DNA from: Labedella populi
GTDB taxonomy: Bacteria > Actinomycetota > Actinomycetes > Actinomycetales > Microbacteriaceae
Assembly: GCF_004078655.1 (NCBI RefSeq)
Contig: NZ_RZNC01000002.1
Span: 1-64,000, forward strand
Direction of reading: 5' to 3'
Length of the DNA stretch: 64,000 nt
Part shown: positions 1-64,000 of the stretch, one piece after another
Numbering within the stretch: position 1 is the stretch's first letter
Layout: the number at the start of each line of letters is the position of its first letter
Notes under the pieces: model-generated
Database searches by the model: none
Seen by the model: only the letters and a program-made list of their open reading frames with translations
Told to the model about the DNA's origin: nothing
Made by a program: the position numbers and the translations under genes

Positions 1-506
1 TCGCCGATGGTGCTCGGCTCGTCGTGCGCCGCGGAGGCGAGCATCTTTCCGTCCGGATCGAGTCTCGTCAGGAGAGCGGCGGAGATTGCCGACAGCTGCG
101 AGACCTGATCCGCCGTCAATGCGTCGATCACCATGGCGCGCACGTTCTCGACATGCCCGGGAGCCGAGGCGACGACCTTCTTCCAGCCGGCCTCGGTCAG
201 CTCGATGTTCGTCGCCCGCTTGTCCTCGGCGCACGGGTACCGGGTGACGAAGCCGCGCTCGGCGAGCCGACTGATGACTTTCGAGAGCCGCGGCAGCGAC
301 GCGTTCGTCCGCGCGGCGAGTGCGGAGGACCGCAGCACGCGTCCCGGTGCCTCCGAGAGCATCGCGAGAGTGAAGTAGTCGAAGTGCGTGAGCGACGCGT
401 CGTGCGTCAACTGTGCATCGAGTGCAGCGGGTAGTAGTTCGAGCACGGCGGAGAATCGGACCCACGCTTCTCGTTCGGGGTCGCTCAGCCATCGGGTATC
501 CGTCAT
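1..506 (-). CDS. MarR-family transcriptional regulator, 3' end cut by window edge
   Basis: Reading the minus strand from an ATG at 506 gives about 168 codons with no stop before the window edge, so the C-terminus is missing. The product begins MTDTRWLSDPEREAW and has a MarR-type winged helix: a recognition region around residues 55-85 (SSALAARTNASLPRLSKVIS) and a wing with the pattern DKRATNIELTEAG near residues 95-107. MarR proteins are dimeric repressors that usually lose DNA binding on contact with phenolics, quinones or oxidants. The gene is divergent from the oxidoreductase operon starting at 605, so it is probably its repressor and its own. A TAGAAT hexamer lies six bases before the ATG, which suggests a leaderless transcript. 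The family assignment is firm; the inducer is inference. Confidence 0.85.
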   Translation of the reverse strand, partial: MTDTRWLSDPEREAWVRFSAVLELLPAALDAQLTHDASLTHFDYFTLAMLSEAPGRVLRSSALAARTNASLPRLSKVISRLAERGFVTRYPCAEDKRATNIELTEAGWKKVVASAPGHVENVRAMVIDALTADQVSQLSAISAALLTRLDPDGKMLASAAHDEPSTIG

Positions 507-512
507 GGAACC

Positions 513-518
513 ATTCTA
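513..518 (-). promoter_or_regulatory. -10 element of leaderless MarR gene
   Basis: On the minus strand the hexamer TAGAAT (5 of 6 to consensus) sits exactly six bases before the ATG at 506. Transcription would begin at or next to the start codon. No Shine-Dalgarno sequence is visible. Confidence 0.55.
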
Positions 519-527
519 TCCAAAAGG

Positions 528-563
528 TTGCATCTACAAGCATTTCGTCGTACATTAGTTGTA
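528..563. promoter_or_regulatory. Divergent promoter with two imperfect palindromes, likely MarR operators
   Basis: For the plus-strand operon, TTGCAT (528-533), a 17-base spacer and TACATT (551-556) form a sigma-70-like promoter with start near 563. Two dyads cover it: TTGCATCTACAA (528-539) on the -35 and TACATTAGTTGTA (551-563) on the -10. The first lies just upstream of the regulator's own -10, so one repressor could shut off both directions. The dyads are seen; that the MarR protein binds them is inference. Confidence 0.5.
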
Positions 564-604
564 CCGACAATCATTTGGCCCTCGGGTCACGAAGGAGCAA
601 CAGC

Positions 605-1177
605 ATGAGCACCGTCACCATCTTCGGAACCGGCAACATGGGAACCGCCATCGCAGGAGTCGTCGCCGCCGGCGGCGCATCGGTCCAGCACATCGGTCCG
701 GATGAGACCGCGACGATCCAGGGCGAGGTCGTCGTTCTCGCCGTGCCGTACGCCGCGCTCGCCCCGATCGCCGCCGCGTACGCCGACCAGCTCGAGGGCA
801 AGATCGTCGTCGACATCACGAACCCTCTCGACTTCGAGACGTTCGACGCCCTGGTCGTCCCCGTCGGCAGCTCCGCCGCCGCCGAGCTCGCGGCCCTCGT
901 CCCCGGCGCGAAGGTCCTCAAGGCCTTCAACACGACGTTCGCCGGCACCCTCGCCGCAAAGAAGGTCGGACCCGTGGACACGACCGTCCTCATCGCCGGC
1001 GACGACGCGGACGCCAAGGGCACCCTCGCGGCCCTCGTGTCCGCAGGCGGCGTGAAGGCCATCGATGCCGGATCGCTCAAGCGCGCTCACGAGCTCGAAG
1101 CGCTCGGCTTCCTGCAGCTCACCCTCGCCGCCGGCGAGAAGGTCAGCTGGACCGGCGGCTTCGGCGTCATCAACTGA
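605..1177 (+). CDS. NADPH-dependent F420-reductase-like NAD(P)-binding oxidoreductase
   Basis: A 190-residue protein starting at ATG 605 behind an AAGGAGC ribosome site; a longer in-frame reading from 413 lacks one and crosses the promoter. The N-terminus has a Rossmann fingerprint (TIFGTGNMGTAIAG, residues 4-17) and the strand pattern of the F420-dependent NADP oxidoreductase family (VVVLAVPYAAL near 46-56, IVVDITNPLDF near 68-78, KAFNTTFAG near 105-113). Such proteins move hydride between NADPH and a flavin-type cofactor. As first gene of a MarR-controlled operon with a luciferase-like monooxygenase, it may supply reduced cofactor, which is inference. Actual F420 use is unproven: many family members are plain NADPH-dependent reductases. 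Confidence 0.82.
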   Translation: MSTVTIFGTGNMGTAIAGVVAAGGASVQHIGPDETATIQGEVVVLAVPYAALAPIAAAYADQLEGKIVVDITNPLDFETFDALVVPVGSSAAAELAALVPGAKVLKAFNTTFAGTLAAKKVGPVDTTVLIAGDDADAKGTLAALVSAGGVKAIDAGSLKRAHELEALGFLQLTLAAGEKVSWTGGFGVIN

Positions 1178-1183
1178 ACCCGT

Positions 1184-1219
1184 CCCCTCCGTCCCGACGA
1201 GACCGCCGGGACGGAGGGG
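1184..1219 (+). terminator. Strong intra-operon hairpin
   Basis: A perfect 13-bp inverted repeat (1184-1196 with 1207-1219, 10-base loop) lies between the first and second genes of the operon. It has no U-tract, so it may be a partial terminator or a 3'-end stabiliser that lets the reductase be made in excess of the downstream enzymes. Confidence 0.55.
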
Positions 1220-1248
1220 CTCCTCATCTCCAGGAAGAAGACACCGCC

Positions 1249-2163
1249 ATGACCACGTCTCCCGCGGAGGACATCCTCGCTGCCGACACCACGATGGGAG
1301 CCGTGACCCTCCGGGTCGGCGACCTCGAGTCGATGTCCGGCTACTACTCGCAGGCGTTCGCGATGGAGCCTCTCGAGGAGAGCAGCCGCGGAGGGGAGAT
1401 CCACCGCGTGCTCGGCCGCGGTCGTGCGCCGCTCGTGAAGCTCGTGCACACCCCGGGTCTTCCCGGAGTCGACCCGCGCCAGGCCGGCCTCTTCCACACG
1501 GCGTTCCTCTTCGAGGACGCCGCAAGCCTCGCCGCGACCGTCTATCGTGCGGCGCAGCTGCCCTCGAGTCGGTTCGTCGGATCGAGCGACCACCTCGTCA
1601 GCGAGGCCTTCTACTTCACCGACCCGGAGGGGAACGGTGTGGAACTGTACACGGACCGCGATCGATCCGTGTGGATCCGTGACGGTTCCGAGATCCGGAT
1701 GGCCACCGCGTATCTCGACCCCAACGCCTATCTCCGGGAGCACCTCACCCAGAGCGCCGTCGACGCCGGACCGGGTCTCGCCGGCCGCGTCGGGCACGTG
1801 CACCTCCAGGTCGGCGACGTCGACACGGCCAGAGCTTTCTACGTCGATGCGTTGGGCTTCGAGACGACCCAGACGTCGTACCCGGGCGCATTGTTCGCCT
1901 CGGCCGGCGGATACCACCACCACGTCGCGATGAACGTCTGGAACAGCCGAGGCGCTGGACCGCGAGCCGCGAGCCTCGGGCTCGGCGACGTCTCGATCAC
2001 CGTTCCCGCCCGGCAGGAACTCGAGGCACTCGAAGGCCGTCTCGCGTTCCGCTCGGTGCCGTTCTCGTCGGACGGGCGTTCCGTCGTCGTGACCGATCCG
2101 TGGGGTACCCGGGTCACGATCGCGCTTCCCGACGTCACGACCGAGGAGGTGCTCGCACGATGA
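1249..2163 (+). CDS. VOC-family (glyoxalase/extradiol dioxygenase-type) ring-cleavage enzyme
   Basis: A 304-residue protein with two vicinal-oxygen-chelate modules, roughly residues 15-140 and 175-290. Each starts with the typical strand containing a possible metal ligand (GAVTLRVGDLES near residue 19; VGHVHLQVGDVDTARAFY near 183), and FYFTDPEGNGVELYTD (near 122-137) carries the usual glutamate. Length and arrangement match the CatE/MhqO-type dioxygenases, which open catechol or hydroquinone rings. The stop overlaps the next start as ATGA at 2160-2163, so translation is coupled to the hydrolase gene. Substrate is unknown; a quinol is inferred from context. Confidence 0.85.
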   Translation: MTTSPAEDILAADTTMGAVTLRVGDLESMSGYYSQAFAMEPLEESSRGGEIHRVLGRGRAPLVKLVHTPGLPGVDPRQAGLFHTAFLFEDAASLAATVYRAAQLPSSRFVGSSDHLVSEAFYFTDPEGNGVELYTDRDRSVWIRDGSEIRMATAYLDPNAYLREHLTQSAVDAGPGLAGRVGHVHLQVGDVDTARAFYVDALGFETTQTSYPGALFASAGGYHHHVAMNVWNSRGAGPRAASLGLGDVSITVPARQELEALEGRLAFRSVPFSSDGRSVVVTDPWGTRVTIALPDVTTEEVLAR

Positions 2164-2813
2164 GCGCATCACAACTTCACGCTGAGCGTTCACGCGAGTG
2201 GACGTCCGCGATCGGCTCGACGTCGGCTGTCGCCGTCTTCCTCCACGGGTACGGATCGAACGAGTACGACCTGACCGGGCTCGCATCGGCCCTCGGGCTC
2301 ACCCTTCCGTGGGTGTCGCTCCGTGCACCGGTCGAGATCGGCGGCGGGGGAGCAGCCTGGTTCACCATCACGAGGCCCGGTGACCCCGACGCCCTACCTG
2401 TCGAGGAGGCCACGGCCGCGATCTGGGCATGGGTCGACGAGAACATCCCGAGCGCGGTGAAGATCGTCCCGATCGGCTTCTCGCAGGGCGGGCTCATGGC
2501 GAGTCAGCTGCTGCGCACCCGACCCGATCGGGTCGTCGCGCCGGTCGTGCTCGGCGGATTCGTGCTCGGCGCGCCGCAACCCGCCGACGGCGTCCTCGAG
2601 TCCGACCGTCCGGCCGCTTTCTGGGGTCGAGGCGCTGAGGACCGCGTCATCACGACCGCGGCCGTCGAGCGGACCGCGACATTCCTCCCTCAGCACAGCT
2701 CCCTCGTCGCGCGCGTGTACCCCGGACTTGCACACGGCATCAGCTCAGAGGAACTCGCGGACGTCCGTGATTTCCTCATCACGCACGTCGGCGTGGACGC
2801 CGTCTCACGCTGA
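2160..2813 (+). CDS. Alpha/beta-hydrolase, phospholipase/carboxylesterase family (MhqD-like)
   Basis: A 217-residue serine hydrolase. It shows the oxyanion region FLHGYGSNEYDL (residues 27-38), the nucleophile elbow GFSQGG (residues 105-110), an aspartate in WGRGAEDRV near 160 and a C-terminal histidine in GLAHGIS near 195, giving a Ser-Asp-His triad. Start ATG 2160 overlaps the preceding stop, and its own stop overlaps the next ATG (TGATG at 2811-2815). Family members hydrolyse short acyl or aryl esters; in Bacillus the relative MhqD sits with ring-cleavage dioxygenases under a MarR repressor, the same combination as here. A paralog with the same motifs lies at 19999-20658. Confidence 0.85.
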   Translation: MSASQLHAERSREWTSAIGSTSAVAVFLHGYGSNEYDLTGLASALGLTLPWVSLRAPVEIGGGGAAWFTITRPGDPDALPVEEATAAIWAWVDENIPSAVKIVPIGFSQGGLMASQLLRTRPDRVVAPVVLGGFVLGAPQPADGVLESDRPAAFWGRGAEDRVITTAAVERTATFLPQHSSLVARVYPGLAHGISSEELADVRDFLITHVGVDAVSR

Positions 2814-3847
2814 TGGACCCCGTCGAACCGTTCGAGATCGGCGTCTTCACCTTCGGTGAGCTGACCAAGGACGCCGCCGGGCGACCGATCGACCCTGCTC
2901 GGCGCTTGGCCGATGTCCTCGAGTGGGCGCGGGTGGCCGACGAAGCCGGGCTCGACGTCTTCGGCGTCGGAGAACACCACCGTGACGACTTCGCGATCAC
3001 TTCGCCACAGATGGTGCTCTCGGCCATCGCCGCGCAGACCAGCCGGATCCGGTTGACGAGCACGGTAACCGTGTTGTCGAGCTCTGACCCTGTGCGTGTC
3101 TTCGAGGACTTCGCGACACTCGACCTCCTGAGCGGCGGCCGCGCGGAGATCACGGCGGGGCGCGGCGCGTACGTCGAATCATTCCCGCTGTTCGGTCAGG
3201 CGCTCGAACGCTACGACGAGTACTTCGAGGACCGCTTGGACCTGCTTCTGCGCATCCGTTCGAGGAATCCGGTCACGTGGTCGGGGACGACGCGCCCTCC
3301 GCTCGACAACGTCGGCATCTGGCCGCGTCCTCTCCAGGATGAACTCCCGATCTGGATCGCTGTCGGCGGTACGCCGGCGTCCGTCGTCCGAGCAGCGACG
3401 AAAGGGCTGCCCCTGTACCTCGCGATCCTCGGAGCTCCGGAACGGTTCGCGCCGCTCGCCGACCTGTACAGGACGTCCGCCCGCCAGGCGGGTCGTGAGC
3501 CGAGCCGCATCGCGGTCACGTCGCACTTCTACGCGGAGCCGACATCTCAGGGCGCCCGCGACAGGTTCTTCCCGCACTACTCGTCGTACATCGAGCAGAA
3601 CATGCCGAGGACGGGCCGGCTCGATCGTCAAGCGCTGGACGCCTGGGCGGGGCCGCGAGGTGCGCTCTTCGCCGGCAGCCCGGCCGAGATCGTCGACAAG
3701 ATCCTCTGGGAGCACGAGATCCTCGGGCACACGCGGTTCCTCGCCCAGGTCGGACTCGGGGGGCTCTCTCGACGGGACACGCTCGCCTCGATCGAACTGC
3801 TCGCCACGGAGATCCTGCCGGCGGTGCGCGCGGAACTCGCCGTCTGA
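2813..3847 (+). CDS. LLM-class flavin-dependent monooxygenase
   Basis: A 344-residue luciferase-like enzyme, last gene of the coupled operon. It has the family's barrel signature: FGVGEHHRDDFA near residues 50-61, VLSAIAAQTSRIRLTSTVTV near 69-88, then SGGRAEITAGRG near 108-119. These proteins use reduced FMN or F420 to insert oxygen into, or dehydrogenate, organic substrates. Together with the reductase at 605 it could form a two-component oxygenase; this pairing is inferred from the operon only. The sequence most resembles the CE1758-type FMN-dependent subgroup of actinobacteria, recognised by eye. About 290 bases after the stop hold no supported gene but do hold a candidate promoter. Confidence 0.85.
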   Translation: MDPVEPFEIGVFTFGELTKDAAGRPIDPARRLADVLEWARVADEAGLDVFGVGEHHRDDFAITSPQMVLSAIAAQTSRIRLTSTVTVLSSSDPVRVFEDFATLDLLSGGRAEITAGRGAYVESFPLFGQALERYDEYFEDRLDLLLRIRSRNPVTWSGTTRPPLDNVGIWPRPLQDELPIWIAVGGTPASVVRAATKGLPLYLAILGAPERFAPLADLYRTSARQAGREPSRIAVTSHFYAEPTSQGARDRFFPHYSSYIEQNMPRTGRLDRQALDAWAGPRGALFAGSPAEIVDKILWEHEILGHTRFLAQVGLGGLSRRDTLASIELLATEILPAVRAELAV

Positions 3848-4005
3848 CGACGTGAGTGCGCCTACCGGCGAGAGGGAACTCGCTGCCAGAAGAAGCTGCG
3901 ACGCCGCCTCTTTCATCGACGACGGTGTTCGTGGGAGCGGCCGCGACTACTCGACGGGCTGTACCCGCGGACCTGAATATCCGAATTGCGTGTCGGCCAA
4001 ACGAT

Positions 4006-4035
4006 GGACAAGGTGCCGTCGATCTGCCTATCCTC
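4006..4035 (+). promoter_or_regulatory. Candidate sigma-70 promoter upstream of a small ORF
   Basis: TGGACA (4006-4011), an 18-base spacer and TATCCT (4030-4035) are close to consensus. Start near 4042 would give a leader of about 95 bases. A second -10-like hexamer, TACCGT (4111-4116), is closer to the ORF and sits in the 12-mer GACCTACCGTGA that recurs upstream of the Mn catalase. Confidence 0.4.
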
Positions 4036-4136
4036 GTGAGTCGTCAGGGAAGCTCCGGCGCTGGGGAATCGGAATGGTCAAACCCCCGAGCGTGTGACGT
4101 GACCACGACCTACCGTGACCGTCGAGGAGGAAAAGG

Positions 4137-4292
4137 ATGGATGACGAGTATCTCGCGCCCGCAGGCGCGGCGCCGCAGCCGGCCGGCGGCCGTCGCAGCA
4201 TTTCCGCGCGAGCCGGTGACGGGGGAGAGTTCGTCGACCTCGACGCGTGCGATCTGATGGGCGCGGGCAGCGGGGCCGAACTCGGCCGCTGA
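4137..4292 (+). CDS. Small ORF, 51 residues, function unknown
   Basis: An ATG at 4137 follows an excellent ribosome site (GAGGAGG, six bases upstream) and opens 51 codons: MDDEYLAPAGAAPQPAGGRR at the start, an acidic stretch with one cysteine (EFVDLDACDLMG) and a stop at 4290. It fits no family I recognise. It lies between the end of the detoxification operon and the convergent glycerophosphodiesterase gene. The acidic core is compatible with a small regulatory protein or precursor peptide, but no modification gene is nearby. An imperfect hairpin (about 4268-4291) overlaps its end. Chance ORFs of this size are common at high GC, so the ribosome site is the main support. Confidence 0.4.
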   Translation: MDDEYLAPAGAAPQPAGGRRSISARAGDGGEFVDLDACDLMGAGSGAELGR

Positions 4293-4303
4293 CGATGGAG
4301 CGT

Positions 4304-5926
4304 TCACGGACGAGCACCGTCGCCCCCGAGTACGGGCGAGTCGATGCGGTCGGTGATGATGCCGTCGACACCGAGGTCGAGTAGCGCGCGGATCTCGAGG
4401 TCGTCGTTGACCGTCCACGCGTAGAGGGGTGCGCGGCGATCGTGCGCGTCGGCGATCATCGCTGCGGTCACCGAGGCCTGCTCGACCACGAAGAAGTCGG
4501 CCCCGATCCGGGGAAGTTCGCCCGAGTACATCGCGAGGGCGACACCCACGCTGAGGTCTGGGCGCAGGCGCTCGAGAGTCCGCACGGTCTCCACGTCCAG
4601 GGACTGGAACGTGTTCCGGCCGTCGAGTGCCCCGAGAGCGTCGAGTCGACGGAGCGCCCTCTCGACGAAATCGGGAGTCTCCTGCCCGGTCACCTTGAAC
4701 TCCAGGAGGAGCGGGACGCCGAGGTCGTGCGCCCGCCGGACGTAGTCCTCCATGGTGGGGATCGTGTCGCTGCGGCCATGCATGCTCACGGTCGTCCGGG
4801 TGAGTTCACTCGTCGTCATTTCGGAGACGGAGCGGTCGATCCCCGCGAGCACGAGCAGATTGGTGTCGTGAGCCGCGACGAAGTCGCCGTCCGCCGTCTG
4901 CTGGATGTCGACCTCGACGACGTCGGCTCCCCGGCGTGCGGCGGCTTCGAGACCCGAGATCGTGTTCTCCGGTCCGCCGCGGTCGTAGCCGCGGTGTGCG
5001 ATGACGAGGGGACCGTCGGCTTCTCCCGCTGACGACGCGGTCGGGGCGACGACCGACCCCGAGATCGTGAGCGCCACCGCGCCGAGGGCGATCACGACCG
5101 TCGCGCGTGCCGGCGACCACGCCGCTGGCCGGTGCGACGCGACGGCAGTCGACGGGGGTGTGTATCGGGACGTCACGAACGCGACGGCGATGGCGAGTGA
5201 CGCGAGGACAGACACGAGACCCGAGACGATGGTGGCGTCGGGAGGTATCACCGCGGTCGCGACGGCGACGACCGCGACGGCGCACGCGGGACCTCGCAAT
5301 CTCCGGAGGGATTCCCTCGCCTCGCGTCGCGCGCGGCGAACGGAACGGGGCTCTCCGTCATTGCTCCACGACAGCAGCATGATGACGGCGAACGACGCGA
5401 GTACCGTCGCCGTCATCATGGCGACCCAGAGCGCCCCGGACAACGGCGCTTTGAGGAACTCGCGGGCGATGAACGGCGGGATGGACAGGCTCGCGGTCAG
5501 GGGAGAGAGGACTCCGAAACCCGCGAGGGGACTGAGCAGGGCGAGAGGGACGGCGAGGAGGGCGAGGCCCGACCGCGTCCAGTGCCGGAGGATCACCGCC
5601 GCGCGTGTGAGAACCGCACGGACGGTCCGAGCATCGTCGAACCCGCGTGCCACGACGGCGAGTGTCAGCGCCGTCCATACGAGAGCGGATGCGACGGACA
5701 CGAGCAATGCCGCCGAGCCGAAAAGCCACGCGACAGGGGAGGTCAGGAGCGCCGGGAACGAACCGGGCGACACCGCCTCCACTCCGGCGGCAACTGCGGC
5801 GGCGCCGAGCAGCTCGTGCACGGCCGGTCGCCCGATGATCAGGCAGGTCGCATACACGCCGACGAGGACGGCCCACACCCGGAGCGGTGTGTGGGCGAGC
5901 GACCGGACCGCAACTCGAACGTCCAT
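4304..5926 (-). CDS. Membrane glycerophosphodiester phosphodiesterase
   Basis: A 540-residue protein. Start ATG 5926 (MDVRVAVRSLAHTP) is chosen over an upstream ATG at 5941 because AGGGGAGG lies just before it. The first ~300 residues form a multi-span membrane domain (WAVLVGVYATCLIIG, ALLVSVASALVWTALTLAVV, further hydrophobic runs) like the GDPD membrane domain. The last ~230 residues are a GDPD barrel: VIAHRGYDRGGPENTISG carries the catalytic His-Arg and the metal-binding Glu, followed by VEVDIQQTADGDFVAAHD with the second catalytic His. The enzyme hydrolyses glycerophosphodiesters to glycerol-3-phosphate, here probably at the membrane in lipid or teichoic-acid turnover. It lies convergent to the small ORF at 4137. 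Confidence 0.88.
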   Translation of the reverse strand: MDVRVAVRSLAHTPLRVWAVLVGVYATCLIIGRPAVHELLGAAAVAAGVEAVSPGSFPALLTSPVAWLFGSAALLVSVASALVWTALTLAVVARGFDDARTVRAVLTRAAVILRHWTRSGLALLAVPLALLSPLAGFGVLSPLTASLSIPPFIAREFLKAPLSGALWVAMMTATVLASFAVIMLLSWSNDGEPRSVRRARREARESLRRLRGPACAVAVVAVATAVIPPDATIVSGLVSVLASLAIAVAFVTSRYTPPSTAVASHRPAAWSPARATVVIALGAVALTISGSVVAPTASSAGEADGPLVIAHRGYDRGGPENTISGLEAAARRGADVVEVDIQQTADGDFVAAHDTNLLVLAGIDRSVSEMTTSELTRTTVSMHGRSDTIPTMEDYVRRAHDLGVPLLLEFKVTGQETPDFVERALRRLDALGALDGRNTFQSLDVETVRTLERLRPDLSVGVALAMYSGELPRIGADFFVVEQASVTAAMIADAHDRRAPLYAWTVNDDLEIRALLDLGVDGIITDRIDSPVLGGDGARP

Positions 5927-6074
5927 CGGTCCTCCCCTCATCTCGTCCGGACCGGGTGAGCCGGACCCTCTCCACCATCGCGCGCGCCGGGCACGCGGAG
6001 AATCCCCTTGACGGGCGGCGCCGGAATCGGGAAGACCCCGGATCGAGGAGGAGCGGGGATCGCGACGGACCGCG

Positions 6075-6896
6075 TTACAGCGACGCGGCGTGGTCCGGCA
6101 CGAACCGGTGATCGTCGATGGGCGGTCGCGCGGTTCCCTCGGCCGCCGGTCGATCGGGGAAGTGGACCTCGTCGGGGTCGAGCCGGTCGTAGGGGATCTG
6201 GCTCAGCAGATGGTTGATCGTGTTGAGCCGGGCCGCTTTCTTGTCGTCGCTGTTGATCGACCACCACGGAGCGGCTTCGTGGTCCGTGACCTCGAACATG
6301 GCGTCCTTCGCCTCCGAGTAGTCCTCCCACTTCGTGATGGACAGCAGATCGGTCTCCGAGAGCTTCCATCGCCGCATCGGGTCGTTCAGGCGGGAGTGGA
6401 ACCGCTTCTCCTGCTCCGTGTCCGAGACGGAGTACCAGTACTTGAGGACGATGATGCCGTCGTCGACGAGCATGCGCTCGACGATCGGGACCTGCGCGAG
6501 GAAACGGTCGTACTCCTCGTCGGTGCAGTAACCCATGACCTTCTCGACACCCGCGCGGTTGTACCAGGACCGGTCCATGAGGACGATCTCCCCGGTGGTC
6601 GGAAGCCGCTCGATGTAGCGCTGGAAGTACCACTGGCCCTTCTCGCGCTCCGTGGGCTGCGGCAGGGCCACGACGCGTGCGCTCCGGGGGTTGAGGTACT
6701 GCATGACGCGCTTGATCGCGCCACCTTTTCCGGCGGCGTCTCGTCCCTCGAAGATCACGAGGACGCGCGCGCCCGAGGCCGTGATCCACTGCTGCATGCT
6801 CACGAGCTCGGTCTGGAGCCGCCGCAGCTCCTTCTCGTACTTCTTCTTGTCGACGCGCTTCTGCTTCTTCTTGCTGGATGTCTTCTTGTCAGACAC
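6075..6896 (-). CDS. ppk2: Polyphosphate kinase 2 family protein
   Basis: A 273-residue PPK2-type phosphotransferase. The start is GTG 6896, preceded by AGAGGGA at good spacing. After a lysine-rich N-terminus it shows the Walker A motif EGRDAAGKGG (residues 50-59), the lid/Walker B region VLMDRSWYNRAGVE (near 112-125) and the family stretch KYWYSVSDTEQEKRF (near 150). PPK2 enzymes phosphorylate nucleotides from polyphosphate or make polyphosphate from NTP; which direction applies here cannot be read from the sequence. It lies 148 bases upstream of the GDPD gene on the same strand and divergent from the DUF808 gene. Confidence 0.9.
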   Translation of the reverse strand: MSDKKTSSKKKQKRVDKKKYEKELRRLQTELVSMQQWITASGARVLVIFEGRDAAGKGGAIKRVMQYLNPRSARVVALPQPTEREKGQWYFQRYIERLPTTGEIVLMDRSWYNRAGVEKVMGYCTDEEYDRFLAQVPIVERMLVDDGIIVLKYWYSVSDTEQEKRFHSRLNDPMRRWKLSETDLLSITKWEDYSEAKDAMFEVTDHEAAPWWSINSDDKKAARLNTINHLLSQIPYDRLDPDEVHFPDRPAAEGTARPPIDDHRFVPDHAASL

Positions 6897-7046
6897 GGAT
6901 GTCCCTCTGGTGTGATGTCACGGGGATGGAGCCACCCGGATGGGTCAGCTGAGGCTACGTGCTTTCGAGCCGGGCCCATCGGGGTTGCGCTCGCGGCTCG
7001 GAAGCGGAGCGGGCACGACAGTCCCTGCCGACGGGACGGGCTCGGG

Positions 7047-7052
7047 TACGGT
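7047..7052 (+). promoter_or_regulatory. Candidate -10 for the DUF808 gene
   Basis: TACGGT about 64 bases before the ATG fits the TANNNT pattern common in this window. No good -35 is seen. Confidence 0.3.
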
Positions 7053-7115
7053 TGTCGAGCGACACCCGTATTCCGGAAGTCGCGACGAACACCACGGAAC
7101 AACGAGGAGAAGCAC

Positions 7116-8009
7116 ATGTCGGTCGGTCTGCTCGCCGTCGTCGATGACATCTTGACCGCCGCACTGAAGGCGAGCGCGAAGACGGCCGGCGTCGTCATCG
7201 ATGATGCGGCCGTCACGCCGCAGTACGTGCAGGGGATCACGCCGGCGCGCGAATTGCCCGTGGTCTGGAGGATCGCGCTCGGCAGCATCGTCAACAAGTT
7301 CGTCATCATCATCCCGATCGCGCTTCTGCTCACGGCGTTCGCGCCCGGAGTGCTCCCGTTCCTCCTCATCATCGGTGGCGGCTTCTTGTGCTTCGAGGGC
7401 GCCGAGAAGGTGCTGGAGTGGTTCGGGATGCACCACGAGTCGGCCGAGGACGAGCCGCGCGACGAGAAGAGGCTCGTGTTCGGCGCCATCCGCACGGACC
7501 TCATCCTGAGCACGGAGATCATGCTCATCGCCTTGACGGGTCTCCCGACCGAGTTCAGTATCTGGATGACGCTCGGCGCCCTCCTGATCATCGGCCTCGG
7601 CATGACCGTCCTCGTCTATGGCGCCGTCGCCCTGCTCGTGAAGATCGATGACATCGGATTGCGCCTGATGAAGAGTGAGTCGCGGCAAGTGAGGCGCACG
7701 GGTGCTCGTGTCGTCGCGTCCATGCCCGCGGTCTTCCGCGTGATCAGTGTCGTCGGTACCGTCGCGATGCTGTGGGTGGGCGGACATCTCGTGATCGCGA
7801 ACCTCGCAGAGACGTTCTGGCACGGTCCCTATGACGTGGTGCACGTCGTCACGCACGCGATCGAGGCTTCCGGGCCCGTCGTGATCTGGATCGTCGACAC
7901 CGCGCTGTCGGCCGTGTTCGGTCTTGCGCTCGGTCTCGTCATCGTCGGCGTCGTGATGGGCGTGTCGCGGGTCGCGCGGCGGGGCGTGACCGCCGACGCC
8001 TCGCACTGA
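7116..8009 (+). CDS. DUF808-family membrane protein
   Basis: A 297-residue integral membrane protein. ATG 7116 follows CGAGGAGAAGCAC, a clear ribosome site. The N-terminal motif VGLLAVVDDILTAALKASAK and VVIDDAAVTPQYVQG are typical of DUF808 (YedI-like) proteins. Hydrophobic spans occur near residues 65-95 (FVIIIPIALLLTAFAPGVL), 135-190, 215-240 and 265-290. Function is unknown; the family is widespread and unstudied. It is transcribed away from ppk2 and 95 bases before the Atu4866-domain gene, which has its own promoter-like hexamer. Confidence 0.85.
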   Translation: MSVGLLAVVDDILTAALKASAKTAGVVIDDAAVTPQYVQGITPARELPVVWRIALGSIVNKFVIIIPIALLLTAFAPGVLPFLLIIGGGFLCFEGAEKVLEWFGMHHESAEDEPRDEKRLVFGAIRTDLILSTEIMLIALTGLPTEFSIWMTLGALLIIGLGMTVLVYGAVALLVKIDDIGLRLMKSESRQVRRTGARVVASMPAVFRVISVVGTVAMLWVGGHLVIANLAETFWHGPYDVVHVVTHAIEASGPVVIWIVDTALSAVFGLALGLVIVGVVMGVSRVARRGVTADASH

Positions 8010-8091
8010 CTCGGAGGACGGGTCCGGCGGCGCAGACAGGGTGCACCGCTCCTGGGGGCGCGGCGCCCTCCCTCCCCGAGCCCCTGTCCGT

Positions 8092-8097
8092 CACACT
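8092..8097 (+). promoter_or_regulatory. Possible -10 of leaderless Atu4866-domain gene
   Basis: CACACT lies exactly six bases before ATG 8104. It is a weak match (A2 and T6 kept). A GGGGA run directly touches the ATG, too close to serve as a ribosome site. Confidence 0.35.
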
Positions 8098-8103
8098 CGG
8101 GGA

Positions 8104-8814
8104 ATGATCCGAAGTGAGAAGACGACCGAGCAACGGGCTGGTCTCGTCGTGACGGGCGGCGTCGTCGCGATGTCGGTGGATGGACGCGACGCGGCATGGC
8201 GCTGGGAACGACGGGACCTCGTCGTCGTCGCCGACCGGATCGTGTCCGCGACTTTCCCCGTCGAGGGGGCCGAGGTGATCCGCGCGGAGGGCGCGTTCGT
8301 CGTCCCCCTCCAGGTCGAGTCCGCTCTGCGCCAGGGAGGCCGGGCGCGCGCGATCGAAGCCCGTCTCGAACCGGCGAATCCTGCGACCTTCGCGGTCGTG
8401 CGGCGGCGTGTCACCGATCAGGAGATCCGCCGGATGCTCGTGGTCGCACCGCACGACCTGGAGGCGGTGCTCGTCGACGGGCACATCGAGGCCCGCGATG
8501 GCAGACCGGTGCGAGCGGCGGGAGCGGACGTCGCAGACGGCGCCGTCTCAGCGACGTGGGTCGGTGTCTGGAGCGACGTGTCACGGGGGCTGGATCAGCA
8601 TCTTCTCCCGACGGGTCGTTACACCGAGACCCGTGGCGGCCGTGTCGACGCGTACACCGGCCGCTACTGGGTTCGAGGCGAACGCATCTCCTACCTCGAC
8701 GACTCGGGGTTCTGGGCGTTCGGAGAGCTCCTCGGCGGCGTGCTTCATCATGCCGGCTTCGTCATGACGAGGGGGGCGCCGCACGAGAACGGCCCCACGT
8801 CCACCTTCGGGTGA
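8104..8814 (+). CDS. Amidohydrolase-like beta-sandwich remnant fused to an Atu4866 domain
   Basis: A 236-residue protein. The C-terminal third (WVGVWSDVSRGLDQHLLPTG, DAYTGRYWVRGERISYLDD, GGVLHHAGFVM) matches the small Atu4866 fold seen after short-chain dehydrogenases or alone. The first ~80 residues look like the N-terminal sandwich of metal-dependent amidohydrolases (GLVVTGGVVAM, VVVADRIVSATF, AEGAFVVPLQVE), and residues ~105-140 like their C-terminal strands (MLVVAPHDLEAVLVDGHI, EARDGRP). The metal-binding barrel that should lie between them, including the HxH motif, is absent. The protein therefore cannot be an ordinary amidohydrolase and may be a binding protein. The Atu4866 call is solid; the sandwich reading is inference. 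Confidence 0.65.
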   Translation: MIRSEKTTEQRAGLVVTGGVVAMSVDGRDAAWRWERRDLVVVADRIVSATFPVEGAEVIRAEGAFVVPLQVESALRQGGRARAIEARLEPANPATFAVVRRRVTDQEIRRMLVVAPHDLEAVLVDGHIEARDGRPVRAAGADVADGAVSATWVGVWSDVSRGLDQHLLPTGRYTETRGGRVDAYTGRYWVRGERISYLDDSGFWAFGELLGGVLHHAGFVMTRGAPHENGPTSTFG

Positions 8815-8827
8815 GTCGTGGGGCCGT
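8789..8827. terminator. Bidirectional hairpin across a convergent gene end
   Basis: A perfect 11-bp stem (8789-8799 with 8817-8827) spans the stop codon at 8812-8814. It lies between convergent genes ending at 8814 and 8848, so it may stop transcription from both sides. Confidence 0.6.
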
Positions 8828-8847
8828 GCTGCGTAGCGGTGTCGCGC

Positions 8848-9219
8848 TCAGCCGAGCGCGGTCACGGGGGCGAGGGATTCACGCGAGTCGGTCGCCCGCG
8901 CCGTCGCGAACGACGCGTCGTTCCCCGGCTCCTGGGCCAGAACGATGCCGTTGACGGAGTACGACTGCTGCATGAGCTCCTCGAGCCAGGTGCGGTTGAG
9001 GCTCTGCGAGGCGTCGGCGTCGTAGTCGAACTCGAGCGGGGACGCCGGCGAGAGCCACACGGTGCGGCGGCGCCGTGAGCCTCCCTGCTCGATGAGGAAT
9101 GTGAGGAGCAGGCTCTCCTGCCGCCGGAACCGCTGCGCGATGGTGTGCTGCAGGTGGGCGAGCTGACGGTCGTCGATCTCGAGCGTCGTGGCGGTCGTGC
9201 CGTACGTGAACATGGCCAT
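8848..9219 (-). CDS. DUF7882-like small protein, paralog A
   Basis: A 123-residue protein from ATG 9219 (MAMFTYGTTATTLEIDDRQL), with AGGA eight bases upstream; longer readings lack a ribosome site. It shares with three nearby genes the pattern DDRxLAHL, a basic (K/R)xRRxESxLLT segment near residue 33, an aromatic strand ending VWLSP, and SLNRTWLEEL near 75. Such ~110-residue proteins occur in Microbacteriaceae genomes and are sometimes labelled ATP-dependent DNA ligase, which the sequence does not support: there is no KxDG lysine motif and the length is far too short. Function is unknown. Paralog A is the most divergent of the four, with a Ser/Thr/Arg-rich tail. Confidence 0.75.
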   Translation of the reverse strand: MAMFTYGTTATTLEIDDRQLAHLQHTIAQRFRRQESLLLTFLIEQGGSRRRRTVWLSPASPLEFDYDADASQSLNRTWLEELMQQSYSVNGIVLAQEPGNDASFATARATDSRESLAPVTALG

Positions 9220-9564
9220 GAGGGGATCCTTCCGGCGGGACGACCACATCGTGTGCGATCGTCTCGGAGTCGTGCGTTGCGGCGAGGACGCGTGTCGCGT
9301 CAGCGGGGCGGGATCGCGGACCTCCGGGAACGTCATTCTCGTGCGGAGAAGGGAAGGAGATCAGCGTGGGGGACGGCGCGAGAGTCAGCGCCGGATGTGT
9401 CGGATGAGCCGCGACCAGCAGGAGCCGTACGGATCTGCACGGGGTATCACACAGGACGTGGGGTTGTCGCTCTCCGTGCCATCAGTCTTTCACGACCCCG
9501 GGACCGATGGAAGAGGTGCTGACAGCAGTGGAGGGGATGGTCAGGAACCGGCCCCGCTTCGCCG
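9220..9564. other. 345-base spacer between paralogs A and B
   Basis: It lies between the stop of paralog B and the start of paralog A on the minus strand. I see no convincing gene, terminator or promoter beyond the ribosome site of paralog A; ORFs here have no ribosome site and unlikely composition. Confidence 0.5.
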
Positions 9565-9903
9565 TCAGATGTGACCGCGGAGGCTCGACGCGGGGCCGTG
9601 GGCCTGGCCGGGTTCGTCCGTGAAAATGAGTCCCGTTCCGCTGTTGGCCGAGGCGTTCAGCGCGTCGATCCATTCGCGGTTGATGGCCGGCGCGCGGCTG
9701 CCGGTGAACTTGAAGTAGAGGGGGATGGCGCGGTCGAGCCAGATCGCCGAGCGGCCGTCGCCCACGGCGGGATCGTCCTTCCAGGAGAAGAAGAAGCTCT
9801 CACCGCGTCGCAGCTTGTTGCCGATGACGATCTGCAGATGGGCAAGCGACCGGTCGTCGATGTCGATGTCGATGTCGGAGTCTCCGTACACGAGTTTTCC
9901 CAT
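9565..9903 (-). CDS. DUF7882-like small protein, paralog B
   Basis: A 112-residue protein starting at ATG 9903 behind GAGGAGCC. It begins MGKLVYGDSDIDIDIDDRSL; the alternating Ile-Asp run is unusual and comes from a short repeated codon pair. It then shows the family's LAHLQIVIGNKLRRGESFFF, a charged loop with WKDDPAVGDGR, AIWLDRAIPLYF, and GSRAPAINREWIDAL near residues 70-84. It is the member closest to the usual form of the family. It is transcribed toward paralog A and away from a 113-base gap before the DUF2795 gene. Confidence 0.78.
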   Translation of the reverse strand: MGKLVYGDSDIDIDIDDRSLAHLQIVIGNKLRRGESFFFSWKDDPAVGDGRSAIWLDRAIPLYFKFTGSRAPAINREWIDALNASANSGTGLIFTDEPGQAHGPASSLRGHI

Positions 9904-10016
9904 TGTGCGGCTCCTCGTGATCAGGGCTCATCGCCCGCAGTAGTTCGTCCCACCCTAACGCCGCGATCCCACCAGGGCGAGTGGACGGCCGACGCTCGCC
10001 CGTGCCCCCGATGGGG

Positions 10017-10235
10017 TCAGCGGTCGCGGAGTGCGCCGCGGAGCGCGTCTGCGTCCGCGAAGACCGAGTCGGGGAGCGACCGCAACTCGCCGATGAGCCG
10101 TGGCGTCGCATGCGCGAGGATCGCCTGCAGGAGCAGGTCTGAGCGCGCCGCGGGGAAGGCAATGCCGCGAGCGAAGACCGCGATGTCGTCGAGGTACCGT
10201 GTCGTCTCGGTTTCCCTGTCATCCGCTCCGGTCAT
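10017..10235 (-). CDS. DUF2795 domain protein
   Basis: A 72-residue protein from ATG 10235. The pattern YLDDIAVFARGIAFPAARSD, then LLLQAILAHATPRLIGELRS and LPDSVFADADALRGAL, matches DUF2795: a Pro-Ala before a helix, an Ala-rich helix, then an LPD motif. These helical proteins of unknown function are frequent in actinobacteria. Its start lies six bases after the stop of the 89-residue gene, so the two form an operon read from the 10510 promoter side. Confidence 0.75.
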   Translation of the reverse strand: MTGADDRETETTRYLDDIAVFARGIAFPAARSDLLLQAILAHATPRLIGELRSLPDSVFADADALRGALRDR

Positions 10236-10240
10236 CGCCC

Positions 10241-10510
10241 TCACGACGCCTCCCGGAAGGTGCGGCGCTGCCGCAGTCGCTCGGTCACGGCCTCGAATGC
10301 CTCGTCGAGTGCCGCATAGGTCGTGCACGAGCCGGGGAACGGCCACATCCACAAGACCTCGAAACCGACGTCGTTCTGCTCGACGTAGGCGATCAGGCGG
10401 GTGGCATCGTCATCCGGGAGATCGGCGTCGCACACGCGCCACGAGGACTCGGTGAGGGCGATCGTCTCCACGGTCCGGCGGCTCGGCCGCAGCGGTGTCG
10501 TGATCGTCAT
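10241..10510 (-). CDS. Uncharacterised 89-residue protein
   Basis: ATG 10510 follows GAGAGGGGG with good spacing, which excludes the longer reading from 10825. The product (MTITTPLRPSRRTVETIALT at the start) has a middle section WRVCDADLPDDDATRLIAYV and a C-terminal helix FEAVTERLRQRR. The mix of an SxWRVxD strand, an acidic turn and a conserved helix suggests a small alpha/beta domain. I do not recognise a named family. It is first in a two-gene operon with the DUF2795 gene and divergent from paralog C. Confidence 0.65.
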   Translation of the reverse strand: MTITTPLRPSRRTVETIALTESSWRVCDADLPDDDATRLIAYVEQNDVGFEVLWMWPFPGSCTTYAALDEAFEAVTERLRQRRTFREAS

Positions 10511-10571
10511 GGTGAGCCCCCTCTCTCGTGTCATTACAGCTTCGTCGACCGCGGACGAGGGAGCCGGGGTC

Positions 10572-10600
10572 TTGACAGTTCTGAGCGGGTCTGTTAGCTG
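10572..10600 (+). promoter_or_regulatory. Consensus -35 with weak -10, divergent region
   Basis: TTGACA (10572-10577), 17 bases, then TAGCTG (10595-10600). A second -10-like hexamer TAGCGT (10684-10689) is closer to paralog C. A small palindrome CTTGTCAAG (around 10649-10657) lies between them. Which is used is unclear. Confidence 0.4.
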
Positions 10601-10790
10601 TCGCGGGGCCCCGGGCCGACGTGAATGTTGGCCCGGACCAAGTCCGCTCTTGTCAAGCCTCTTAGCGGCCCCGCGGATTTGCCTAGCGTGAGGAAAGTGA
10701 ATGTACCCCTCGACCGCGCACGCGCGATTCCGTCCGACCGTAACGACCTCCTCACCCCGACGGCGTCGGATGACCACGAGGTGAAGTGAG

Positions 10791-11144
10791 ATGGCGACCC
10801 TCATCGTGGGAGCCGACGAGTTCACTCTCGACGATCGCCTCCTCGAGCATGTGAAGTTCGTCGCGACTCAGAAGCTGCGGCGCAACGAGTCCTTCCTGCT
10901 GACGTGGAGTTACCCGGCCGACCAGGGCTCGGGGCGGCGCTCTGTGTGGATTCACGAGGGCTCCATGCTGCACTTCCGCTTCACGAAACAGCGCTCCATC
11001 GCCCTCAACGCGGAGTGGCTCCACAACCTGCTCGAGGCGTCCCACTCCGTCCGGGGACTCAACCTGGACGACGTGCCGGAGCCGAAGACGGGTGCAGCTG
11101 CGGCGCCTGAGGCGCAGCAGGAGGGAGTCGGCCGCAGGTCCTGA
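10791..11144 (+). CDS. DUF7882-like small protein, paralog C
   Basis: A 117-residue protein from ATG 10791 with GAGGTGA upstream. It carries the family core: LDDRLLEHVKFVATQKLRRN, ESFLLTW, RRSVWIHEGSMLHFRF, and ALNAEWLHNLLEASHSVRGL, then an Ala/Pro/Gln-rich tail of ~25 residues. It is closest to paralog D: both have TQKLRR, ESFLLT and a Ser-His/Ser-Phe-Ser loop. It is 128 bases upstream of the manganese catalase on the same strand, but each appears to have its own promoter. Confidence 0.77.
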   Translation: MATLIVGADEFTLDDRLLEHVKFVATQKLRRNESFLLTWSYPADQGSGRRSVWIHEGSMLHFRFTKQRSIALNAEWLHNLLEASHSVRGLNLDDVPEPKTGAAAAPEAQQEGVGRRS

Positions 11145-11212
11145 GGCGGGACGCATTGTAGGGAGCGGATCCGTCAACGCAAAGCCGTGGACCCGTGCGG
11201 GGGGTGCGGACC

Positions 11213-11218
11213 TACCGT
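11213..11218 (+). promoter_or_regulatory. Candidate -10 of the manganese catalase gene
   Basis: TACCGT within GACCTACCGTGA (11209-11220), the same 12-mer found at 4107-4118. Transcription would start near 11225, giving a leader of about 48 bases. Confidence 0.35.
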
Positions 11219-11272
11219 GAGACAGGGCCGGGAATGAACCGGCCCGTCCACCACGAGAGGAAAACAGGCCAG

Positions 11273-12154
11273 ATGTTCTTCCACCGGCAAGAAATGCAGC
11301 ACAAGGCGACACCCGACGCACCGGACGCGGTCTACGCCCGCAAGCTTCAGGAGGTCCTCGGCGGTCAGTACGGCGAGATCTCCGTGGCCATGCAGTACAG
11401 CTTCCAGGCATGGAACATGCACATCCCCGGAAAGTACCGCGATCTCGTCTACGGGATCGCGGCCGAAGAGTTCGGGCACGTCGAGATGCTCGCCGTCATG
11501 ATCGCGCAGCTCCTCGAGAAGGCGCCGCTCGGGATCACCGACGACGCCGTCCAGTCCGACCCCACGGTGGCGGCGGTCATCGGCGGTACGGACATCCAGC
11601 ACGGCATCGTCGCCGGAGCGGGCGCGCGCCCCGTCGACAGCATGGGGAACCCCTGGCAGGGCAGCTACATCACCGCGAGCGGGAATCTCCTCGCCGACTT
11701 CACGGCGAACGCCAACGCCGAGATGCAGGGTCGACTCCAGGTGGCGCGGCTGTACCACATGACCGACGATTCGGGCGTCCGGGACCTGCTGAAGTTCCTC
11801 CTCGCCCGCGACACGATGCACCAGAACCAGTGGACCCGGGCGGCCATGGAGTTGCAGGAGGAGGGCCTCGAGCTCCTGCCCGTGCCGAGCAACTTCCCCA
11901 TCAAGAAGGAAGACAGGGACGTGTCGTACGAGTACATCAACTTCTCCGACGGCGAGCACGCGAAGGATGGCTCGTGGGCGTCTGGCCCCACCCCGGACGG
12001 CAAGGGCGAGTTCAGCTACCTCGACGGTCCGCAGTCGACGGTGCCGATGCCTCCCCCCACGCACCCCGACTCGCGCTTCTACGGCACGACCGAGCTGCCG
12101 AACCGCGTCGAGAAGATGGCTGGTGCGGTGCAGGACGCCCTCCACAAGGAGTAG
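11273..12154 (+). CDS. Manganese catalase
   Basis: A 293-residue ferritin-like enzyme that dismutates hydrogen peroxide at a dimanganese site. The expected ligands are present at standard spacing: Glu35 in GGQYGEIS, Glu66 and His69 in AAEEFGHVE, Glu150 in NANAEMQG and His183 in RDTMHQNQW. Length is normal for the family. Start ATG 11273 is set by the conserved N-terminus MFFHRQEMQ; the longer reading from 11195 only crosses the promoter. The C-terminal 40 residues are Pro/Gly-rich, as in other family members. A strong terminator follows. Its setting among small unknown genes suggests an oxidative- or desiccation-stress island. Confidence 0.95.
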   Translation: MFFHRQEMQHKATPDAPDAVYARKLQEVLGGQYGEISVAMQYSFQAWNMHIPGKYRDLVYGIAAEEFGHVEMLAVMIAQLLEKAPLGITDDAVQSDPTVAAVIGGTDIQHGIVAGAGARPVDSMGNPWQGSYITASGNLLADFTANANAEMQGRLQVARLYHMTDDSGVRDLLKFLLARDTMHQNQWTRAAMELQEEGLELLPVPSNFPIKKEDRDVSYEYINFSDGEHAKDGSWASGPTPDGKGEFSYLDGPQSTVPMPPPTHPDSRFYGTTELPNRVEKMAGAVQDALHKE

Positions 12155-12167
12155 TCGTCCGACGTAC

Positions 12168-12203
12168 GGGACGACCCCGGACCGTTCGGTCCGGGGTCGT
12201 CCC
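12168..12203 (+). terminator. Intrinsic terminator after Mn catalase
   Basis: A perfect 16-bp GC-rich stem with loop GTTC (arms 12168-12183 and 12188-12203), followed by CCGTTT. This is the clearest terminator in the first half of the window. Confidence 0.85.
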
Positions 12204-12252
12204 CCGTTTCAGCAGGGGTGCGGCCGTTCCGGCCGCTCGAATCACGTTGCGG

Positions 12253-12621
12253 TCACAGCCATTCGATCGAGTCCTCGTCGGCGTCGACGGCGACCTCGTC
12301 GAGGGTGCTGGACCCCGCGCGCGTCGAGATCGCGCGGGGCGCCGCGAGCTCCGACGTCATCGCCTTGAGGCGTGCGACGAGGACGTCGTCGCGGATCTCC
12401 TCGCCGAGTTCCTCGTCCTCGGCGACGTCCTCGGCGACGAGTTGGCTCGCGGGGCCGACGAGCAGCGTCGCCCGGGCGGACGACCCGTCTGCGCGACGAA
12501 TCGGGATGCTCACGGTCTGCGCGGAGTCCACCCGCGCAAGCGCCGCAGCGTACTCGAGCAGCGCGCGCGCCACCTCGGTGCCGGTGACGAGGGTGTCGTT
12601 CGTGTAGTAGATGCGCTGCAT
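12253..12621 (-). CDS. Uncharacterised 122-residue acidic protein
   Basis: From ATG 12621 the product begins MQRIYYTNDTLVTGTEVARA and has a beta-rich front half (VSIPIRRADGSSARATLLVG, then PASQLVAE) and a very acidic tail (EDVAEDEELGEEI, DEVAVDADEDSIEWL). The YYT-x-D/G-x-hhTG start, a 'dispensable' helix and a VSIPhRR strand look like a small lineage-specific family found near DUF7882-like genes; I recall the shape, not a name. A TTCACT hexamer sits six bases upstream, overlapped by GGAAG, so its promoter layout is ambiguous. It faces the terminator of the Mn catalase. Confidence 0.65.
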   Translation of the reverse strand: MQRIYYTNDTLVTGTEVARALLEYAAALARVDSAQTVSIPIRRADGSSARATLLVGPASQLVAEDVAEDEELGEEIRDDVLVARLKAMTSELAAPRAISTRAGSSTLDEVAVDADEDSIEWL

Positions 12622-12839
12622 GCTTCCAGTGAACGCGGGGGTCCGAGGACGGTCAACCCCGTCGCGCTCGGGCTGAGACGTGCAAACGCGCGCGGAGAGC
12701 TCGGCCCGGCGTGGTCTCCTCGGCGTTCTCGGGATGGGGCCGCCGAAAGTCAAGTGGCAAAACGGGGGAGGCGGAAAACGCGCACACTGAGTCTCGACCG
12801 GTTCGCCGATGCGGTCACACCATTGTGAGGGGATGTCCC

Positions 12840-13175
12840 ATGGGAATGCTCAAGTACGGAACACGCGAGATCGCCCTTGAGGACCGTCTTCTCGCGCACA
12901 TCAGTGTGATCGTCACGCAGAAGTTGCGGCGTCGGGAGAGCTTCCTGCTCACGCTCCAGGCCTCCGACTTTCGGATGGCGACGGAGGCCCTCTGGATCAG
13001 CTGTAACAGCGATATCTCGTTCGCCTACTCGGGGAACCGGGTGCCGTCACTCAATCAGGCCTGGTTGGAGCAGATGATGACGCAGTCGTTCTCGGCGCAC
13101 GGCTTGGACCTCGCGGCCCACACGGAGCCTGCAGCGGCCGGTCGCTCGGAACGCGTCGGCGCTCGAGCCTCCTGA
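12840..13175 (+). CDS. DUF7882-like small protein, paralog D
   Basis: A 111-residue protein from ATG 12840, with GAGGGG upstream. It contains the family blocks LEDRLLAHISVIVTQKLRRR, ESFLLTLQ, ALWISCNSDISFAYSGNR, then VPSLNQAWLEQMMTQSFSAH and a GLDL strand. The usual charged loop between the first two strands is replaced by QASDFRMATE. The 48-base gap to the HAD gene holds that gene's own -10 element. Paralogs C and D share more sequence with each other than with A or B. Confidence 0.77.
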   Translation: MGMLKYGTREIALEDRLLAHISVIVTQKLRRRESFLLTLQASDFRMATEALWISCNSDISFAYSGNRVPSLNQAWLEQMMTQSFSAHGLDLAAHTEPAAAGRSERVGARAS

Positions 13176-13210
13176 GCGGGCGGTTCGGCGGGCGACACTG
13201 TCCGCGGCCA

Positions 13211-13216
13211 TACGAT
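13211..13216 (+). promoter_or_regulatory. -10 element of leaderless HAD gene
   Basis: TACGAT exactly six bases before ATG 13223, with no ribosome site between. Confidence 0.55.
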
Positions 13217-13222
13217 GGTGCG

Positions 13223-14173
13223 ATGACGTCTTCGGCATCCGCTGTCCCGCCCGTGACCTCGAGCGACGGTGCGACGCCGCCCGTCGCCCTGCTCCTCGAC
13301 GTCGACGGACCGATCGCGAGCCCGGACACCCGGACGGTGCGGCTCGAGCAAATCGCCGCCGACCTCGCGGCGCTCGCGAACGCCGGTGCCCTCGTCGTCT
13401 TCAACACGGGCCGTGCCGCCGCCTTCATCCGAGACGTCGTCGTCCCCGCAGTGAGGGGCGCCGGCCTCGATTCGGGTCACCGGCTGTGGGCCGTCTGCGA
13501 GAAGGGCGCCGTGTGGTTCGGGTTCGATGCGGATTCACTCGACGAGCCGGAGGTGGATCGGGCGCTCGCCATGGACACGGACCTCGAGACGTGGGTCGAG
13601 GGGCGAGTGGCGGAGAACTATGCGGACACGATGTTCTTCGACCGCGAGAAGCTCGCGATGATCTCCGTCGAGCAGATCGTCGAGGTGTCGCGTGCCGTCT
13701 ACCACGAGGCCCAGGTGCGGTTCGACGAGGACGTCCGCCAGCGGGTGCTCGCAACGGGCGGCGGCGTGCAGAGGGAGGCGGAGGTCGACCTCGGCGGCGC
13801 GGGGCGTGTGACGGTCCGCATCGACCCCACCATCATCTCGACCGACATCGAGCACCCGGCACTCGGTAAGGACCTCGGCGCTCAGCGCGCGATCCTGCTC
13901 GCGCGCGAGCACGGGCTCAACATCCCGCGCGTGTGGCGGACGATGGGCGATTCGCGGTCCGACTACGCGATGGCCGATTGGCTGCATGCCAACGGATACT
14001 CGGTGGCGCACGTCGACGTACGGCCGGCCGACGGGATCCCCTCGACGCCCTACCCGGTGCTCACGGCCGCCGACGGCCTGATTCACGACGACGCGGCTGC
14101 GGTCTTCCTCGCCCGCTGGCGGACGATCACCGCAAAGTCGCGGTGGGCGGTCGACGAGACGCCCGACGCCTGA
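13223..14173 (+). CDS. HAD-superfamily hydrolase
   Basis: A 316-residue protein with HAD motif I LLLDVDGPIASPDTRT near residues 25-40 (two catalytic aspartates), motif II VVFNTGRAAAF near 58-68, a lysine in the C-terminal region (GKDLGAQRAIL near 216) and motif IV MGDSRSDYAMAD near 237-248. The DSRSD spacing and a cap insert of ~130 residues suggest a Cof-like or sugar-phosphate phosphatase subgroup. Substrate is unknown. The start is leaderless by the upstream hexamer. The gene is convergent with the Nei2 gene, 66 bases away. Confidence 0.82.
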   Translation: MTSSASAVPPVTSSDGATPPVALLLDVDGPIASPDTRTVRLEQIAADLAALANAGALVVFNTGRAAAFIRDVVVPAVRGAGLDSGHRLWAVCEKGAVWFGFDADSLDEPEVDRALAMDTDLETWVEGRVAENYADTMFFDREKLAMISVEQIVEVSRAVYHEAQVRFDEDVRQRVLATGGGVQREAEVDLGGAGRVTVRIDPTIISTDIEHPALGKDLGAQRAILLAREHGLNIPRVWRTMGDSRSDYAMADWLHANGYSVAHVDVRPADGIPSTPYPVLTAADGLIHDDAAAVFLARWRTITAKSRWAVDETPDA

Positions 14174-14239
14174 TCGAGCGCCGCGGGGGTCTGCGCCCGA
14201 CGCCGCTGTTCCTCACCCGACCGGGGTGCGCCTGCAGGG

Positions 14240-15016
14240 CTACGTCTGGCAGTAGGGGCACCAGTAGGTGACGCGCAGTGCCAGCTCGTTCGCGCCGAGC
14301 TCACCCTTCCGGATGCGCGTCCCGCACCGTCGGCACGGTTTGCCGTCGCGACCGTAGACCCAGACCTGTCGGCCCGGGCGGAGGTCGCCCGTCGTGGTGC
14401 GCTCGACTCGATCGCGATTCGCATGGATGAGACGATGCGCGAGCTCGACGGTGCGGGGGACGTCGACCTCGCCGATGGGCCGGGTGGGGAGCGCCCCCCG
14501 CAGGAAGCACAACTCGTTGACGTACTCGTTGCCGAGGCCGGCGAGGTTCCGCTGGTCGAGCAGGGCCACGGCGACGGGGCGCGCGGGATCCGAGCCGAGT
14601 CGGTCGATCGCCTCGCGCGCGTTCCAGTCCGGGCCGAGCAGATCCGGACCGAGATGCCCGACGACGTCGTTCTCGCGGTCGCGCGGGATGAGCTCGGTGA
14701 CGCCGAGCTCGAATCCCACCGCCGTCCAGGTCTCGGTGCCGACGACCGCCCGCACGGTGTGGTCGGGCCGGCGCCAGGGAGACTCGGGACGGTAGAGGTG
14801 CCACGACCCCTCCATCTTGAGGTGCGTATGCAGGGTGAAATCGCCCACGCGGTGGAGGATGTGCTTCCCGCGGGCGACGACCTCGTGGATCGGCTCGCCG
14901 CGGAGATCGGTCGTCGCGAACGCCGGGACGCGGAGGTCCCAGAGCGTGACGACGTCGTCCGCGAGTGCACGGTTGAGCTGCGCGACCGTGCGGTAGACGG
15001 TGTCTCCCTCAGGCAC
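14240..15016 (-). CDS. nei2: Endonuclease VIII-type DNA glycosylase (Nei2)
   Basis: A 258-residue Fpg/Nei glycosylase/AP-lyase. It starts at GTG 15016 with the catalytic N-terminus (M)PEGDTVYR: Pro2 is the nucleophile and Glu3 the acid. It has ARGKHILHRV with the conserved lysine near 50-59, NLAGLGNEYVNELCF near 156-170 in the helix-two-turn-helix, and a C-terminal zinc finger CRRCG...YWCPYC. It removes oxidised pyrimidines. The start lies inside the last codons of lhr (8-base overlap), and lhr-nei pairing is also known in mycobacteria, so the two are co-translated and probably act in one repair route. Confidence 0.92.
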   Translation of the reverse strand: MPEGDTVYRTVAQLNRALADDVVTLWDLRVPAFATTDLRGEPIHEVVARGKHILHRVGDFTLHTHLKMEGSWHLYRPESPWRRPDHTVRAVVGTETWTAVGFELGVTELIPRDRENDVVGHLGPDLLGPDWNAREAIDRLGSDPARPVAVALLDQRNLAGLGNEYVNELCFLRGALPTRPIGEVDVPRTVELAHRLIHANRDRVERTTTGDLRPGRQVWVYGRDGKPCRRCGTRIRKGELGANELALRVTYWCPYCQT

Positions 15017-18000
15017 GTCTGATCCTCAGGCCCCGCGGCGTCTCGACGAAACCGGCCTCCCGCAACGGCAGGGCGAGCGGGCTGCCGAGGGCGAATTCGC
15101 CGTTGACGTTCTCGACGGAGAGCTTCTCGACGCGGCCGTCGCGGACGATGTTCGCGAGCGAGACGGCGGCGTCGTGGACGAGTTGCTCGTCGGGGGTGAA
15201 CGCGAGCAGGGAGGAGCCCCCGCGCTCAAGGTAGAAGACGATCTCGCCATCGACGATCGTCACGAGGCCTCCGGCCTTGCGACCGGGGCGGTGCTTCGTG
15301 CCGGTCGTCTCGGTGCTCGGCCAGGGGAGTGAGGCTCCGTACGGGTTGGCGGGGTCCGTGGCGGCGAGTGTCACCGCGGTGAGCTTCTCGCCCGGCTTCT
15401 CGCCGCGGGGCTCGGACCGGACGAAGGTGCGCACCCGATCGACCGTTCCCGAGGTCGAGAACTGGGCGGCGCCGAGTCCGTCGATGATGTAGCCGCGGCG
15501 CGCACGGCCCTTCTCCTCGAAGCCGCTCAACACCTTGTAGGCGAGGGCGAAGCCGCCCGGCACGCCCTCGGTCGCGACCGACCCGCGCGTGACGATCCCG
15601 TAGCGATCGAGCAGGATCTCGGCGGTGGCGGCGGCCCGGATGGTCGGGTCGCCCTCGGCGAGCGGCAGGATCGACCAGCGACCGCCGAGACGCGGCCCTC
15701 CGACTCGCGTCGTCATGGTCGGCCGCGGTACCGAGCGGCCACGGTAGGTCCGCGCGCGCGGCGTCGCCCGGGTGGCGCGATGAGAGCCTCCGCCGCCCGT
15801 GAGCGTGCGCAGAGGGCTGAACGTGTCGTTGGTGATGAGGCCGGCCCAGACGAGGTCCCAGATCGCGGCGACGAGTGCCTTGTCGTCTGCGGCTCCCGTG
15901 CTCTCGGCGAGCTGACCGAAGAAGTAGGCCCCGCCCGTCCCGAGCGCGAGGAGCACCTCGCGCTGGAGGGCGTCGGGCTCGTGGTCGCGCGCGATCGGGA
16001 GGGTGACGGGCGCCGCGTCCGCCGGGTGGAGCGCGACCCAGCCGTCGTTACCGGGGAGTGAGCCGGCGCCGGACCAGGAGACCTCGCCCGTCGCCGTGAG
16101 CTCGTCGAGCATCGCGGGGGAGTAGTCGCGCACCCGCTGCGGAAGTACGAGCGACTCCCACGCCGACGCGGGGATCGGCACACCGGCGAGTTGCTCCACC
16201 ACGGTGAGTACGCCGTCGACGCCGCGGAGTGAACTCCCGACGTGCTGCCACACCGGCAGGAAGCGCGCGAACGTCTGCTGGTCGACCGGCTCGACCTCGT
16301 GTCGGAGCGCAGCGAGAGAGCGGACCCGCAAGCGCCGCAGGACCTCGGAATCGCACCACTCGTCGTCGTCCGCACCTCGTTCCCGTGCCGCGGTGAGGAA
16401 CTCGCCGCTGACGATGCGCCGTTCGTCCGCGAGGCGACCGAGCGTGTGGCGCGCGACGGCCGGCCCGAGGCCGAATCGCCGCGCGACGGCGGCCGTCGTG
16501 AAGGGGCCGTGCGTGCGCGCGTAGCGCGCGACGAGGTCGCCGAGCGGATCGGTGACGGGTTCGATGAACGCGACAGGGACGCCGATGGGCAGCGGCACGC
16601 CGAGCGCGTCGCGCAAGCGCGACGAGTCCTCGATGGCCGACCACCACTCCGCTCCGGCGAAGGACGACCGGATGACGCGCTTCGCCGACTCGAGCCTCCG
16701 CAGGTGCACGAGCGCTTCGTCGGCGGTGGCGTGGCCGGCATCGAGGTCGATGGACGGGGTCGGCGCGTCGTCGGCGCCATCGGGGCCGCCGAGCGCCGGT
16801 GGCGGGGTGGCGGCCGACGCGTCGGGCAGCGCCGCCGCGGGGTGCTCCGCCTCGAGTCGGGCCGCTACCTCGTCGACCGTGAGCGGACCCAGCATGCGCA
16901 CGAGGTCGGCGACCCCCTCGAGTCCGCGCATGCGGCGCTCCGGGAGGAGCCGTTGCAGCTCGAGTTCGGTGCGGGTGATGACGCCCGGGTCGAGCAGTTC
17001 GCGGAGCTCGACGTTGCCGAGCAGCTCCGAGAGCATGCCCTGGTCGAGGGCGAGAGCGGCCGCCCGGCGCTCGGCGAGCGGGCTGTCGCCCTCGTACATG
17101 AACGCGCCGACGTAGCCGAAGAGCAGCGAGGCCGCGAAGGGGGACGGCGTGTCGGTCGTGGTCTCGACGACGCGGACCGCGCGAGATCCGATGCGCTTCG
17201 CGAGATCGAGCAGGGCCGGGAGGTCGTACACGTCCTGCAGGCACTCGCGGACCGTCTCGAGCAGGATCGGGAAATCGGGGTACCTCTTCGCCACGTCGAG
17301 GAGCTGGGCCGAGCGCTGCCGCTGCTGCCACAGTGGGGCTCGGGAACCCGGCCGCCGGTTGGGAAGCAAGAGCGCTCGCGCCGCGCACTCACGGAAGCGC
17401 GACGCGAAGAGCGCGGAACCGCCGACCTCGTCGCGCACGATGGCCTCGAGCTCGTCCGGGTCGATCACGAAGAGGTCGGCTCCGGGGGGCTCGGCATCGG
17501 TGTCCGGGATCCGCACGATGATGCCGTCGTCGCTCGCGGTCGCGCCGCCATCGACGCCCAGGCGTTCACGGACGCGCGCCGCGACGGCGAGAGCCCAGGG
17601 GGCGTGGACGTGCATGCCGTAGGGCGAGTGGAGGATGACGCGCCAGTCGCCGAGCTCGTCGCGGCTGCGTTCGACCACGAGCGTGCGGTCGGTCGGGAGG
17701 TGGCCCGTCGCTCGTTTCTGCTCCGAGAGGTACGTGAGGAGGTTGCCGACGGCGCGCGTGTCGAGTCCCGCCGCGGAGAGACGGTTCTCCGCCTGTGTCG
17801 GCGTGGCCGAATCGGTCTCGCGCACGAAGGCCCCGATCGCCTCGCCGAGCTCTGCGGGGCGGCCGAGCCCGTCGCCCTTCCAGAACGGCAGCCGCCCCGG
17901 CTGACCGAACGCCGGGGTCACGAGCACGCGATCGTGGGTGATCTCCTGGATGGTCCAGCTCGTGGCGCCGAGGGCGAACACGTCGCCGACCCGCGACTCG

Positions 18001-19919
18001 TAGACCATCTCCTCGTCGAGCTCGCCGACCCGGGTGCCGCCCTTCGCGTCGCCCCCCACCATGTGGACGGCGAACATCCCGCGGTCGGGGATCGTGCCGC
18101 CACTCGTCACGGCGAGGCGCTGCGCGCCGGGCCGCCCGGTGAGCGTCCCCGCGTCGCGGTCCCAGACGAGGCGCGGCCGGAGCTCGGCGAAGTCGTCGCT
18201 CGGATACCGTCCCGCGAGGAGGTCGAGGGTCGCCTCGAACGCCGAGCGCGGGAGGGAGCGGAACGGCGCGCTCCGCCGCACCGTCTCGAACCACGTCTCG
18301 ACTTCGACCGGCTCCAGCGCGCACACGGCGACCGTCTGCTGGGCGAGCACGTCGAGCGGGTTCGCCGGGACCGAGAGCCGTTCGATCTGACCCGTGACCA
18401 TGCGCTCCGTGGCGACGGCCGTGCTCACGAGATCCGAACGGTGCTTCGGGAAGAGGACGCCGCGGGAGATCTCGCCGACCTGGTGACCTGCTCGCCCCAC
18501 GCGCTGCAGGCCGCTCGCGACAGACGGCGGCGTCTCGACCTGGACGACGAGGTCGACGTCGCCCATGTCGATGCCGAGTTCGAGGCTCGACGTCGCGACG
18601 ACGCACCGCAGCCGGCCCGTCTTGAGCGCGTCCTCGATGTCGGAACGCTGCTCCTTGGAGACGGAGCCGTGGTGCGCCCGTGCGAGGGGAGCGCCCATCG
18701 CCTCGGTGGAGACCCCGGGTTCGAGGAGGGCGGTGCCCGCGCGCGAACCCGCGGTCTGCCCACTCCCGCCCATGAGTGCGGCCGGAGCTCGTCGAGGCGC
18801 CCCAGCGGGAGCGCCGCCACCGCTGCTGCCATCACCGCCGCTGCCACCATCGCCGTCGCCCATCGGTTCTGGGGCGTTGCGCTCCTCCCAGATCTCGTTG
18901 AAGCGAGCGGTGAGGCGCTCGGCGAGACGGCGGGAGTTCGCGAAGACGATCGTGGACCGATGCTCGAGTATGCGATCGACGATGGCTTCTTCGACGTGAG
19001 GCCAGATGGAGCCCGTGCGTTCGCCGTCGGGGATGAGGGCCCCGGCGGTCGCGCCCTCCCGCGGACCGGAAGCGTCTCGTGCGGAGTCTCCAGCGCCGGG
19101 ATCCGTCATGTCGTCGACCGGCACCACGACCGTGAGGTCGAAGCGCTTGTCCGCCGTCGGCGCGACGATCTCGACGGCGGCCCGGCCGCAGAGGAAGCGC
19201 GCCACCTCCTCGTGCGGCCGCACGGTCGCCGACAGGCCGATGCGTTGCGCGGGCTTCTCGAGCAGATCGTCGAGGCGCTCGAGCGATACCGCGAGGTGGG
19301 CGCCGCGCTTGCCGCCGGCGAGGGCATGGACCTCATCGACGATCACGGTGTCGACGTCGCGCAGCGTCTCACGAGCGGCCGAGGTGAGCAGGAGGAACAA
19401 GGACTCGGGCGTCGTGATGAGGATATCGGGCGGGTTCTTGAGGAGTGCGCGCCGCTCCGCCTGAGGGGTGTCGCCGGAGCGCACGCCGACCCGGATGTCG
19501 GGGACGTCGAGTCCGAGCCGCTTCGCCGTCTGCGTGACGCCCACGAGGGGTGACCGGAGGTTGCGCTCGACGTCGACACCGAGGGCCTTGAGCGGCGAGA
19601 TGTAGAGGACGCGCGTGCCGGTTGCGGTTTCGTCGACCGCTGTCTTCTTCTTCGTCGTCGTCGCTGGCCGCGTCGACGCCGCGGTCGTTCGAGCGGGAAC
19701 GGCCCCTGACGCGATGAGCCGGTCGATCGACCAGAGGAACGCGGACAGCGTCTTGCCGGAGCCGGTGGGTGCGACGACGAGCGCGTGCGAGCCGCGCGAG
19801 ATGGCGTCCCACGCGCCGGACTGGGCCCGGGTGGGTGCGTCGAACGCCCCCTGGAACCACTCACGCGTGGCGGGGGAGAAACGATCGAGGACGTCGCTCA
19901 CGGATTCATGCAAACACAC
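15009..19919 (-). CDS. lhr: Lhr-type large ATP-dependent helicase
   Basis: A giant superfamily-2 helicase of ~1630 residues. The N-terminal core has Walker A VVAPTGSGKT (residues 48-57), DEVH in VIVDEVHALAGGKRG (near 200), SAT in GLSATVRPHEE and the motif VI region QRVGRAGHQVGE. A Gly/Ser/Ala-rich insert of ~70 residues interrupts the second RecA domain, and a very long C-terminal region of Lhr-CTD type follows. Lhr is a 3'-to-5' DNA helicase used in mutagen and oxidative damage repair. The start is uncertain: GTG 19919 is listed, but GTG 19901 (VSDVLDRFS) is equally possible and neither has a good ribosome site. It is co-transcribed with nei2. Confidence 0.93.
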   Translation of the reverse strand: MCLHESVSDVLDRFSPATREWFQGAFDAPTRAQSGAWDAISRGSHALVVAPTGSGKTLSAFLWSIDRLIASGAVPARTTAASTRPATTTKKKTAVDETATGTRVLYISPLKALGVDVERNLRSPLVGVTQTAKRLGLDVPDIRVGVRSGDTPQAERRALLKNPPDILITTPESLFLLLTSAARETLRDVDTVIVDEVHALAGGKRGAHLAVSLERLDDLLEKPAQRIGLSATVRPHEEVARFLCGRAAVEIVAPTADKRFDLTVVVPVDDMTDPGAGDSARDASGPREGATAGALIPDGERTGSIWPHVEEAIVDRILEHRSTIVFANSRRLAERLTARFNEIWEERNAPEPMGDGDGGSGGDGSSGGGAPAGAPRRAPAALMGGSGQTAGSRAGTALLEPGVSTEAMGAPLARAHHGSVSKEQRSDIEDALKTGRLRCVVATSSLELGIDMGDVDLVVQVETPPSVASGLQRVGRAGHQVGEISRGVLFPKHRSDLVSTAVATERMVTGQIERLSVPANPLDVLAQQTVAVCALEPVEVETWFETVRRSAPFRSLPRSAFEATLDLLAGRYPSDDFAELRPRLVWDRDAGTLTGRPGAQRLAVTSGGTIPDRGMFAVHMVGGDAKGGTRVGELDEEMVYESRVGDVFALGATSWTIQEITHDRVLVTPAFGQPGRLPFWKGDGLGRPAELGEAIGAFVRETDSATPTQAENRLSAAGLDTRAVGNLLTYLSEQKRATGHLPTDRTLVVERSRDELGDWRVILHSPYGMHVHAPWALAVAARVRERLGVDGGATASDDGIIVRIPDTDAEPPGADLFVIDPDELEAIVRDEVGGSALFASRFRECAARALLLPNRRPGSRAPLWQQRQRSAQLLDVAKRYPDFPILLETVRECLQDVYDLPALLDLAKRIGSRAVRVVETTTDTPSPFAASLLFGYVGAFMYEGDSPLAERRAAALALDQGMLSELLGNVELRELLDPGVITRTELELQRLLPERRMRGLEGVADLVRMLGPLTVDEVAARLEAEHPAAALPDASAATPPPALGGPDGADDAPTPSIDLDAGHATADEALVHLRRLESAKRVIRSSFAGAEWWSAIEDSSRLRDALGVPLPIGVPVAFIEPVTDPLGDLVARYARTHGPFTTAAVARRFGLGPAVARHTLGRLADERRIVSGEFLTAARERGADDDEWCDSEVLRRLRVRSLAALRHEVEPVDQQTFARFLPVWQHVGSSLRGVDGVLTVVEQLAGVPIPASAWESLVLPQRVRDYSPAMLDELTATGEVSWSGAGSLPGNDGWVALHPADAAPVTLPIARDHEPDALQREVLLALGTGGAYFFGQLAESTGAADDKALVAAIWDLVWAGLITNDTFSPLRTLTGGGGSHRATRATPRARTYRGRSVPRPTMTTRVGGPRLGGRWSILPLAEGDPTIRAAATAEILLDRYGIVTRGSVATEGVPGGFALAYKVLSGFEEKGRARRGYIIDGLGAAQFSTSGTVDRVRTFVRSEPRGEKPGEKLTAVTLAATDPANPYGASLPWPSTETTGTKHRPGRKAGGLVTIVDGEIVFYLERGGSSLLAFTPDEQLVHDAAVSLANIVRDGRVEKLSVENVNGEFALGSPLALPLREAGFVETPRGLRIRRA

Positions 19920-19998
19920 ACCACCGACACCGGGTACACGGTCGCTCAGGGCGACGCCCTCGTGTAGGGCGGAGGCGGCGTTCGCCGAGACTCGGGGA

Positions 19999-20658
19999 TC
20001 AGAGTTCGCGCGAGATGAAGGCCGAGACGTCGGTGAGCTCCTGGGGGGAGACGGAGTGGGCGAGCCCCTCGTAGATCCGGCCCGTGAGCGTCGAGTGTCG
20101 TGGCAGCCAATCCGTCGTCCGCAGCACGGCGGCCGCCGGGATGACGGTATCGAGGGTTCCCCGTCCCCAGAACACGGGTGGGGCTGCGGCCGCGAGCGCC
20201 TCGTCGCCGTCGTGGTCGAGCGTCGGGACGAAACCGGCGAGCGTCACGGCGTAGCGGAATCGATCGGGAGCGGCGCGGAGGAGCTGGAGAACGAGGGATC
20301 CGCCCTGCGAGAAGCCGAGGAGGCCGATCGACGTGGGAGCCACTTCGAGCCGGTCGAGCCACCGCAAGACCGCGTCGACGGCCTCGTCGACGCCCGACGG
20401 GTCCGGCGCGCCGGTGGGGTCCACGGCGCCCGGAGTGTCGAGCGCATACCAGGACCACCCGAGGAGCGGCCAGGGCGCTGCGAGAGGAGCGCGCAACGAC
20501 GCGATCACGGGCTCGAGCGGCAGACCCGTTCCGAGGCCGAAGAGATCGCCCTCGTTCGATCCGTAGCCGTGGAGGAGGACGAGGAGCGGGCGATCGACCC
20601 GGTCCGTGGGCCCCGCAGACCACAACACGGCGTCGTCGTCGATCTCGACGGCGCTCAT
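19999..20658 (-). CDS. Phospholipase/carboxylesterase-family hydrolase, second paralog
   Basis: A 219-residue alpha/beta-hydrolase from ATG 20658, preceded by a G-rich ribosome site. It has LLVLLHGYGSNEGDLFGLG (residues 25-43), the nucleophile elbow GFSQGG (residues 115-120), WGRGTLDTVIP with the acid and GLAHSVS with the histidine. It is similar in length and motifs to the operon gene at 2160 but stands alone here, divergent from the NUDIX gene. Substrate is unknown; family members cleave short-chain carboxylic or lysophospholipid esters. Confidence 0.85.
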   Translation of the reverse strand: MSAVEIDDDAVLWSAGPTDRVDRPLLVLLHGYGSNEGDLFGLGTGLPLEPVIASLRAPLAAPWPLLGWSWYALDTPGAVDPTGAPDPSGVDEAVDAVLRWLDRLEVAPTSIGLLGFSQGGSLVLQLLRAAPDRFRYAVTLAGFVPTLDHDGDEALAAAAPPVFWGRGTLDTVIPAAAVLRTTDWLPRHSTLTGRIYEGLAHSVSPQELTDVSAFISREL

Positions 20659-20822
20659 GGACGCCCCCGTCCGTCTTCGACACCGATCACTCGTGGTCCT
20701 CCCGTCGTGGACTCCGTTCGGGGTCCGTCCTCTCCAGCGTAACGACGCGCTCCGACGTCGGGTCGCGTGGCGGGCGCGCGCGACTCACGGAGGCCACGCA
20801 CCCGGACGCCCGCCACGCACGG

Positions 20823-20828
20823 CAGAAT
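20823..20828 (+). promoter_or_regulatory. -10 element of leaderless NUDIX gene
   Basis: CAGAAT, then exactly six bases, then ATG 20835. Four positions match the consensus. Confidence 0.45.
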
Positions 20829-20834
20829 GGCCCA

Positions 20835-21422
20835 ATGGCCGTGAGAACCCCCGATCCCGATCCCGACGTCCCCGAGGAGCCGGCCGAGTCGCCGCGACCA
20901 TCGGTCAACCCCGGATGGTTGAGCGACATCGAACTCGCCGAGGTGCGGCAGCGCCTCCCTCTCCTCTACGTCGAGGCGGTGCCCGTCCGCGTCGACGGGC
21001 TCGGGGTCGTGACCGAGGTGGGTGTGCTCCTCCGCGCGACCCCCACCGGCCAGATGACGCGCACGCTCGTCTCCGGACGCGTGCTCTACGGCGAGACGCT
21101 CCGCGAGGCGCTGTTCCGCCACCTCGAGAAGGACCTCGGTCCGATGGCCTTCCCGCAACTCCCCGCGTCGCCCGTGCCCTTCCAAATCGCCGAGTACTTC
21201 CCGATTCCGGGCGTCTCCCTGTTCTCGGACGACCGGCAGCACGCCGTGTCCCTCGCCTACGTCGTCCCGGTGACCGGGACCTGCGAACCGCGCCAGGATG
21301 CGCTCGAGGTCACGTGGATGACACCGGAGGAGGCGTCGTCGGATGCCGTATCGGCCGAGATGGAGGGCGGCCGCGGCAGCCTCGTCCGCTCGGCTCTCGC
21401 TTCCGTCGGCCGCTTGCGCTGA
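20835..21422 (+). CDS. NUDIX-fold protein of the DUF4916 type
   Basis: A 195-residue protein with a proline-rich start (DPDPDVPEEPAESPRP) and a NUDIX-like core. PGWLSDIELAEVRQRLPLLY and EVGVLLRATPTGQMTRTLVSG lead to GRVLYGETLREALFRHLEKDL, where the usual GxxxxxExxxxAxxREhxEE box is changed: Gly and the first Glu remain, but the REhxEE catalytic part reads FRHLEKD. This is typical of DUF4916 proteins, whose pyrophosphatase activity is doubtful. The last part has VSLAYVVPVTG and a WMTPEEA strand seen in NUDIX proteins. It is leaderless by the upstream hexamer. Confidence 0.78.
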   Translation: MAVRTPDPDPDVPEEPAESPRPSVNPGWLSDIELAEVRQRLPLLYVEAVPVRVDGLGVVTEVGVLLRATPTGQMTRTLVSGRVLYGETLREALFRHLEKDLGPMAFPQLPASPVPFQIAEYFPIPGVSLFSDDRQHAVSLAYVVPVTGTCEPRQDALEVTWMTPEEASSDAVSAEMEGGRGSLVRSALASVGRLR

Positions 21423-21498
21423 TCGCCGGCGCGGCCACCGCCCCATGTCATGACGGACGCATGAAAGCGACCCCTCATGCGGGGGGAGCGGGAGCCGC

Positions 21499-21504
21499 TA
21501 CAGT
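21499..21504 (+). promoter_or_regulatory. -10 element of leaderless maltokinase gene
   Basis: TACAGT exactly six bases before ATG 21511. Confidence 0.55.
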
Positions 21505-21510
21505 CGCGGC

Positions 21511-22857
21511 ATGAGCGCCGTGGTCACTGTCATCGCCGAATGGATGGCGCGTCAGCGCTGGTATCAGGCGAAGGGCGCCGAACCGGCTCTGAGCGTCGTC
21601 GCGAGTCTCGACGGCGGCGCACCGGGGGTGCGGGTCACGGTCTTCCTGCTCCTCGACGAGGCCCCGGCCGAGCCTCTCCTCTATCAGGTGCCCGTCGTGT
21701 TCCGCCCCGAGCAGGCACCTGACGCTCAGGGCGCCCTCATCGGAGAGGTCGACGGGCGCTTCCTCTACGACGGTCCTCACGACGCGGCGTACGTGCAGCT
21801 CCTCGTGCGCACGATCGCTGACGGCGGTCGGCTCGAGGGCGACGAGGCGCGCGCCGTCGGAGAGCCGGCGGTCGACCCCGGCACGCCGACCGCCTCCCAT
21901 GTGTTCTCGGGTGAGCAATCGAACACCTCGATCGTCGTCGACGTGGACGGCGGGCCCTTGCCGCACGTGATCGCGAAGGTCTTCCGTCTCATCCACCACG
22001 GGGAGAACCCTGACGTCACACTGCAGTCGGGCATCAGTGCGGCCGGATCCGACCGCGTCCCGCGGTCTTTCGGCGTGCTCACCGGATCGTGGCCCGACCC
22101 GGGGCGGGCCGACGGAATCGCCGTCGGGCACCTCGCGGCCGTTCAGGAGTTCCTGCCCGGCTCCGAGGACGCGTGGCGCGTGGCCCTCCGCGCGGCGGCG
22201 GCCGGCGAGGACTTCTCCGAGAGGGCCCGCGCGCTCGGAGAAGCGGTCGCCGAAGTGCACGAGACGCTCGCCGCCGTCTTCCCTACCGTCGAGACGGGTC
22301 CTGCTGATGTCGACGAGGCACTCGCCGTCATGCGGTCGCGCCTCCGGACGGCGACAGCCGAGGTACCGCAGCTCGAGGCGTATCGCGACGCGATCGAGGC
22401 GGTCTACGACCGTGCCGCGGGCGCGCGGTGGCCGGACCTTCAGCGGATCCACGGAGATCTGCACCTCGGACAGGTGCTGTGGTCCGATCGCCGGGGTTGG
22501 ATCGTGATCGACTTCGAGGGTGAGCCCCTGCGCACGATGGCCGAGCGCACCCGCCCCGATGTGGCGCTGCGCGACGTCGCGGGGATGTTGCGCTCCTTCG
22601 ACTACGTCGCGGGGTCGCTCGGTCAGGACGGGGGGAGCGATGCCGCGGGCGTCGGCGGCTGGGCCGCCGCCGGCCGTGCGTCGTTCTCCGGTGGCTACAG
22701 CGCGCGCTCGGGAGTGGACCTCGTGGAGAACCGTGACGTCCTCGACGCCTTCGAACTCGACAAGGCCGTCTACGAGACGCTCTACGAGGCGCGGAATCGA
22801 CCGGCATGGCTGACTATCCCGCTCGCGGCGGTCGAGCGGCTCGTCGCCTCCGCGTGA
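21511..22857 (+). CDS. mak: Maltokinase
   Basis: A 448-residue kinase that makes maltose-1-phosphate from maltose and ATP, feeding the GlgE route to alpha-glucan. The N-terminal cap has the family start AEWMARQRWYQAKGAEP. A glycine-poor ATP loop VFSGEQSNTSIVV (near 132-144) precedes VIAKVFRLIHHGENPDV with the lysine. The catalytic loop is IHGDLHLGQVLW (near 313-324) and the metal site VIDFEGEPLRTMAERTRPD (near 330-348), both diagnostic of maltokinase. No treS or glgE is adjacent in the window. A GGVG-rich linker near 375 is an odd insertion. The start is leaderless. Confidence 0.88.
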   Translation: MSAVVTVIAEWMARQRWYQAKGAEPALSVVASLDGGAPGVRVTVFLLLDEAPAEPLLYQVPVVFRPEQAPDAQGALIGEVDGRFLYDGPHDAAYVQLLVRTIADGGRLEGDEARAVGEPAVDPGTPTASHVFSGEQSNTSIVVDVDGGPLPHVIAKVFRLIHHGENPDVTLQSGISAAGSDRVPRSFGVLTGSWPDPGRADGIAVGHLAAVQEFLPGSEDAWRVALRAAAAGEDFSERARALGEAVAEVHETLAAVFPTVETGPADVDEALAVMRSRLRTATAEVPQLEAYRDAIEAVYDRAAGARWPDLQRIHGDLHLGQVLWSDRRGWIVIDFEGEPLRTMAERTRPDVALRDVAGMLRSFDYVAGSLGQDGGSDAAGVGGWAAAGRASFSGGYSARSGVDLVENRDVLDAFELDKAVYETLYEARNRPAWLTIPLAAVERLVASA

Positions 22858-22916
22858 GGCATCACGTCTCCTGCACGGGCGTCGTCGCCGCTCGGCGATC
22901 TCTCCGCTGCAGTCCG

Positions 22917-22922
22917 TAGAAT
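22917..22922 (+). promoter_or_regulatory. -10 element of leaderless coiled-coil gene
   Basis: TAGAAT (5 of 6 to consensus) exactly six bases before ATG 22929. Confidence 0.55.
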
Positions 22923-22928
22923 CAGGCC

Positions 22929-24368
22929 ATGGGCCTCCCCGAAATCCTCGTGTCTCTCGTCGTCATCGTCGTCGGCATCGGAGCCGTCGCGGGAGTCGTG
23001 ACCGCTCTCGTGCGGCGGGCGGGACGTCGTCGGATCGCGGCGACCGAGTCGGAGCTGCGCGAGCTCGAGACGCGCGCCGGCAGCGCCCTCGTCCACGCGG
23101 ATGACCGTGTCCAGGCGAGCGAGGACGAGGTCGGTTTCGCCGTCGCCGAGTTCGGAGAATCCGCGACGGCCGACTTCACGCGAGCGCTCGCTCGGTCGCG
23201 GGCGCGACTGCGGGAAGCGTTCGAGCTGAAACAGCGCCTCGAGGACGCCTTCCCCGACACGGTGGACGAGCGACGCGACTGGAACCGGCGCATCATCGAG
23301 CTGGCGGCGTCGGCCGAGCAAGCGCTCGCCGAGCAGTCGGCCGCCTTCACGTCGCTCCGCTCGCTCGAGCAGCAGGCGCCGTCGGCCGTGCGGACGGTGC
23401 GCGCGCGGATCGCCGAGGTGCAGCCGGGCATCGAGTCGTCGGAGCGGCTGCTGGAGCGGTTGCGTTCCCGGTACTCGGACGACGCGCTGCGTGCGGTGGG
23501 CCGCAACCCCTCCCAGGCGAAGGAGCTCGTCGTCTACGCCGAGCGGAGCCTCGAGGTCGCCGAGGACCGGCTCGGGTCGCGCCGGGCCGCCGATGCGACC
23601 GTCCCACTGCAGACCCCGGAGGAGGCGGTGCACCGGGCCGGTCAGCTCGTGACCGCCGTGGAGAGGTTCGAGGTCGACGCGTTGCGTGCGGAGTCGACGC
23701 TCGCGGCCGTCGTCGCCGATACCGAGTCCGACATCGTCGAAGCGCGCCGATTGCTGTCGACGGTTCGAGAGCCGGCGGCGCGATCCGCGATCGAGTCGGC
23801 GGCGGCGCGCGCGGCCGCCGCGCTCGAGGCTCTCTCGCCGATCGCCGACCGTCGCGACCCGCTCGGGGAACTCGAGAGCCTCCGCGAGGCGAACTCCGCG
23901 CTCGACCGGGTCGTCGCCGACGTACGCGGTCGCCAGCAGCAGGAGGAGCACTCCCTCGCCGCGATCGGCCCGGCGCTCGACGACGCGGAGCGACAGATCG
24001 GCGTCGCCCGCGACTTCCTCTCCGGCTACCGCGGTCCGATCGGGCCGGATGCTCGAACGAAGCTCGCCGAGGCGGAGCGCCTGCTCGACACGCTCGACTC
24101 CGCACCGGACGCGACGACGGCGCTCGGTCAGGTCCGCCGGGCCGCGAGTCTCGCGGCGCTCGCCGTGACACTCGGTCAACGCGACATCGAGGCGCATCAG
24201 CAGCAGCAGATGCAGCAGCAGTACCAGCAGGGCTACGGAGGCTACGGCGGTTACGGTCGCGGCCGGGGCGGCGGAGGGGACATCCTCGGGGGTGTCGTCG
24301 GCGGTCTCGTCATCGGTGGTCTGATGAGCGGCTTCGGAGACGGCGACGGGTTCGACTTCGACTTCTGA
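22929..24368 (+). CDS. Membrane-anchored coiled-coil protein, TPM-protein tail without TPM domain
   Basis: A 479-residue protein with one N-terminal membrane span (ILVSLVVIVVGIGAVAGVV, residues 6-24), then ~380 residues of Ala/Glu/Arg-rich helix with many heptads, and a tail of QQQQ runs, GYGGYGGYGRGRGGGG and a Gly-rich hydrophobic end (GGVVGGLVIGGLMSGF). This matches the region after the TPM domain in actinobacterial TPM (YgcG-like) proteins, but the TPM phosphatase-like domain itself is missing. It probably forms a membrane-tethered scaffold. It is leaderless, and convergent with the GNAT gene 30 bases away. Confidence 0.72.
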   Translation: MGLPEILVSLVVIVVGIGAVAGVVTALVRRAGRRRIAATESELRELETRAGSALVHADDRVQASEDEVGFAVAEFGESATADFTRALARSRARLREAFELKQRLEDAFPDTVDERRDWNRRIIELAASAEQALAEQSAAFTSLRSLEQQAPSAVRTVRARIAEVQPGIESSERLLERLRSRYSDDALRAVGRNPSQAKELVVYAERSLEVAEDRLGSRRAADATVPLQTPEEAVHRAGQLVTAVERFEVDALRAESTLAAVVADTESDIVEARRLLSTVREPAARSAIESAAARAAAALEALSPIADRRDPLGELESLREANSALDRVVADVRGRQQQEEHSLAAIGPALDDAERQIGVARDFLSGYRGPIGPDARTKLAEAERLLDTLDSAPDATTALGQVRRAASLAALAVTLGQRDIEAHQQQQMQQQYQQGYGGYGGYGRGRGGGGDILGGVVGGLVIGGLMSGFGDGDGFDFDF

Positions 24369-24398
24369 TGGAGCCGTTTCCGCGTGACCGGTGGACGG

Positions 24399-24893
24399 TC
24401 AGCGGACGAGCCGGACCTCGTGGATGACCTCGCCGAGGAACGGCTCGTCGTGGGCCGCGCCGTCCGGTGCGAAGCCGTTGCGACGGTAGAAGCCGTGGGC
24501 GCGAGGGTTGTCCTCCGCGACCCAGAGATACGTCGGCTCCGTGCCGCAGGCCGCGTCGAAGAGCTGCTGTCCGATACCCGTGCCGTGGTAGGCGTGCAGG
24601 AGATAAATGAAGTAGAGCTCCCGGGGCCGCGGTGCGTCGTCGTCGCGAGCGGGACCGCACCCGGCGAAGCCGACGATCTCGCCGTCCACGAGGGCCGCGT
24701 ACTGCACGTAGTCCGGACCCTGGTTCATCCAGTGCGTCCACAACTCGGCCATCCGTCGTGGGGAGAGCTTCTCGAGCGTCGCGGCACTCACGAGATGGTC
24801 GTACGTCTCGTGCCAGCAGGTGGCGTGGACACGGCCGAGGGCTTCGGCGTCGACGTCCCGAACGGGCCTCACGGTGGCGGAAATGGTCTCCAT
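24399..24893 (-). CDS. GNAT-family N-acetyltransferase
   Basis: A 164-residue acetyltransferase. The start ATG 24893 (METISATVRPVRDVDAEALG) has a hexamer TATCGT six bases upstream; longer readings run back into the helicase terminator. It has the GNAT strands ALVDGEIVGFAGCGP (near 75), ELYFIYLLHAYHGTGIGQQL (near 103-122) with the acetyl-CoA loop YHGTGIGQQL, and LWVAEDNPRAHGFYRRNGF (near 133-151). Substrate is unknown. It is monocistronic. Confidence 0.85.
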   Translation of the reverse strand: METISATVRPVRDVDAEALGRVHATCWHETYDHLVSAATLEKLSPRRMAELWTHWMNQGPDYVQYAALVDGEIVGFAGCGPARDDDAPRPRELYFIYLLHAYHGTGIGQQLFDAACGTEPTYLWVAEDNPRAHGFYRRNGFAPDGAAHDEPFLGEVIHEVRLVR

Positions 24894-24899
24894 GTGCCG

Positions 24900-24905
24900 A
24901 CGATA
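24900..24905 (-). promoter_or_regulatory. -10 element of leaderless GNAT gene
   Basis: TATCGT on the minus strand, six bases before ATG 24893. Confidence 0.5.
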
Positions 24906-24953
24906 CCGGGACGTGCTCGGGCTCCCAAATCGGAGTGGGAGTGGTCGGGAGAC

Positions 24954-25004
24954 GACGGATCCCCGGTCCGATGACGCTGTGCGCCGCCGAACCGGGGATC
25001 CGTC
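24954..25004 (-). terminator. Terminator of the DEAD-box helicase gene
   Basis: A perfect 14-bp inverted repeat (24954-24967 with 24991-25004, 23-base loop) lies just after the stop at 25027 on the minus strand. It separates this gene from the GNAT gene. Confidence 0.65.
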
Positions 25005-25026
25005 TGTGTGCGTCTGGTGTGTCTGA

Positions 25027-26598
25027 CTAGCCCTGGGCCCGGCGCGGGCCGTTGCCGCGGCTCGTGCCGCCCGAGCGGCCGCCGACGAGGCTGCCGACAC
25101 GCATGGGCGCCTTGGCGCCGGACGCGCCGGATGCGCCGCCGCCACGGCGTCCGCCCGTCGAGGCGCCCCCGGTGCGGGGAGCGGCGTCGCGCGTCGAGCC
25201 GTCGCGAGCGCCGGACCGGCGTCCGCCGCCCTGGCCACGGCCCTCGCCCTGGCCACGGCCCTCGCCCTGGCCGCGGCCACTCTCACCGCGGCCGCGGCCA
25301 CGGCCGCCACCGCTCGACGAGCCGTTCTCGTCGCGCGCGGCGCGCTTGCGACGTGCGTTCGTGCCCTGCGAGGTGCCTCCGCCGCCCTGCGGGCGACGCT
25401 CCTCGGGAGCAGGCTTGACGAAGGGGGCGACGTCACCGACGAGCGCCGTGACCTCGGGGGAGTCGGCCGTCACGACCGTCGGCTTGACGGAGATCTTCGC
25501 CTTGCGCAGCAGCGAGGCGAGGTCGCCGCGCTGCGTGGGGAGCGAGACCGTGACGACGTCGCCGGCGCTGCCCGCACGAGCGGTGCGGCCGGAGCGGTGC
25601 AGGTACGCCTTGTGCTCCATGGGCGGGTCGACGTGCACGACGAGTTCGACGTCGTCGACATGGACGCCGCGAGCCGCGACGTCGGTCGCGACGAGCACGC
25701 GAACACTGCCCTCGCCGAACGCCTTGAGGTTGCGGTCGCGCTGCGGCTGCGAGAGATTGCCGTGCAGGTCGACGGCGGGGATGCCCGAAGCGGTGAGCTG
25801 CTTCGCGAGCTTCTTCGCGTGGTGCTTGGTGCGGAGGAAGAGGATGCGACGGCCGGTGCCGGAGGCGAGCTTCTCGACGAGGACCTTCTTGCCCTCGACG
25901 CTCTCGACCTCGAAGACGTGGTGCGTCATTGCGGCGACGGGTGAGTTGGCCTCGTCGACGGAGTGCAGCACCTCGTTGTGGAGGAACCGGCGGACGAGCT
26001 TGTCCACGCCGTTGTCGAGCGTCGCGGAGAACAGCAGCCGCTGGCCGGTCGACGGCGTCTTGTCGAGGATGCGGGTGACGACGGGCAGGAAGCCCAGGTC
26101 GGCCATGTGGTCGGCCTCGTCGATGACGGTGACCTCGATCGCGTCGAGGGACACGAAGCCCTGCTGCATGAGGTCCTCGAGGCGGCCGGGGCACGCCACG
26201 ATGATGTCGACGCCGGACTTGAGGGCGGCGACCTGGCGGTTCTGGCTCACGCCGCCGAAGATCGTGGTCGTCGTGAGGTTGTACGCCGCCGCGAGGGGCG
26301 CGAGAGTCGCGTCGATCTGCGTCGCGAGCTCACGCGTCGGAGCGAGCACGAGGGCGAGCGGGCGCCCCGGACGGCGCTTGCCGCCGGCCAGCGCCCCGCC
26401 GAGACGAGCGACGAGCGGGATCGCGAACGCGATCGTCTTGCCGGAGCCGGTCTTGCCGCGCCCGAGGACGTCGCGTCCCGCGAGAGTGTCGGGAAGGGTG
26501 TCCTCCTGAATGGGGAACGGGGTCGTCTTCCCGTCCGCCGCGAGGACGGAGACGAGAGGAGCGGGCACGCCGAGCGTGCTGAAGGTGGTGTCGGTCAC
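25027..26598 (-). CDS. DEAD-box RNA helicase with RGG-like tail
   Basis: A 523-residue ATP-dependent RNA helicase. Start is GTG 26598 with AAGG upstream. It has the Q motif TTPFPIQEDTLP, Walker A GRGKTGSGKT (near residues 45-54), PTRELATQ, DEAD as VIDEADHMAD (near 155), SAT in LFSATLD, and HRSGRTARAG. The C-terminal ~130 residues are Arg/Gly-rich (GRGQGEGRGQGEGRGQGGG and GRGRGRGESGRG), a flexible RNA-binding tail as in cold-shock and ribosome-assembly helicases. The tail is encoded by an 18-bp tandem repeat. The mRNA probably has a long leader, so post-transcriptional control is likely. Confidence 0.92.
   Translation of the reverse strand: MTDTTFSTLGVPAPLVSVLAADGKTTPFPIQEDTLPDTLAGRDVLGRGKTGSGKTIAFAIPLVARLGGALAGGKRRPGRPLALVLAPTRELATQIDATLAPLAAAYNLTTTTIFGGVSQNRQVAALKSGVDIIVACPGRLEDLMQQGFVSLDAIEVTVIDEADHMADLGFLPVVTRILDKTPSTGQRLLFSATLDNGVDKLVRRFLHNEVLHSVDEANSPVAAMTHHVFEVESVEGKKVLVEKLASGTGRRILFLRTKHHAKKLAKQLTASGIPAVDLHGNLSQPQRDRNLKAFGEGSVRVLVATDVAARGVHVDDVELVVHVDPPMEHKAYLHRSGRTARAGSAGDVVTVSLPTQRGDLASLLRKAKISVKPTVVTADSPEVTALVGDVAPFVKPAPEERRPQGGGGTSQGTNARRKRAARDENGSSSGGGRGRGRGESGRGQGEGRGQGEGRGQGGGRRSGARDGSTRDAAPRTGGASTGGRRGGGASGASGAKAPMRVGSLVGGRSGGTSRGNGPRRAQG
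25230..25278. repeat. 18-bp tandem repeat in helicase tail
   Basis: Two exact copies plus a partial third of an 18-bp unit (25230-25247, 25248-25265, then a variant) encode the GRGQGE hexapeptide repeats. Copy number could vary between strains. Confidence 0.7.
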
Positions 26599-26949
26599 TG
26601 GTGCCTTTCAGGCATCGTTCGCACGCCGGAGCCCGCCGGTCGATGCCGGGGGAGTGGGTGCTGAGGTGGCGAAGGTGCCTCGTGGCACGATCGTTCGCCG
26701 TTTGGAACGGTGCGGGCGGATGACCACCGCGCACGGTTCAACAGAGATCCCACGCGATCCGAGTGGACCGCTCCCCGGTGTGGACACGATGCGCCTGACT
26801 ATCGGCAGGCACGTGCCAGTGGGTGAGAGATGTGAAGAGCGTTCTGACGACGCCGGGAATCCGTCGATGGATTCGCCGTTGCTCCCAGTCTAGCGGACGA
26901 ACCCCCGAAACGTGCCGGGCGTCCCCACCGAGTTGCCGACGGCGCGGCG
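26599..26949 (-). other. Long 5' leader and promoter of the DEAD-box gene
   Basis: No supported gene lies in these 351 bases. On the minus strand TAGACT (26888-26893) is a good -10, giving a leader of about 280 bases before GTG 26598. Long leaders are usual for cold-induced helicases, where the RNA fold controls translation. The -35 is weak. I see no clear terminator hairpin inside. Confidence 0.45.
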
Positions 26950-27507
26950 TCAGTTGCCCGTGGGCGTCCGCGTCGCGTCGCCCGATCCGTCGACGGCGGG
27001 GTCCTCGTCCGCGTCGTCGACGGCCGCGATCTCGGGGTCGTACGCCCAGGTCGGGGCGAGTTCGGCGAGGCGGGACGCCCGCCACTGCCACACGGTCCAG
27101 AGCGGGAACCAGAGAGCGGGTGCCGCGACGCCTCCGATGTCGAGGCGGTCGCGGTACAGCGTCTTTCCCTGATCATGCGGTGCCGGTGCGACCGCCATCC
27201 GGTGCCGCCACGATCCGAGCAGGGCGAGCGGACCGGTCAGGGGCGCGCCGTCATCGACGAGGATCCGGACTCCGTCGGCCCGGTGGTCGTCGAAGGAGAT
27301 GTCGATGCGCTGACGGCCCGTCGGAACGAGACCCGCCACCGCCAAGGCGACCTCCGCCGTCGTGGCCGTCCACATCGTCGGCAGCGGGGTCACGGACTTC
27401 ATGGCGAGCAGCGGTCCGTAGATCTCCTGCAGCGCGGCGGGTGAGCGGAGTGCGCGCCACGCGACGTCGGGTTCGCAATCGAGCACGGTCTTGAGCTGGA
27501 TCCTCAT
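26950..27507 (-). CDS. SRPBCC-like protein
   Basis: A 185-residue protein. ATG 27507 (MRIQLKTVLDCEPDVAWRAL) is preferred to an upstream GTG at 27522. The beginning, a strand followed by PDVAWRALRSPAALQEIYGP, is typical of helix-grip START/Bet v1-like proteins, and a middle strand reads HRMAVAPAPHDQGKTLYRDR. The C-terminal 30 residues are acidic and disordered. Ligand and role are unknown. A CATCAT hexamer six bases upstream suggests another leaderless start. Confidence 0.65.
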   Translation of the reverse strand: MRIQLKTVLDCEPDVAWRALRSPAALQEIYGPLLAMKSVTPLPTMWTATTAEVALAVAGLVPTGRQRIDISFDDHRADGVRILVDDGAPLTGPLALLGSWRHRMAVAPAPHDQGKTLYRDRLDIGGVAAPALWFPLWTVWQWRASRLAELAPTWAYDPEIAAVDDADEDPAVDGSGDATRTPTGN

Positions 27508-27513
27508 GGCAAC

Positions 27514-27519
27514 ATGATG
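27514..27519 (-). promoter_or_regulatory. Possible -10 of leaderless SRPBCC-like gene
   Basis: CATCAT on the minus strand, six bases before ATG 27507; four of six match the consensus. Confidence 0.4.
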
Positions 27520-27594
27520 CACACGTCGTCCGCTCGGTGGCCGCCCTTGACAGGCTCGCCACGCCGCGCGAAGGACGGCGTCGGTCCGACTTCC

Positions 27595-27600
27595 TAGACT
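27595..27600 (+). promoter_or_regulatory. -10 element of leaderless leader ORF before the EVE gene
   Basis: TAGACT (27595-27600) lies exactly six bases before GTG 27607. Confidence 0.5.
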
Positions 27601-27606
27601 GATCGT

Positions 27607-27690
27607 GTGACCGACGACTCCCGCCTCGACGAGCGATCCGTGCCTCTCCTCGTCGCGGTCCTACGCGCTCGCGAACCGGCCGAGCGATAG
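27607..27690 (+). CDS. Short leaderless leader ORF, 27 residues
   Basis: A GTG at 27607, placed at the predicted transcription start, opens 27 codons (VTDDSRLDERSVPLLVAVLR, then AREPAER) and stops at 27690, seven bases before the GTG of the EVE-domain gene. The EVE gene itself lacks a ribosome site, so ribosomes ending the short ORF could restart on it. The peptide resembles nothing I know. It might instead be the degenerate front of a once longer fusion. No start was listed here by simple ORF length rules. Confidence 0.4.
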   Translation: MTDDSRLDERSVPLLVAVLRAREPAER

Positions 27691-27697
27691 GCGCCCG

Positions 27698-28156
27698 GTG
27701 GCGATCCGGTACTGGCTGGGTGTGATGCAGCGCGATCACGTGCGGCGCGTCGTCGACCTCGGCGTCGCACAACTGAACTTCGGTCGCCGGGAGGGACTCG
27801 ACGGCATGCGGGAATCGGACGGGATCGCGTTCTATTCGGCGCGTGATACCGCCGAGGGGAACCCCGTACGCTCCTTCACGGCGATCGGCCGTGTGGCCGA
27901 CGACGAGCTCTACCGAGTCGGCGGGGCCGACTCCGGCTGGCGGCCCTGGCGTCGCCGTGTCGACTATCGGCTCGAGGTCGCCGACGCCCCGATCCGCCCC
28001 CTGCTGCACGTGCTCGAGTTCACTCGGCACTCGTTCGACTGGGGACTGCAGCTGCGGAAGGGGTTCCTCGAACTGAGCAGACACGACTTCGAGGTCATCG
28101 AGCAGGCGATGCGCGTGGCGCCGGGCGAGCGGATCCGTGAGTCGCCCCGCCGTTGA
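27698..28156 (+). CDS. EVE-domain protein (UPF0310)
   Basis: A 152-residue EVE-domain protein from GTG 27698. It matches the UPF0310 form closely: RYWLGVMQRDHVRRVVDLGV at the start, SDGIAFYSARD near 50, SFTAIGRVADDELYRVGG near 67, PWRRRVDYRLEVADAPIRPL near 90, and LRKGFLELSRHDFEVIEQAM at the end. EVE domains bind modified cytosine or RNA bases and often act in nucleic-acid quality control or defence. Here it stands alone. It follows the short ORF at 27607 by seven bases. Confidence 0.85.
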   Translation: MAIRYWLGVMQRDHVRRVVDLGVAQLNFGRREGLDGMRESDGIAFYSARDTAEGNPVRSFTAIGRVADDELYRVGGADSGWRPWRRRVDYRLEVADAPIRPLLHVLEFTRHSFDWGLQLRKGFLELSRHDFEVIEQAMRVAPGERIRESPRR

Positions 28157-28225
28157 GATCGTGAGCGCCGGAGTCCTCGATGACGTAGTGAGTCGCGGCG
28201 CGCGGAGCCCGGGTCGGGCCTCGAA

Positions 28226-28231
28226 TACGAT
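28226..28231 (+). promoter_or_regulatory. -10 element of leaderless ComB-like gene
   Basis: TACGAT exactly six bases before GTG 28238. The GGGGA run between them is too close to the GTG to be a ribosome site. Confidence 0.5.
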
Positions 28232-28237
28232 TGGGGA

Positions 28238-28789
28238 GTGACGAATCCTCCCGTGTTCCCGCCTCCATCACAAGGGAAGTACCAGGTCCGCTTCGACGTC
28301 GGGATCGACGGGCTCGCCCGGATCGGGCAAGCGGACGTCGTGGTCTGGGTGGACGCGCTCGGCACCTCGGAGGCCGGTGTCGACGTCGCAGCGGTGTCGC
28401 CCGACGCGGCGATCGTGGCGGCGACGCTCCGTTCCCGAGCCGCCGTCGCCCGCTGGATCCTGGACCACCAGGTCGCGGTCGGCCGCCGCGTCGCCGTGTC
28501 GATCGTGGCGGCGACGGAGGGCGGCGGGTTCTCGAGTGTCGACGTTCTCGCGGCCGGTGCCGTGATCGACGCCCTGTCGACTCTCGGCATCGACTTCACC
28601 TCGCCTGAAGCGGCCGTCGCGTGTGCGGCGTTCGTCGGTCTCTCGGGGGCCGTCGGCCACCTCGTGACCGCGTCCGTCCCCGGCCAGGAACTGGTGGCGT
28701 CGGGCCGCTTCGCCGGGGCCGAGCTGCGGGCGCTCGCACAGGTCGACGCCGACGGGGACGCCGTGGTGCTGCGCGCTCCGTCGGCGTAA
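28238..28789 (+). CDS. ComB-like (2-phosphosulfolactate phosphatase family) short protein
   Basis: A 183-residue protein from GTG 28238. Its features recall the ComB fold: ADVVVWVDALGTSEAG near 32-47, VDVLAAGAVIDALSTLGIDF near 101-120, SPEAAVACAAFVGLSGAVGH near 122-141 and GRFAGAELRALAQVDADGD near 156-174. The family is normally ~230 residues and this copy lacks the central region with most catalytic residues, so activity is doubtful. Actinobacterial short versions like this are annotated the same way elsewhere. Substrate is unknown. It is followed 70 bases later by the DUF427 gene. Confidence 0.55.
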   Translation: MTNPPVFPPPSQGKYQVRFDVGIDGLARIGQADVVVWVDALGTSEAGVDVAAVSPDAAIVAATLRSRAAVARWILDHQVAVGRRVAVSIVAATEGGGFSSVDVLAAGAVIDALSTLGIDFTSPEAAVACAAFVGLSGAVGHLVTASVPGQELVASGRFAGAELRALAQVDADGDAVVLRAPSA

Positions 28790-28859
28790 CGTCGAGAGCG
28801 GTCGGGGAGCGGGCGGGCAAGCCGTCCCGAGGACCGGCCGCGTCAGACGAGGAGACACA

Positions 28860-29153
28860 ATGCAGGCAATACTCGGAGACCGCGTCATCGCGACGGCCGA
28901 GAAGGACGACCTCATCCGCATCGAGGGGAACTGGTATTTCCCCCCGGCGTCGATCGACTGGTCGAGCCTCGAGGAGAGCCCCACCCCGTACACGTGCCCG
29001 TGGAAGGGCGTGTGCCAGTACTACTCCCTCTCGGACGGGCCGAGCGACATCGCGTGGTCCTACCCGGAGCCGTACGATGGCGCCGCCGAGCGCGTCGGCA
29101 AGGATTTCGCGGGATACGTCGCGTTCGACCCGCGGGTGACCGTCGGGGAGTGA
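28860..29153 (+). CDS. DUF427 domain protein
   Basis: A 97-residue protein from ATG 28860, with GAGGAG upstream. It shows the DUF427 hallmarks: DRVIATAEKDDLIRIEGNWY and FPPASIDW at the front, TPYTCPWKGVCQYYSL near 41-56 with a conserved Cys-Pro-Trp-Lys-Gly, and IAWSYPEPYDGA near 62. The family folds as a small beta-rich domain of unknown function. It is convergent with the CGNR gene. Confidence 0.85.
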   Translation: MQAILGDRVIATAEKDDLIRIEGNWYFPPASIDWSSLEESPTPYTCPWKGVCQYYSLSDGPSDIAWSYPEPYDGAAERVGKDFAGYVAFDPRVTVGE

Positions 29154-29196
29154 CCTCCCGCATCGTGCGCGGGCGCCCGGTGCCGGCGGTCCTCCG

Positions 29197-29820
29197 TCAG
29201 AGCCGGGCGCTCGCGGCGCGACGTTCGCGGTGCGTCCGCACCTTGTGCCGGTTGCCGCACCGCGACATCGAGCACCAACGCCGGGTTCCGCCTCGAGAGG
29301 TGTCGAGGTAGACGAGAGAGCAGTCCTCTCCGTCGCACTCGCGGATGCGTCCACTCGACTCCGGGTCGAAGAGGGCGATGGCGTCGCGAGCGATCGTTGC
29401 GAGGGCCTGCGCGGCGCGTGCGGAGGTCCGCCCCGCCTGGCGGGATCCACCTTCGAGGCGCGGGGGGATGTCGGGCGTCGCCCCATACAGGTTGACGAGG
29501 TCGACATCGCTTCCCGTGAGCGGCAGATCTCGTGATCGGGCGAGTGCCAGTCGGGTGATCGCGCCGCGGAGCGCGTGCGCGTCGAGGATGTCGCGCTCCG
29601 TCGACGGGGCCGTCGCCATGCGCTCGCCGATCCAGTGGTCGAGGTCGGCCGTGGAGCGCAGGAACTCCCATGGGATGTCGATGTCGCCGTCGGCGGCGCC
29701 GAGTCCGCCCGTGTACGCGAAGTCGAGGGCCAGGGAGCCGCTGTCGAACCACCACCTCACGCCGTCGGAGGACTCGAACCACTGACCGGTCGGAACATCC
29801 ACTCGCGAGGCGACTCTCAT
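29197..29820 (-). CDS. CGNR zinc-finger / ABATE-domain regulator
   Basis: A 207-residue protein from ATG 29820. The N-terminal ~130 residues (WWFDSGSLALDFAYTGGLGA, LHDHAL-type helix ILDAHALRGAITRLA) form the ABATE domain, and the end is a zinc finger: IRECDGEDCSLVYLDTSRGG, then RRWCSMSRCGNRHKVRTHRE with the CGNR motif. Such proteins are thought to be stress-linked transcription regulators, with the finger binding DNA. TATGTT six bases before the ATG suggests a leaderless mRNA. Confidence 0.88.
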   Translation of the reverse strand: MRVASRVDVPTGQWFESSDGVRWWFDSGSLALDFAYTGGLGAADGDIDIPWEFLRSTADLDHWIGERMATAPSTERDILDAHALRGAITRLALARSRDLPLTGSDVDLVNLYGATPDIPPRLEGGSRQAGRTSARAAQALATIARDAIALFDPESSGRIRECDGEDCSLVYLDTSRGGTRRWCSMSRCGNRHKVRTHRERRAASARL

Positions 29821-29826
29821 GTAACC

Positions 29827-29832
29827 AACATA
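29827..29832 (-). promoter_or_regulatory. -10 element of leaderless CGNR gene
   Basis: TATGTT on the minus strand, six bases before ATG 29820. It also lies in a small dyad (GTAACC/GGTTAC, 29821-29826 and 29836-29841) that could be an operator. Confidence 0.5.
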
Positions 29833-29895
29833 GTCGGTTACCCAGGTGGCCAGCTGTTCTGCCTCGACCGAACGCGTCGGCGAGCTGATGCCCCG

Positions 29896-30453
29896 CTACA
29901 GCAGCTTCCTCAGCGTCCGCAGGTTCCGCGTCGTCGTTGAGGAACGGTATCGGTTGCGGGCCGAGCGCTTCGCGAATGCCGTGTCGGTGCTCGAACCCCG
30001 GGGAAGGTCCCAGTAGAGGACACCGTCACCGCGGGCGATGCGTTCGATCGCCGGGTCCGTCTCGGTCTCGGAGAAGGCGGCGAGTTCGTCGAGGACCGCC
30101 GTGTCCGACCCGAACACGACGTACGGTTGCCGGTCGTCGACCTCGGGGAAGGGGAAGGCGTCGACGACGTCCCGGACGTGCCGCTGCGTCGTCAGCACGA
30201 TCCAGGCGTCGTACCCGAACGCGCGCTCGAGGCCCCGTTCGATCTCCGACTTCACGGTGGCCGGTTCCCGACCGTCGGCGTCGAACACGACGTTGCCGCT
30301 CGCGAGCACCGTGCGGACGGACGAGTATCCGAGGCCGACGAACACCTCGGCGAGGGGAACCGACTTCACCGTGATCCCGCCGACGTTGACGCCGCGCAGG
30401 AGCGCGATCGAGAGCCCGGCGGGATCCGGATCGGCCGCGGCACTCCTGTTCAC
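29896..30453 (-). CDS. DUF1697 domain protein
   Basis: A 185-residue protein (191 if ATG 30471 is used). GTG 30453 is chosen because AGGAG lies seven bases before it. DUF1697 signatures are present: SIALLRGVNVGGITVKSVPL near the start, VRTVLASGNVVFD near 45, then VKSEIERGLERAFGYDAWIV and VLTTQRHVRDVVDAFPFPEV. The C-terminus TRNLRTLRKLL is also typical. Function is unknown; the fold is alpha/beta. Its upstream neighbour is the SprT-like gene, 14-32 bases away, so the two may be co-transcribed. Confidence 0.82.
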   Translation of the reverse strand: MNRSAAADPDPAGLSIALLRGVNVGGITVKSVPLAEVFVGLGYSSVRTVLASGNVVFDADGREPATVKSEIERGLERAFGYDAWIVLTTQRHVRDVVDAFPFPEVDDRQPYVVFGSDTAVLDELAAFSETETDPAIERIARGDGVLYWDLPRGSSTDTAFAKRSARNRYRSSTTTRNLRTLRKLL

Positions 30454-30484
30454 GAACGCACTCCTGCTCATGACGGCGTGCCGA

Positions 30485-30982
30485 TCAAGACGCGACCGAC
30501 GCTGCGGCGCTCCGACGCATGGCCGGGGTGATCTCGCGCCGGTGCCAGAGGATCTCGAACCGCAGATCGAAGCTGCGAGAGCACACCGCGCACGAACTGC
30601 GGCGGCTGGGACGCCGGTGCCGGTAGACCGTGTGGCCGGCGGGGCACGACCCCACCCATGGCGCGAGTTCATCGGCTGTCTGACCCGAGTGAAGGCGTGC
30701 GCCGGCGTAACCGATCTCCTCGGCGATACGCTTCCACGTGCTGCCGTGCCCGGCGGACGCGCCGGCGAGGGCGTGCGCGACCTCATGGAGGAGGATCTGG
30801 TGCACCTCGTCGTCGTCGTAGCGAGCCGCGAGATACCGCGAGACGGTGATGCGATGGTCGGTGAAGTTGCACAAGCCGGCGCGCTTCTTCGCGTTGTCGA
30901 AGCCGAAGCTCCAGACGGACGGGTCGAGGTGGAGAGCGATGAGCGCGTCGGCCCAGACCCTCACTCGAGCGAGATCTGCCAT
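30485..30982 (-). CDS. SprT-like zinc metalloprotease
   Basis: A 165-residue protein with the zinc protease motif HEVAH (His66, Glu67, His70) in VHQILLHEVAHALAGASAGH, followed by GHGSTWKRIAEEIGYAGARL with a possible third ligand. The C-terminal zinc ribbon has paired cysteines (GSCPAGH...SSCAVCSRSF). SprT/SPRTN-type proteins act on DNA-protein crosslinks; bacterial function is little known. TAACGT six bases before ATG 30982 marks a leaderless start. Confidence 0.85.
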   Translation of the reverse strand: MADLARVRVWADALIALHLDPSVWSFGFDNAKKRAGLCNFTDHRITVSRYLAARYDDDEVHQILLHEVAHALAGASAGHGSTWKRIAEEIGYAGARLHSGQTADELAPWVGSCPAGHTVYRHRRPSRRSSCAVCSRSFDLRFEILWHRREITPAMRRSAAASVAS

Positions 30983-30988
30983 GGACTC

Positions 30989-30994
30989 ACGTTA
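30989..30994 (-). promoter_or_regulatory. -10 element of leaderless SprT-like gene
   Basis: TAACGT on the minus strand, six bases before ATG 30982. Confidence 0.45.
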
Positions 30995-31048
30995 TAACGG
31001 GCCGCCGACATCGCGGGTGGAGCCGTGCCGATCGGAGGAAGGGAACCG

Positions 31049-31573
31049 TCAGCTCGCGTCGACGAGGTACGACTCGGTGACGGCGATCGCGATGAGCGAC
31101 GACTCGATCTGCTCGTCGGGAGCGCCGAGTCGCCGGCGCAGTTCCGCCGCGGCACGGAAATCCTCGAGCGCCTCCTCGAACCGCTTCATGTCGAAGTAGA
31201 CCTTGCCGCGGTGCTGCAGACTGAATGCCTCGTAGAGCGTCCACTCGTGCGTGTGCGCCTCGTCGGCGCACGCGTTCAGTTCGTGGATCGCGTCGTCGAA
31301 GGCGCCGCGGAACTGGAGGACCTGGGCGCGGAGAAGGCGCGGTCGGATGAGCTCCTTGCGGTCGCCCGTGAAGCGCGCCAGGCGTACGGCCTCGTTCGCG
31401 ATCTCGAGCGCTTCGTCCAACTGGCCGGCGACCTTCAGCAACCACGCCTTCTCGCACAGCGCGGTGAGGCTGCGCAGGTCACCGAGCTCGTCGAGGCGCT
31501 CGCCGACGGCCTTGAGGTCGACCTTCTCGCGGAGACTCGCCGCGTCATAACCGAGGATGATGCTGTTCGTCAC
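31049..31573 (-). CDS. TPR-repeat protein
   Basis: A 174-residue protein starting at GTG 31573 (VTNSIILGYDAASLREKVDL). It has at least three tetratricopeptide-type helix pairs: SLTALCEKAWLLKVAGQLDE with ALEIANEAVRLARFTGD near 35-70, RPRLLRAQVLQFRGAFDDAI near 78, and FSLQHRGKVYFDMKRFEEAL with EDFRAAAELRRRL near 120-150. TPR proteins mediate protein contacts; no partner is evident. TACAGT lies seven bases before the GTG. Confidence 0.75.
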   Translation of the reverse strand: MTNSIILGYDAASLREKVDLKAVGERLDELGDLRSLTALCEKAWLLKVAGQLDEALEIANEAVRLARFTGDRKELIRPRLLRAQVLQFRGAFDDAIHELNACADEAHTHEWTLYEAFSLQHRGKVYFDMKRFEEALEDFRAAAELRRRLGAPDEQIESSLIAIAVTESYLVDAS

Positions 31574-31580
31574 CGGACCA

Positions 31581-31586
31581 ACTGTA
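31581..31586 (-). promoter_or_regulatory. -10 element of near-leaderless TPR gene
   Basis: TACAGT on the minus strand, seven bases before GTG 31573. Confidence 0.45.
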
Positions 31587-31673
31587 GGCGCGGATCGCGT
31601 CCGCTCCGCGACCGTCGCCCGCCTGTCGCGGGATGCGATCGCCTCGTCGGCCTCCGCGTCCGGGATCGACGTG

Positions 31674-32534
31674 TCAGCGACCGGACTTGACCTGGAAGAC
31701 CGACTTCGACGGGGGAGGTGAACCCGTGGCCGTCGCGTCGGTCGCGATGGGCGCGCCCGCGGCGAACTCGCGGAGTTCCGCGCCGACGAGGGCCTTCGCG
31801 GGGTGCGGCCCGCCCGCGAGGAGCCGCGGCAGGAAGTCGAAGGGCGGCTCGGACGGGGACCCGACGAGCACGAGGTTGCCGAAGCGACGGCCCTTGATGA
31901 TCTGCGCCTCGGCGATGACGGCCACGTGGTCGAGTGCGGCGGCGAGCGTGGACACCTGGCTGCGGGCGAACGCGAGTCCCGGTCCGTCCGCGACGTTGAC
32001 CGCGAGGAGCCCGGTCGGGGAGAGCAGTCGCGCGACCTCCCGGTAGAACTCGACGCTCGTGACGTGCGCCGGTGTGCGTGCGCCCTGGAAGATGTCGACG
32101 ATGACGAGGTCGCAGGAGGCGTGGAGGGCCGGCGGGAGTTTTCCGACGACCTCGCGGGCGTCGCCGTAGCGCACGCGGATCGATGCGCGCTTGGGCAGAG
32201 GGAGGTGCTCGCGGACGAAGTCGACGAGCCCGCGCTCGATCTCGACGACCTGCTGCCGGCTCCCCGGTCGTGTCGCCTCGACGTAGCGGGGGAGGGTGAG
32301 TGCCCCGGCGCCGAGGTGCACGGCCGTGATCGGCGCTCCGGGCTCGGCGGCCAGGTCGACGACATGACCGATGCGGCGGACGTACTCGAAGCTCAGGTCG
32401 CTCGGGTCTTCGAGGTTGACGTGCGACTGCGGGGTGCCGTCGACGACGAGCTGATAGCTCCCCGGGACGAAGCGGTCCGGCTCGATGACCGCCTGGAAGC
32501 CGCTGCCCTCGAGACGGACGTGGGGATGATCCAT
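31674..32534 (-). CDS. Spermidine synthase-like methyltransferase-fold protein
   Basis: A 286-residue protein of the polyamine aminopropyltransferase fold. It has the ligand region AVHLGAGALTLPRYVEATRP near residues 71-90, QQVVEIERGLVDFVREHL, RYGDAREVVGKLP near 123-135, and CDLVIVDIFQGARTPAHVTS near 140-159. The conserved spermidine-synthase gatekeeper aspartate of IxGGGDG is replaced by LGAGA, so polyamine synthesis is doubtful; related actinobacterial proteins are of unknown role. TAGTTT six bases before ATG 32534 indicates a leaderless mRNA. It is divergent from rpoB. Confidence 0.8.
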   Translation of the reverse strand: MDHPHVRLEGSGFQAVIEPDRFVPGSYQLVVDGTPQSHVNLEDPSDLSFEYVRRIGHVVDLAAEPGAPITAVHLGAGALTLPRYVEATRPGSRQQVVEIERGLVDFVREHLPLPKRASIRVRYGDAREVVGKLPPALHASCDLVIVDIFQGARTPAHVTSVEFYREVARLLSPTGLLAVNVADGPGLAFARSQVSTLAAALDHVAVIAEAQIIKGRRFGNLVLVGSPSEPPFDFLPRLLAGGPHPAKALVGAELREFAAGAPIATDATATGSPPPSKSVFQVKSGR

Positions 32535-32540
32535 TCCTCG

Positions 32541-32546
32541 AAACTA
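32541..32546 (-). promoter_or_regulatory. -10 element of leaderless spermidine synthase-like gene
   Basis: TAGTTT on the minus strand, six bases before ATG 32534. Confidence 0.45.
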
Positions 32547-32654
32547 CAACGATCGGCGGGTCGCGGTGGCTGCACGACGGGACGCGCGGACGGGAATGAA
32601 TCCGAGCGGCTCGCGTTTATACAGGAGACTCGCCGAAAAGGTCAAGCCGAGAAG

Positions 32655-32683
32655 TAGACATCGGGGATAACTCGGCATATGAT
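32655..32683 (+). promoter_or_regulatory. rpoBC promoter
   Basis: TAGACA (32655-32660), 17 bases, TATGAT (32678-32683): five of six matches in both hexamers, the best sigma-70 promoter in the window. Start near 32690 gives a leader of ~165 bases. A second overlapping set, TTGACC (32683-32688) and TTCACT 17 bases later, may be an extra promoter. Confidence 0.75.
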
Positions 32684-32854
32684 TGACCTTTGCGCTCCCA
32701 GACGTTTCACTCTGCCTTCATATTGCGGTCGGCCCGTGTGCACGATGATCCCACTTCCCCGTGGTTTCGAGGTGCTCCTTTCTGTGCGTCCGGCGAGTCT
32801 TCCCTCATCAACTGACAGTGATACGACCTGACGGGGTCCACGGAGGTTATTTCC
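32684..32854 (+). other. rpoB 5' leader
   Basis: About 165 untranslated bases before the TTG start, comparatively AT-rich, ending in a clear ribosome site (GGAGG, 32842-32846). No gene or strong hairpin is seen; leader control of RNA polymerase synthesis is possible. Confidence 0.4.
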
Positions 32855-36346
<3,492 letters not shown>

Positions 36347-36406
36347 TCCAGGCCCAGCGCCTCCACGTCATTAGAACTTCGAGAAACATTCCGTAGGAGA
36401 TAAGAA

Positions 36407-40288
<3,882 letters not shown>

Positions 40289-40315
40289 GCAGGAGTCTCC
40301 GAGAGACGCGATCCA

Positions 40316-40353
40316 CGCCGAAGGGCCCCGGCACCAGCCGGGGCCCTTCGGCG
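40316..40353 (+). terminator. rpoBC terminator 1
   Basis: A perfect 17-bp stem (40316-40332 with 40337-40353) and loop ACCA, 27 bases after the rpoC stop. There is no U-tract, which is usual for high-GC actinobacteria. Confidence 0.85.
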
Positions 40354-40453
40354 TACCCGGGCCGTGCGACCTCGTGGACTTCCGCACGCCATGCCGCCTA
40401 TCGACGCGTGGGGACAGCCCCGGCATGAGCCGGGGCCCTTCGGCGTACCCGGG
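40336..40453. repeat. Exact 26-bp direct repeat containing half a terminator
   Basis: The 26 bases 40336-40361 recur exactly at 40428-40453, 92 bases on. Each copy starts in the 3' arm of a hairpin. The sequences upstream of the two copies have diverged, so the second hairpin is shorter. Confidence 0.8.
40416..40438 (+). terminator. rpoBC terminator 2 (weaker)
   Basis: An 8-bp GC stem (GCCCCGGC with GCCGGGGC, loop ATGA) formed by the second copy of the 26-bp repeat. Downstream bases to 40626 contain the pilB leader; no gene is seen there. Confidence 0.6.
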
Positions 40454-40626
40454 ATGTGCGTTCCCGAGAGAGTCCTTCCCACGCCCTCCGAACGGGGGAG
40501 ACCACATTGTGGGACTGTTCCCCCCGATGAGCGTCGAATAGCGTTACTCGGGCCGATGACCGTGTGCACCAGACACGACCGGCGGAAGTGGTGTGATCCG
40601 CCACGGGGAACTCGGAGGTGACCGAC

Positions 40627-42303
40627 GTGGCGTCGATGACGGAAACGCTCATCCTGCACGGGATCCTGCCCCTGCAGCACCTCGATCGACTCGAGCGGTT
40701 GAGCCGCAACCACTCCGACGAGGAGGCCGTCGTCCGGGGACTCGTCGCGGACGGCGTCCTGACGGAGGCGCACGTGACTCGCGCGCGCGCCATCCAGCGC
40801 GGTCTCGACTTCGTCGAGCTCCTCGAGTACCCCGTCGACCGCACGGCCGTGTCGATGGTGTCCTCGGCGATCTGTCGGCGCCACGGCGTGCTCCCGATCG
40901 GCGTCGAGGGCGGCCGCATCCGCCTCGCGACGGCCGATCCCAACAACGTCTTCGCGATCGACGACGTGCGCGCCGCCACCCACCTCGTCGTGGAGCCCGT
41001 GATGGCGGAGCAGCACGATCTCGCGGCCGCGATGGACCGGTACCTCCGGGCCGACGACGAGCTGAGCGACCTCACGACGACGCTCGAGGAGGAGAGCACG
41101 TCGAGCGATGCCGCGCTCGTCACGGAGTCGTCGGAGGACGACGCCCCCATCGTGCGCGTCGTGAACCTGCTCGTCTCGCAGGCGATCCAGGACCAGGCGT
41201 CCGACATCCACATCGAGCCGGCCGAGCACGAGCTGCGCGTCCGCTACCGCATCGACGGTGTCCTCCACGAGATGCAGAGCGCGCCGAAGGCGATCCAGAA
41301 CGGTGTCATCTCGCGGCTCAAGATCATGAGCGACATCGACATCGCCGAGCGTCGGAAGCCGCAGGACGGCCGCATGTCGGTCGTTCACGGGGGCCGTCAG
41401 ATCGATCTGCGCGTCGCGACACTGCCGACGGTGTGGGGCGAGAAGGTCGTCATGCGTATCCTCGACAACTCGAACACGGCCATGAGCATCCGCGACCTCA
41501 ACCTGCTCGAGCGCAACTACGCGGTGTACGAGAAGGCCATTTCGAAGCCGCACGGCATGATCCTCGTGACGGGGCCGACCGGCTCCGGCAAGTCGACGAC
41601 GCTCTACTCGACGCTCGGGGCCGTCGCCCGGCCGGAGATCAACGTCATCACGGTCGAGGACCCGGTCGAGTACCGGATGGACGGCATCAACCAGGTGCAA
41701 GTGAATCCCAAGGCCGGACTGACCTTCGCGAGCGCACTGCGGTCGATCCTGCGAAGCGACCCCGACGTCGTCCTGCTCGGTGAGATCCGCGACCACGAGA
41801 CCGCCCAGATCGCGATCGAGGCGTCGCTCACCGGTCACCTCGTGCTGTCAACGCTGCACACGAACGACGCCCCGAGCGCGGTCGTGCGCCTCACCGAGAT
41901 GGGCATCGAGCCGTTCCTCGTGGGGTCGGCCCTCGACTGTGTCGTCGCGCAGCGCCTCGCGCGGAAGCTGTGCGACCGGTGCAAGCAGCCGGCGGAGCCG
42001 ACGGTCGAGGAACTCGACCGGCTCGGCTTCCCCTCGGTCGGCCCCGACGGTTCGCCCGTGCACCTCTTCGCCCCCGTCGGATGCCGGCAGTGCTCGAACA
42101 CGGGCTACCGCGGGCGGATCGCGCTGCACGAGGTCATGGCGGTCTCAGAGGAGATCGAGCGGCTGACCGTCGAACGGGCGTCGAGCGCCGACGTGGCCCG
42201 CGTCGCGAAGCGGCAGGGCATGCTGACGCTGCGGCAGGACGGGTTCGCGAAGGCCCTGCTCGGGCTGACCTCCCTCGAGGAGATCCTCCGGGTGGCCGTG
42301 TGA
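40627..42303 (+). CDS. pilB: Type IV pilus assembly ATPase PilB
   Basis: A 558-residue GspE/PilB ATPase, the pilus extension motor. GTG 40627 is selected because GGAGG (40614-40618) lies eight bases before it; GTG 40618 is the longer option. An N-terminal MshEN-like domain (~150 residues) is followed by the ATPase core: VRVVNLLVSQAIQDQASDIH, Walker A VTGPTGSGKSTTLYS near 315-329, a Walker B with VLLGEIRDHETAQIAIEASL near 380, and HLVLSTLHTNDA. A zinc-binding CxxC pair (near 448/451 and 486/489: CDRCKQP, CRQCSNTGYRG) is typical of PilB. First gene of the pilus locus. Confidence 0.95.
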   Translation: MASMTETLILHGILPLQHLDRLERLSRNHSDEEAVVRGLVADGVLTEAHVTRARAIQRGLDFVELLEYPVDRTAVSMVSSAICRRHGVLPIGVEGGRIRLATADPNNVFAIDDVRAATHLVVEPVMAEQHDLAAAMDRYLRADDELSDLTTTLEEESTSSDAALVTESSEDDAPIVRVVNLLVSQAIQDQASDIHIEPAEHELRVRYRIDGVLHEMQSAPKAIQNGVISRLKIMSDIDIAERRKPQDGRMSVVHGGRQIDLRVATLPTVWGEKVVMRILDNSNTAMSIRDLNLLERNYAVYEKAISKPHGMILVTGPTGSGKSTTLYSTLGAVARPEINVITVEDPVEYRMDGINQVQVNPKAGLTFASALRSILRSDPDVVLLGEIRDHETAQIAIEASLTGHLVLSTLHTNDAPSAVVRLTEMGIEPFLVGSALDCVVAQRLARKLCDRCKQPAEPTVEELDRLGFPSVGPDGSPVHLFAPVGCRQCSNTGYRGRIALHEVMAVSEEIERLTVERASSADVARVAKRQGMLTLRQDGFAKALLGLTSLEEILRVAV

Positions 42304-42349
42304 GCGCGCAGACCGGCGAACGAGACAGCACCAGACGAGGGAGAGACGC

Positions 42350-43831
42350 GTGACCGGACCCATCTACGAGATCCCGGTGACCCCGCCGGGCGACGAGGCC
42401 GGCGGCTGGACGCCCGGCGAGCCCGGGCAGCTGTCCCGTCGCGCACAGCGGCAGGCGAGCACGCAGACCGATGCGTTCGCGGCGGCGGCCGCGGAGGCCG
42501 CCGCGGCTGCTGAGGCGGCCGCGGCGGTCGAGGCGGCGCGAGCGGAGGCCGCTACGCCGACTCCGGCCCCGGCGGCGCAATCGTTCGCGGCACAGGCACA
42601 GGCACAGGCACCGGCACCGGCATCGGCACCGGCTGCCTCAGCGCCGACCGGATCGGCAGAGTCCACGTCCGGCGCTGCGCTTCGCGACGTGTCGCTCTCC
42701 GAGGCGCTCCACGAGCTCGTCGCCCTCGGCGGCTCCGATCTCCACATCACGCGCGACGCCCCGCCCACGATCCGGGTGAGCGGAGGGCTTCAGCCGATCG
42801 AGGGCGCGCGCCCCTGGGACGCGGCGGCCGTGTCACGCGAGCTCCTCGCGATCCTCGACGACCGCCAGCGCGACGCGTTCGAGGAGGTACTCGAGCTCGA
42901 CTTCGCCCACCCGCTCACGGAGGCGAGCCGCTTCCGCGTCAACTACTACAAGCAGCGCGGCTCGATCGGCGCGGCTTTCCGTCTCATCCCCACCGAGATC
43001 AAGCCGCTCACGGCGCTCGGCGTGCCCGACTCGGTGTCGCGCTTCGCGACCCTCGCGCGCGGGCTCGTCCTCGTGACGGGACCGACGGGTTCAGGCAAGT
43101 CGACGACGCTCGCGGCTCTCATCGACCTCGTCAACAAGACGCGGCGCGATCACATCGTGACAGTCGAGGACCCGATCGAGTTCATGCACCCGAACCAGTT
43201 GTCGATCGTGAACCAGCGTGAAGTGGGTCAGGACACGCGGAGCTTCGCGAACGCGCTCAAGCACGTGCTGCGCCAGGACCCGGACGTCATCCTCATCGGC
43301 GAGATGCGCGACCTCGAGACCATCTCCGTCGCGCTCACGGCCGCCGAGACGGGGCACCTCGTGTTCGCGACACTGCACACGCAGGACGCCGCCCAGACGA
43401 TCGACCGCGTCATCGACGTGTTCCCGCCGCACCAGCAGGACCAGGTCCGCACGCAGCTCGCCGGGACCCTGCAGGGAGTCGTCTGTCAGACGCTCGTGCC
43501 GAAGGCGAGCGGCTCCGGCCGCGTGGTCGCGACCGAGGTCCTCGTCATGACGCCGGCGCTCGGGAACCTCATCCGTGAGGGCAAGACCTACCAGATCATC
43601 TCGTCGATGCAGGCCGGTAAGGACCTCGGCATGCACACGATGGACCAGCACCTCGCCGAGCTCGTGAACGCCGGGTCGATCACGCGGAAGGCCGCCGAGG
43701 CGAAAGCGCACGATCCTGCGGCGTTCGCCCGCCTGCTCGGTCGCGCCGAGTCGCCGACGGAGGCCGCGGCCCAGGCGATGCGTGCGTCCGGGATCGACTT
43801 CGGCGATGCGTTCTCCGGGAGCGCGTCGTGA
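42350..43831 (+). CDS. pilT: Type IV pilus retraction ATPase PilT, with long Ala-rich N-terminus
   Basis: A 493-residue PilT-type ATPase from GTG 42350, with GAGGGAGAG upstream. Canonical PilT is ~345-370 residues; here ~110 extra residues precede it, rich in Ala/Glu then Ala/Pro/Gln (AAAEAAAAAEAAAAVEAARA), probably a flexible or coiled tether. The core has ELVALGGSDLHITRDAPPT, Walker A VTGPTGSGKSTTLAAL near 243, LIGEMRDLETISVALTAAET near 311, HTQDAAQTIDRVIDVFPPHQ, and KDLGMHTMDQHL near 423. It powers retraction, so twitching or DNA uptake is possible. Confidence 0.95.
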   Translation: MTGPIYEIPVTPPGDEAGGWTPGEPGQLSRRAQRQASTQTDAFAAAAAEAAAAAEAAAAVEAARAEAATPTPAPAAQSFAAQAQAQAPAPASAPAASAPTGSAESTSGAALRDVSLSEALHELVALGGSDLHITRDAPPTIRVSGGLQPIEGARPWDAAAVSRELLAILDDRQRDAFEEVLELDFAHPLTEASRFRVNYYKQRGSIGAAFRLIPTEIKPLTALGVPDSVSRFATLARGLVLVTGPTGSGKSTTLAALIDLVNKTRRDHIVTVEDPIEFMHPNQLSIVNQREVGQDTRSFANALKHVLRQDPDVILIGEMRDLETISVALTAAETGHLVFATLHTQDAAQTIDRVIDVFPPHQQDQVRTQLAGTLQGVVCQTLVPKASGSGRVVATEVLVMTPALGNLIREGKTYQIISSMQAGKDLGMHTMDQHLAELVNAGSITRKAAEAKAHDPAAFARLLGRAESPTEAAAQAMRASGIDFGDAFSGSAS

Positions 43832-43883
43832 CGACTCGGCACCGTGAGCGTGCTTCGGCCCTCGCTCTGAGGGGAGCCGCACC

Positions 43884-45113
43884 ATGCCCACGATGACCGG
43901 GTACGCCTACAAGGGGCGTGACGCGAGCGGCAAGATCGTGAAGGGCCGGGTCGACGCGACGAGCGAGGCGCAGGTCGCGTCCCGGCTGCGGGTCATGGGG
44001 CTGTCGCCCGTCTCGATCGAGCAGGCATCGGACGGGACGGGACTCAACCGGGAGATCTCGATCCCCGGGCTGTCCAAGGGCGTCACGCTCAAGGACCTCG
44101 CAATCATGAGCCGGCAGATGTCAACGATGTCGGGCGCCGGGCTGTCGCTCCTTCGCACCCTCACGATCCTCGCCGAGCAGACGGAGTCGGCGGGTCTCGC
44201 GAAGATCCTCGCGCGGGTGCGCGACGACGTCGAGGCCGGGACATCGCTTTCCGACGCGATGCGGAAGCACCCCCGCGACTTTCCTCCCATCATGATCAAC
44301 ATGGTGCGTGCGGGTGAGACGGGCGGCTTCCTCGACAACGCGCTCGCGACGGTCGCGACGAACTTCGAGAAGGAAGTGGAGCTGCGCGACAGCATCAAGT
44401 CGGCGATGACGTACCCCGTGATCGTCATCATCATGTGTTTCGTGTCCGTCGCGGCGATGCTCATCTTCATCGTCCCGATCTTCGAGACGATGTTCGCGGG
44501 GTTCGGGGCGGACCTGCCGGCGCCGACGATGCTGCTCGTCATCCTGTCGAAGCAGATGGTGTGGCTCGGGCCGCTCGTGCTCGTGCTGACGATCGCCGGC
44601 ACGGTGTGGTGGCGGCAGAACAAGAACACCGACAAGGTGCGACGCACGGTCGACCCGCTGAAGCTCAAGGCCCCGGTGTTCGGGCCGCTCATGACGAAAC
44701 TCTCCGTGGCGCGGTTCGCACGGAACTTCTCGGACATGATCGGCGCCGGCGTGCCGATCCTGCAAGCGCTGCAGATCGTGGGGGAGACCTCGGGCAACTG
44801 GGTCGTCGAGAACGCGCTCACGCGCGTGCAGGACGCCGTGCGGCAGGGGCAGTCGATCTCAGCGCCGCTCATCGACGAGAAGGTCTTCCCCCCGATGGTG
44901 ACGCAGATGATCGCCGTCGGTGAGGACTCGGGAGCGCTCGAGCAGATGCTCGACAAGATCGCGGATTTCTACGACCAGGAGGTCAAGACGACGACGGCTC
45001 AGCTCACGGCGCTCATCGAGCCGTTGCTCATCGCGTTCCTCGGAATCGTCGTGGGCGGCATGATCGTGGCGCTGTACCTGCCGATCTTCAGCATCTACAC
45101 GGCGATCGAGTAG
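43884..45113 (+). CDS. pilC: Type IV pilus inner-membrane platform protein PilC
   Basis: A 409-residue GspF/PilC protein from ATG 43884. It begins with the family's N-terminal strand YAYKGRDASGKIVKGRVDA, then has two GspF repeats, each with an amphipathic helix and a membrane segment: LAIMSRQMSTMSGAGLSLLR near 72 and FARNFSDMIGAGVPILQAL near 275. Membrane segments include YPVIVIIMCFVSVAAMLIFI near 176 and LIAFLGIVVGGMIVALYLPI at the end. It links motor and pilin assembly. Confidence 0.95.
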   Translation: MPTMTGYAYKGRDASGKIVKGRVDATSEAQVASRLRVMGLSPVSIEQASDGTGLNREISIPGLSKGVTLKDLAIMSRQMSTMSGAGLSLLRTLTILAEQTESAGLAKILARVRDDVEAGTSLSDAMRKHPRDFPPIMINMVRAGETGGFLDNALATVATNFEKEVELRDSIKSAMTYPVIVIIMCFVSVAAMLIFIVPIFETMFAGFGADLPAPTMLLVILSKQMVWLGPLVLVLTIAGTVWWRQNKNTDKVRRTVDPLKLKAPVFGPLMTKLSVARFARNFSDMIGAGVPILQALQIVGETSGNWVVENALTRVQDAVRQGQSISAPLIDEKVFPPMVTQMIAVGEDSGALEQMLDKIADFYDQEVKTTTAQLTALIEPLLIAFLGIVVGGMIVALYLPIFSIYTAIE

Positions 45114-45324
45114 GGGCTCTCGGGACGGGCTGTGGGGGCGGAGCGGAGCGGTTCGGTGAGGGCGGGCGCTGTGCTGTTCGGTGCGGGCGCTGTGCGCTTT
45201 TCGGGCGCGCTCCTCGCCCTCGCAACCGTCGTCCACAGGTGTCGCCTCCCGCCGTTATCCACCGAGTAGAACCCCTGATGGCGGACGTAATCCGTTTGTC
45301 GGTGGCCCATGGTTCACTCTCCTC

Positions 45325-46629
45325 ATGGACCCCGACGAGCTCGCCACCGCCTCCCGCGCGGCGCTGCTCGACGCGCTCGTCGCCAGTCGAGCTGTCGCGT
45401 CGCGCGAGGCGGCGCTGCAGGCGAGGGTCCTCGTCGAGTTGCGCTCCCGCGAGCCCGAGTTCGACCGCATCGGTGCGGCCGCCGAGGTCGCCGACGAACT
45501 GGGGCGCCGCGGCGGCTGGTCGGCATCCGTCGGGCTCGACCCGGGGCGGCGAGCAGAACTTGCGCATCGGGCTCTGATCGCGGAGATCGCGACGGCCGTG
45601 CACGAGTCCGAGGCCGTCATCGCCCGCGACGTCGACGAGGCGGAGCGGCTCGTCCGGCGACTTCCGCAGACACTCATGGCGCTCGCCGAGGGGCGCATCG
45701 GTGAGCGACATGCGCGGGTCCTCGTCGAGCAGAGCATCGGGCTCGGCGCGCACCCGAGCGACGCCGATCCGCGAGACGCGGAGAAGCGGCTCGCACGGTT
45801 CGAAGCCGAGACCGTGCCATTCGCCGAGGCGCTCAACCCTCCAGCGGTGCGTCGACGCGCGCGTCGTGTTCGTGAGCGGCTGCTTCCGGAGTCAATCGAG
45901 GTGCGGGTGCGCCGCGCGACGTCGGAGCGCCGCGTCGTGCTCGAGAACGCCGACGACGGCATGGCCTGGCTGCACCACTACCTCCCGGCCGAGGAGGCGC
46001 ACGCCGCCTACGCACGGCTGTCGCGCCTTGCTCGACGAGCCGCGCGGGGGAGCGGCCGCACCCTCGCGCAGACGCGAGCCGACATTGCGCGTGACCTCCT
46101 CCTCGGTGCGGCCTCGGAGGGTGTCTCCGGGGCGGACGCCATCCGGCCGACCGTTCACGTCACGGTGCCCGTCCTGACGCTTCTGGGGGCCTCAGAGGCG
46201 CCCGGCGCGCTCGATGGCTACGGCCCCATCGACGCGGACACCGCGCGACGTCTGGCCGCGAAAGCGCCGAGCTTCACGCGCATCCTCACCCACCCGGAGA
46301 CGGGCGTCGTCCTCTCGGTGGGCCGCGACTCGTATGCCGTGCCCGCCGATCTCAAACGCTTCGTGCAGCTGCGCGACGGACGGTGCCGTTTTCCCGGTTG
46401 CGGCCGGGTCGCTCGCGGCTGCGAGATCGACCACACCGTCGCCTGGGCCGACGGCGGCGAGACGGCCGCCGACAACCTCGCCGCGCTGTGCTCCGGGCAC
46501 CACCACCTCAAGCACGAGACGGCGTGGAGTGTCGCGCGGACGGATCCTGCGCCGACGGGCGGGGGAGCGCGACTCGTGTGGACGAGCCCGGCCGGCCGCA
46601 CCCATACGACCGAACCCGACCCGCCGTAG
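45325..46629 (+). CDS. DUF222 / HNH endonuclease (13E12-type)
   Basis: A 434-residue protein with an N-terminal helical DUF222 domain and a C-terminal HNH nuclease: RDGRCRFPGCGRVARGCEID followed by HTVAWADGGETAADNLAALC and SGHHHLKHE, giving the zinc cysteines and HNH histidines. Start ATG 45325 (MDPDELATASRAALLDALVA) is favoured; a longer reading from 45181 crosses low-quality codons. These genes are present in many copies in actinobacteria and their role is unsettled. It sits, same strand, between pilC and the major pilin gene, which is unexpected for a pilus operon. It probably has its own transcript. Confidence 0.88.
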   Translation: MDPDELATASRAALLDALVASRAVASREAALQARVLVELRSREPEFDRIGAAAEVADELGRRGGWSASVGLDPGRRAELAHRALIAEIATAVHESEAVIARDVDEAERLVRRLPQTLMALAEGRIGERHARVLVEQSIGLGAHPSDADPRDAEKRLARFEAETVPFAEALNPPAVRRRARRVRERLLPESIEVRVRRATSERRVVLENADDGMAWLHHYLPAEEAHAAYARLSRLARRAARGSGRTLAQTRADIARDLLLGAASEGVSGADAIRPTVHVTVPVLTLLGASEAPGALDGYGPIDADTARRLAAKAPSFTRILTHPETGVVLSVGRDSYAVPADLKRFVQLRDGRCRFPGCGRVARGCEIDHTVAWADGGETAADNLAALCSGHHHLKHETAWSVARTDPAPTGGGARLVWTSPAGRTHTTEPDPP

Positions 46630-46884
46630 TCACCCCGAAATGAAGATCCGGAGGTGGTCTCTCAATTCACACGATTCACCCCCCGACTGCGGCACACGTG
46701 CCCCCCGTTCGGTGTACGCCCGGAGGGGGTGCCACCCCGATATTGGGGTAACGACCGGGGCATTTTCACCCCCGTTGGCGTGTCTTCACGAGCAGTTGTT
46801 CACGCCTAACATCGTCCAGGGTCAAGGAAAACCCGGCCTTACGACCCACGCCCTGCACGCACATCACCAAGAACGGAACCCCTC
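46630..46884 (+). promoter_or_regulatory. Major pilin upstream region
   Basis: A 255-base gap of lower GC. It contains a near-perfect 16-bp palindrome (46734-46749, ACCCC...GGGGT) and a -10-like TAACAT (46807-46812), which would give a leader of ~66 bases. Several C-runs flank the palindrome. I could not fit a c-di-GMP riboswitch. No gene is seen. Confidence 0.45.
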
Positions 46885-47325
46885 ATGGTTGCTCGTATCA
46901 CCGCGGCACTCGCCGCACGTAAGGCCGCCCTCAAGGACAGCGACAAGGGCTTCACGCTCATCGAGCTCCTCGTGGTCGTCATCATCATCGGCGTCCTCGC
47001 CGCGATCGCCATCCCGATCTACATCGGTGTTCAGGACAATGCCCGGAACTCCGCGGTTCAGTCCGACCTGACGAATGCGAAGATCGCGGTCACTGCATAC
47101 CTAACCGAGGACGGAACGTTCCCGGACGAGACCGTTGCGGCGACCAAGACGGCACTTGAAAACTACGGTTGGACCCAGTCGACGGACACGGGAACCATCA
47201 GCGTCACAGGTGCGGCGGACGCCTTCTGCATCGAGGCGCCGCGCGCTGATGACGCCGCGAAAGAATTCCACATCACCTCGGCGGGTGGCGTAGAAGACGG
47301 CGGTTGCCCGACTGCAACCCCGTAA
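46885..47325 (+). CDS. pilA: Major type IV pilin
   Basis: A 146-residue prepilin. It has a long 22-residue leader, the cleavage site KG|FTLIELLVV with Glu at +5 of the mature protein, and the hydrophobic helix LLVVVIIIGVLAAIAIPIYI. The globular part has two cysteines (AFCIEAP and GGCPTAT) that could close the C-terminal loop. The mature length of ~124 residues is small but normal for a major pilin. A hairpin just after the gene could favour high pilin yield over the minor pilins. Confidence 0.93.
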   Translation: MVARITAALAARKAALKDSDKGFTLIELLVVVIIIGVLAAIAIPIYIGVQDNARNSAVQSDLTNAKIAVTAYLTEDGTFPDETVAATKTALENYGWTQSTDTGTISVTGAADAFCIEAPRADDAAKEFHITSAGGVEDGGCPTATP

Positions 47326-47369
47326 CGAGAAATCGCTGATCTGTTCGAGGCTCGGCTTCGATAGTGGTC

Positions 47370-47401
47370 CGGTGGGGCGTCGCTTGTTTGGCGCCCCACC
47401 G
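47370..47401 (+). terminator. Hairpin after the major pilin gene
   Basis: A 10-bp perfect stem (47370-47379 with 47392-47401, 12-base loop). It probably stops most transcripts after pilA and leaves a reduced level for the minor pilin operon. Confidence 0.65.
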
Positions 47402-47535
47402 TCGTCCGTTACGCAGCCAGCTCCTAAGCTCGAGCGTCCGACGACGCCGGCGTTCTAACGGGCGTGAATTTTGCCAAGCGACACCGGAACAAGGCTTCAA
47501 GCGCCGCCCTGCTTCATGCAAAAGAGGAAGGAACG

Positions 47536-48933
47536 ATGCCAGAACTCCGCAGGGTGTTCCCCGCTCCCTCCCGCTCGATCCGTGCGACGCCCTCCTCCCC
47601 GGACTCCGGCCTCACCCTCGTCGAGCTCGTCGTCGCGATGATGGTGTTCGCGATCCTCGCCCTAGGCGTTGCCTACTCCATGCTCGCGACACTGCAGTCC
47701 TCTCGGGACAACCGTGGGCGTCAGGTCGCCGCGAACCTCGCGGCGCAGGAGATCGACCTCGTCCGCTCCGTCGACGACATCTTCTCCATCCAGAACGCCA
47801 CACGCGTCCAGGAGGTCGACGGCGTCCCCTACACGGTGTCGCGCAGCACGGGTTGGGTGAACAGCGGTATCGCGTCGTCCGACTGCGGGTCGGGCGATGG
47901 CGTTCTCCAACACAAGCGGATCAATGTCGCCGTATCCTGGGGTGTCGGTGGCGCCGCGCGGACGGTGCGTTCCGACACCGTCGTGGCTCCCGGATCGAAG
48001 ATCAACGATCCGACTCTGGGGACGATCACGGTGCAGGTGACGCGCGCAGACGGCACGGGCGCTCCCGGTATCGCCGTAACGGTCAAACCGTCGTCGACGC
48101 CAGAAGGTGCGGAGTCGCCCACGGAACCCATCCCGGTGACGGACCTGAGTGGTTGCACCTATGCCCTGAAGATCAAGCCCGGCAACTACGACGTGACGAT
48201 CGCGAAGGACGGGTACGTCACCTCGGCACACGCGGCAGTCGAAACGCAGAAGGATCGTCGCGTCACTCAAGGGTCTGCCACCGCCGTCTCGTTCTCCTAT
48301 GACCTAGCGGTCGACTTCGCCCCGACGTTCATTCACGGTGCGGGTGGAAGTGTCACCGCTCCGGAGGCTTTGGATCTCAGTTTCTCGAGCACGGCGGGAA
48401 CGGTCACGACGACCGTCGGCTCGGTCCGCCCGAAGCTGTTCCCCTCCGACTCGGGCTACACCGTCCTGGCGGGCAAGATCTCCGAGGTGTCCGGCGGCGG
48501 TATCGCGTGCGATGCGATCGACCCGGCACGCTGGCCCGATACGACAGCGGCGGACGGAGCCGCTGTCTCTGGATTCGTCGTTCCCCCGACGTCAGCGGCA
48601 CCGGGGACGTCGACGACCGCTTCCGTTCCGGTGGCTGTCGTCAAACTGACGATGCCGGCCGGGTCGACGGCGACCGTGACGGCACGTTCGGTCAGTGCCT
48701 CCGAAGACACCCCCTCGGGCGATGCGCCGGGGTGTGACACCTCGATGACCTATGTGCTCGGCTCCATCAGCGGAGAGAAACAATTCGTGATGCCGTTCGG
48801 AGTCTGGTCCTTCACGACCAGCTCCGGCACGGTGGGCGTGATGCCGGGCACGTCCGCGGTGCCGGTGACCGGCGGAAGCTCCACCAACGGACTCGTCATT
48901 CTCGATCCTCGCCGACCGGTGGTGACTCCATGA
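47536..48933 (+). CDS. Minor prepilin (PilV-like), with Ig-like region
   Basis: A 465-residue prepilin from ATG 47536, with GAGGAAGG upstream. After a 25-residue leader it has the site SG|LTLVELVVAMMVFAIL with Glu at +5. The long globular part has a domain like carboxypeptidase-regulatory/Ig-like folds (YALKIKPGNYDVTIAKDGYV near 220) and is rich in Ser/Thr/Ala afterwards. Its size is much larger than PilV of proteobacteria (~170), suggesting an adhesin or exposed pilus tip role, which is inference. It overlaps the next gene by four bases. Confidence 0.85.
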   Translation: MPELRRVFPAPSRSIRATPSSPDSGLTLVELVVAMMVFAILALGVAYSMLATLQSSRDNRGRQVAANLAAQEIDLVRSVDDIFSIQNATRVQEVDGVPYTVSRSTGWVNSGIASSDCGSGDGVLQHKRINVAVSWGVGGAARTVRSDTVVAPGSKINDPTLGTITVQVTRADGTGAPGIAVTVKPSSTPEGAESPTEPIPVTDLSGCTYALKIKPGNYDVTIAKDGYVTSAHAAVETQKDRRVTQGSATAVSFSYDLAVDFAPTFIHGAGGSVTAPEALDLSFSSTAGTVTTTVGSVRPKLFPSDSGYTVLAGKISEVSGGGIACDAIDPARWPDTTAADGAAVSGFVVPPTSAAPGTSTTASVPVAVVKLTMPAGSTATVTARSVSASEDTPSGDAPGCDTSMTYVLGSISGEKQFVMPFGVWSFTTSSGTVGVMPGTSAVPVTGGSSTNGLVILDPRRPVVTP

Positions 48934-49658
48934 CGCTGGAACGCGAGCGCGCGCGGCGGCGCTATTCCTCCCAGACGGGTGAGAGCGGGATGTCGCTGGT
49001 CGAACTGGTCGTCGGCATCCTCGTCTTCGGCATCGTGACGACACTCATCGCGAATCTCTACATCAGCACCGTCCAGGTGGTTTCCGTCTCGTCCTCGCTC
49101 GACACGAACACCCGGATGGCCTCGAACGGCATGAACGAGATGACTCGCGTCGTTCGCGCGGGCACTCCCTACCCGGTCGCGGGGGCGATCGAGCCGAAGC
49201 CCACTTTCGTCGCGGCCGATGGCACCTCGCTCACCATGTATGCGTACGTGAACCTCGCCAATAGTGATCAGACTCCGGTTCGCGTGCGCTTCTCCGTCGT
49301 CGATGACAATCTGATGGAGACGACGTGGGCGGCGGCGGGACCCGTCAACGGGTTCTACAGCTTCCCCGCCTGGGAAGCGCCGACGGCGACGCGTGAGCTC
49401 GCGGCCTCGGTGGTGCCGCAGGCCGAGGCGCTGTCGGATGGCGGAGCGCGCCAGCCATTGTTCACCTATTCGGATGTGAACGGGGCGGCGATCACGGTGC
49501 CGCCGGGCGGTGTGACGGATGAGGAGACTCTTCGCAGCATCGCTTCGGTGACCATCACGCTGACCATCCAGGGATCGACCACGGACGAACGTGCGCGGGT
49601 GACGCTCGTGAATACGGTGGGCATCCCGAACCTCGGTCAGAATCGGACACTCCCGTGA
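48930..49658 (+). CDS. Minor prepilin (PilW-like)
   Basis: A 242-residue prepilin; ATG 48930 overlaps the previous stop as ATGA. Leader of 20 residues, site SG|MSLVELVVGILVFGIV with Glu at +5, then a Thr/Ser-rich globular domain. Position and size match PilW/GspJ-like minor pilins that prime pilus assembly. Confidence 0.85.
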   Translation: MTLERERARRRYSSQTGESGMSLVELVVGILVFGIVTTLIANLYISTVQVVSVSSSLDTNTRMASNGMNEMTRVVRAGTPYPVAGAIEPKPTFVAADGTSLTMYAYVNLANSDQTPVRVRFSVVDDNLMETTWAAAGPVNGFYSFPAWEAPTATRELAASVVPQAEALSDGGARQPLFTYSDVNGAAITVPPGGVTDEETLRSIASVTITLTIQGSTTDERARVTLVNTVGIPNLGQNRTLP

Positions 49659-51442
49659 GCCGCTTCGCCCGTGTCCTGTCGCGGTGGCGGGATGGAGCTG
49701 ACGACGGCGCAGCGCTCGCCATGACGATCATCATCGGCATGGTTCTGCTCGTCTTCGTCGGCACGGCGACCGCGATCGCGGTGAGCGGGACGCGGAAGTC
49801 TTCGCACGATGCCGATTGGAACGCCGCGATCGCGGCCGCCTATGCCGGTGTCGAGGATTACAAATCGCGGCTGTCCAACGACAACACCTATGTCAGGTAC
49901 GGCGACCCGGGCGCCGTTTTCAGCGCCGGCAGCGACGTCAGGCTCCCGACTGAACCGAACGACGCCTTCGGATCAGGAATCGCCGGCACATGGGCGTCTG
50001 TTCCCGGTAGCACCAACGGTGCCCAATTCCGATATGAGGTCGACAACAGGCAGTACGAGGCGACGGGGTCTCTCCGCGTCCGTTCGAGCGGACGCGTCGG
50101 GGATGTCGTTCGCACGATTGTCGTCAATGTGAAGCAGGAAGGTTTTGTCGACTACCTCTACTTCACCGACTACGAGATGACGGACCCCATCCTCACCAAG
50201 AACTCGCGTTGTGTCCCGGCCTACGCGTGGTCGAGCCCGTACAATCAGCATCCGTCGTATTGCACGGACATCCAGTTCGCAGCGAATGACGTCATCAACG
50301 GTCCGCTTCATTCGAACGACACGGTGCTGGTCTGCGGCCAGACGAAATTCCGCGGTGAGTTCACGACGGCCAACAGCGTCGGCGATCTGTACAAGAAGGT
50401 CGGCGGGTGGAGTTGCCCGGGGGATCCCGTCTTCACCGTCAAGCCGAAGGTCGCGAAAAGCGTGGGCATGCCCAAGACCAATTCGCAGATGCTGAGCGAA
50501 ACCCGCACGGACCTCGACACGGTGCAGCGGCCCGGTTGTCTATACACCGGTCCCACGATCATCACGTTAACAAGCGACGGGCAAATGAACGTCAAGTCGC
50601 CTTTCACGAAGCAGACGCGAATCCTCGGAGAGGGGGCCGCCGACGGGAGCACCCCGCCCGAGTGCGGCGCCGTGGGCACCGCCACGGGGCAGCTCGGGTC
50701 AGAGGCCGGTGCAACGATCGATGTCATCCCGCAGAACCTGATTTACGTGCAGAACGTTCCTGACCGGTCGACCAACGTGAATTATTGGCCGACGACGACG
50801 AACCCGACGTCCTTCTCATGTACGGACGGGAATAGCTGGCTCTTCGGCTCCAGCGTCCGGTATCCCGCTGTCGATGAGGAAGTGCCGTACGCTTCCCCGG
50901 CGCACTATGGATGTCGTAACGGCGATGTCTACGTCAAAGGCACCCTCGACGGTGAGGTGACGCTGGCGGCACAGAACTACATCTATGTGACCGGGGACCT
51001 CAGGTACGAGAGCGCCTCCGATGACGTCCTCGGACTCGTGGGTGAGAATTCGGTGTGGGTGCACAAGCCGGTGAAATGTACGTCATGGAACGAGGACAGA
51101 TACGGAAGGAAGACGACCTGCAGCAACTACGAGAATCTCTCGAGCACGAAGGACCGACGGATTGACGCGGCGATTCTCTCCGTCGCCCACACCTTCATCG
51201 TCCAGAACCATGACAAGGGTGATGGACTGGGCACTCTCACCGTGATGGGGGCTATCGCTCAGAAGTTCCGCGGGCCGGTCGCAACAACGGGGGGAACGGG
51301 ATACGTGAAGAGCTACTCGTATGATCCGCGCTTCAAGTACATGGCCCCGCCCAAGTTCCTGTCCCCAGTCTCGACCACGTACGGTGTCTCGGAGATCGTC
51401 GAGGTCAAGACGGCCTTCAACCCCGATGGGAGCCCGGCATGA
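49655..51442 (+). CDS. PilX/GspK-like tip protein, large
   Basis: A 595-residue protein; GTG 49655 overlaps the previous stop. The N-terminal hydrophobic helix (ADDGAALAMTIIIGMVLLVF) resembles PilX/GspK but lacks the +5 glutamate, as in tip subunits. The large soluble part is Cys-containing (VPAYAWSSPYNQHPSYCTDI) with repeated short beta strands (DVINGPLHSNDTVLVCGQTK, NGDVYVKGTLDGEVTLAAQN) that look like a stack of beta rungs. It is richer in A/T-ending codons than its neighbours, which could mean transfer or weak codon selection. Its size is far above ordinary PilX. Confidence 0.8.
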   Translation: MSRFARVLSRWRDGADDGAALAMTIIIGMVLLVFVGTATAIAVSGTRKSSHDADWNAAIAAAYAGVEDYKSRLSNDNTYVRYGDPGAVFSAGSDVRLPTEPNDAFGSGIAGTWASVPGSTNGAQFRYEVDNRQYEATGSLRVRSSGRVGDVVRTIVVNVKQEGFVDYLYFTDYEMTDPILTKNSRCVPAYAWSSPYNQHPSYCTDIQFAANDVINGPLHSNDTVLVCGQTKFRGEFTTANSVGDLYKKVGGWSCPGDPVFTVKPKVAKSVGMPKTNSQMLSETRTDLDTVQRPGCLYTGPTIITLTSDGQMNVKSPFTKQTRILGEGAADGSTPPECGAVGTATGQLGSEAGATIDVIPQNLIYVQNVPDRSTNVNYWPTTTNPTSFSCTDGNSWLFGSSVRYPAVDEEVPYASPAHYGCRNGDVYVKGTLDGEVTLAAQNYIYVTGDLRYESASDDVLGLVGENSVWVHKPVKCTSWNEDRYGRKTTCSNYENLSSTKDRRIDAAILSVAHTFIVQNHDKGDGLGTLTVMGAIAQKFRGPVATTGGTGYVKSYSYDPRFKYMAPPKFLSPVSTTYGVSEIVEVKTAFNPDGSPA

Positions 51443-52290
51443 CTCCGGCCGATCTCGTCCCCCTCCTCACCGTCGGGGCCGTCCTCGTCGGCGTCTTCGG
51501 TCTCCTCATCGGCTCGTTCCTCAACGTCGTCGTGTACCGCGTGCCGAACGGACTCTCGGTCGTGAGCCCGCCGAGCGCGTGCCCGGGTTGCGGCGAGGGC
51601 ATCAAGCCGTATGACAACGTGCCGGTGCTGTCATGGCTCGTCCTCGGCGGCAAGTGCCGGTCGTGCCGTGAACCGATCTCCGCGCGGTATCCGCTCGTCG
51701 AGCTCGCCGGCGGCGCCGCCTTCGTGGGCGTCGCCTGGTGGTGGACCGCGAGCACGGGGCTCCAGGCAACGCCGACCGCCGTGATCGCATCCGGCCTCGG
51801 GCTCGTCGCGTTCCTCTACCTCGCCGCGATCTCACTCGCGCTCGGTCTCATCGACCTCGACGTGCACCGCCTGCCGGACCGCATCGTCCTTCCGGCATAC
51901 GTCGTGCTCACCGTCCTCCTCGGAACGGCCTCGATCATCGCCGGCGACCCGGGCGCGCTCGGACGAGCGGCGATCGGAGGAGTCGTGCTCGCCGCCTTCT
52001 ACCTCGTCCTCGCGTTCGTGAAGCCCGGTGCGATGGGACTCGGCGACGTGAAGCTCGCCGGAGTCCTCGGCTTCGCCCTCGCCTGGTTGGGCTGGGAAGA
52101 GCTCATCGTCGGCGCGTGCGGCGCCTTCTTCACGGGCGGCCTCTTCGCGATCGTCCTTCTCGCGACCGGCCGCGCTCGCCGCGGCTCCGGTATCCCCTTC
52201 GGTCCGTGGATGCTCCTCGGGGCATGGATCGGCATCGTCGCCGGAGCGCCGCTCGCAGATCTCTATCTCTCATCACTCGGCCTCGCTTGA
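51439..52290 (+). CDS. pilD: Prepilin peptidase PilD
   Basis: A 283-residue leader peptidase and N-methyltransferase; ATG 51439 overlaps the previous stop. It has the N-terminal methyltransferase cysteine pairs (CPGCGEG and CRSCREP, near 48-77) and the aspartate protease motifs LIDLDVHRLPDR near 138 and GLGDVKLAG near 199. Seven or eight membrane spans are visible. It cleaves the leaders of the prepilins in this locus. Confidence 0.95.
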   Translation: MTPADLVPLLTVGAVLVGVFGLLIGSFLNVVVYRVPNGLSVVSPPSACPGCGEGIKPYDNVPVLSWLVLGGKCRSCREPISARYPLVELAGGAAFVGVAWWWTASTGLQATPTAVIASGLGLVAFLYLAAISLALGLIDLDVHRLPDRIVLPAYVVLTVLLGTASIIAGDPGALGRAAIGGVVLAAFYLVLAFVKPGAMGLGDVKLAGVLGFALAWLGWEELIVGACGAFFTGGLFAIVLLATGRARRGSGIPFGPWMLLGAWIGIVAGAPLADLYLSSLGLA

Positions 52291-52424
52291 GGCCGATCCG
52301 CCAGGAGCAGTACACGCATCAGCACACGCACGTGCAGTACTAGACGCACCAGCACCCCGCACCACCAGGAATCAGCACCACCAGTACCCCGCGCACCACC
52401 AGCACCACAGGACAGGAGATCCAC
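52291..52424. repeat. CACCAG-rich low-complexity spacer between pilD and pilM
   Basis: A 134-base stretch with no gene, made of CACCAG/CACCAC-like units (clearest at 52345-52412) and a doubled GCAGTAC (52307-52313 and 52334-52340). It is nearly free of G on the plus strand in its second half. It ends in a ribosome site (GACAGGAGATCCAC) for pilM. Confidence 0.65.
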
Positions 52425-53513
52425 ATGGCATCGAGCGTCGTCGGCATCGACATCGGGAGCGTCGCCATCCGAGCAGTCGAGCTCAAAGACCCGGATAAGG
52501 CGCGGCCCACAGTGCTCCGGTTCGGGGAGATCCCGCTCGCTGAAGGCGCCGTGTCCCGGGGCGAGGTCATCGAGCAGCGCACGGTCGCCTCGTCCCTGAA
52601 ACGGCTGTGGTCGACTGCGGGCTTCGGCTCGAAGGACGTCGTCATCGGCATGGGAAACCAGCGCGTCCTCGCCCGTGACCTCACGCTCCCACGGATGTCT
52701 ATCACCCGCATTCGGGAATCCCTCCCGTACCAGGTGCAGGACCACCTCCCGGTGCCGGTCGAGGAGGCGCTGCTCGACTTCTACCCCGTCTCGGAGGCGA
52801 ACTCGGAATCGGGACCCGTGGTGAACGGGCTTCTCGTCGCGGCCATCAAGGAGGCGGTGCTCGGCAATGTACGGGCCGTCGAACTCGCGGGTCTCACGAC
52901 CCGCGGCGTCGACCTCGTGCCCTTCGCCCTCTCACGACTGCTCCTGGGAACGGCGGCGTCGGCCGCCGCGGGCCTCGACACCGAGGCCGTGGTGGAGGTC
53001 GGGGCGACGGCGACGACCGTCGTGATCTCGACCCACGGCGTCCCGCAGTTCCTCCGCATCATCCCGTCCGGCGGGGACGACACGACGGAGGCGCTGCGCC
53101 TCCGGCTCGAGATCGAGAACAGTGAGGCCGAGATCCTCAAGCGCTCCGTCGGTCTCACCACTCGGGTCCCGGAGTCGTCGCTCGAACCGGCGATGAACAT
53201 CATCAACGAGGTGACGAGCGACCTCCTCGGCAGCATCCGGAACACGGTCGCCTACTTCACACACACCCGCTCGGACGCACCCATCCGACGCATCCAGGTG
53301 TGCGGGGGCGGGAGCTTCCTGCGCGGCCTTCCCGAGGCGCTTGCGGAGTTGACGCGGCTCCCCGTCGTCCCCGTCGACGTCCTGCCGACGTTCGGAACGG
53401 CCCGCGGCGTCGATGTCGCCGCGCTGCAGGCGCGTCAGGCCGAGTTCGCCGTCGCCCTCGGCCTCGCGGTCGGGGACGCCGAGGCGAGAACCGCCGGGAA
53501 GGCCGCAGCGTGA
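52425..53513 (+). CDS. pilM: Type IV pilus protein PilM
   Basis: A 362-residue actin-like protein with the start VVGIDIGSVAIRAVELK, TLPRMSITRIRESLPYQVQD near 86 and DTEAVVEVGATATTVVISTH near 185. PilM binds the cytoplasmic tail of PilN and nucleotide and couples the alignment complex to the motor. Four-base overlap with pilN (GTG 53510, TGA 53511-53513). Confidence 0.92.
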   Translation: MASSVVGIDIGSVAIRAVELKDPDKARPTVLRFGEIPLAEGAVSRGEVIEQRTVASSLKRLWSTAGFGSKDVVIGMGNQRVLARDLTLPRMSITRIRESLPYQVQDHLPVPVEEALLDFYPVSEANSESGPVVNGLLVAAIKEAVLGNVRAVELAGLTTRGVDLVPFALSRLLLGTAASAAAGLDTEAVVEVGATATTVVISTHGVPQFLRIIPSGGDDTTEALRLRLEIENSEAEILKRSVGLTTRVPESSLEPAMNIINEVTSDLLGSIRNTVAYFTHTRSDAPIRRIQVCGGGSFLRGLPEALAELTRLPVVPVDVLPTFGTARGVDVAALQARQAEFAVALGLAVGDAEARTAGKAAA

Positions 53514-54238
53514 GCGGCCGCAGCACGATCGAGGAACTCGCGGTCGGTCGGCGCCCACGCGCCGACCTCATGCCGCCGGAGATCATCGCCGCGCACCGGG
53601 CGAAGTCCATGAGGCGTCGGCTCCTGCTCGGACTCCTCGGGGTGCTCGTCGTCGTCGGGCTGGCGGCCGGTGGTGCGACGTGGCTCAACGTCCAGAGCCA
53701 GTTCGCTCTCCTCGCCGCTCAGGCTCGAACCTCGGATCTGCTGGCCGAACAGGCGAAGTACATCGAGGTCCGCCGCGTGCAGGAGGAGATCGCCCTCATC
53801 GAGAGCGGGCAGAAGGTCGGAGCATCGACCGAGATCCTCTGGAAGGACTACTTGCTCGGCGTCCAGTCGAAGCTTCCGACAGACGTCGTCGTCATGTCGG
53901 TCTCGGTCGAGTCGGCATCGCCGCTCGCCGAGTTCGCCCAGTCGGACGAGCCGCTGCAGCAGTCCCGGGTCGCGACGCTCACGTTCTCGGCCGTGAGCGC
54001 CACGCTTCCCGACGTGACGTCGTGGCTTGACGGCCTCGCCGAGCTCCCGGGTTATGTGAGTGCGACGCCGAACTCGGTCACCCTCGACGAGGAGAGCCAG
54101 TCGTACACGTCGGCCGTGACGATGCAGATCAACGAGGGGGCGTGGTCGCAGCGCTTCACGCCGGACGACGAGAAGATCGGGGCCGAGGGGGCCGACGCCA
54201 CCGACGGCACCGACATCACGACGGAGGGCGGCGAATGA
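53510..54238 (+). CDS. pilN: Type IV pilus protein PilN
   Basis: A 242-residue bitopic protein. The short cytoplasmic N-terminus contains RADLMPPEIIAAHRAKSMRR, then one membrane span (LLLGLLGVLVVVGLAAGGAT) and an outside coiled-coil/ferredoxin-like part. The conserved LP-E element (here LMPPEI) binds PilM. It is translation-coupled to pilM and pilO. Confidence 0.85.
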   Translation: MSGRSTIEELAVGRRPRADLMPPEIIAAHRAKSMRRRLLLGLLGVLVVVGLAAGGATWLNVQSQFALLAAQARTSDLLAEQAKYIEVRRVQEEIALIESGQKVGASTEILWKDYLLGVQSKLPTDVVVMSVSVESASPLAEFAQSDEPLQQSRVATLTFSAVSATLPDVTSWLDGLAELPGYVSATPNSVTLDEESQSYTSAVTMQINEGAWSQRFTPDDEKIGAEGADATDGTDITTEGGE

Positions 54239-54933
54239 ACGCGCAGAGGCTGTGGATCATCGGCGCCGCGATCGTCGCGGTGGCCGTCCTCGTGCTCGGC
54301 TGGTTCGTCGGCGTGGAGCCGCAACTCGCCGCGATGCGGGCGACCGACGAGCAACGTCGCGGCGTCGAGGCCCAGAACCTCGCCACGGAGGCGACGGTCG
54401 CGCGCCTCGAGAAGGACTTCGCGAGCCTCGGCGCGCTCGAGGACGAGCGGGAGGATCTTCGCGGCTCCATCCCCGTCACGGAGGACACGACGCTCCTGTT
54501 CAACCAGCTCGACGCGCTCGCCGCGGCGAGCGGCACGACGGTCACGAACGTCACGCCCTCGCCTCTCGTCGCGTATACGCCGCCGGTCGTCGAGGTCCCC
54601 GTCGACCCGGAGTCTGACGGAGCCGAGGCGAACGAGGGAGAGGCCCCGGCCGCCCCGGCGGCACCCGCCGAGCCGTCCGGCCCGCCCGTCATCACGGATC
54701 CGCTCATCACTCCCGAGAACTTCTACGCGATGCAGATCACGGTCTCCGTCACGGGCTCGAACGAGGCCGTGCTCGACTTCGTCGACCGTGTGCAACACGG
54801 GGAACGCCTGTTCCTCATCACGTCCCTCCAAGTCGCCTCCGACGAGGAGACGGAGCAGTTCACGGCGACGTCCACGGGCTCCGTCTACGTCCTGCTCGGC
54901 GCGGGCGATTCGACGGACGGAGCCGACGAATAG
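54235..54933 (+). CDS. pilO: Type IV pilus protein PilO
   Basis: A 232-residue bitopic protein from ATG 54235 (overlap ATGA). One N-terminal span (LWIIGAAIVAVAVLVLGWFV) is followed by a coiled coil (ALEDEREDLRGSIPVTEDTT), an acidic Ala/Pro linker and a C-terminal ferredoxin-like domain. PilO pairs with PilN to hold the alignment complex. It ends the pilus locus; no PilP or secretin PilQ follows. Confidence 0.85.
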   Translation: MNAQRLWIIGAAIVAVAVLVLGWFVGVEPQLAAMRATDEQRRGVEAQNLATEATVARLEKDFASLGALEDEREDLRGSIPVTEDTTLLFNQLDALAAASGTTVTNVTPSPLVAYTPPVVEVPVDPESDGAEANEGEAPAAPAAPAEPSGPPVITDPLITPENFYAMQITVSVTGSNEAVLDFVDRVQHGERLFLITSLQVASDEETEQFTATSTGSVYVLLGAGDSTDGADE

Positions 54934-55001
54934 CGACCACCGTCGGCTCGCGATCCCGTGAGGGCACCGTTCGCCGCAGCGGCGCGTCGCGCGTGGCCGG
55001 G

Positions 55002-55007
55002 TAGCAT
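55002..55007 (+). promoter_or_regulatory. Candidate -10 before the first membrane-protein gene
   Basis: TAGCAT, with a start near 55014 and a leader of ~25 bases before ATG 55039. Confidence 0.35.
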
Positions 55008-55038
55008 CGACGGAGGATCGACCGCCCCTGGAGGAGCC

Positions 55039-55767
55039 ATGACGCAACCCGACGTCGCCGGTGAACACCGTGACTCGTCGCCCGTCGAGCCCGACGGGGA
55101 CCGCGAGGCGCCGCCGCCTCGCAGCCGCTTGTGGATCGGCTCGGCCATCGCGATCGCCGCCGTTCTCGCCCTCCTCGCCGGAAGCGTGTTCGCGCTCCTG
55201 ACCCACATGGGCGGCGCGGGCATGGCGAACCCCACCCGCCCCGACACGGGAACCGCCGGAGGCGACGGCTCGCGTCCGGTGCCGGCGGAGACCGTCGAGC
55301 CCGCCATCGCCGCCCCCCGCCCGACGGACTGCGAGCAGATCTACTCGCCGGACATGTACGACTACCTCGAGTCGACCGGTCTTCCGCTCAACGACGGTTC
55401 GGTCACGGACAGCCTCGGTGCGACCGATCCGGTCCTCGCCGCGCTCATCACCGACGGCAACACCGTCAAGTGCAGTTGGGGCTTCGCGGGCGAGTACGGC
55501 CTCAACACCAACATCACGCAGGTCGACGAAGGCACGGCGGCGGCCGTCCTCGAGCAACTCGACGCACTCGCCTTCGAGTGCTACGACGAGTCGGAGGGGC
55601 GGCGCTGCATCCAGAGCGACACCGTCACGGACGACCTCGGTACCTACCGCACGGGTGAGTCCCATTTCGTCCGCGGCGGCGTGTGGATCGCGACGCACTG
55701 GGTGAACTTCGCACCGGACCGGTACACGCAGGACATCGTCGAGTCCCTCTGGCCGGCGTCCGAGTAG
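55039..55767 (+). CDS. Bitopic membrane protein, extracytoplasmic domain unknown
   Basis: A 242-residue protein from ATG 55039, with GGAGGAG upstream. A charged, disordered N-terminus is followed by one membrane span (IGSAIAIAAVLALLAGSVFA) and an outside domain of ~150 residues with four cysteines (TDCEQIYSPDMYDYL, VKCSWGFAGEYG, FECYDESEGRRCIQS). I do not recognise the domain. It may follow the pilus locus by chance or serve cell-surface functions. Confidence 0.75.
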   Translation: MTQPDVAGEHRDSSPVEPDGDREAPPPRSRLWIGSAIAIAAVLALLAGSVFALLTHMGGAGMANPTRPDTGTAGGDGSRPVPAETVEPAIAAPRPTDCEQIYSPDMYDYLESTGLPLNDGSVTDSLGATDPVLAALITDGNTVKCSWGFAGEYGLNTNITQVDEGTAAAVLEQLDALAFECYDESEGRRCIQSDTVTDDLGTYRTGESHFVRGGVWIATHWVNFAPDRYTQDIVESLWPASE

Positions 55768-55844
55768 TCCCGGTGAGGGAGCCGTCGAACGGACGGGCTC
55801 GTCCGACCCCCGCGTGCCACCCGGCCGGGGGTGCACTCCCGCGT

Positions 55845-55850
55845 TAGAGT
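55845..55850 (+). promoter_or_regulatory. Candidate -10 before the acidic membrane-protein gene
   Basis: TAGAGT, with a leader of ~43 bases before ATG 55900. Confidence 0.35.
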
Positions 55851-55899
55851 CGTGCCCGAGCAGACGACCTGCTCGCTGCAGAAAAACGGGAGCTCCGCC

Positions 55900-57168
55900 A
55901 TGACGTCGAACACGCCAGACCACGAGAACTCGCCCCGCGAGACGTCGCCCGACGGATCGTTCGTCGAGGATCAGCAGTCGTTCGTCGCGGATCAACAGTC
56001 GCATGAGGACACGAACCTCGACGCGGTGCGGCAGGGCGGCGCGAACGAGGGAGAGTACGACGCGGGAGTGAACGCAGCAGCGGAACACGCCCCGGACCGC
56101 GAGGCGGCCGGAGTGCCCGCCGAGCCGGTGCAGCCCGCGACGCCGGCCGAGGTCTACGAGGCTCCGGTCGCTTCCGGCACGTCCTCCTCCACCTCCACCT
56201 CTCCCTCTACGTCTTCGTCGGCGCGTTCCGACGATCTCGCGGGGGAGGAGCGTGAGCCGTATCCGATCGGTGCGACGGACGCGGAGCCGGCGCCGGCAAC
56301 CGAAGGCCCGCGTGGCGAGGAGATCGTCATCGATTACGGAGCCCACCAGGAATCCGACGCAGACTCCGAGCCCCCGCTCACGAAGCCGTCCCCGGACGAA
56401 GAGCACCACCCGTACCCGCCGCAGGCCCTCGGAGAGCCGGCAGCCGTAGGCGCGGGCGCCGGCGTCGCCGCGGTCGCGGCGACGGGAGCGGCGGGCCCAG
56501 CGACCGCGCCACTCGACCGTGACCTTTCAGCAGACGACGGGGACGACCGCGCCGACGGCACCGGCCGCTCCGGTTCCGACTCCCGCTCCGGTTCCGACTC
56601 CGACGCCGCGCAGCGCCCCGTCTACGTGCAGGCTCCCACTCCGCCCAAGAAGAAGGGCAACCGTGGCTTCGGTGTGCTCGTCGGGCTCCTTACCACCCTG
56701 GTCTTCGGTGCCCTCTACTTCGCGGCGCTGCTGCTGACGCCGCTCGTCGCGGGCGAATCCGTCGACTACGCCGCGGCGAGCACCGCGATCCTCACGAGCG
56801 CGGCGTTCTACGTCCCCGTCGTCGTGTTCTTCCTGGCCTGGGTACTGCTCATCGTCGTGCTGACGCGAGCATCGTGGTGGGGTTATGTCATCGGCGCTCT
56901 CGTCGTCGCCCTGATCACGTACGCGGGGGCCCTCGGTGGCGCGCTCATCCAGAACGCGTACGAGGTCGCGCCGTCGCAAGTGCCGTCGTTCCTGCTCGCT
57001 CAGGCTCTCAGCCCGGCCGCCGTGCTCGCGTTCGTCATCGCACGGGAAGTCCCGATCTGGTTCGGCGTCTGGGTCGGCAAGCGCGGGCGCGTCGTACGCC
57101 AGCGCAACGTCGAGGCCCGCGAGGAGTACGAGCGCGTGCTCGAAGCGGGTCCCGCCGCTCGGGCCTGA
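55900..57168 (+). CDS. Acidic-tailed multi-span membrane protein
   Basis: A 422-residue protein from ATG 55900, with CGGGAG upstream. The first ~230 residues are acidic, Ala/Pro/Ser-rich and disordered, then four membrane segments: FGVLVGLLTTLVFGALYFAA, FYVPVVVFFLAWVLLIVVLT, WGYVIGALVVALITYAGALG and AQALSPAAVLAFVIAREVPI. The short C-terminal tail is basic. The membrane part resembles actinobacterial DUF-type proteins of unknown role. A perfect terminator follows. Confidence 0.75.
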   Translation: MTSNTPDHENSPRETSPDGSFVEDQQSFVADQQSHEDTNLDAVRQGGANEGEYDAGVNAAAEHAPDREAAGVPAEPVQPATPAEVYEAPVASGTSSSTSTSPSTSSSARSDDLAGEEREPYPIGATDAEPAPATEGPRGEEIVIDYGAHQESDADSEPPLTKPSPDEEHHPYPPQALGEPAAVGAGAGVAAVAATGAAGPATAPLDRDLSADDGDDRADGTGRSGSDSRSGSDSDAAQRPVYVQAPTPPKKKGNRGFGVLVGLLTTLVFGALYFAALLLTPLVAGESVDYAAASTAILTSAAFYVPVVVFFLAWVLLIVVLTRASWWGYVIGALVVALITYAGALGGALIQNAYEVAPSQVPSFLLAQALSPAAVLAFVIAREVPIWFGVWVGKRGRVVRQRNVEAREEYERVLEAGPAARA

Positions 57169-57178
57169 CCCGAGGACG

Positions 57179-57214
57179 CGACCCGCGATGGGCAGCGATC
57201 CCCATCGCGGGTCG
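57179..57214 (+). terminator. Terminator after the acidic membrane-protein gene
   Basis: A perfect 14-bp stem (57179-57192 with 57201-57214, 8-base loop). Confidence 0.8.
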
Positions 57215-57228
57215 TGTCGGCTGTCGAC

Positions 57229-57234
57229 TAGCGT
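57229..57234 (+). promoter_or_regulatory. Candidate -10 of the phosphatase-kinase cluster
   Basis: TAGCGT, with start near 57241 and a leader of ~43 bases before GTG 57284. Confidence 0.4.
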
Positions 57235-57283
57235 GGCGGATGGGGTCCGCTGCCGCGTACAGGCCCTCGGGAAGGACGCTCGC

Positions 57284-58114
57284 GTGGACAATCGAATCCT
57301 GATCGCCGACGAACGGTCGGAGATCTCGATCGCCGCTGCGGGGAGGACGGAGACGGGCCCGGTGAGGGCCGTCAACGAGGACAGTCTCTTCAGCGCGGCG
57401 CCCGTGTTCGCCGTCGCGGACGGTCTGGGCGGGCATCATCGCGGCGACCTCGCCAGTCGAGCGATGGTCGAGCAGCTCGGCCTGAGCGTGAGGCCGGGGC
57501 GGCCCACCGCTCCCGACGCGATCTTCACGGCCATCACGGCGGCCAACGCGACGGTCCGGGCCTGGAGCACACGAGGCGGGATCGCCGGCACGACGATCGC
57601 GGGTGTCGCTCTCGTGAGCCTTTCCACGCAGATCGACCTGCACTGGATGGTGTTCAATATCGGCGATTCCCGGGTGTACTTGCGCGACGAGCGCGGACTG
57701 CGCCAGGTGACGGTCGACCACTCGGCGGTGCAGGAGCTGCTCGACGACGGCTCGATCACGCGCGAGCAGGCAGCAGCGCACCCCGACCGGAATGTCGTGA
57801 CTCGCGCGGTCGGCGTCGAGGACGACGCCGACCCGGACGTGTGGCTCATCCCGGTGTCCGGCAGGCAGACCTTCGTCATCTGCTCCGACGGCCTCACGCG
57901 CGACGTCTCCGAGGCCGAGATCGTCGCCGACCTCGACGCCGGCCCGGAGAACGCCGCCTCCGCGCTCGTCGAGCGTGCGATCCGCCAGGGGTCGCGCGAC
58001 AACGTGACCGTCGTCGTCGTGGACGCCGTCAGCACCGACACCGGCCCGCACCGCCCGGGGTACGCCGACGACAGGGCGCTCGGCGTCCTCGAAGAGACTC
58101 TTCCCAGAACATGA
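57284..58114 (+). CDS. PP2C-family Ser/Thr protein phosphatase
   Basis: A 276-residue phosphatase from GTG 57284, with GGAAGGA upstream. PP2C motifs: GPVRAVNEDSLFSAAPVFAV near 26-45 and ADGLGGHHRGDLAS near 46-59 (metal aspartate), NIGDSRVYLRDERGLRQVTV near 124, VICSDGLTRDVSE near 200, and RDNVTVVVVDA near 244. It would reverse the action of the kinase three genes on. Confidence 0.92.
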   Translation: MDNRILIADERSEISIAAAGRTETGPVRAVNEDSLFSAAPVFAVADGLGGHHRGDLASRAMVEQLGLSVRPGRPTAPDAIFTAITAANATVRAWSTRGGIAGTTIAGVALVSLSTQIDLHWMVFNIGDSRVYLRDERGLRQVTVDHSAVQELLDDGSITREQAAAHPDRNVVTRAVGVEDDADPDVWLIPVSGRQTFVICSDGLTRDVSEAEIVADLDAGPENAASALVERAIRQGSRDNVTVVVVDAVSTDTGPHRPGYADDRALGVLEETLPRT

Positions 58115-58125
58115 GGTCATGACGC

Positions 58126-59187
58126 ATGCCCGCTTTCCGTTACCGTCCGGCCGTCACCCCCGAGTGGCTCGCCATCGCCGCGCCGGGGTGCCTGCTCGCC
58201 GTGCGCCTGGAGGTCACGAGTGAGCGGATCGAGCCGCTCGTCGCCCTCGCGCGCGGTGGCTCGACGGTCCAGGAACTCCTCGACGCGCTGACGTCGTCGG
58301 GGCTCACCAACACTCCCTCCTTCGTTCTCGCCTTCTGGATGCCCGGCCGACTCGAGGGCGACGGGGTGGGCATCGTCGCTCGAGGCGAGGGCCGCGCACT
58401 CGTCTCGACGCGCACGGGCGACGAGACGGTAGAGGCGCGCGGTTTCGCGAGCTGGACGGAGCGGCACATCGACGCCGTCACGGCCGTCTCCTTCGAGCTC
58501 GGCGACGCGGGGACCCACGCCGTCGAGCTCGAGCTCGACGGCGGGTCCGTGTGGGTGTCCCGGATAACCGCGACGGACGACGACGAGACCCCCATCGACG
58601 ACGACGACCCCGTCGATGGTCAGACGATCGCCCGTCCATCACGCGCGGTACTCGCGGCGCGCGCCGCTGCCGAGACGCCACCCGGTCCTCCCGTTCCCCG
58701 GGCGCCGGCCGCGCCTTCCCTCCCGTTGCACGACTCGTCCCTGCCCGCCGACACGCTCGGTGACCACGACGGCCTCACGGTGCTCGCCGAGGACCTCCGC
58801 GCCGCCCGCCAGGGGGCGCACGTCCAGGCTGCAACACCCCCGTCTTTCGCCGTGCAGCGGTACGAGCTCGAGCTGCCGTCGGGTTCGCGACAGCCCCTCG
58901 ACGTGCCCGTCGTCCTCGGACGCGCCCCGAGTGTCGCGGGAGTGCCGGCGTCCGCGCTTCCGCACCTCGTCACGCTCGTGGGTGACGACATCTCGCGGAA
59001 CCACGTCCGCATCGCCGTGGAGGGCGGAACGGTCGTCGTGACGGATCTCCACTCCTCGAACGGCACGATCGTCGTCGTCCCGGGCCGTGCGCCCGAGAAG
59101 CTGCGAGGTGGAGAGCCGACTCCCGTGACCTCTGGGACGCAAGTCGATCTCGGCGGCGGCGTCACGATGCGTGTGCGGGCGGTGTGA
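58126..59187 (+). CDS. FHA-domain protein
   Basis: A 353-residue protein from ATG 58126, 11 bases after the phosphatase gene. The C-terminal FHA domain (~residues 245-350) has the phosphothreonine-binding pattern VVLGRAPSVAG, ISRNHVRIAVEGGTVVVTDL and HSSNGTIVVV. The N-terminal ~160 residues form an unrecognised mixed domain, and the middle is Pro/Ala-rich. It probably reads the kinase's phosphorylation. It overlaps the kinase gene by four bases. Confidence 0.88.
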   Translation: MPAFRYRPAVTPEWLAIAAPGCLLAVRLEVTSERIEPLVALARGGSTVQELLDALTSSGLTNTPSFVLAFWMPGRLEGDGVGIVARGEGRALVSTRTGDETVEARGFASWTERHIDAVTAVSFELGDAGTHAVELELDGGSVWVSRITATDDDETPIDDDDPVDGQTIARPSRAVLAARAAAETPPGPPVPRAPAAPSLPLHDSSLPADTLGDHDGLTVLAEDLRAARQGAHVQAATPPSFAVQRYELELPSGSRQPLDVPVVLGRAPSVAGVPASALPHLVTLVGDDISRNHVRIAVEGGTVVVTDLHSSNGTIVVVPGRAPEKLRGGEPTPVTSGTQVDLGGGVTMRVRAV

Positions 59188-60917
59188 CGGTGCGTCGTGC
59201 CCCCACGAGCCCGCCGGACATCCCCGGACTGACCTTCCTCCGCCCTTTGGGATCCGGCGGCTTCAGCGACGTCTACCTCTATGAGCAGGAGCTGCCACGG
59301 CGAGAGGTGGCGGTCAAAGTTCTGGCTGCCGAGACGATCGACGACCGGTCCCGCTCGGCCTTCGTGGGCGAGGCGAATCTCATGGCCCAGCTCTCGGCGC
59401 ACCCGTACATCGTGACGATCTACGGCGCGGCCGTCGCAGCCGACGGTCGCCCCTATTTCGTGATGGAATACTGCGCCGGGCCGAGCCTCGCCGAGCAGTA
59501 TAAGGACCACCGCTTTACCGTCGCCGACGCGCTGCGCACGGGCGTGCGCGTGTCGAGTGCCGTCGCGACGGCGCATGCTGCGGGCATCCTCCATCGCGAC
59601 ATCAAGCCGGCGAACGTTCTCACCAACGCGTACGGCTGGCCGGCGCTCACCGACTTCGGCATCTCCGCGGCGCTCGAACCCGACCACGCGCATGCCGGAC
59701 TGGTGCCCGTGACGGGAACGTCGGCGGGGGAGCCCGACGGCGGCACGAGCCCCACGATCGGGATGTCGATCCCGTGGTCGCCACCCGAGATGTTCGCCGA
59801 TCACCCGCAGACGGACGTGCGCAGCGACGTCTTCTCGCTCGCGGCCACGATCTACACGTTGCTCGCCGGTCACACACCGTTCGAGGTGCGCGGCAGGCCC
59901 AATGGGATGGTCGATCTCATCGGACGCATCGAGCGCGGCACCGTGACGCCGCTCGAGGACGATCGTCCCGACATCCCCCGATCGTTGCTCCTCGTGCTCG
60001 CCCGAGGCATGGCCGTCGACCCAGCGTCCCGCTACGACTCCGTGCTGGATTTCGCCCGGGCCTTGCAGGGCGTCGAACTCGAGCTGTCGTTCAGTCCCAC
60101 GACGATCGATGTGCCGAACCTCGCGATCCCGTCGAGCGCGCGGCCCGAGAGCGGCGATCCCGATGCGACCCGCATGCGCGACATCCGTACCGTCGAGGCG
60201 CAGGCCCCGGGGAACGCTCCCGCCGGCCGCATCACGGCCCCGGGCCAGAAGGCGACGGGCCAGGCCGCGACAGGCCAGGCCGCGATGAGCCAGGCCGCGA
60301 CGAACCAGGATGCGAGGGGGGCCGACGATCCGACGATCATCCGACGCCCTGTCATCGTGCAGCCGGCGGCGGCGTCGACGTCGCGTTCACCCGTCGGCGC
60401 ACCCCTCGGGCAGCGGACCGTCCGGGGCGCTGCTCCGACCGGTCCGCCCTCGACGCCCGGCGTGGATGACGAGACGGTTCGCGGAACGCGCCGCTCGACC
60501 GTGCGAGCGCGGCGCCGGTGGATCCCCACCGTCGTGATCGGCCTCGTGGTGCTCCTCGTCGGGGGAGCGGTGACCGCGGGCGTCGTCCTCGGTGGCGCCG
60601 AGGAGCCTGTCGAGACGACGGGGCCGATCGACGACGACCCCCTCCACGTGGAGGGAGTGCCGACGCCGGCGGCGGGCGACATCGCGGTCGGCGACGGCGG
60701 TACGTCCGTCGCCTTCTCATGGACGAACCCGGACGCCCGTGAGGGCGACCGCTACATCTGGCAGCGCACGGACGGGGTCGCCGGTGACAAGACACCGACG
60801 AGTACTCCGTCCGCGACCGTCGACGGCATCGAGCCGGGCGACGAGGTGTGCGTGTCCGTCTGGATCGTGCGCTCCGGCCGACAATCACCCGAACCTCTGG
60901 AGATGTGCACACAGTGA
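59184..60917 (+). CDS. Receptor-type Ser/Thr protein kinase
   Basis: A 577-residue kinase from GTG 59184. It has the glycine loop GSGGFSDVY (residues 23-31), Lys45 in VAVKVL, catalytic HRD in ILHRDIKPANVL (137-139) and DFG (157-159). The loop before SIPWSPPEMFAD is extended and Ser/Thr/Gly-rich. After ~300 residues comes a Pro/Gln/Ala linker with pentapeptide repeats, one membrane span (PTVVIGLVVLLVGGAVTAGV near 448) and an outside domain of ~100 residues with a fibronectin-like pattern (VAFSWTNPDAREGDRYIWQR). A sensory role at the wall is inferred. Confidence 0.93.
   Translation: MTVRRAPTSPPDIPGLTFLRPLGSGGFSDVYLYEQELPRREVAVKVLAAETIDDRSRSAFVGEANLMAQLSAHPYIVTIYGAAVAADGRPYFVMEYCAGPSLAEQYKDHRFTVADALRTGVRVSSAVATAHAAGILHRDIKPANVLTNAYGWPALTDFGISAALEPDHAHAGLVPVTGTSAGEPDGGTSPTIGMSIPWSPPEMFADHPQTDVRSDVFSLAATIYTLLAGHTPFEVRGRPNGMVDLIGRIERGTVTPLEDDRPDIPRSLLLVLARGMAVDPASRYDSVLDFARALQGVELELSFSPTTIDVPNLAIPSSARPESGDPDATRMRDIRTVEAQAPGNAPAGRITAPGQKATGQAATGQAAMSQAATNQDARGADDPTIIRRPVIVQPAAASTSRSPVGAPLGQRTVRGAAPTGPPSTPGVDDETVRGTRRSTVRARRRWIPTVVIGLVVLLVGGAVTAGVVLGGAEEPVETTGPIDDDPLHVEGVPTPAAGDIAVGDGGTSVAFSWTNPDAREGDRYIWQRTDGVAGDKTPTSTPSATVDGIEPGDEVCVSVWIVRSGRQSPEPLEMCTQ
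60242..60316. repeat. 15-bp tandem repeat in kinase linker
   Basis: Five imperfect 15-bp units, encoding GQKAT, GQAAT, GQAAM, SQAAT, NQDAR. Copy number is likely to vary between strains. Confidence 0.7.
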
Positions 60918-61648
60918 GCAACCCACGCATCGAATTCTGCGGGGAGTGGTACGACGTCCACCCGGACGAGCCCTTCTACATCGGCCGTGACGCCGACCTC
61001 GTGATCGACGAGAACCCCTTCCTCCATCGGCGTTTCCTCGCCGTGTCGAAGGAGAACGACCTCTGGTGGCTCGCCAACGTCGGAACGTTGCTGTCGGCGA
61101 CCGTGACCGACGACTCGGGTCAGGTGCAGGCGTGGCTCGCCCCGAACGCTCGCCTCCCCATCGTCTTCCCGACGCTCAACGTCCTCTTCAGCGCCGGGTC
61201 CACGACGTACGACTTCACCATCCATTCGACGTCGGACTACTTCGCGACGTCGCAGCTCACGTCGGCGTCGTCGGGGGAGACGACGGTCGGACCGATCACC
61301 CTCACGACGAGCCAGCGGTTGCTCGTCGTGGCGCTCGCCGAGGACATCCTCAAGCAGAACTCGCCAGGCCGCGGGGAGATCCCGGCATCGGCCGACGCCG
61401 CCGCGCGGCTCGGCTGGACGCAGACGGCGTTCAACCGGAAACTCGACAACGTGTGCGAAAAGCTCGACCGGCACGGCGTGCAGGGGCTCCGCGGCGGTCG
61501 GGGCAAGCTCGCGACGAATCGGCGTGCGCGTCTCGTCGAATACGCCGTCTCGACGCGGCTCGTGGACGCCGACGATCTGATCCTGCTCGACCGGAACGCC
61601 GACGACGCCGCGGAGTCGACGGCCGGTCTCGCGGAGCCTCCGGCCTGA
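60914..61648 (+). CDS. FHA-like domain fused to winged-helix-like C-terminus
   Basis: A 244-residue protein; GTG 60914 overlaps the kinase stop. The N-terminal half has an FHA-like pattern (FYIGRDADLVIDENPFLHRR and FLAVSKENDLWWLANVGTLL) but lacks the classical SxxH and SNG residues, replaced by PFLHRR and NVGT, so phosphothreonine binding needs testing. The C-terminal half (SQRLLVVALAEDILKQNSPG, AAARLGWTQTAFNRKLDNVC, EKLDRHGVQGLRGG) looks like a winged helix. It may carry the kinase signal to transcription. Confidence 0.8.
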   Translation: MSNPRIEFCGEWYDVHPDEPFYIGRDADLVIDENPFLHRRFLAVSKENDLWWLANVGTLLSATVTDDSGQVQAWLAPNARLPIVFPTLNVLFSAGSTTYDFTIHSTSDYFATSQLTSASSGETTVGPITLTTSQRLLVVALAEDILKQNSPGRGEIPASADAAARLGWTQTAFNRKLDNVCEKLDRHGVQGLRGGRGKLATNRRARLVEYAVSTRLVDADDLILLDRNADDAAESTAGLAEPPA

Positions 61649-61690
61649 GCCGAATGCGGAAGACCCGCCTGAACTGGGGGGGCGAAGCGG

Positions 61691-61720
61691 ACTCCGTCGG
61701 GCATGAGAGCCGGACGGAGT
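61691..61720 (+). terminator. Possible terminator before the giant surface gene
   Basis: An 8-bp perfect stem (61691-61698 with 61713-61720, 14-base loop) followed by GCGTGTTAGCGTTT. It overlaps a TAGCGT (61727-61732) that may promote the next gene. Confidence 0.4.
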
Positions 61721-61827
61721 GCGTGTTAGCGTTTCTTCCCGGGGGCCGCTCTGTGTCGTCGGGCGGCGTGCCGTCGGGCGACCGTGTCCGTGACGGCTGG
61801 AGACACGCGAAGCGCTGCCGAGGGGAT

Positions 61828-64000
61828 GTGACGGGGTTGGGGATACGCGCGTGGTTGCGCGGCCGGAAGGTCACCGCCTCCATCGTCGCCGTGTCCGTCC
61901 TCGTGGCCGTCCCCGTGTCGTTCGCGATCCTGCACGACGGCTTCCCCGTCACCGACGTCACGCTCGAGGCGAAGGACGTCTGGGTCACGAACGGCACGGA
62001 GCTGCTCGCGGGGCGGTTGAATCGCCAGATCGAGGAGCTCGACGCCGCGGTGCAGACGGTCTCGAACGAGATCGACGTGCTGCAGGACGGCGAGACCGTC
62101 GTCCTGCATGACCTCACCGGATCCACGATCGAGATGATCGATCCCTCGTTCACGACCCTCGTGGAGCAGACCGACATCCCGGCCGGCTCGAGCGTCGCCC
62201 TCGGTTCCACGACCCTCGCGGTGCTGTCGGTGGACGGGGAGCTCTGGACGACGGACGTGGAGTCGGGCCTGCAGCTCAGCACCGTCGACACCGATCCGAT
62301 CCTCGAACTCGGCATCGGGTCCCACGTCGCCGTGTCCTCGACCGGCACCGTGTTCGCGGTCTCCACGGAAGAGCGGGAACTGCATGTGCTGCCGTCGGAC
62401 GGCTCGGAGTCGTCGACGCAGAAGCTGCCGCCGCTCGAGGATGTCGAGATCGCCGCCGCCGGAGAGAAGCCCGTCATCTTCGACCGCACCGACAACCGCG
62501 TCGTCCGGGGCGACGGTTCGACGGTGGATCTGCCGGGCGAGGGCCTCGTGCTCCAGCAGTCGAGCGCGTCGGACGACGTGGCGCTCGTCGCGACGGGCGA
62601 CTCGCTCGTCGCGGTGCCGCTCGAGGGCGACGAAGCCCCCATGGTCGTCGACGCGAAGGTCGCGACCGCGTCCACAGAAGCCACGGACGTCGCGGCGCCG
62701 GTCAACCTGTCGGGCTGCTGGCACGGGGCGTGGTCGTCGTCGAGCCGGTACCTCGCCGTCTGCGACGAGACCGAGATCGACCGGCAGGACGTCGAGCCCA
62801 CGGCCGACGGGTCGCCGTTGATGTTCCGGGTGAACCGGCAGATCATCGCCCTCAACAACCTCTTCACCGGCGACATCTGGCTCGTCGACGCGAACATGCG
62901 ACTCGTGCAGAACTGGGAGGAGGTCACTCCTCCCGAGGAGGACGAGGGCGAGGAAGGCGACGAGAAGGCGTCTCGACAGTCGTTCGAGGACACGATCGCC
63001 GAACGCACCGACACCAACCGCGCCCCGCTCGCCCGCGACGACGACATCGGGGCGCGCCCCGGCCGCTCGACTGTCCTCCCGGTCCTCGACAACGACACCG
63101 ACCCCGACGGTGACGTGCTGACGGTGATCTCGGACACGGGCGTCTCCGAGTCCGACGGAACACTCGAATACATCGGCGGGGGGCGCGCGCTGCAGTTCAC
63201 TCCGGCGGAGTCGAAGACCTCCGGGACGATCTCGCTCCGGTACACGGTCTCGGACGGTCGCTCCGGCGGGGTCTCCACTGCATCACTGTCCATCCGCGTC
63301 GTTCCGTACGAACTCAACGAGGCGCCGGCGGAACAGCGCGTCGCCGCGTCCTCCGTCGAGTCGGGCCAGACCGTCTCGTACAACGTCCTCACGGACTGGC
63401 GCGATCCCGACGGGGACGACATCTACCTGAAGAGCGCCGCCTCCGAGGCGGGAGACCGCGTCCGCTTCTCACCGGACGGCTTCATCACGGTGACCCACTC
63501 GTCCGGACAGCTCGGCGTGCGTGACATCGTCTTCGTCGTCTCGGACGGGACGACCGACGCGACGGGACAGTTCGCGCTCGACGCGAAGCCCGCCGGGTCG
63601 ATGAACCCCGTCGGTACTCCCGATTTCGTGGACACCTTCGCGGGTCAAGCGGTCGAACTCGATGTGCTCGACAACGATGTCTCGCCCTCGGGAGCACCAC
63701 TCGCTCTCGTCGGTGCGGAGGCGCTCACGGGCGGGCTCGGCATCACCCCGAACACCGACACGGGCGTGCTCAACCTCTCGGCCGGCGCCCCGGGGACCTA
63801 CTACGTGAAGTACACGCTCTCCGCGGGCCCGAAGACGAGCGTCGGCCTCGCACGCCTTGACGTCAGGCAGGTTCCGGAGGAGATCGGTCGGCCCATCGCC
63901 GTCCGCGACACGCTCTATCTGCGTCCCAACGAGCCCACGAGCCTCGCGGTGCTGAACAACGACGTGTCGCCATCGGGCTCGGTCCTCGCGGTCCGCTCAC
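61828..64000 (+). CDS. Giant Ig-like/cadherin-like surface protein, 3' end cut by window edge
   Basis: An open frame runs from at least 61828 to the window edge (over 720 codons) with no stop. The start is uncertain: GTG 61828 (close to AGGGG) is listed; TTG 61837 or GTG 61753 are alternatives. One N-terminal signal anchor (VTASIVAVSVLVAVPVSFAI) is followed by a ~350-residue beta-rich region with a predicted propeller-like pattern, a short acidic linker (EEDEGEEGDE), then repeated Ig/cadherin-like units starting APLARDDDIGARPGRSTVLP with repeats of VLDNDTDPDGDVL, VLDNDVSPSGAPL and VLNNDVSPSGS. Actinobacterial relatives lie in kinase/MoxR/transglutaminase clusters. It is probably a wall-spanning adhesin or sensor. 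Confidence 0.85.
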   Translation, partial: MTGLGIRAWLRGRKVTASIVAVSVLVAVPVSFAILHDGFPVTDVTLEAKDVWVTNGTELLAGRLNRQIEELDAAVQTVSNEIDVLQDGETVVLHDLTGSTIEMIDPSFTTLVEQTDIPAGSSVALGSTTLAVLSVDGELWTTDVESGLQLSTVDTDPILELGIGSHVAVSSTGTVFAVSTEERELHVLPSDGSESSTQKLPPLEDVEIAAAGEKPVIFDRTDNRVVRGDGSTVDLPGEGLVLQQSSASDDVALVATGDSLVAVPLEGDEAPMVVDAKVATASTEATDVAAPVNLSGCWHGAWSSSSRYLAVCDETEIDRQDVEPTADGSPLMFRVNRQIIALNNLFTGDIWLVDANMRLVQNWEEVTPPEEDEGEEGDEKASRQSFEDTIAERTDTNRAPLARDDDIGARPGRSTVLPVLDNDTDPDGDVLTVISDTGVSESDGTLEYIGGGRALQFTPAESKTSGTISLRYTVSDGRSGGVSTASLSIRVVPYELNEAPAEQRVAASSVESGQTVSYNVLTDWRDPDGDDIYLKSAASEAGDRVRFSPDGFITVTHSSGQLGVRDIVFVVSDGTTDATGQFALDAKPAGSMNPVGTPDFVDTFAGQAVELDVLDNDVSPSGAPLALVGAEALTGGLGITPNTDTGVLNLSAGAPGTYYVKYTLSAGPKTSVGLARLDVRQVPEEIGRPIAVRDTLYLRPNEPTSLAVLNNDVSPSGSVLAVRS

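Follow-up and report, generated by a model that had tools for sequence, protein, structure and literature searches.

A 4.3-kb gene cluster of Labedella populi, at positions 8848-13175 of the window (the whole 64,000-nucleotide stretch of contig NZ_RZNC01000002.1 that was analysed), was found to be conserved within Labedella (loci L101 and L140), and smaller modules of its genes occur in other genera of Microbacteriaceae, far above the expectation under uniform gene placement. The clustering on which the earlier note had built its proposals was thus recovered among homologues. Tentatively, the cluster can be read as a conserved Microbacteriaceae small-protein module in which DUF7882 and two unnamed families, here termed X and Y, would form a superfamily of oligomeric adaptor rings for stress or light signalling, with a manganese catalase as a non-fixed effector. 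We regard this reading as possible, although it falls somewhat short of probable.

Gene content of the cluster

Independent gene calling on the window recovered the identical eight genes that had been described before: four paralogues, a manganese catalase, a DUF2795 gene and two genes of 89 and 122 residues. All four paralogues passed the Pfam gathering cut-off of PF25355 (DUF7882; 27 bits), with scores of 97.5-131.9. They are gene A (8848..9219, minus strand, 123 aa; E 4.1e-29, 100.8 bits), gene B (9565..9903, minus strand, 112 aa; E 8.3e-39, 131.9 bits, the top score among the four), gene C (10791..11144, plus strand, 117 aa; E 9.2e-31, 106.1 bits) and gene D (12840..13175, plus strand, 111 aa; E 4.4e-28, 97.5 bits). 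Owing to these matches, the sequence blocks which the earlier note had seen in all four can be attributed to homology rather than chance, although the motifs are slightly looser than written there: gene A has RFRRQESLLLTF, and gene D has EDR and ESFLLTL. Nor is the protein quite the unknown it had been taken for, members of PF25355 having been proposed as CryoRhodopsin transducers (PMC12227055).

The DUF2795 gene (10017..10235, minus strand, 72 aa from ATG) scored 28.6 bits against PF11387, above the Pfam cut-off of 25; for its start, the gene caller favoured a GTG at 10244 over the ATG at 10235. The catalase (11273..12154, plus strand, 293 aa) matched PF05067 (E 4.7e-96) and exceeded the NCBIfam equivalog cut-off of NF052557 (ManCatBAC; 377.9 bits, cut-off 350). 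The 89-residue gene (10241..10510, minus strand), for which no Pfam or NCBIfam family was matched, and the acidic 122-residue gene (12253..12621, minus strand) had both been called orphans, a label that no longer applies since they belong to recurrent families, Z and X, respectively. The earlier objection to a DNA-ligase label was upheld, as no ligase domain was found among the window proteins in Pfam and NCBIfam at E up to 1.

Directly 3' of the catalase stop lies a perfect inverted repeat (12168..12203; 17-nt arms, 2-nt gap), the sole repeat of note in a repeat scan of the window, which is terminator-like and has no T run. A terminator scan requiring a T run found no terminator at this hairpin, and a consensus scan of the window for promoters and terminators gave no matches. 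An origin of the cluster from defence systems or phages was rejected because neither the PADLOC anti-phage models (eight window proteins) nor the PHROGs phage models (seven window proteins and one Y protein) gave a match at E up to 0.01.

Distribution and phylogeny of DUF7882

DUF7882 is nearly restricted to Microbacteriaceae and is present in 193 of the 299 genomes of this family, with a highest count of at least 16 matches per genome. L. populi has nine copies, four of them within 4.3 kb. A literature search found no such paralogue counts in print, and the word 'paralog' is absent from the main text of PMC12227055. Gene neighbourhoods were analysed in a sample of 20 genomes from 20 genera, comprising 141 copies, and expected neighbour counts were derived from uniform gene placement. 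On this basis, 25 of the 141 copies lay within 1 kb of another copy, against 0.75 expected. The neighbours of DUF7882 were mostly miscellaneous genes. A candidate EAL-DUF7882 fusion (L320) was rejected because its linker has a non-coding score and carries a Y-like frame in antisense.

The four window genes are divergent members of the family. In the tree, gene A grouped with same-genome copies on contigs C1 and C12 (support 0.985), gene C with same-genome copies on contigs C10 (0.908) and C8 (0.873), and gene D with its Labedella orthologues and G239_L295 (0.969). Genes B, C and D each have orthologues in two further Labedella genomes. The claim that C and D are closest agrees with their tree distance (2.21, the shortest among the A-D pairs, the remaining ones ranging from 3.06 to 3.72), but the node uniting their groups had a support of 0.18, and identity was 31-37% over all six pairs.

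Families X, Y and Z

Family X had 61 matches, window gene included, in 17 of the 20 genomes, and for 24 of them a DUF7882 gene was no more than 1 kb away, against 0.33 expected, the two genes standing in same, divergent or convergent orientation. Of family Y, 13 of the 14 members in these genomes were located within 500 bp of DUF7882, 12 directly downstream on the same strand. Relatives of family Z were found in five loci (L092, L101, L110, L140 and L192); a second cluster of relatives also exists, some of them adjoining sigma factors. In several genera, members of all three families are found repeatedly as neighbours of DUF7882.

Profile-profile scores were compared with 100 column shuffles. 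Scores above the shuffle maximum were obtained for X and Y (36.9; maximum 15.4), Y and DUF7882 (27.4; maximum 21.4) and Y and DUF3107 (32.4; maximum 16.8). The direct comparisons of DUF7882 with X, DUF7882 with DUF3107 and X with DUF3107 did not rise above the shuffles, 41, 42 and 25 of 100 reaching the score, respectively, and a direct kinship of DUF7882 or of X with DUF3107 is unsupported by this approach. Likewise, the DUF3107 profile (PF11305) had no match among the window proteins, so that Y alone provides a link to this family. The profile of family Z displayed no link to DUF7882, X or Y; its score against DUF3107, over only 12 columns, was reached by one of 60 shuffles. A sequence search of solved structures with the DUF7882, X and Y profiles returned nothing credible, and zero hits in the case of X.

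Single-chain AlphaFold2 models of gene B (pLDDT 87.3, pTM 0.81) and of the 122-residue X protein (pLDDT 85.3, pTM 0.71) have a matching order of elements, E E H E E E H (strand-strand-helix-three strands-helix). Model B gave a weak match to 7rur_B (VIA-align Z 3.5, 57 residues, rmsd 2.8), and model X a weak match to CutA (Z 3.8). 7rur was not among the matches listed for model X, and Foldseek gave no match at or below E 0.001 with either model.

From the X-Y and Y-DUF7882 profile links and the predicted element order of models B and X, DUF7882, X and Y may constitute one superfamily of common descent. X and Y, both unnamed, would thereby acquire probable relatives as well as a partner in the genome, and Y suggests a bridge to DUF3107, a family with solved oligomers, one named as an RNA-binding protein. 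The L. populi genome has one DUF3107 match; the protein matches PDB 9nip (E 1.3e-16) and also 7rur and 7rus. Entry 9nip, with 48 chains, is named 'Small RNA-Binding protein (SRB)', and 7rur (Rv3208A/TB9.4) is titled hexadecameric. No paper on the 9nip structure was found in a literature search judged by title.

Association with manganese catalase

Among 60 catalase loci, five of which end at a contig edge within 3.5 kb, DUF7882 was located within 3.5 kb of the catalase in 11 (0.88 expected) and within 8 kb in 17 (1.84 expected), at varying distance and orientation. Three of the 59 genomes with this catalase class (G233, G264 and G119) had no DUF7882 match. Labedella endophytica has a D-X-C-Z-DUF2795-B cluster, with the catalase absent from the 16.3-kb locus and gene A also missing; around its catalase gene, DUF7882 is absent over 8 kb. 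The association with the catalase is genuine, yet loose, and an island dedicated to the catalase is not borne out. Of the two genes for which the earlier note had suggested a survey of homologous neighbourhoods, the catalase is enriched as described, and the blast cluster of the DUF2795 gene was found in only three of 140 loci (L101, L140 and L139, which is L. populi itself).

Signalling and regulatory genes beside DUF7882

MarR-like genes amounted to 9/183 adjacent to DUF7882 against 2/797 farther away, in a post hoc comparison with seeds from the same sample. The enrichment of GGDEF was marginal (P 0.044) and that of phytochromes not significant (P 0.09); two phytochrome-GGDEF and two PAS-GAF-GGDEF proteins were found beside DUF7882. 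Among 80 named B-type loci, MarR-like, GGDEF and phytochrome genes beside DUF7882 numbered 0/162. In 14 of these 80 loci, a sigma-70-type gene was located within 325 bp of DUF7882, and the sigma proteins of the two loci that were domain-scanned both have regions 1.2-4. One gene adjoining DUF7882 encodes a cold-shock protein. In L. populi, a GAF-ANTAR gene overlaps a DUF7882 copy; the GAF-ANTAR protein contains a domain of a kind known to bind RNA.

Relation to rhodopsins

Pfam entry PF25355 was deposited in 2025 under the name of putative CryoRhodopsin transducer. An AlphaFold3 prediction presents CryoRhodopsin-linked DUF7882 as a homopentamer that docks the rhodopsin C terminus (PMC12227055). 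The PF01036 profile gave no rhodopsin match in the L. populi genome, the assembly completeness of which is given as 100, and detected rhodopsin in 83 of the 299 Microbacteriaceae genomes with the same model. No DUF7882 gene of L. populi therefore stands next to a CryoRhodopsin gene, the position that defines the CryoRhodopsin transducers. In the 20-genome sample, DUF7882 adjoined rhodopsin in 2 of the 141 copies. Rhodopsin-linked copies were present in 10 of 20 fetched loci, nine being upstream on the same strand, and all nine belong to one 11-tip clade (support 0.888). Gene B lies outside this clade; its own 7-tip clade (support 0.881) includes two copies convergent to rhodopsin (G237 and G077).

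Since so few of the sampled copies adjoin rhodopsin, coupling to rhodopsin appears to be an exception, a minor offshoot within a large family of paralogues, and DUF7882 function can consequently be tested in rhodopsin-free bacteria. These counts warn against reading 'transducer' into every DUF7882 member. Given that no rhodopsin was detected in the L. populi genome, the role of DUF7882 is probably broader than a rhodopsin relay, for instance in linking stress sensors to targets.

Proposed role and alternative explanations

In the adaptor-ring reading, DUF7882, X and Y would form rings of one or of several kinds of subunit, joined through strand pairing, a model that follows the AlphaFold3 prediction printed for CryoRhodopsin-linked members (PMC12227055). 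The ring would act as an interchangeable adaptor, docking a partner while its tails contact other proteins, and each paralogue may be tuned to one partner. The gathering of most rhodopsin-linked copies in one sub-clade and the location of others beside phytochrome-GGDEF, GAF-ANTAR, MarR and sigma-factor genes point in this direction. The L. populi cluster would then serve a stress response, probably oxidative or light-related, and the manganese catalase may be an effector that joined the neighbourhood rather than a fixed partner. Both the oligomers and their function are inferred; hetero-oligomers of A-D, suggested earlier, are compatible with the data. A wider version, which we consider doubtful, would unite DUF7882, X, Y and DUF3107 in one superfamily of small alpha/beta oligomers. 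Its expansion in Microbacteriaceae would have provided mix-and-match adaptor rings, some hetero-oligomeric, by which stress regulators and sensors of the rhodopsin, phytochrome-cyclase and GAF-ANTAR types would be connected to their outputs, perhaps via RNA. The rhodopsin transducers would be a specialised branch and the Labedella island a rhodopsin-free stress version. The RNA step is taken from the name of entry 9nip.

The cluster might also result from local gene birth, i.e. repeated duplication of small genes in an accessory stress neighbourhood, with no joint function and the catalase as a passenger. The general clustering of DUF7882 copies, the absence of catalase and gene A from the L. 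endophytica cluster and the inconsistent orientation of X would be expected in this case. However, the four copies in the window did not arise by recent tandem duplication, as A groups with copies from other contigs and B, C and D have orthologues in other Labedella genomes; together with the recurrence of X, Y and Z in several genera, this makes such an origin rather unlikely. Another explanation can be based on regulators: DUF7882, X, Y and Z might modulate sigma factors or HTH regulators, as anti-sigma factors or co-regulators of stress regulons. The sigma-linked loci, among them a Z-sigma-DUF7882-Y arrangement (L216), and the adjacent MarR-like genes argue for it; however, Cryobacterium accounts for ten of these 14 loci (the others being one from Lacisediminihabitans and three from Microbacteriaceae MAGs) and Pfam gave no DNA-binding domain for any of A-D, X, Y and Z, and we judge it unlikely.

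Descent of DUF7882, X and Y from a DUF3107-like ancestor, with a role as RNA chaperones or adaptors in stress regulation, seems improbable. It would account for the 9nip match of the L. populi DUF3107 protein, the Y-DUF3107 profile link, the GAF-ANTAR partner and the neighbouring cold-shock gene. Against it, DUF7882 and X have no direct profile link to DUF3107, RNA binding by 9nip is known here from the entry name, and the domains of family X carry a median net charge of -9, although this acidity is shared in milder form by DUF3107 itself (-2 to -5). A partner system dedicated to the assembly, protection or localisation of the catalase was set aside as highly improbable, for despite the enrichment within 3.5 and 8 kb, 49 of the 60 loci have no DUF7882 within 3.5 kb (five of the 60 being cut by contig ends), three catalase genomes have no DUF7882 match, distance and orientation vary and the L. 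endophytica cluster is catalase-free. Finally, that the window proteins are rhodopsin transducers exactly as published is scarcely credible: the shared Pfam family, the ten rhodopsin-linked loci and the two convergent copies in the clade of gene B have to be set against a genome with no rhodopsin match and the position of B outside the co-directional clade.

Comparison with known systems

The predicted DUF7882 ring, built by strand pairing, has been likened to the pentameric bacterial PH domain of PDB 3DCX (PMC12227055), and this strand-paired ring is the published model for the family; 3DCX was not among the matches listed in the structure search with the gene B model. DUF3107 is tied to family Y by profile, and its member 7rur is the best VIA-align match of model B, whereas DUF7882 and X lack a direct profile match to it and the numbers of model positions differ (73 versus 97). 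As a member of PF05067 and NF052557, the manganese catalase of the window is ordinary and unusual only in its neighbours. With the CryoRhodopsin transducers (PMC12227055), the window proteins share the Pfam family, a small soluble protein and a low-confidence tail. They differ in that L. populi has nine copies and no detectable rhodopsin, in the position of gene B outside the main rhodopsin clade, and in being clustered with X, Z, DUF2795 and catalase.

Gene content and spread of DUF7882

Our gene calling of the island at 8848-13175 gave the same eight genes that the earlier note had read there. The four small paralogous genes, A to D, were all assigned to PF25355 (DUF7882) by Pfam scan, with pairwise identities of 31-37%. 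The remaining genes encode a DUF2795 protein, a manganese catalase that is an ordinary member of its family in Pfam and NCBIfam, an 89-residue protein (family Z) and a 122-residue acidic protein (family X), the latter two matching no Pfam or NCBIfam family above cut-off. No ligase domain was found in either scan, in agreement with the earlier dismissal of a DNA ligase label. Next to gene A, on the + strand at 8104-8814, lies a gene whose product ends in an Atu4866 domain (PF11512, E 1.1e-29).

DUF7882 was found in 193 of 299 Microbacteriaceae genomes, with up to 16 matches per genome, at most 16 candidates being scored in each. A phylum-wide draw returned it in 2 of 246 genomes, both Microbacteriaceae and one of them the L. 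populi genome, and an order-wide draw in 21 of 248. Of these 21, 17 belong to the same family, two outside it each carry a pair of strong copies, and the other two have weak matches. The strong pairs, in G621 (family f69) and G689 (family f74), perhaps reflect horizontal transfer. Two-piece overlapping matches (G009:C1:1200549-1200835, G106:C1:606898-607184 and G290:C6:92736-93019) are perhaps frameshifted copies.

In a FastTree phylogeny of 122 sequences, A joined copies from other contigs of its own genome (support 0.985), C two other own-genome copies (0.908 and 0.873), and B its Labedella orthologues (0.988); D joined Labedella orthologues and a copy from a further genus (0.969). These separate placements indicate that A to D are old paralogues brought or kept together and not a recent tandem array.

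Association with manganese catalase and small-protein families

An analysis confined to the strong class of catalase matches (E below 1e-90), which took in every one of its 60 loci in the 299 genomes, placed DUF7882 within 3.5 kb in 11 loci from 7 of 31 genera (0.88 expected) and within 8 kb in 17 loci from 10 genera (1.84 expected), a contig end within 3.5 kb cutting 5 of the 60. Four of the 11 came from one genus and two from Labedella, the window included; the congeneric genome G033 displayed an identical four-copy layout. In L. endophytica, a D-X-C-Z-DUF2795-B cluster was present, and both catalase and gene A were absent from the 16.3 kb locus. In G108, probably the same genome, no DUF7882 lay within 8 kb of the strong catalase (locus L127), which would be about 36 kb from the small-gene cluster if both contig copies run the same way. 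The catalase thus often adjoins the small-gene cluster but is not a constant member of it.

Clustering of the genes called in 140 loci yielded 19 X members and 26 members of Y, a third small-protein family, and Z-like proteins fell into two clusters of six; the X and Z "orphans" are members of families. No Pfam family above cut-off was found for four Y members tested, and a genome-wide search returned no Y in the L. populi genome. In 21 of 26 cases the Y gene began four bases before the DUF7882 gene ahead of it had ended, and 4 more started within 14 bases of that end. Among 20 genomes searched throughout, X had 61 matches in 17 (own gene counted), 24 of them no more than 1 kb from DUF7882, where uniform placement predicts 0.33, and was within 2 kb in 15 genomes; Y had 14 matches in 8, of which 13 lay within 500 bp and 12 immediately followed a DUF7882 gene in the same orientation. 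Both profiles were drawn from DUF7882- or catalase-centred loci and may favour linked subtypes; despite this source, 37 of the 61 X matches were unlinked at 1 kb. At the order level, X occurred in 10 of 248 genomes, all Microbacteriaceae (18 candidates scored per genome). One locus (L092) held X-DUF7882-Y-Z inside 1.4 kb. Small proteins of a Y-like plan, missed by the Y profile, were seen beside DUF7882 in L298, L309, L320 (antisense in 5000-5420) and L359, and perhaps form a second Y subfamily.

Predicted fold and probable kinship

AlphaFold2 models of B (pLDDT 87.3, pTM 0.81) and X (85.3, 0.71) had an identical element order: strand 1 (residues 2-6 in both), strand 2 (B 11-15, X 9-13), helix 1 (17-32, 15-30), strand 3 (37-43, 35-42), strand 4 (51-56, 48-55), strand 5 (62-65, 61-65) and helix 2 (76-86, 79-93), with an additional short low-confidence strand close to the end of B. 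Profile comparisons gave probabilities of 91.5 for X-Y, 86.9 for Y and DUF3107 (PF11305), and 59.8 for Y-DUF7882, each unequalled in 100 shuffles; a smaller run agreed in direction (Y-DUF7882 15.4, 0 of 60 shuffles). Direct X-DUF7882, DUF3107-DUF7882 and X-DUF3107 comparisons were not above shuffles. The Y links, together with the shared B/X order, make a common superfamily likely, with Y as its bridge. Best solved-structure matches were 7rur for B (Z 3.5 over 57 residues, below kinship level on its own) and CutA and PII-like proteins for X (Z up to 3.8).

Relation to rhodopsins

The PF25355 entry stems from the authors of the CryoRhodopsin report (PMC12227055), who deposited it for putative cytoplasmic transducers adjoining CryoRhodopsin genes; AlphaFold3 predicted transducer pentamers with sheets resembling pentameric bacterial PH domains, and the rhodopsin C terminus was predicted to add a strand to the transducer sheet. 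The L. populi genome had nine DUF7882 matches and no rhodopsin match in a model search; the same model matched 83 of the 299 family genomes and therefore works in this family. Among 20 genomes from 20 genera, 6 with a rhodopsin, 2 of 146 DUF7882 matches (141 once fragments were merged) lay within 300 bp of one. DUF7882 thus extends far beyond rhodopsins.

The lower-scoring class of rhodopsin matches (E 2e-28 to 6e-17) comprises 31 places; loci were fetched for 20 of them, and 10 had a DUF7882 gene within 400 bp, nine upstream on the same strand. These nine share one 11-tip clade (support 0.888), completed by a second copy of one of them and a further gene of that genome, G007; the tenth (G237) faces its rhodopsin gene in convergent orientation. 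The 11-tip clade excludes gene B, whose own 7-tip clade (0.881) includes two rhodopsin-convergent copies, from G237 and G077.

Neighbours and possible roles

Neighbours were surveyed at 100 of 115 merged DUF7882 places from 19 genomes and at own-genome loci. Of the 177 genes next to DUF7882 (45-700 residues), 145 were scanned against Pfam, as were 145 of the 534 genes lying at least three positions away. Among the top 25 families, MarR (7 adjacent versus fewer than 2 farther), GGDEF (4 versus fewer than 2) and GAF (4 versus 2) were recorded, as were, adjacent, phytochrome region, spore photoproduct lyase and Mn catalase (2 each); the remaining neighbours were mostly miscellaneous. A role as accessories of sigma factors or regulators, which we consider rather unlikely, would fit the operon-like Z-sigma-DUF7882-Y series at 6604-8590 of L216, a co-directional run of closely spaced or overlapping genes whose sigma-70 factor carries regions 1.2-4, and the local tally of MarR-like genes (9 of 183 adjacent versus 2 of 797 farther, P 9e-6, post hoc with seeds from the same sample). 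For GGDEF this tally was 4 of 183 versus 4 of 797 (P 0.044) and for phytochrome 2 versus 1 (P 0.09); in the Pfam scans, sigma-70 region 4 counted 3 Sigma70_r4 adjacent versus 2 Sigma70_r4 and 4 Sigma70_r4_2 farther, and none of 162 adjacent genes in 80 named B-type loci was MarR-like, GGDEF or phytochrome.

The reading we prefer, albeit tentatively, is that DUF7882 is an adaptor family, in which small subunits would associate through strand pairing, dock a strand of a partner and present variable tails. Family assignment, counts, linkage and predicted element order are its observed part; rings may form, as in the published prediction, which covers relatives only, and mixed rings, partner docking and a stress role are likewise putative. 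Mere co-location of small genes with no joint function is a somewhat weaker contender, against which the X and Y linkage speaks. RNA-binding oligomers seem improbable. In their favour, the genome's single DUF3107 protein (L224, C2:569672-569887) matches 7rus, 7rur (TB9.4) and 9nip, a 48-chain structure named 'Small RNA-Binding protein (SRB)' by its depositors; against them, DUF3107 reached DUF7882 through Y, not directly.

The adaptor reading can be set beside the sensor-like neighbours. The GGDEF neighbours were two phytochrome-GGDEF proteins, beside DUF7882 in two genera (L346 6367-8295, L352 1896-3815), and two PAS-GAF-GGDEF proteins. Of the DUF7882 copies in the L. populi genome, one lies in divergent orientation to a MarR gene and another forms a pair with an X gene; a DUF7882-X pair on C10 lies upstream of a gene resembling ribonuclease J by eye (L233 5165-8063). 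On C8 (L231), a DUF7882 gene and a GAF-ANTAR gene (7971-8387 and 8384-9184) overlap by 4 bases, a sensor-type pair like those formed with rhodopsins.
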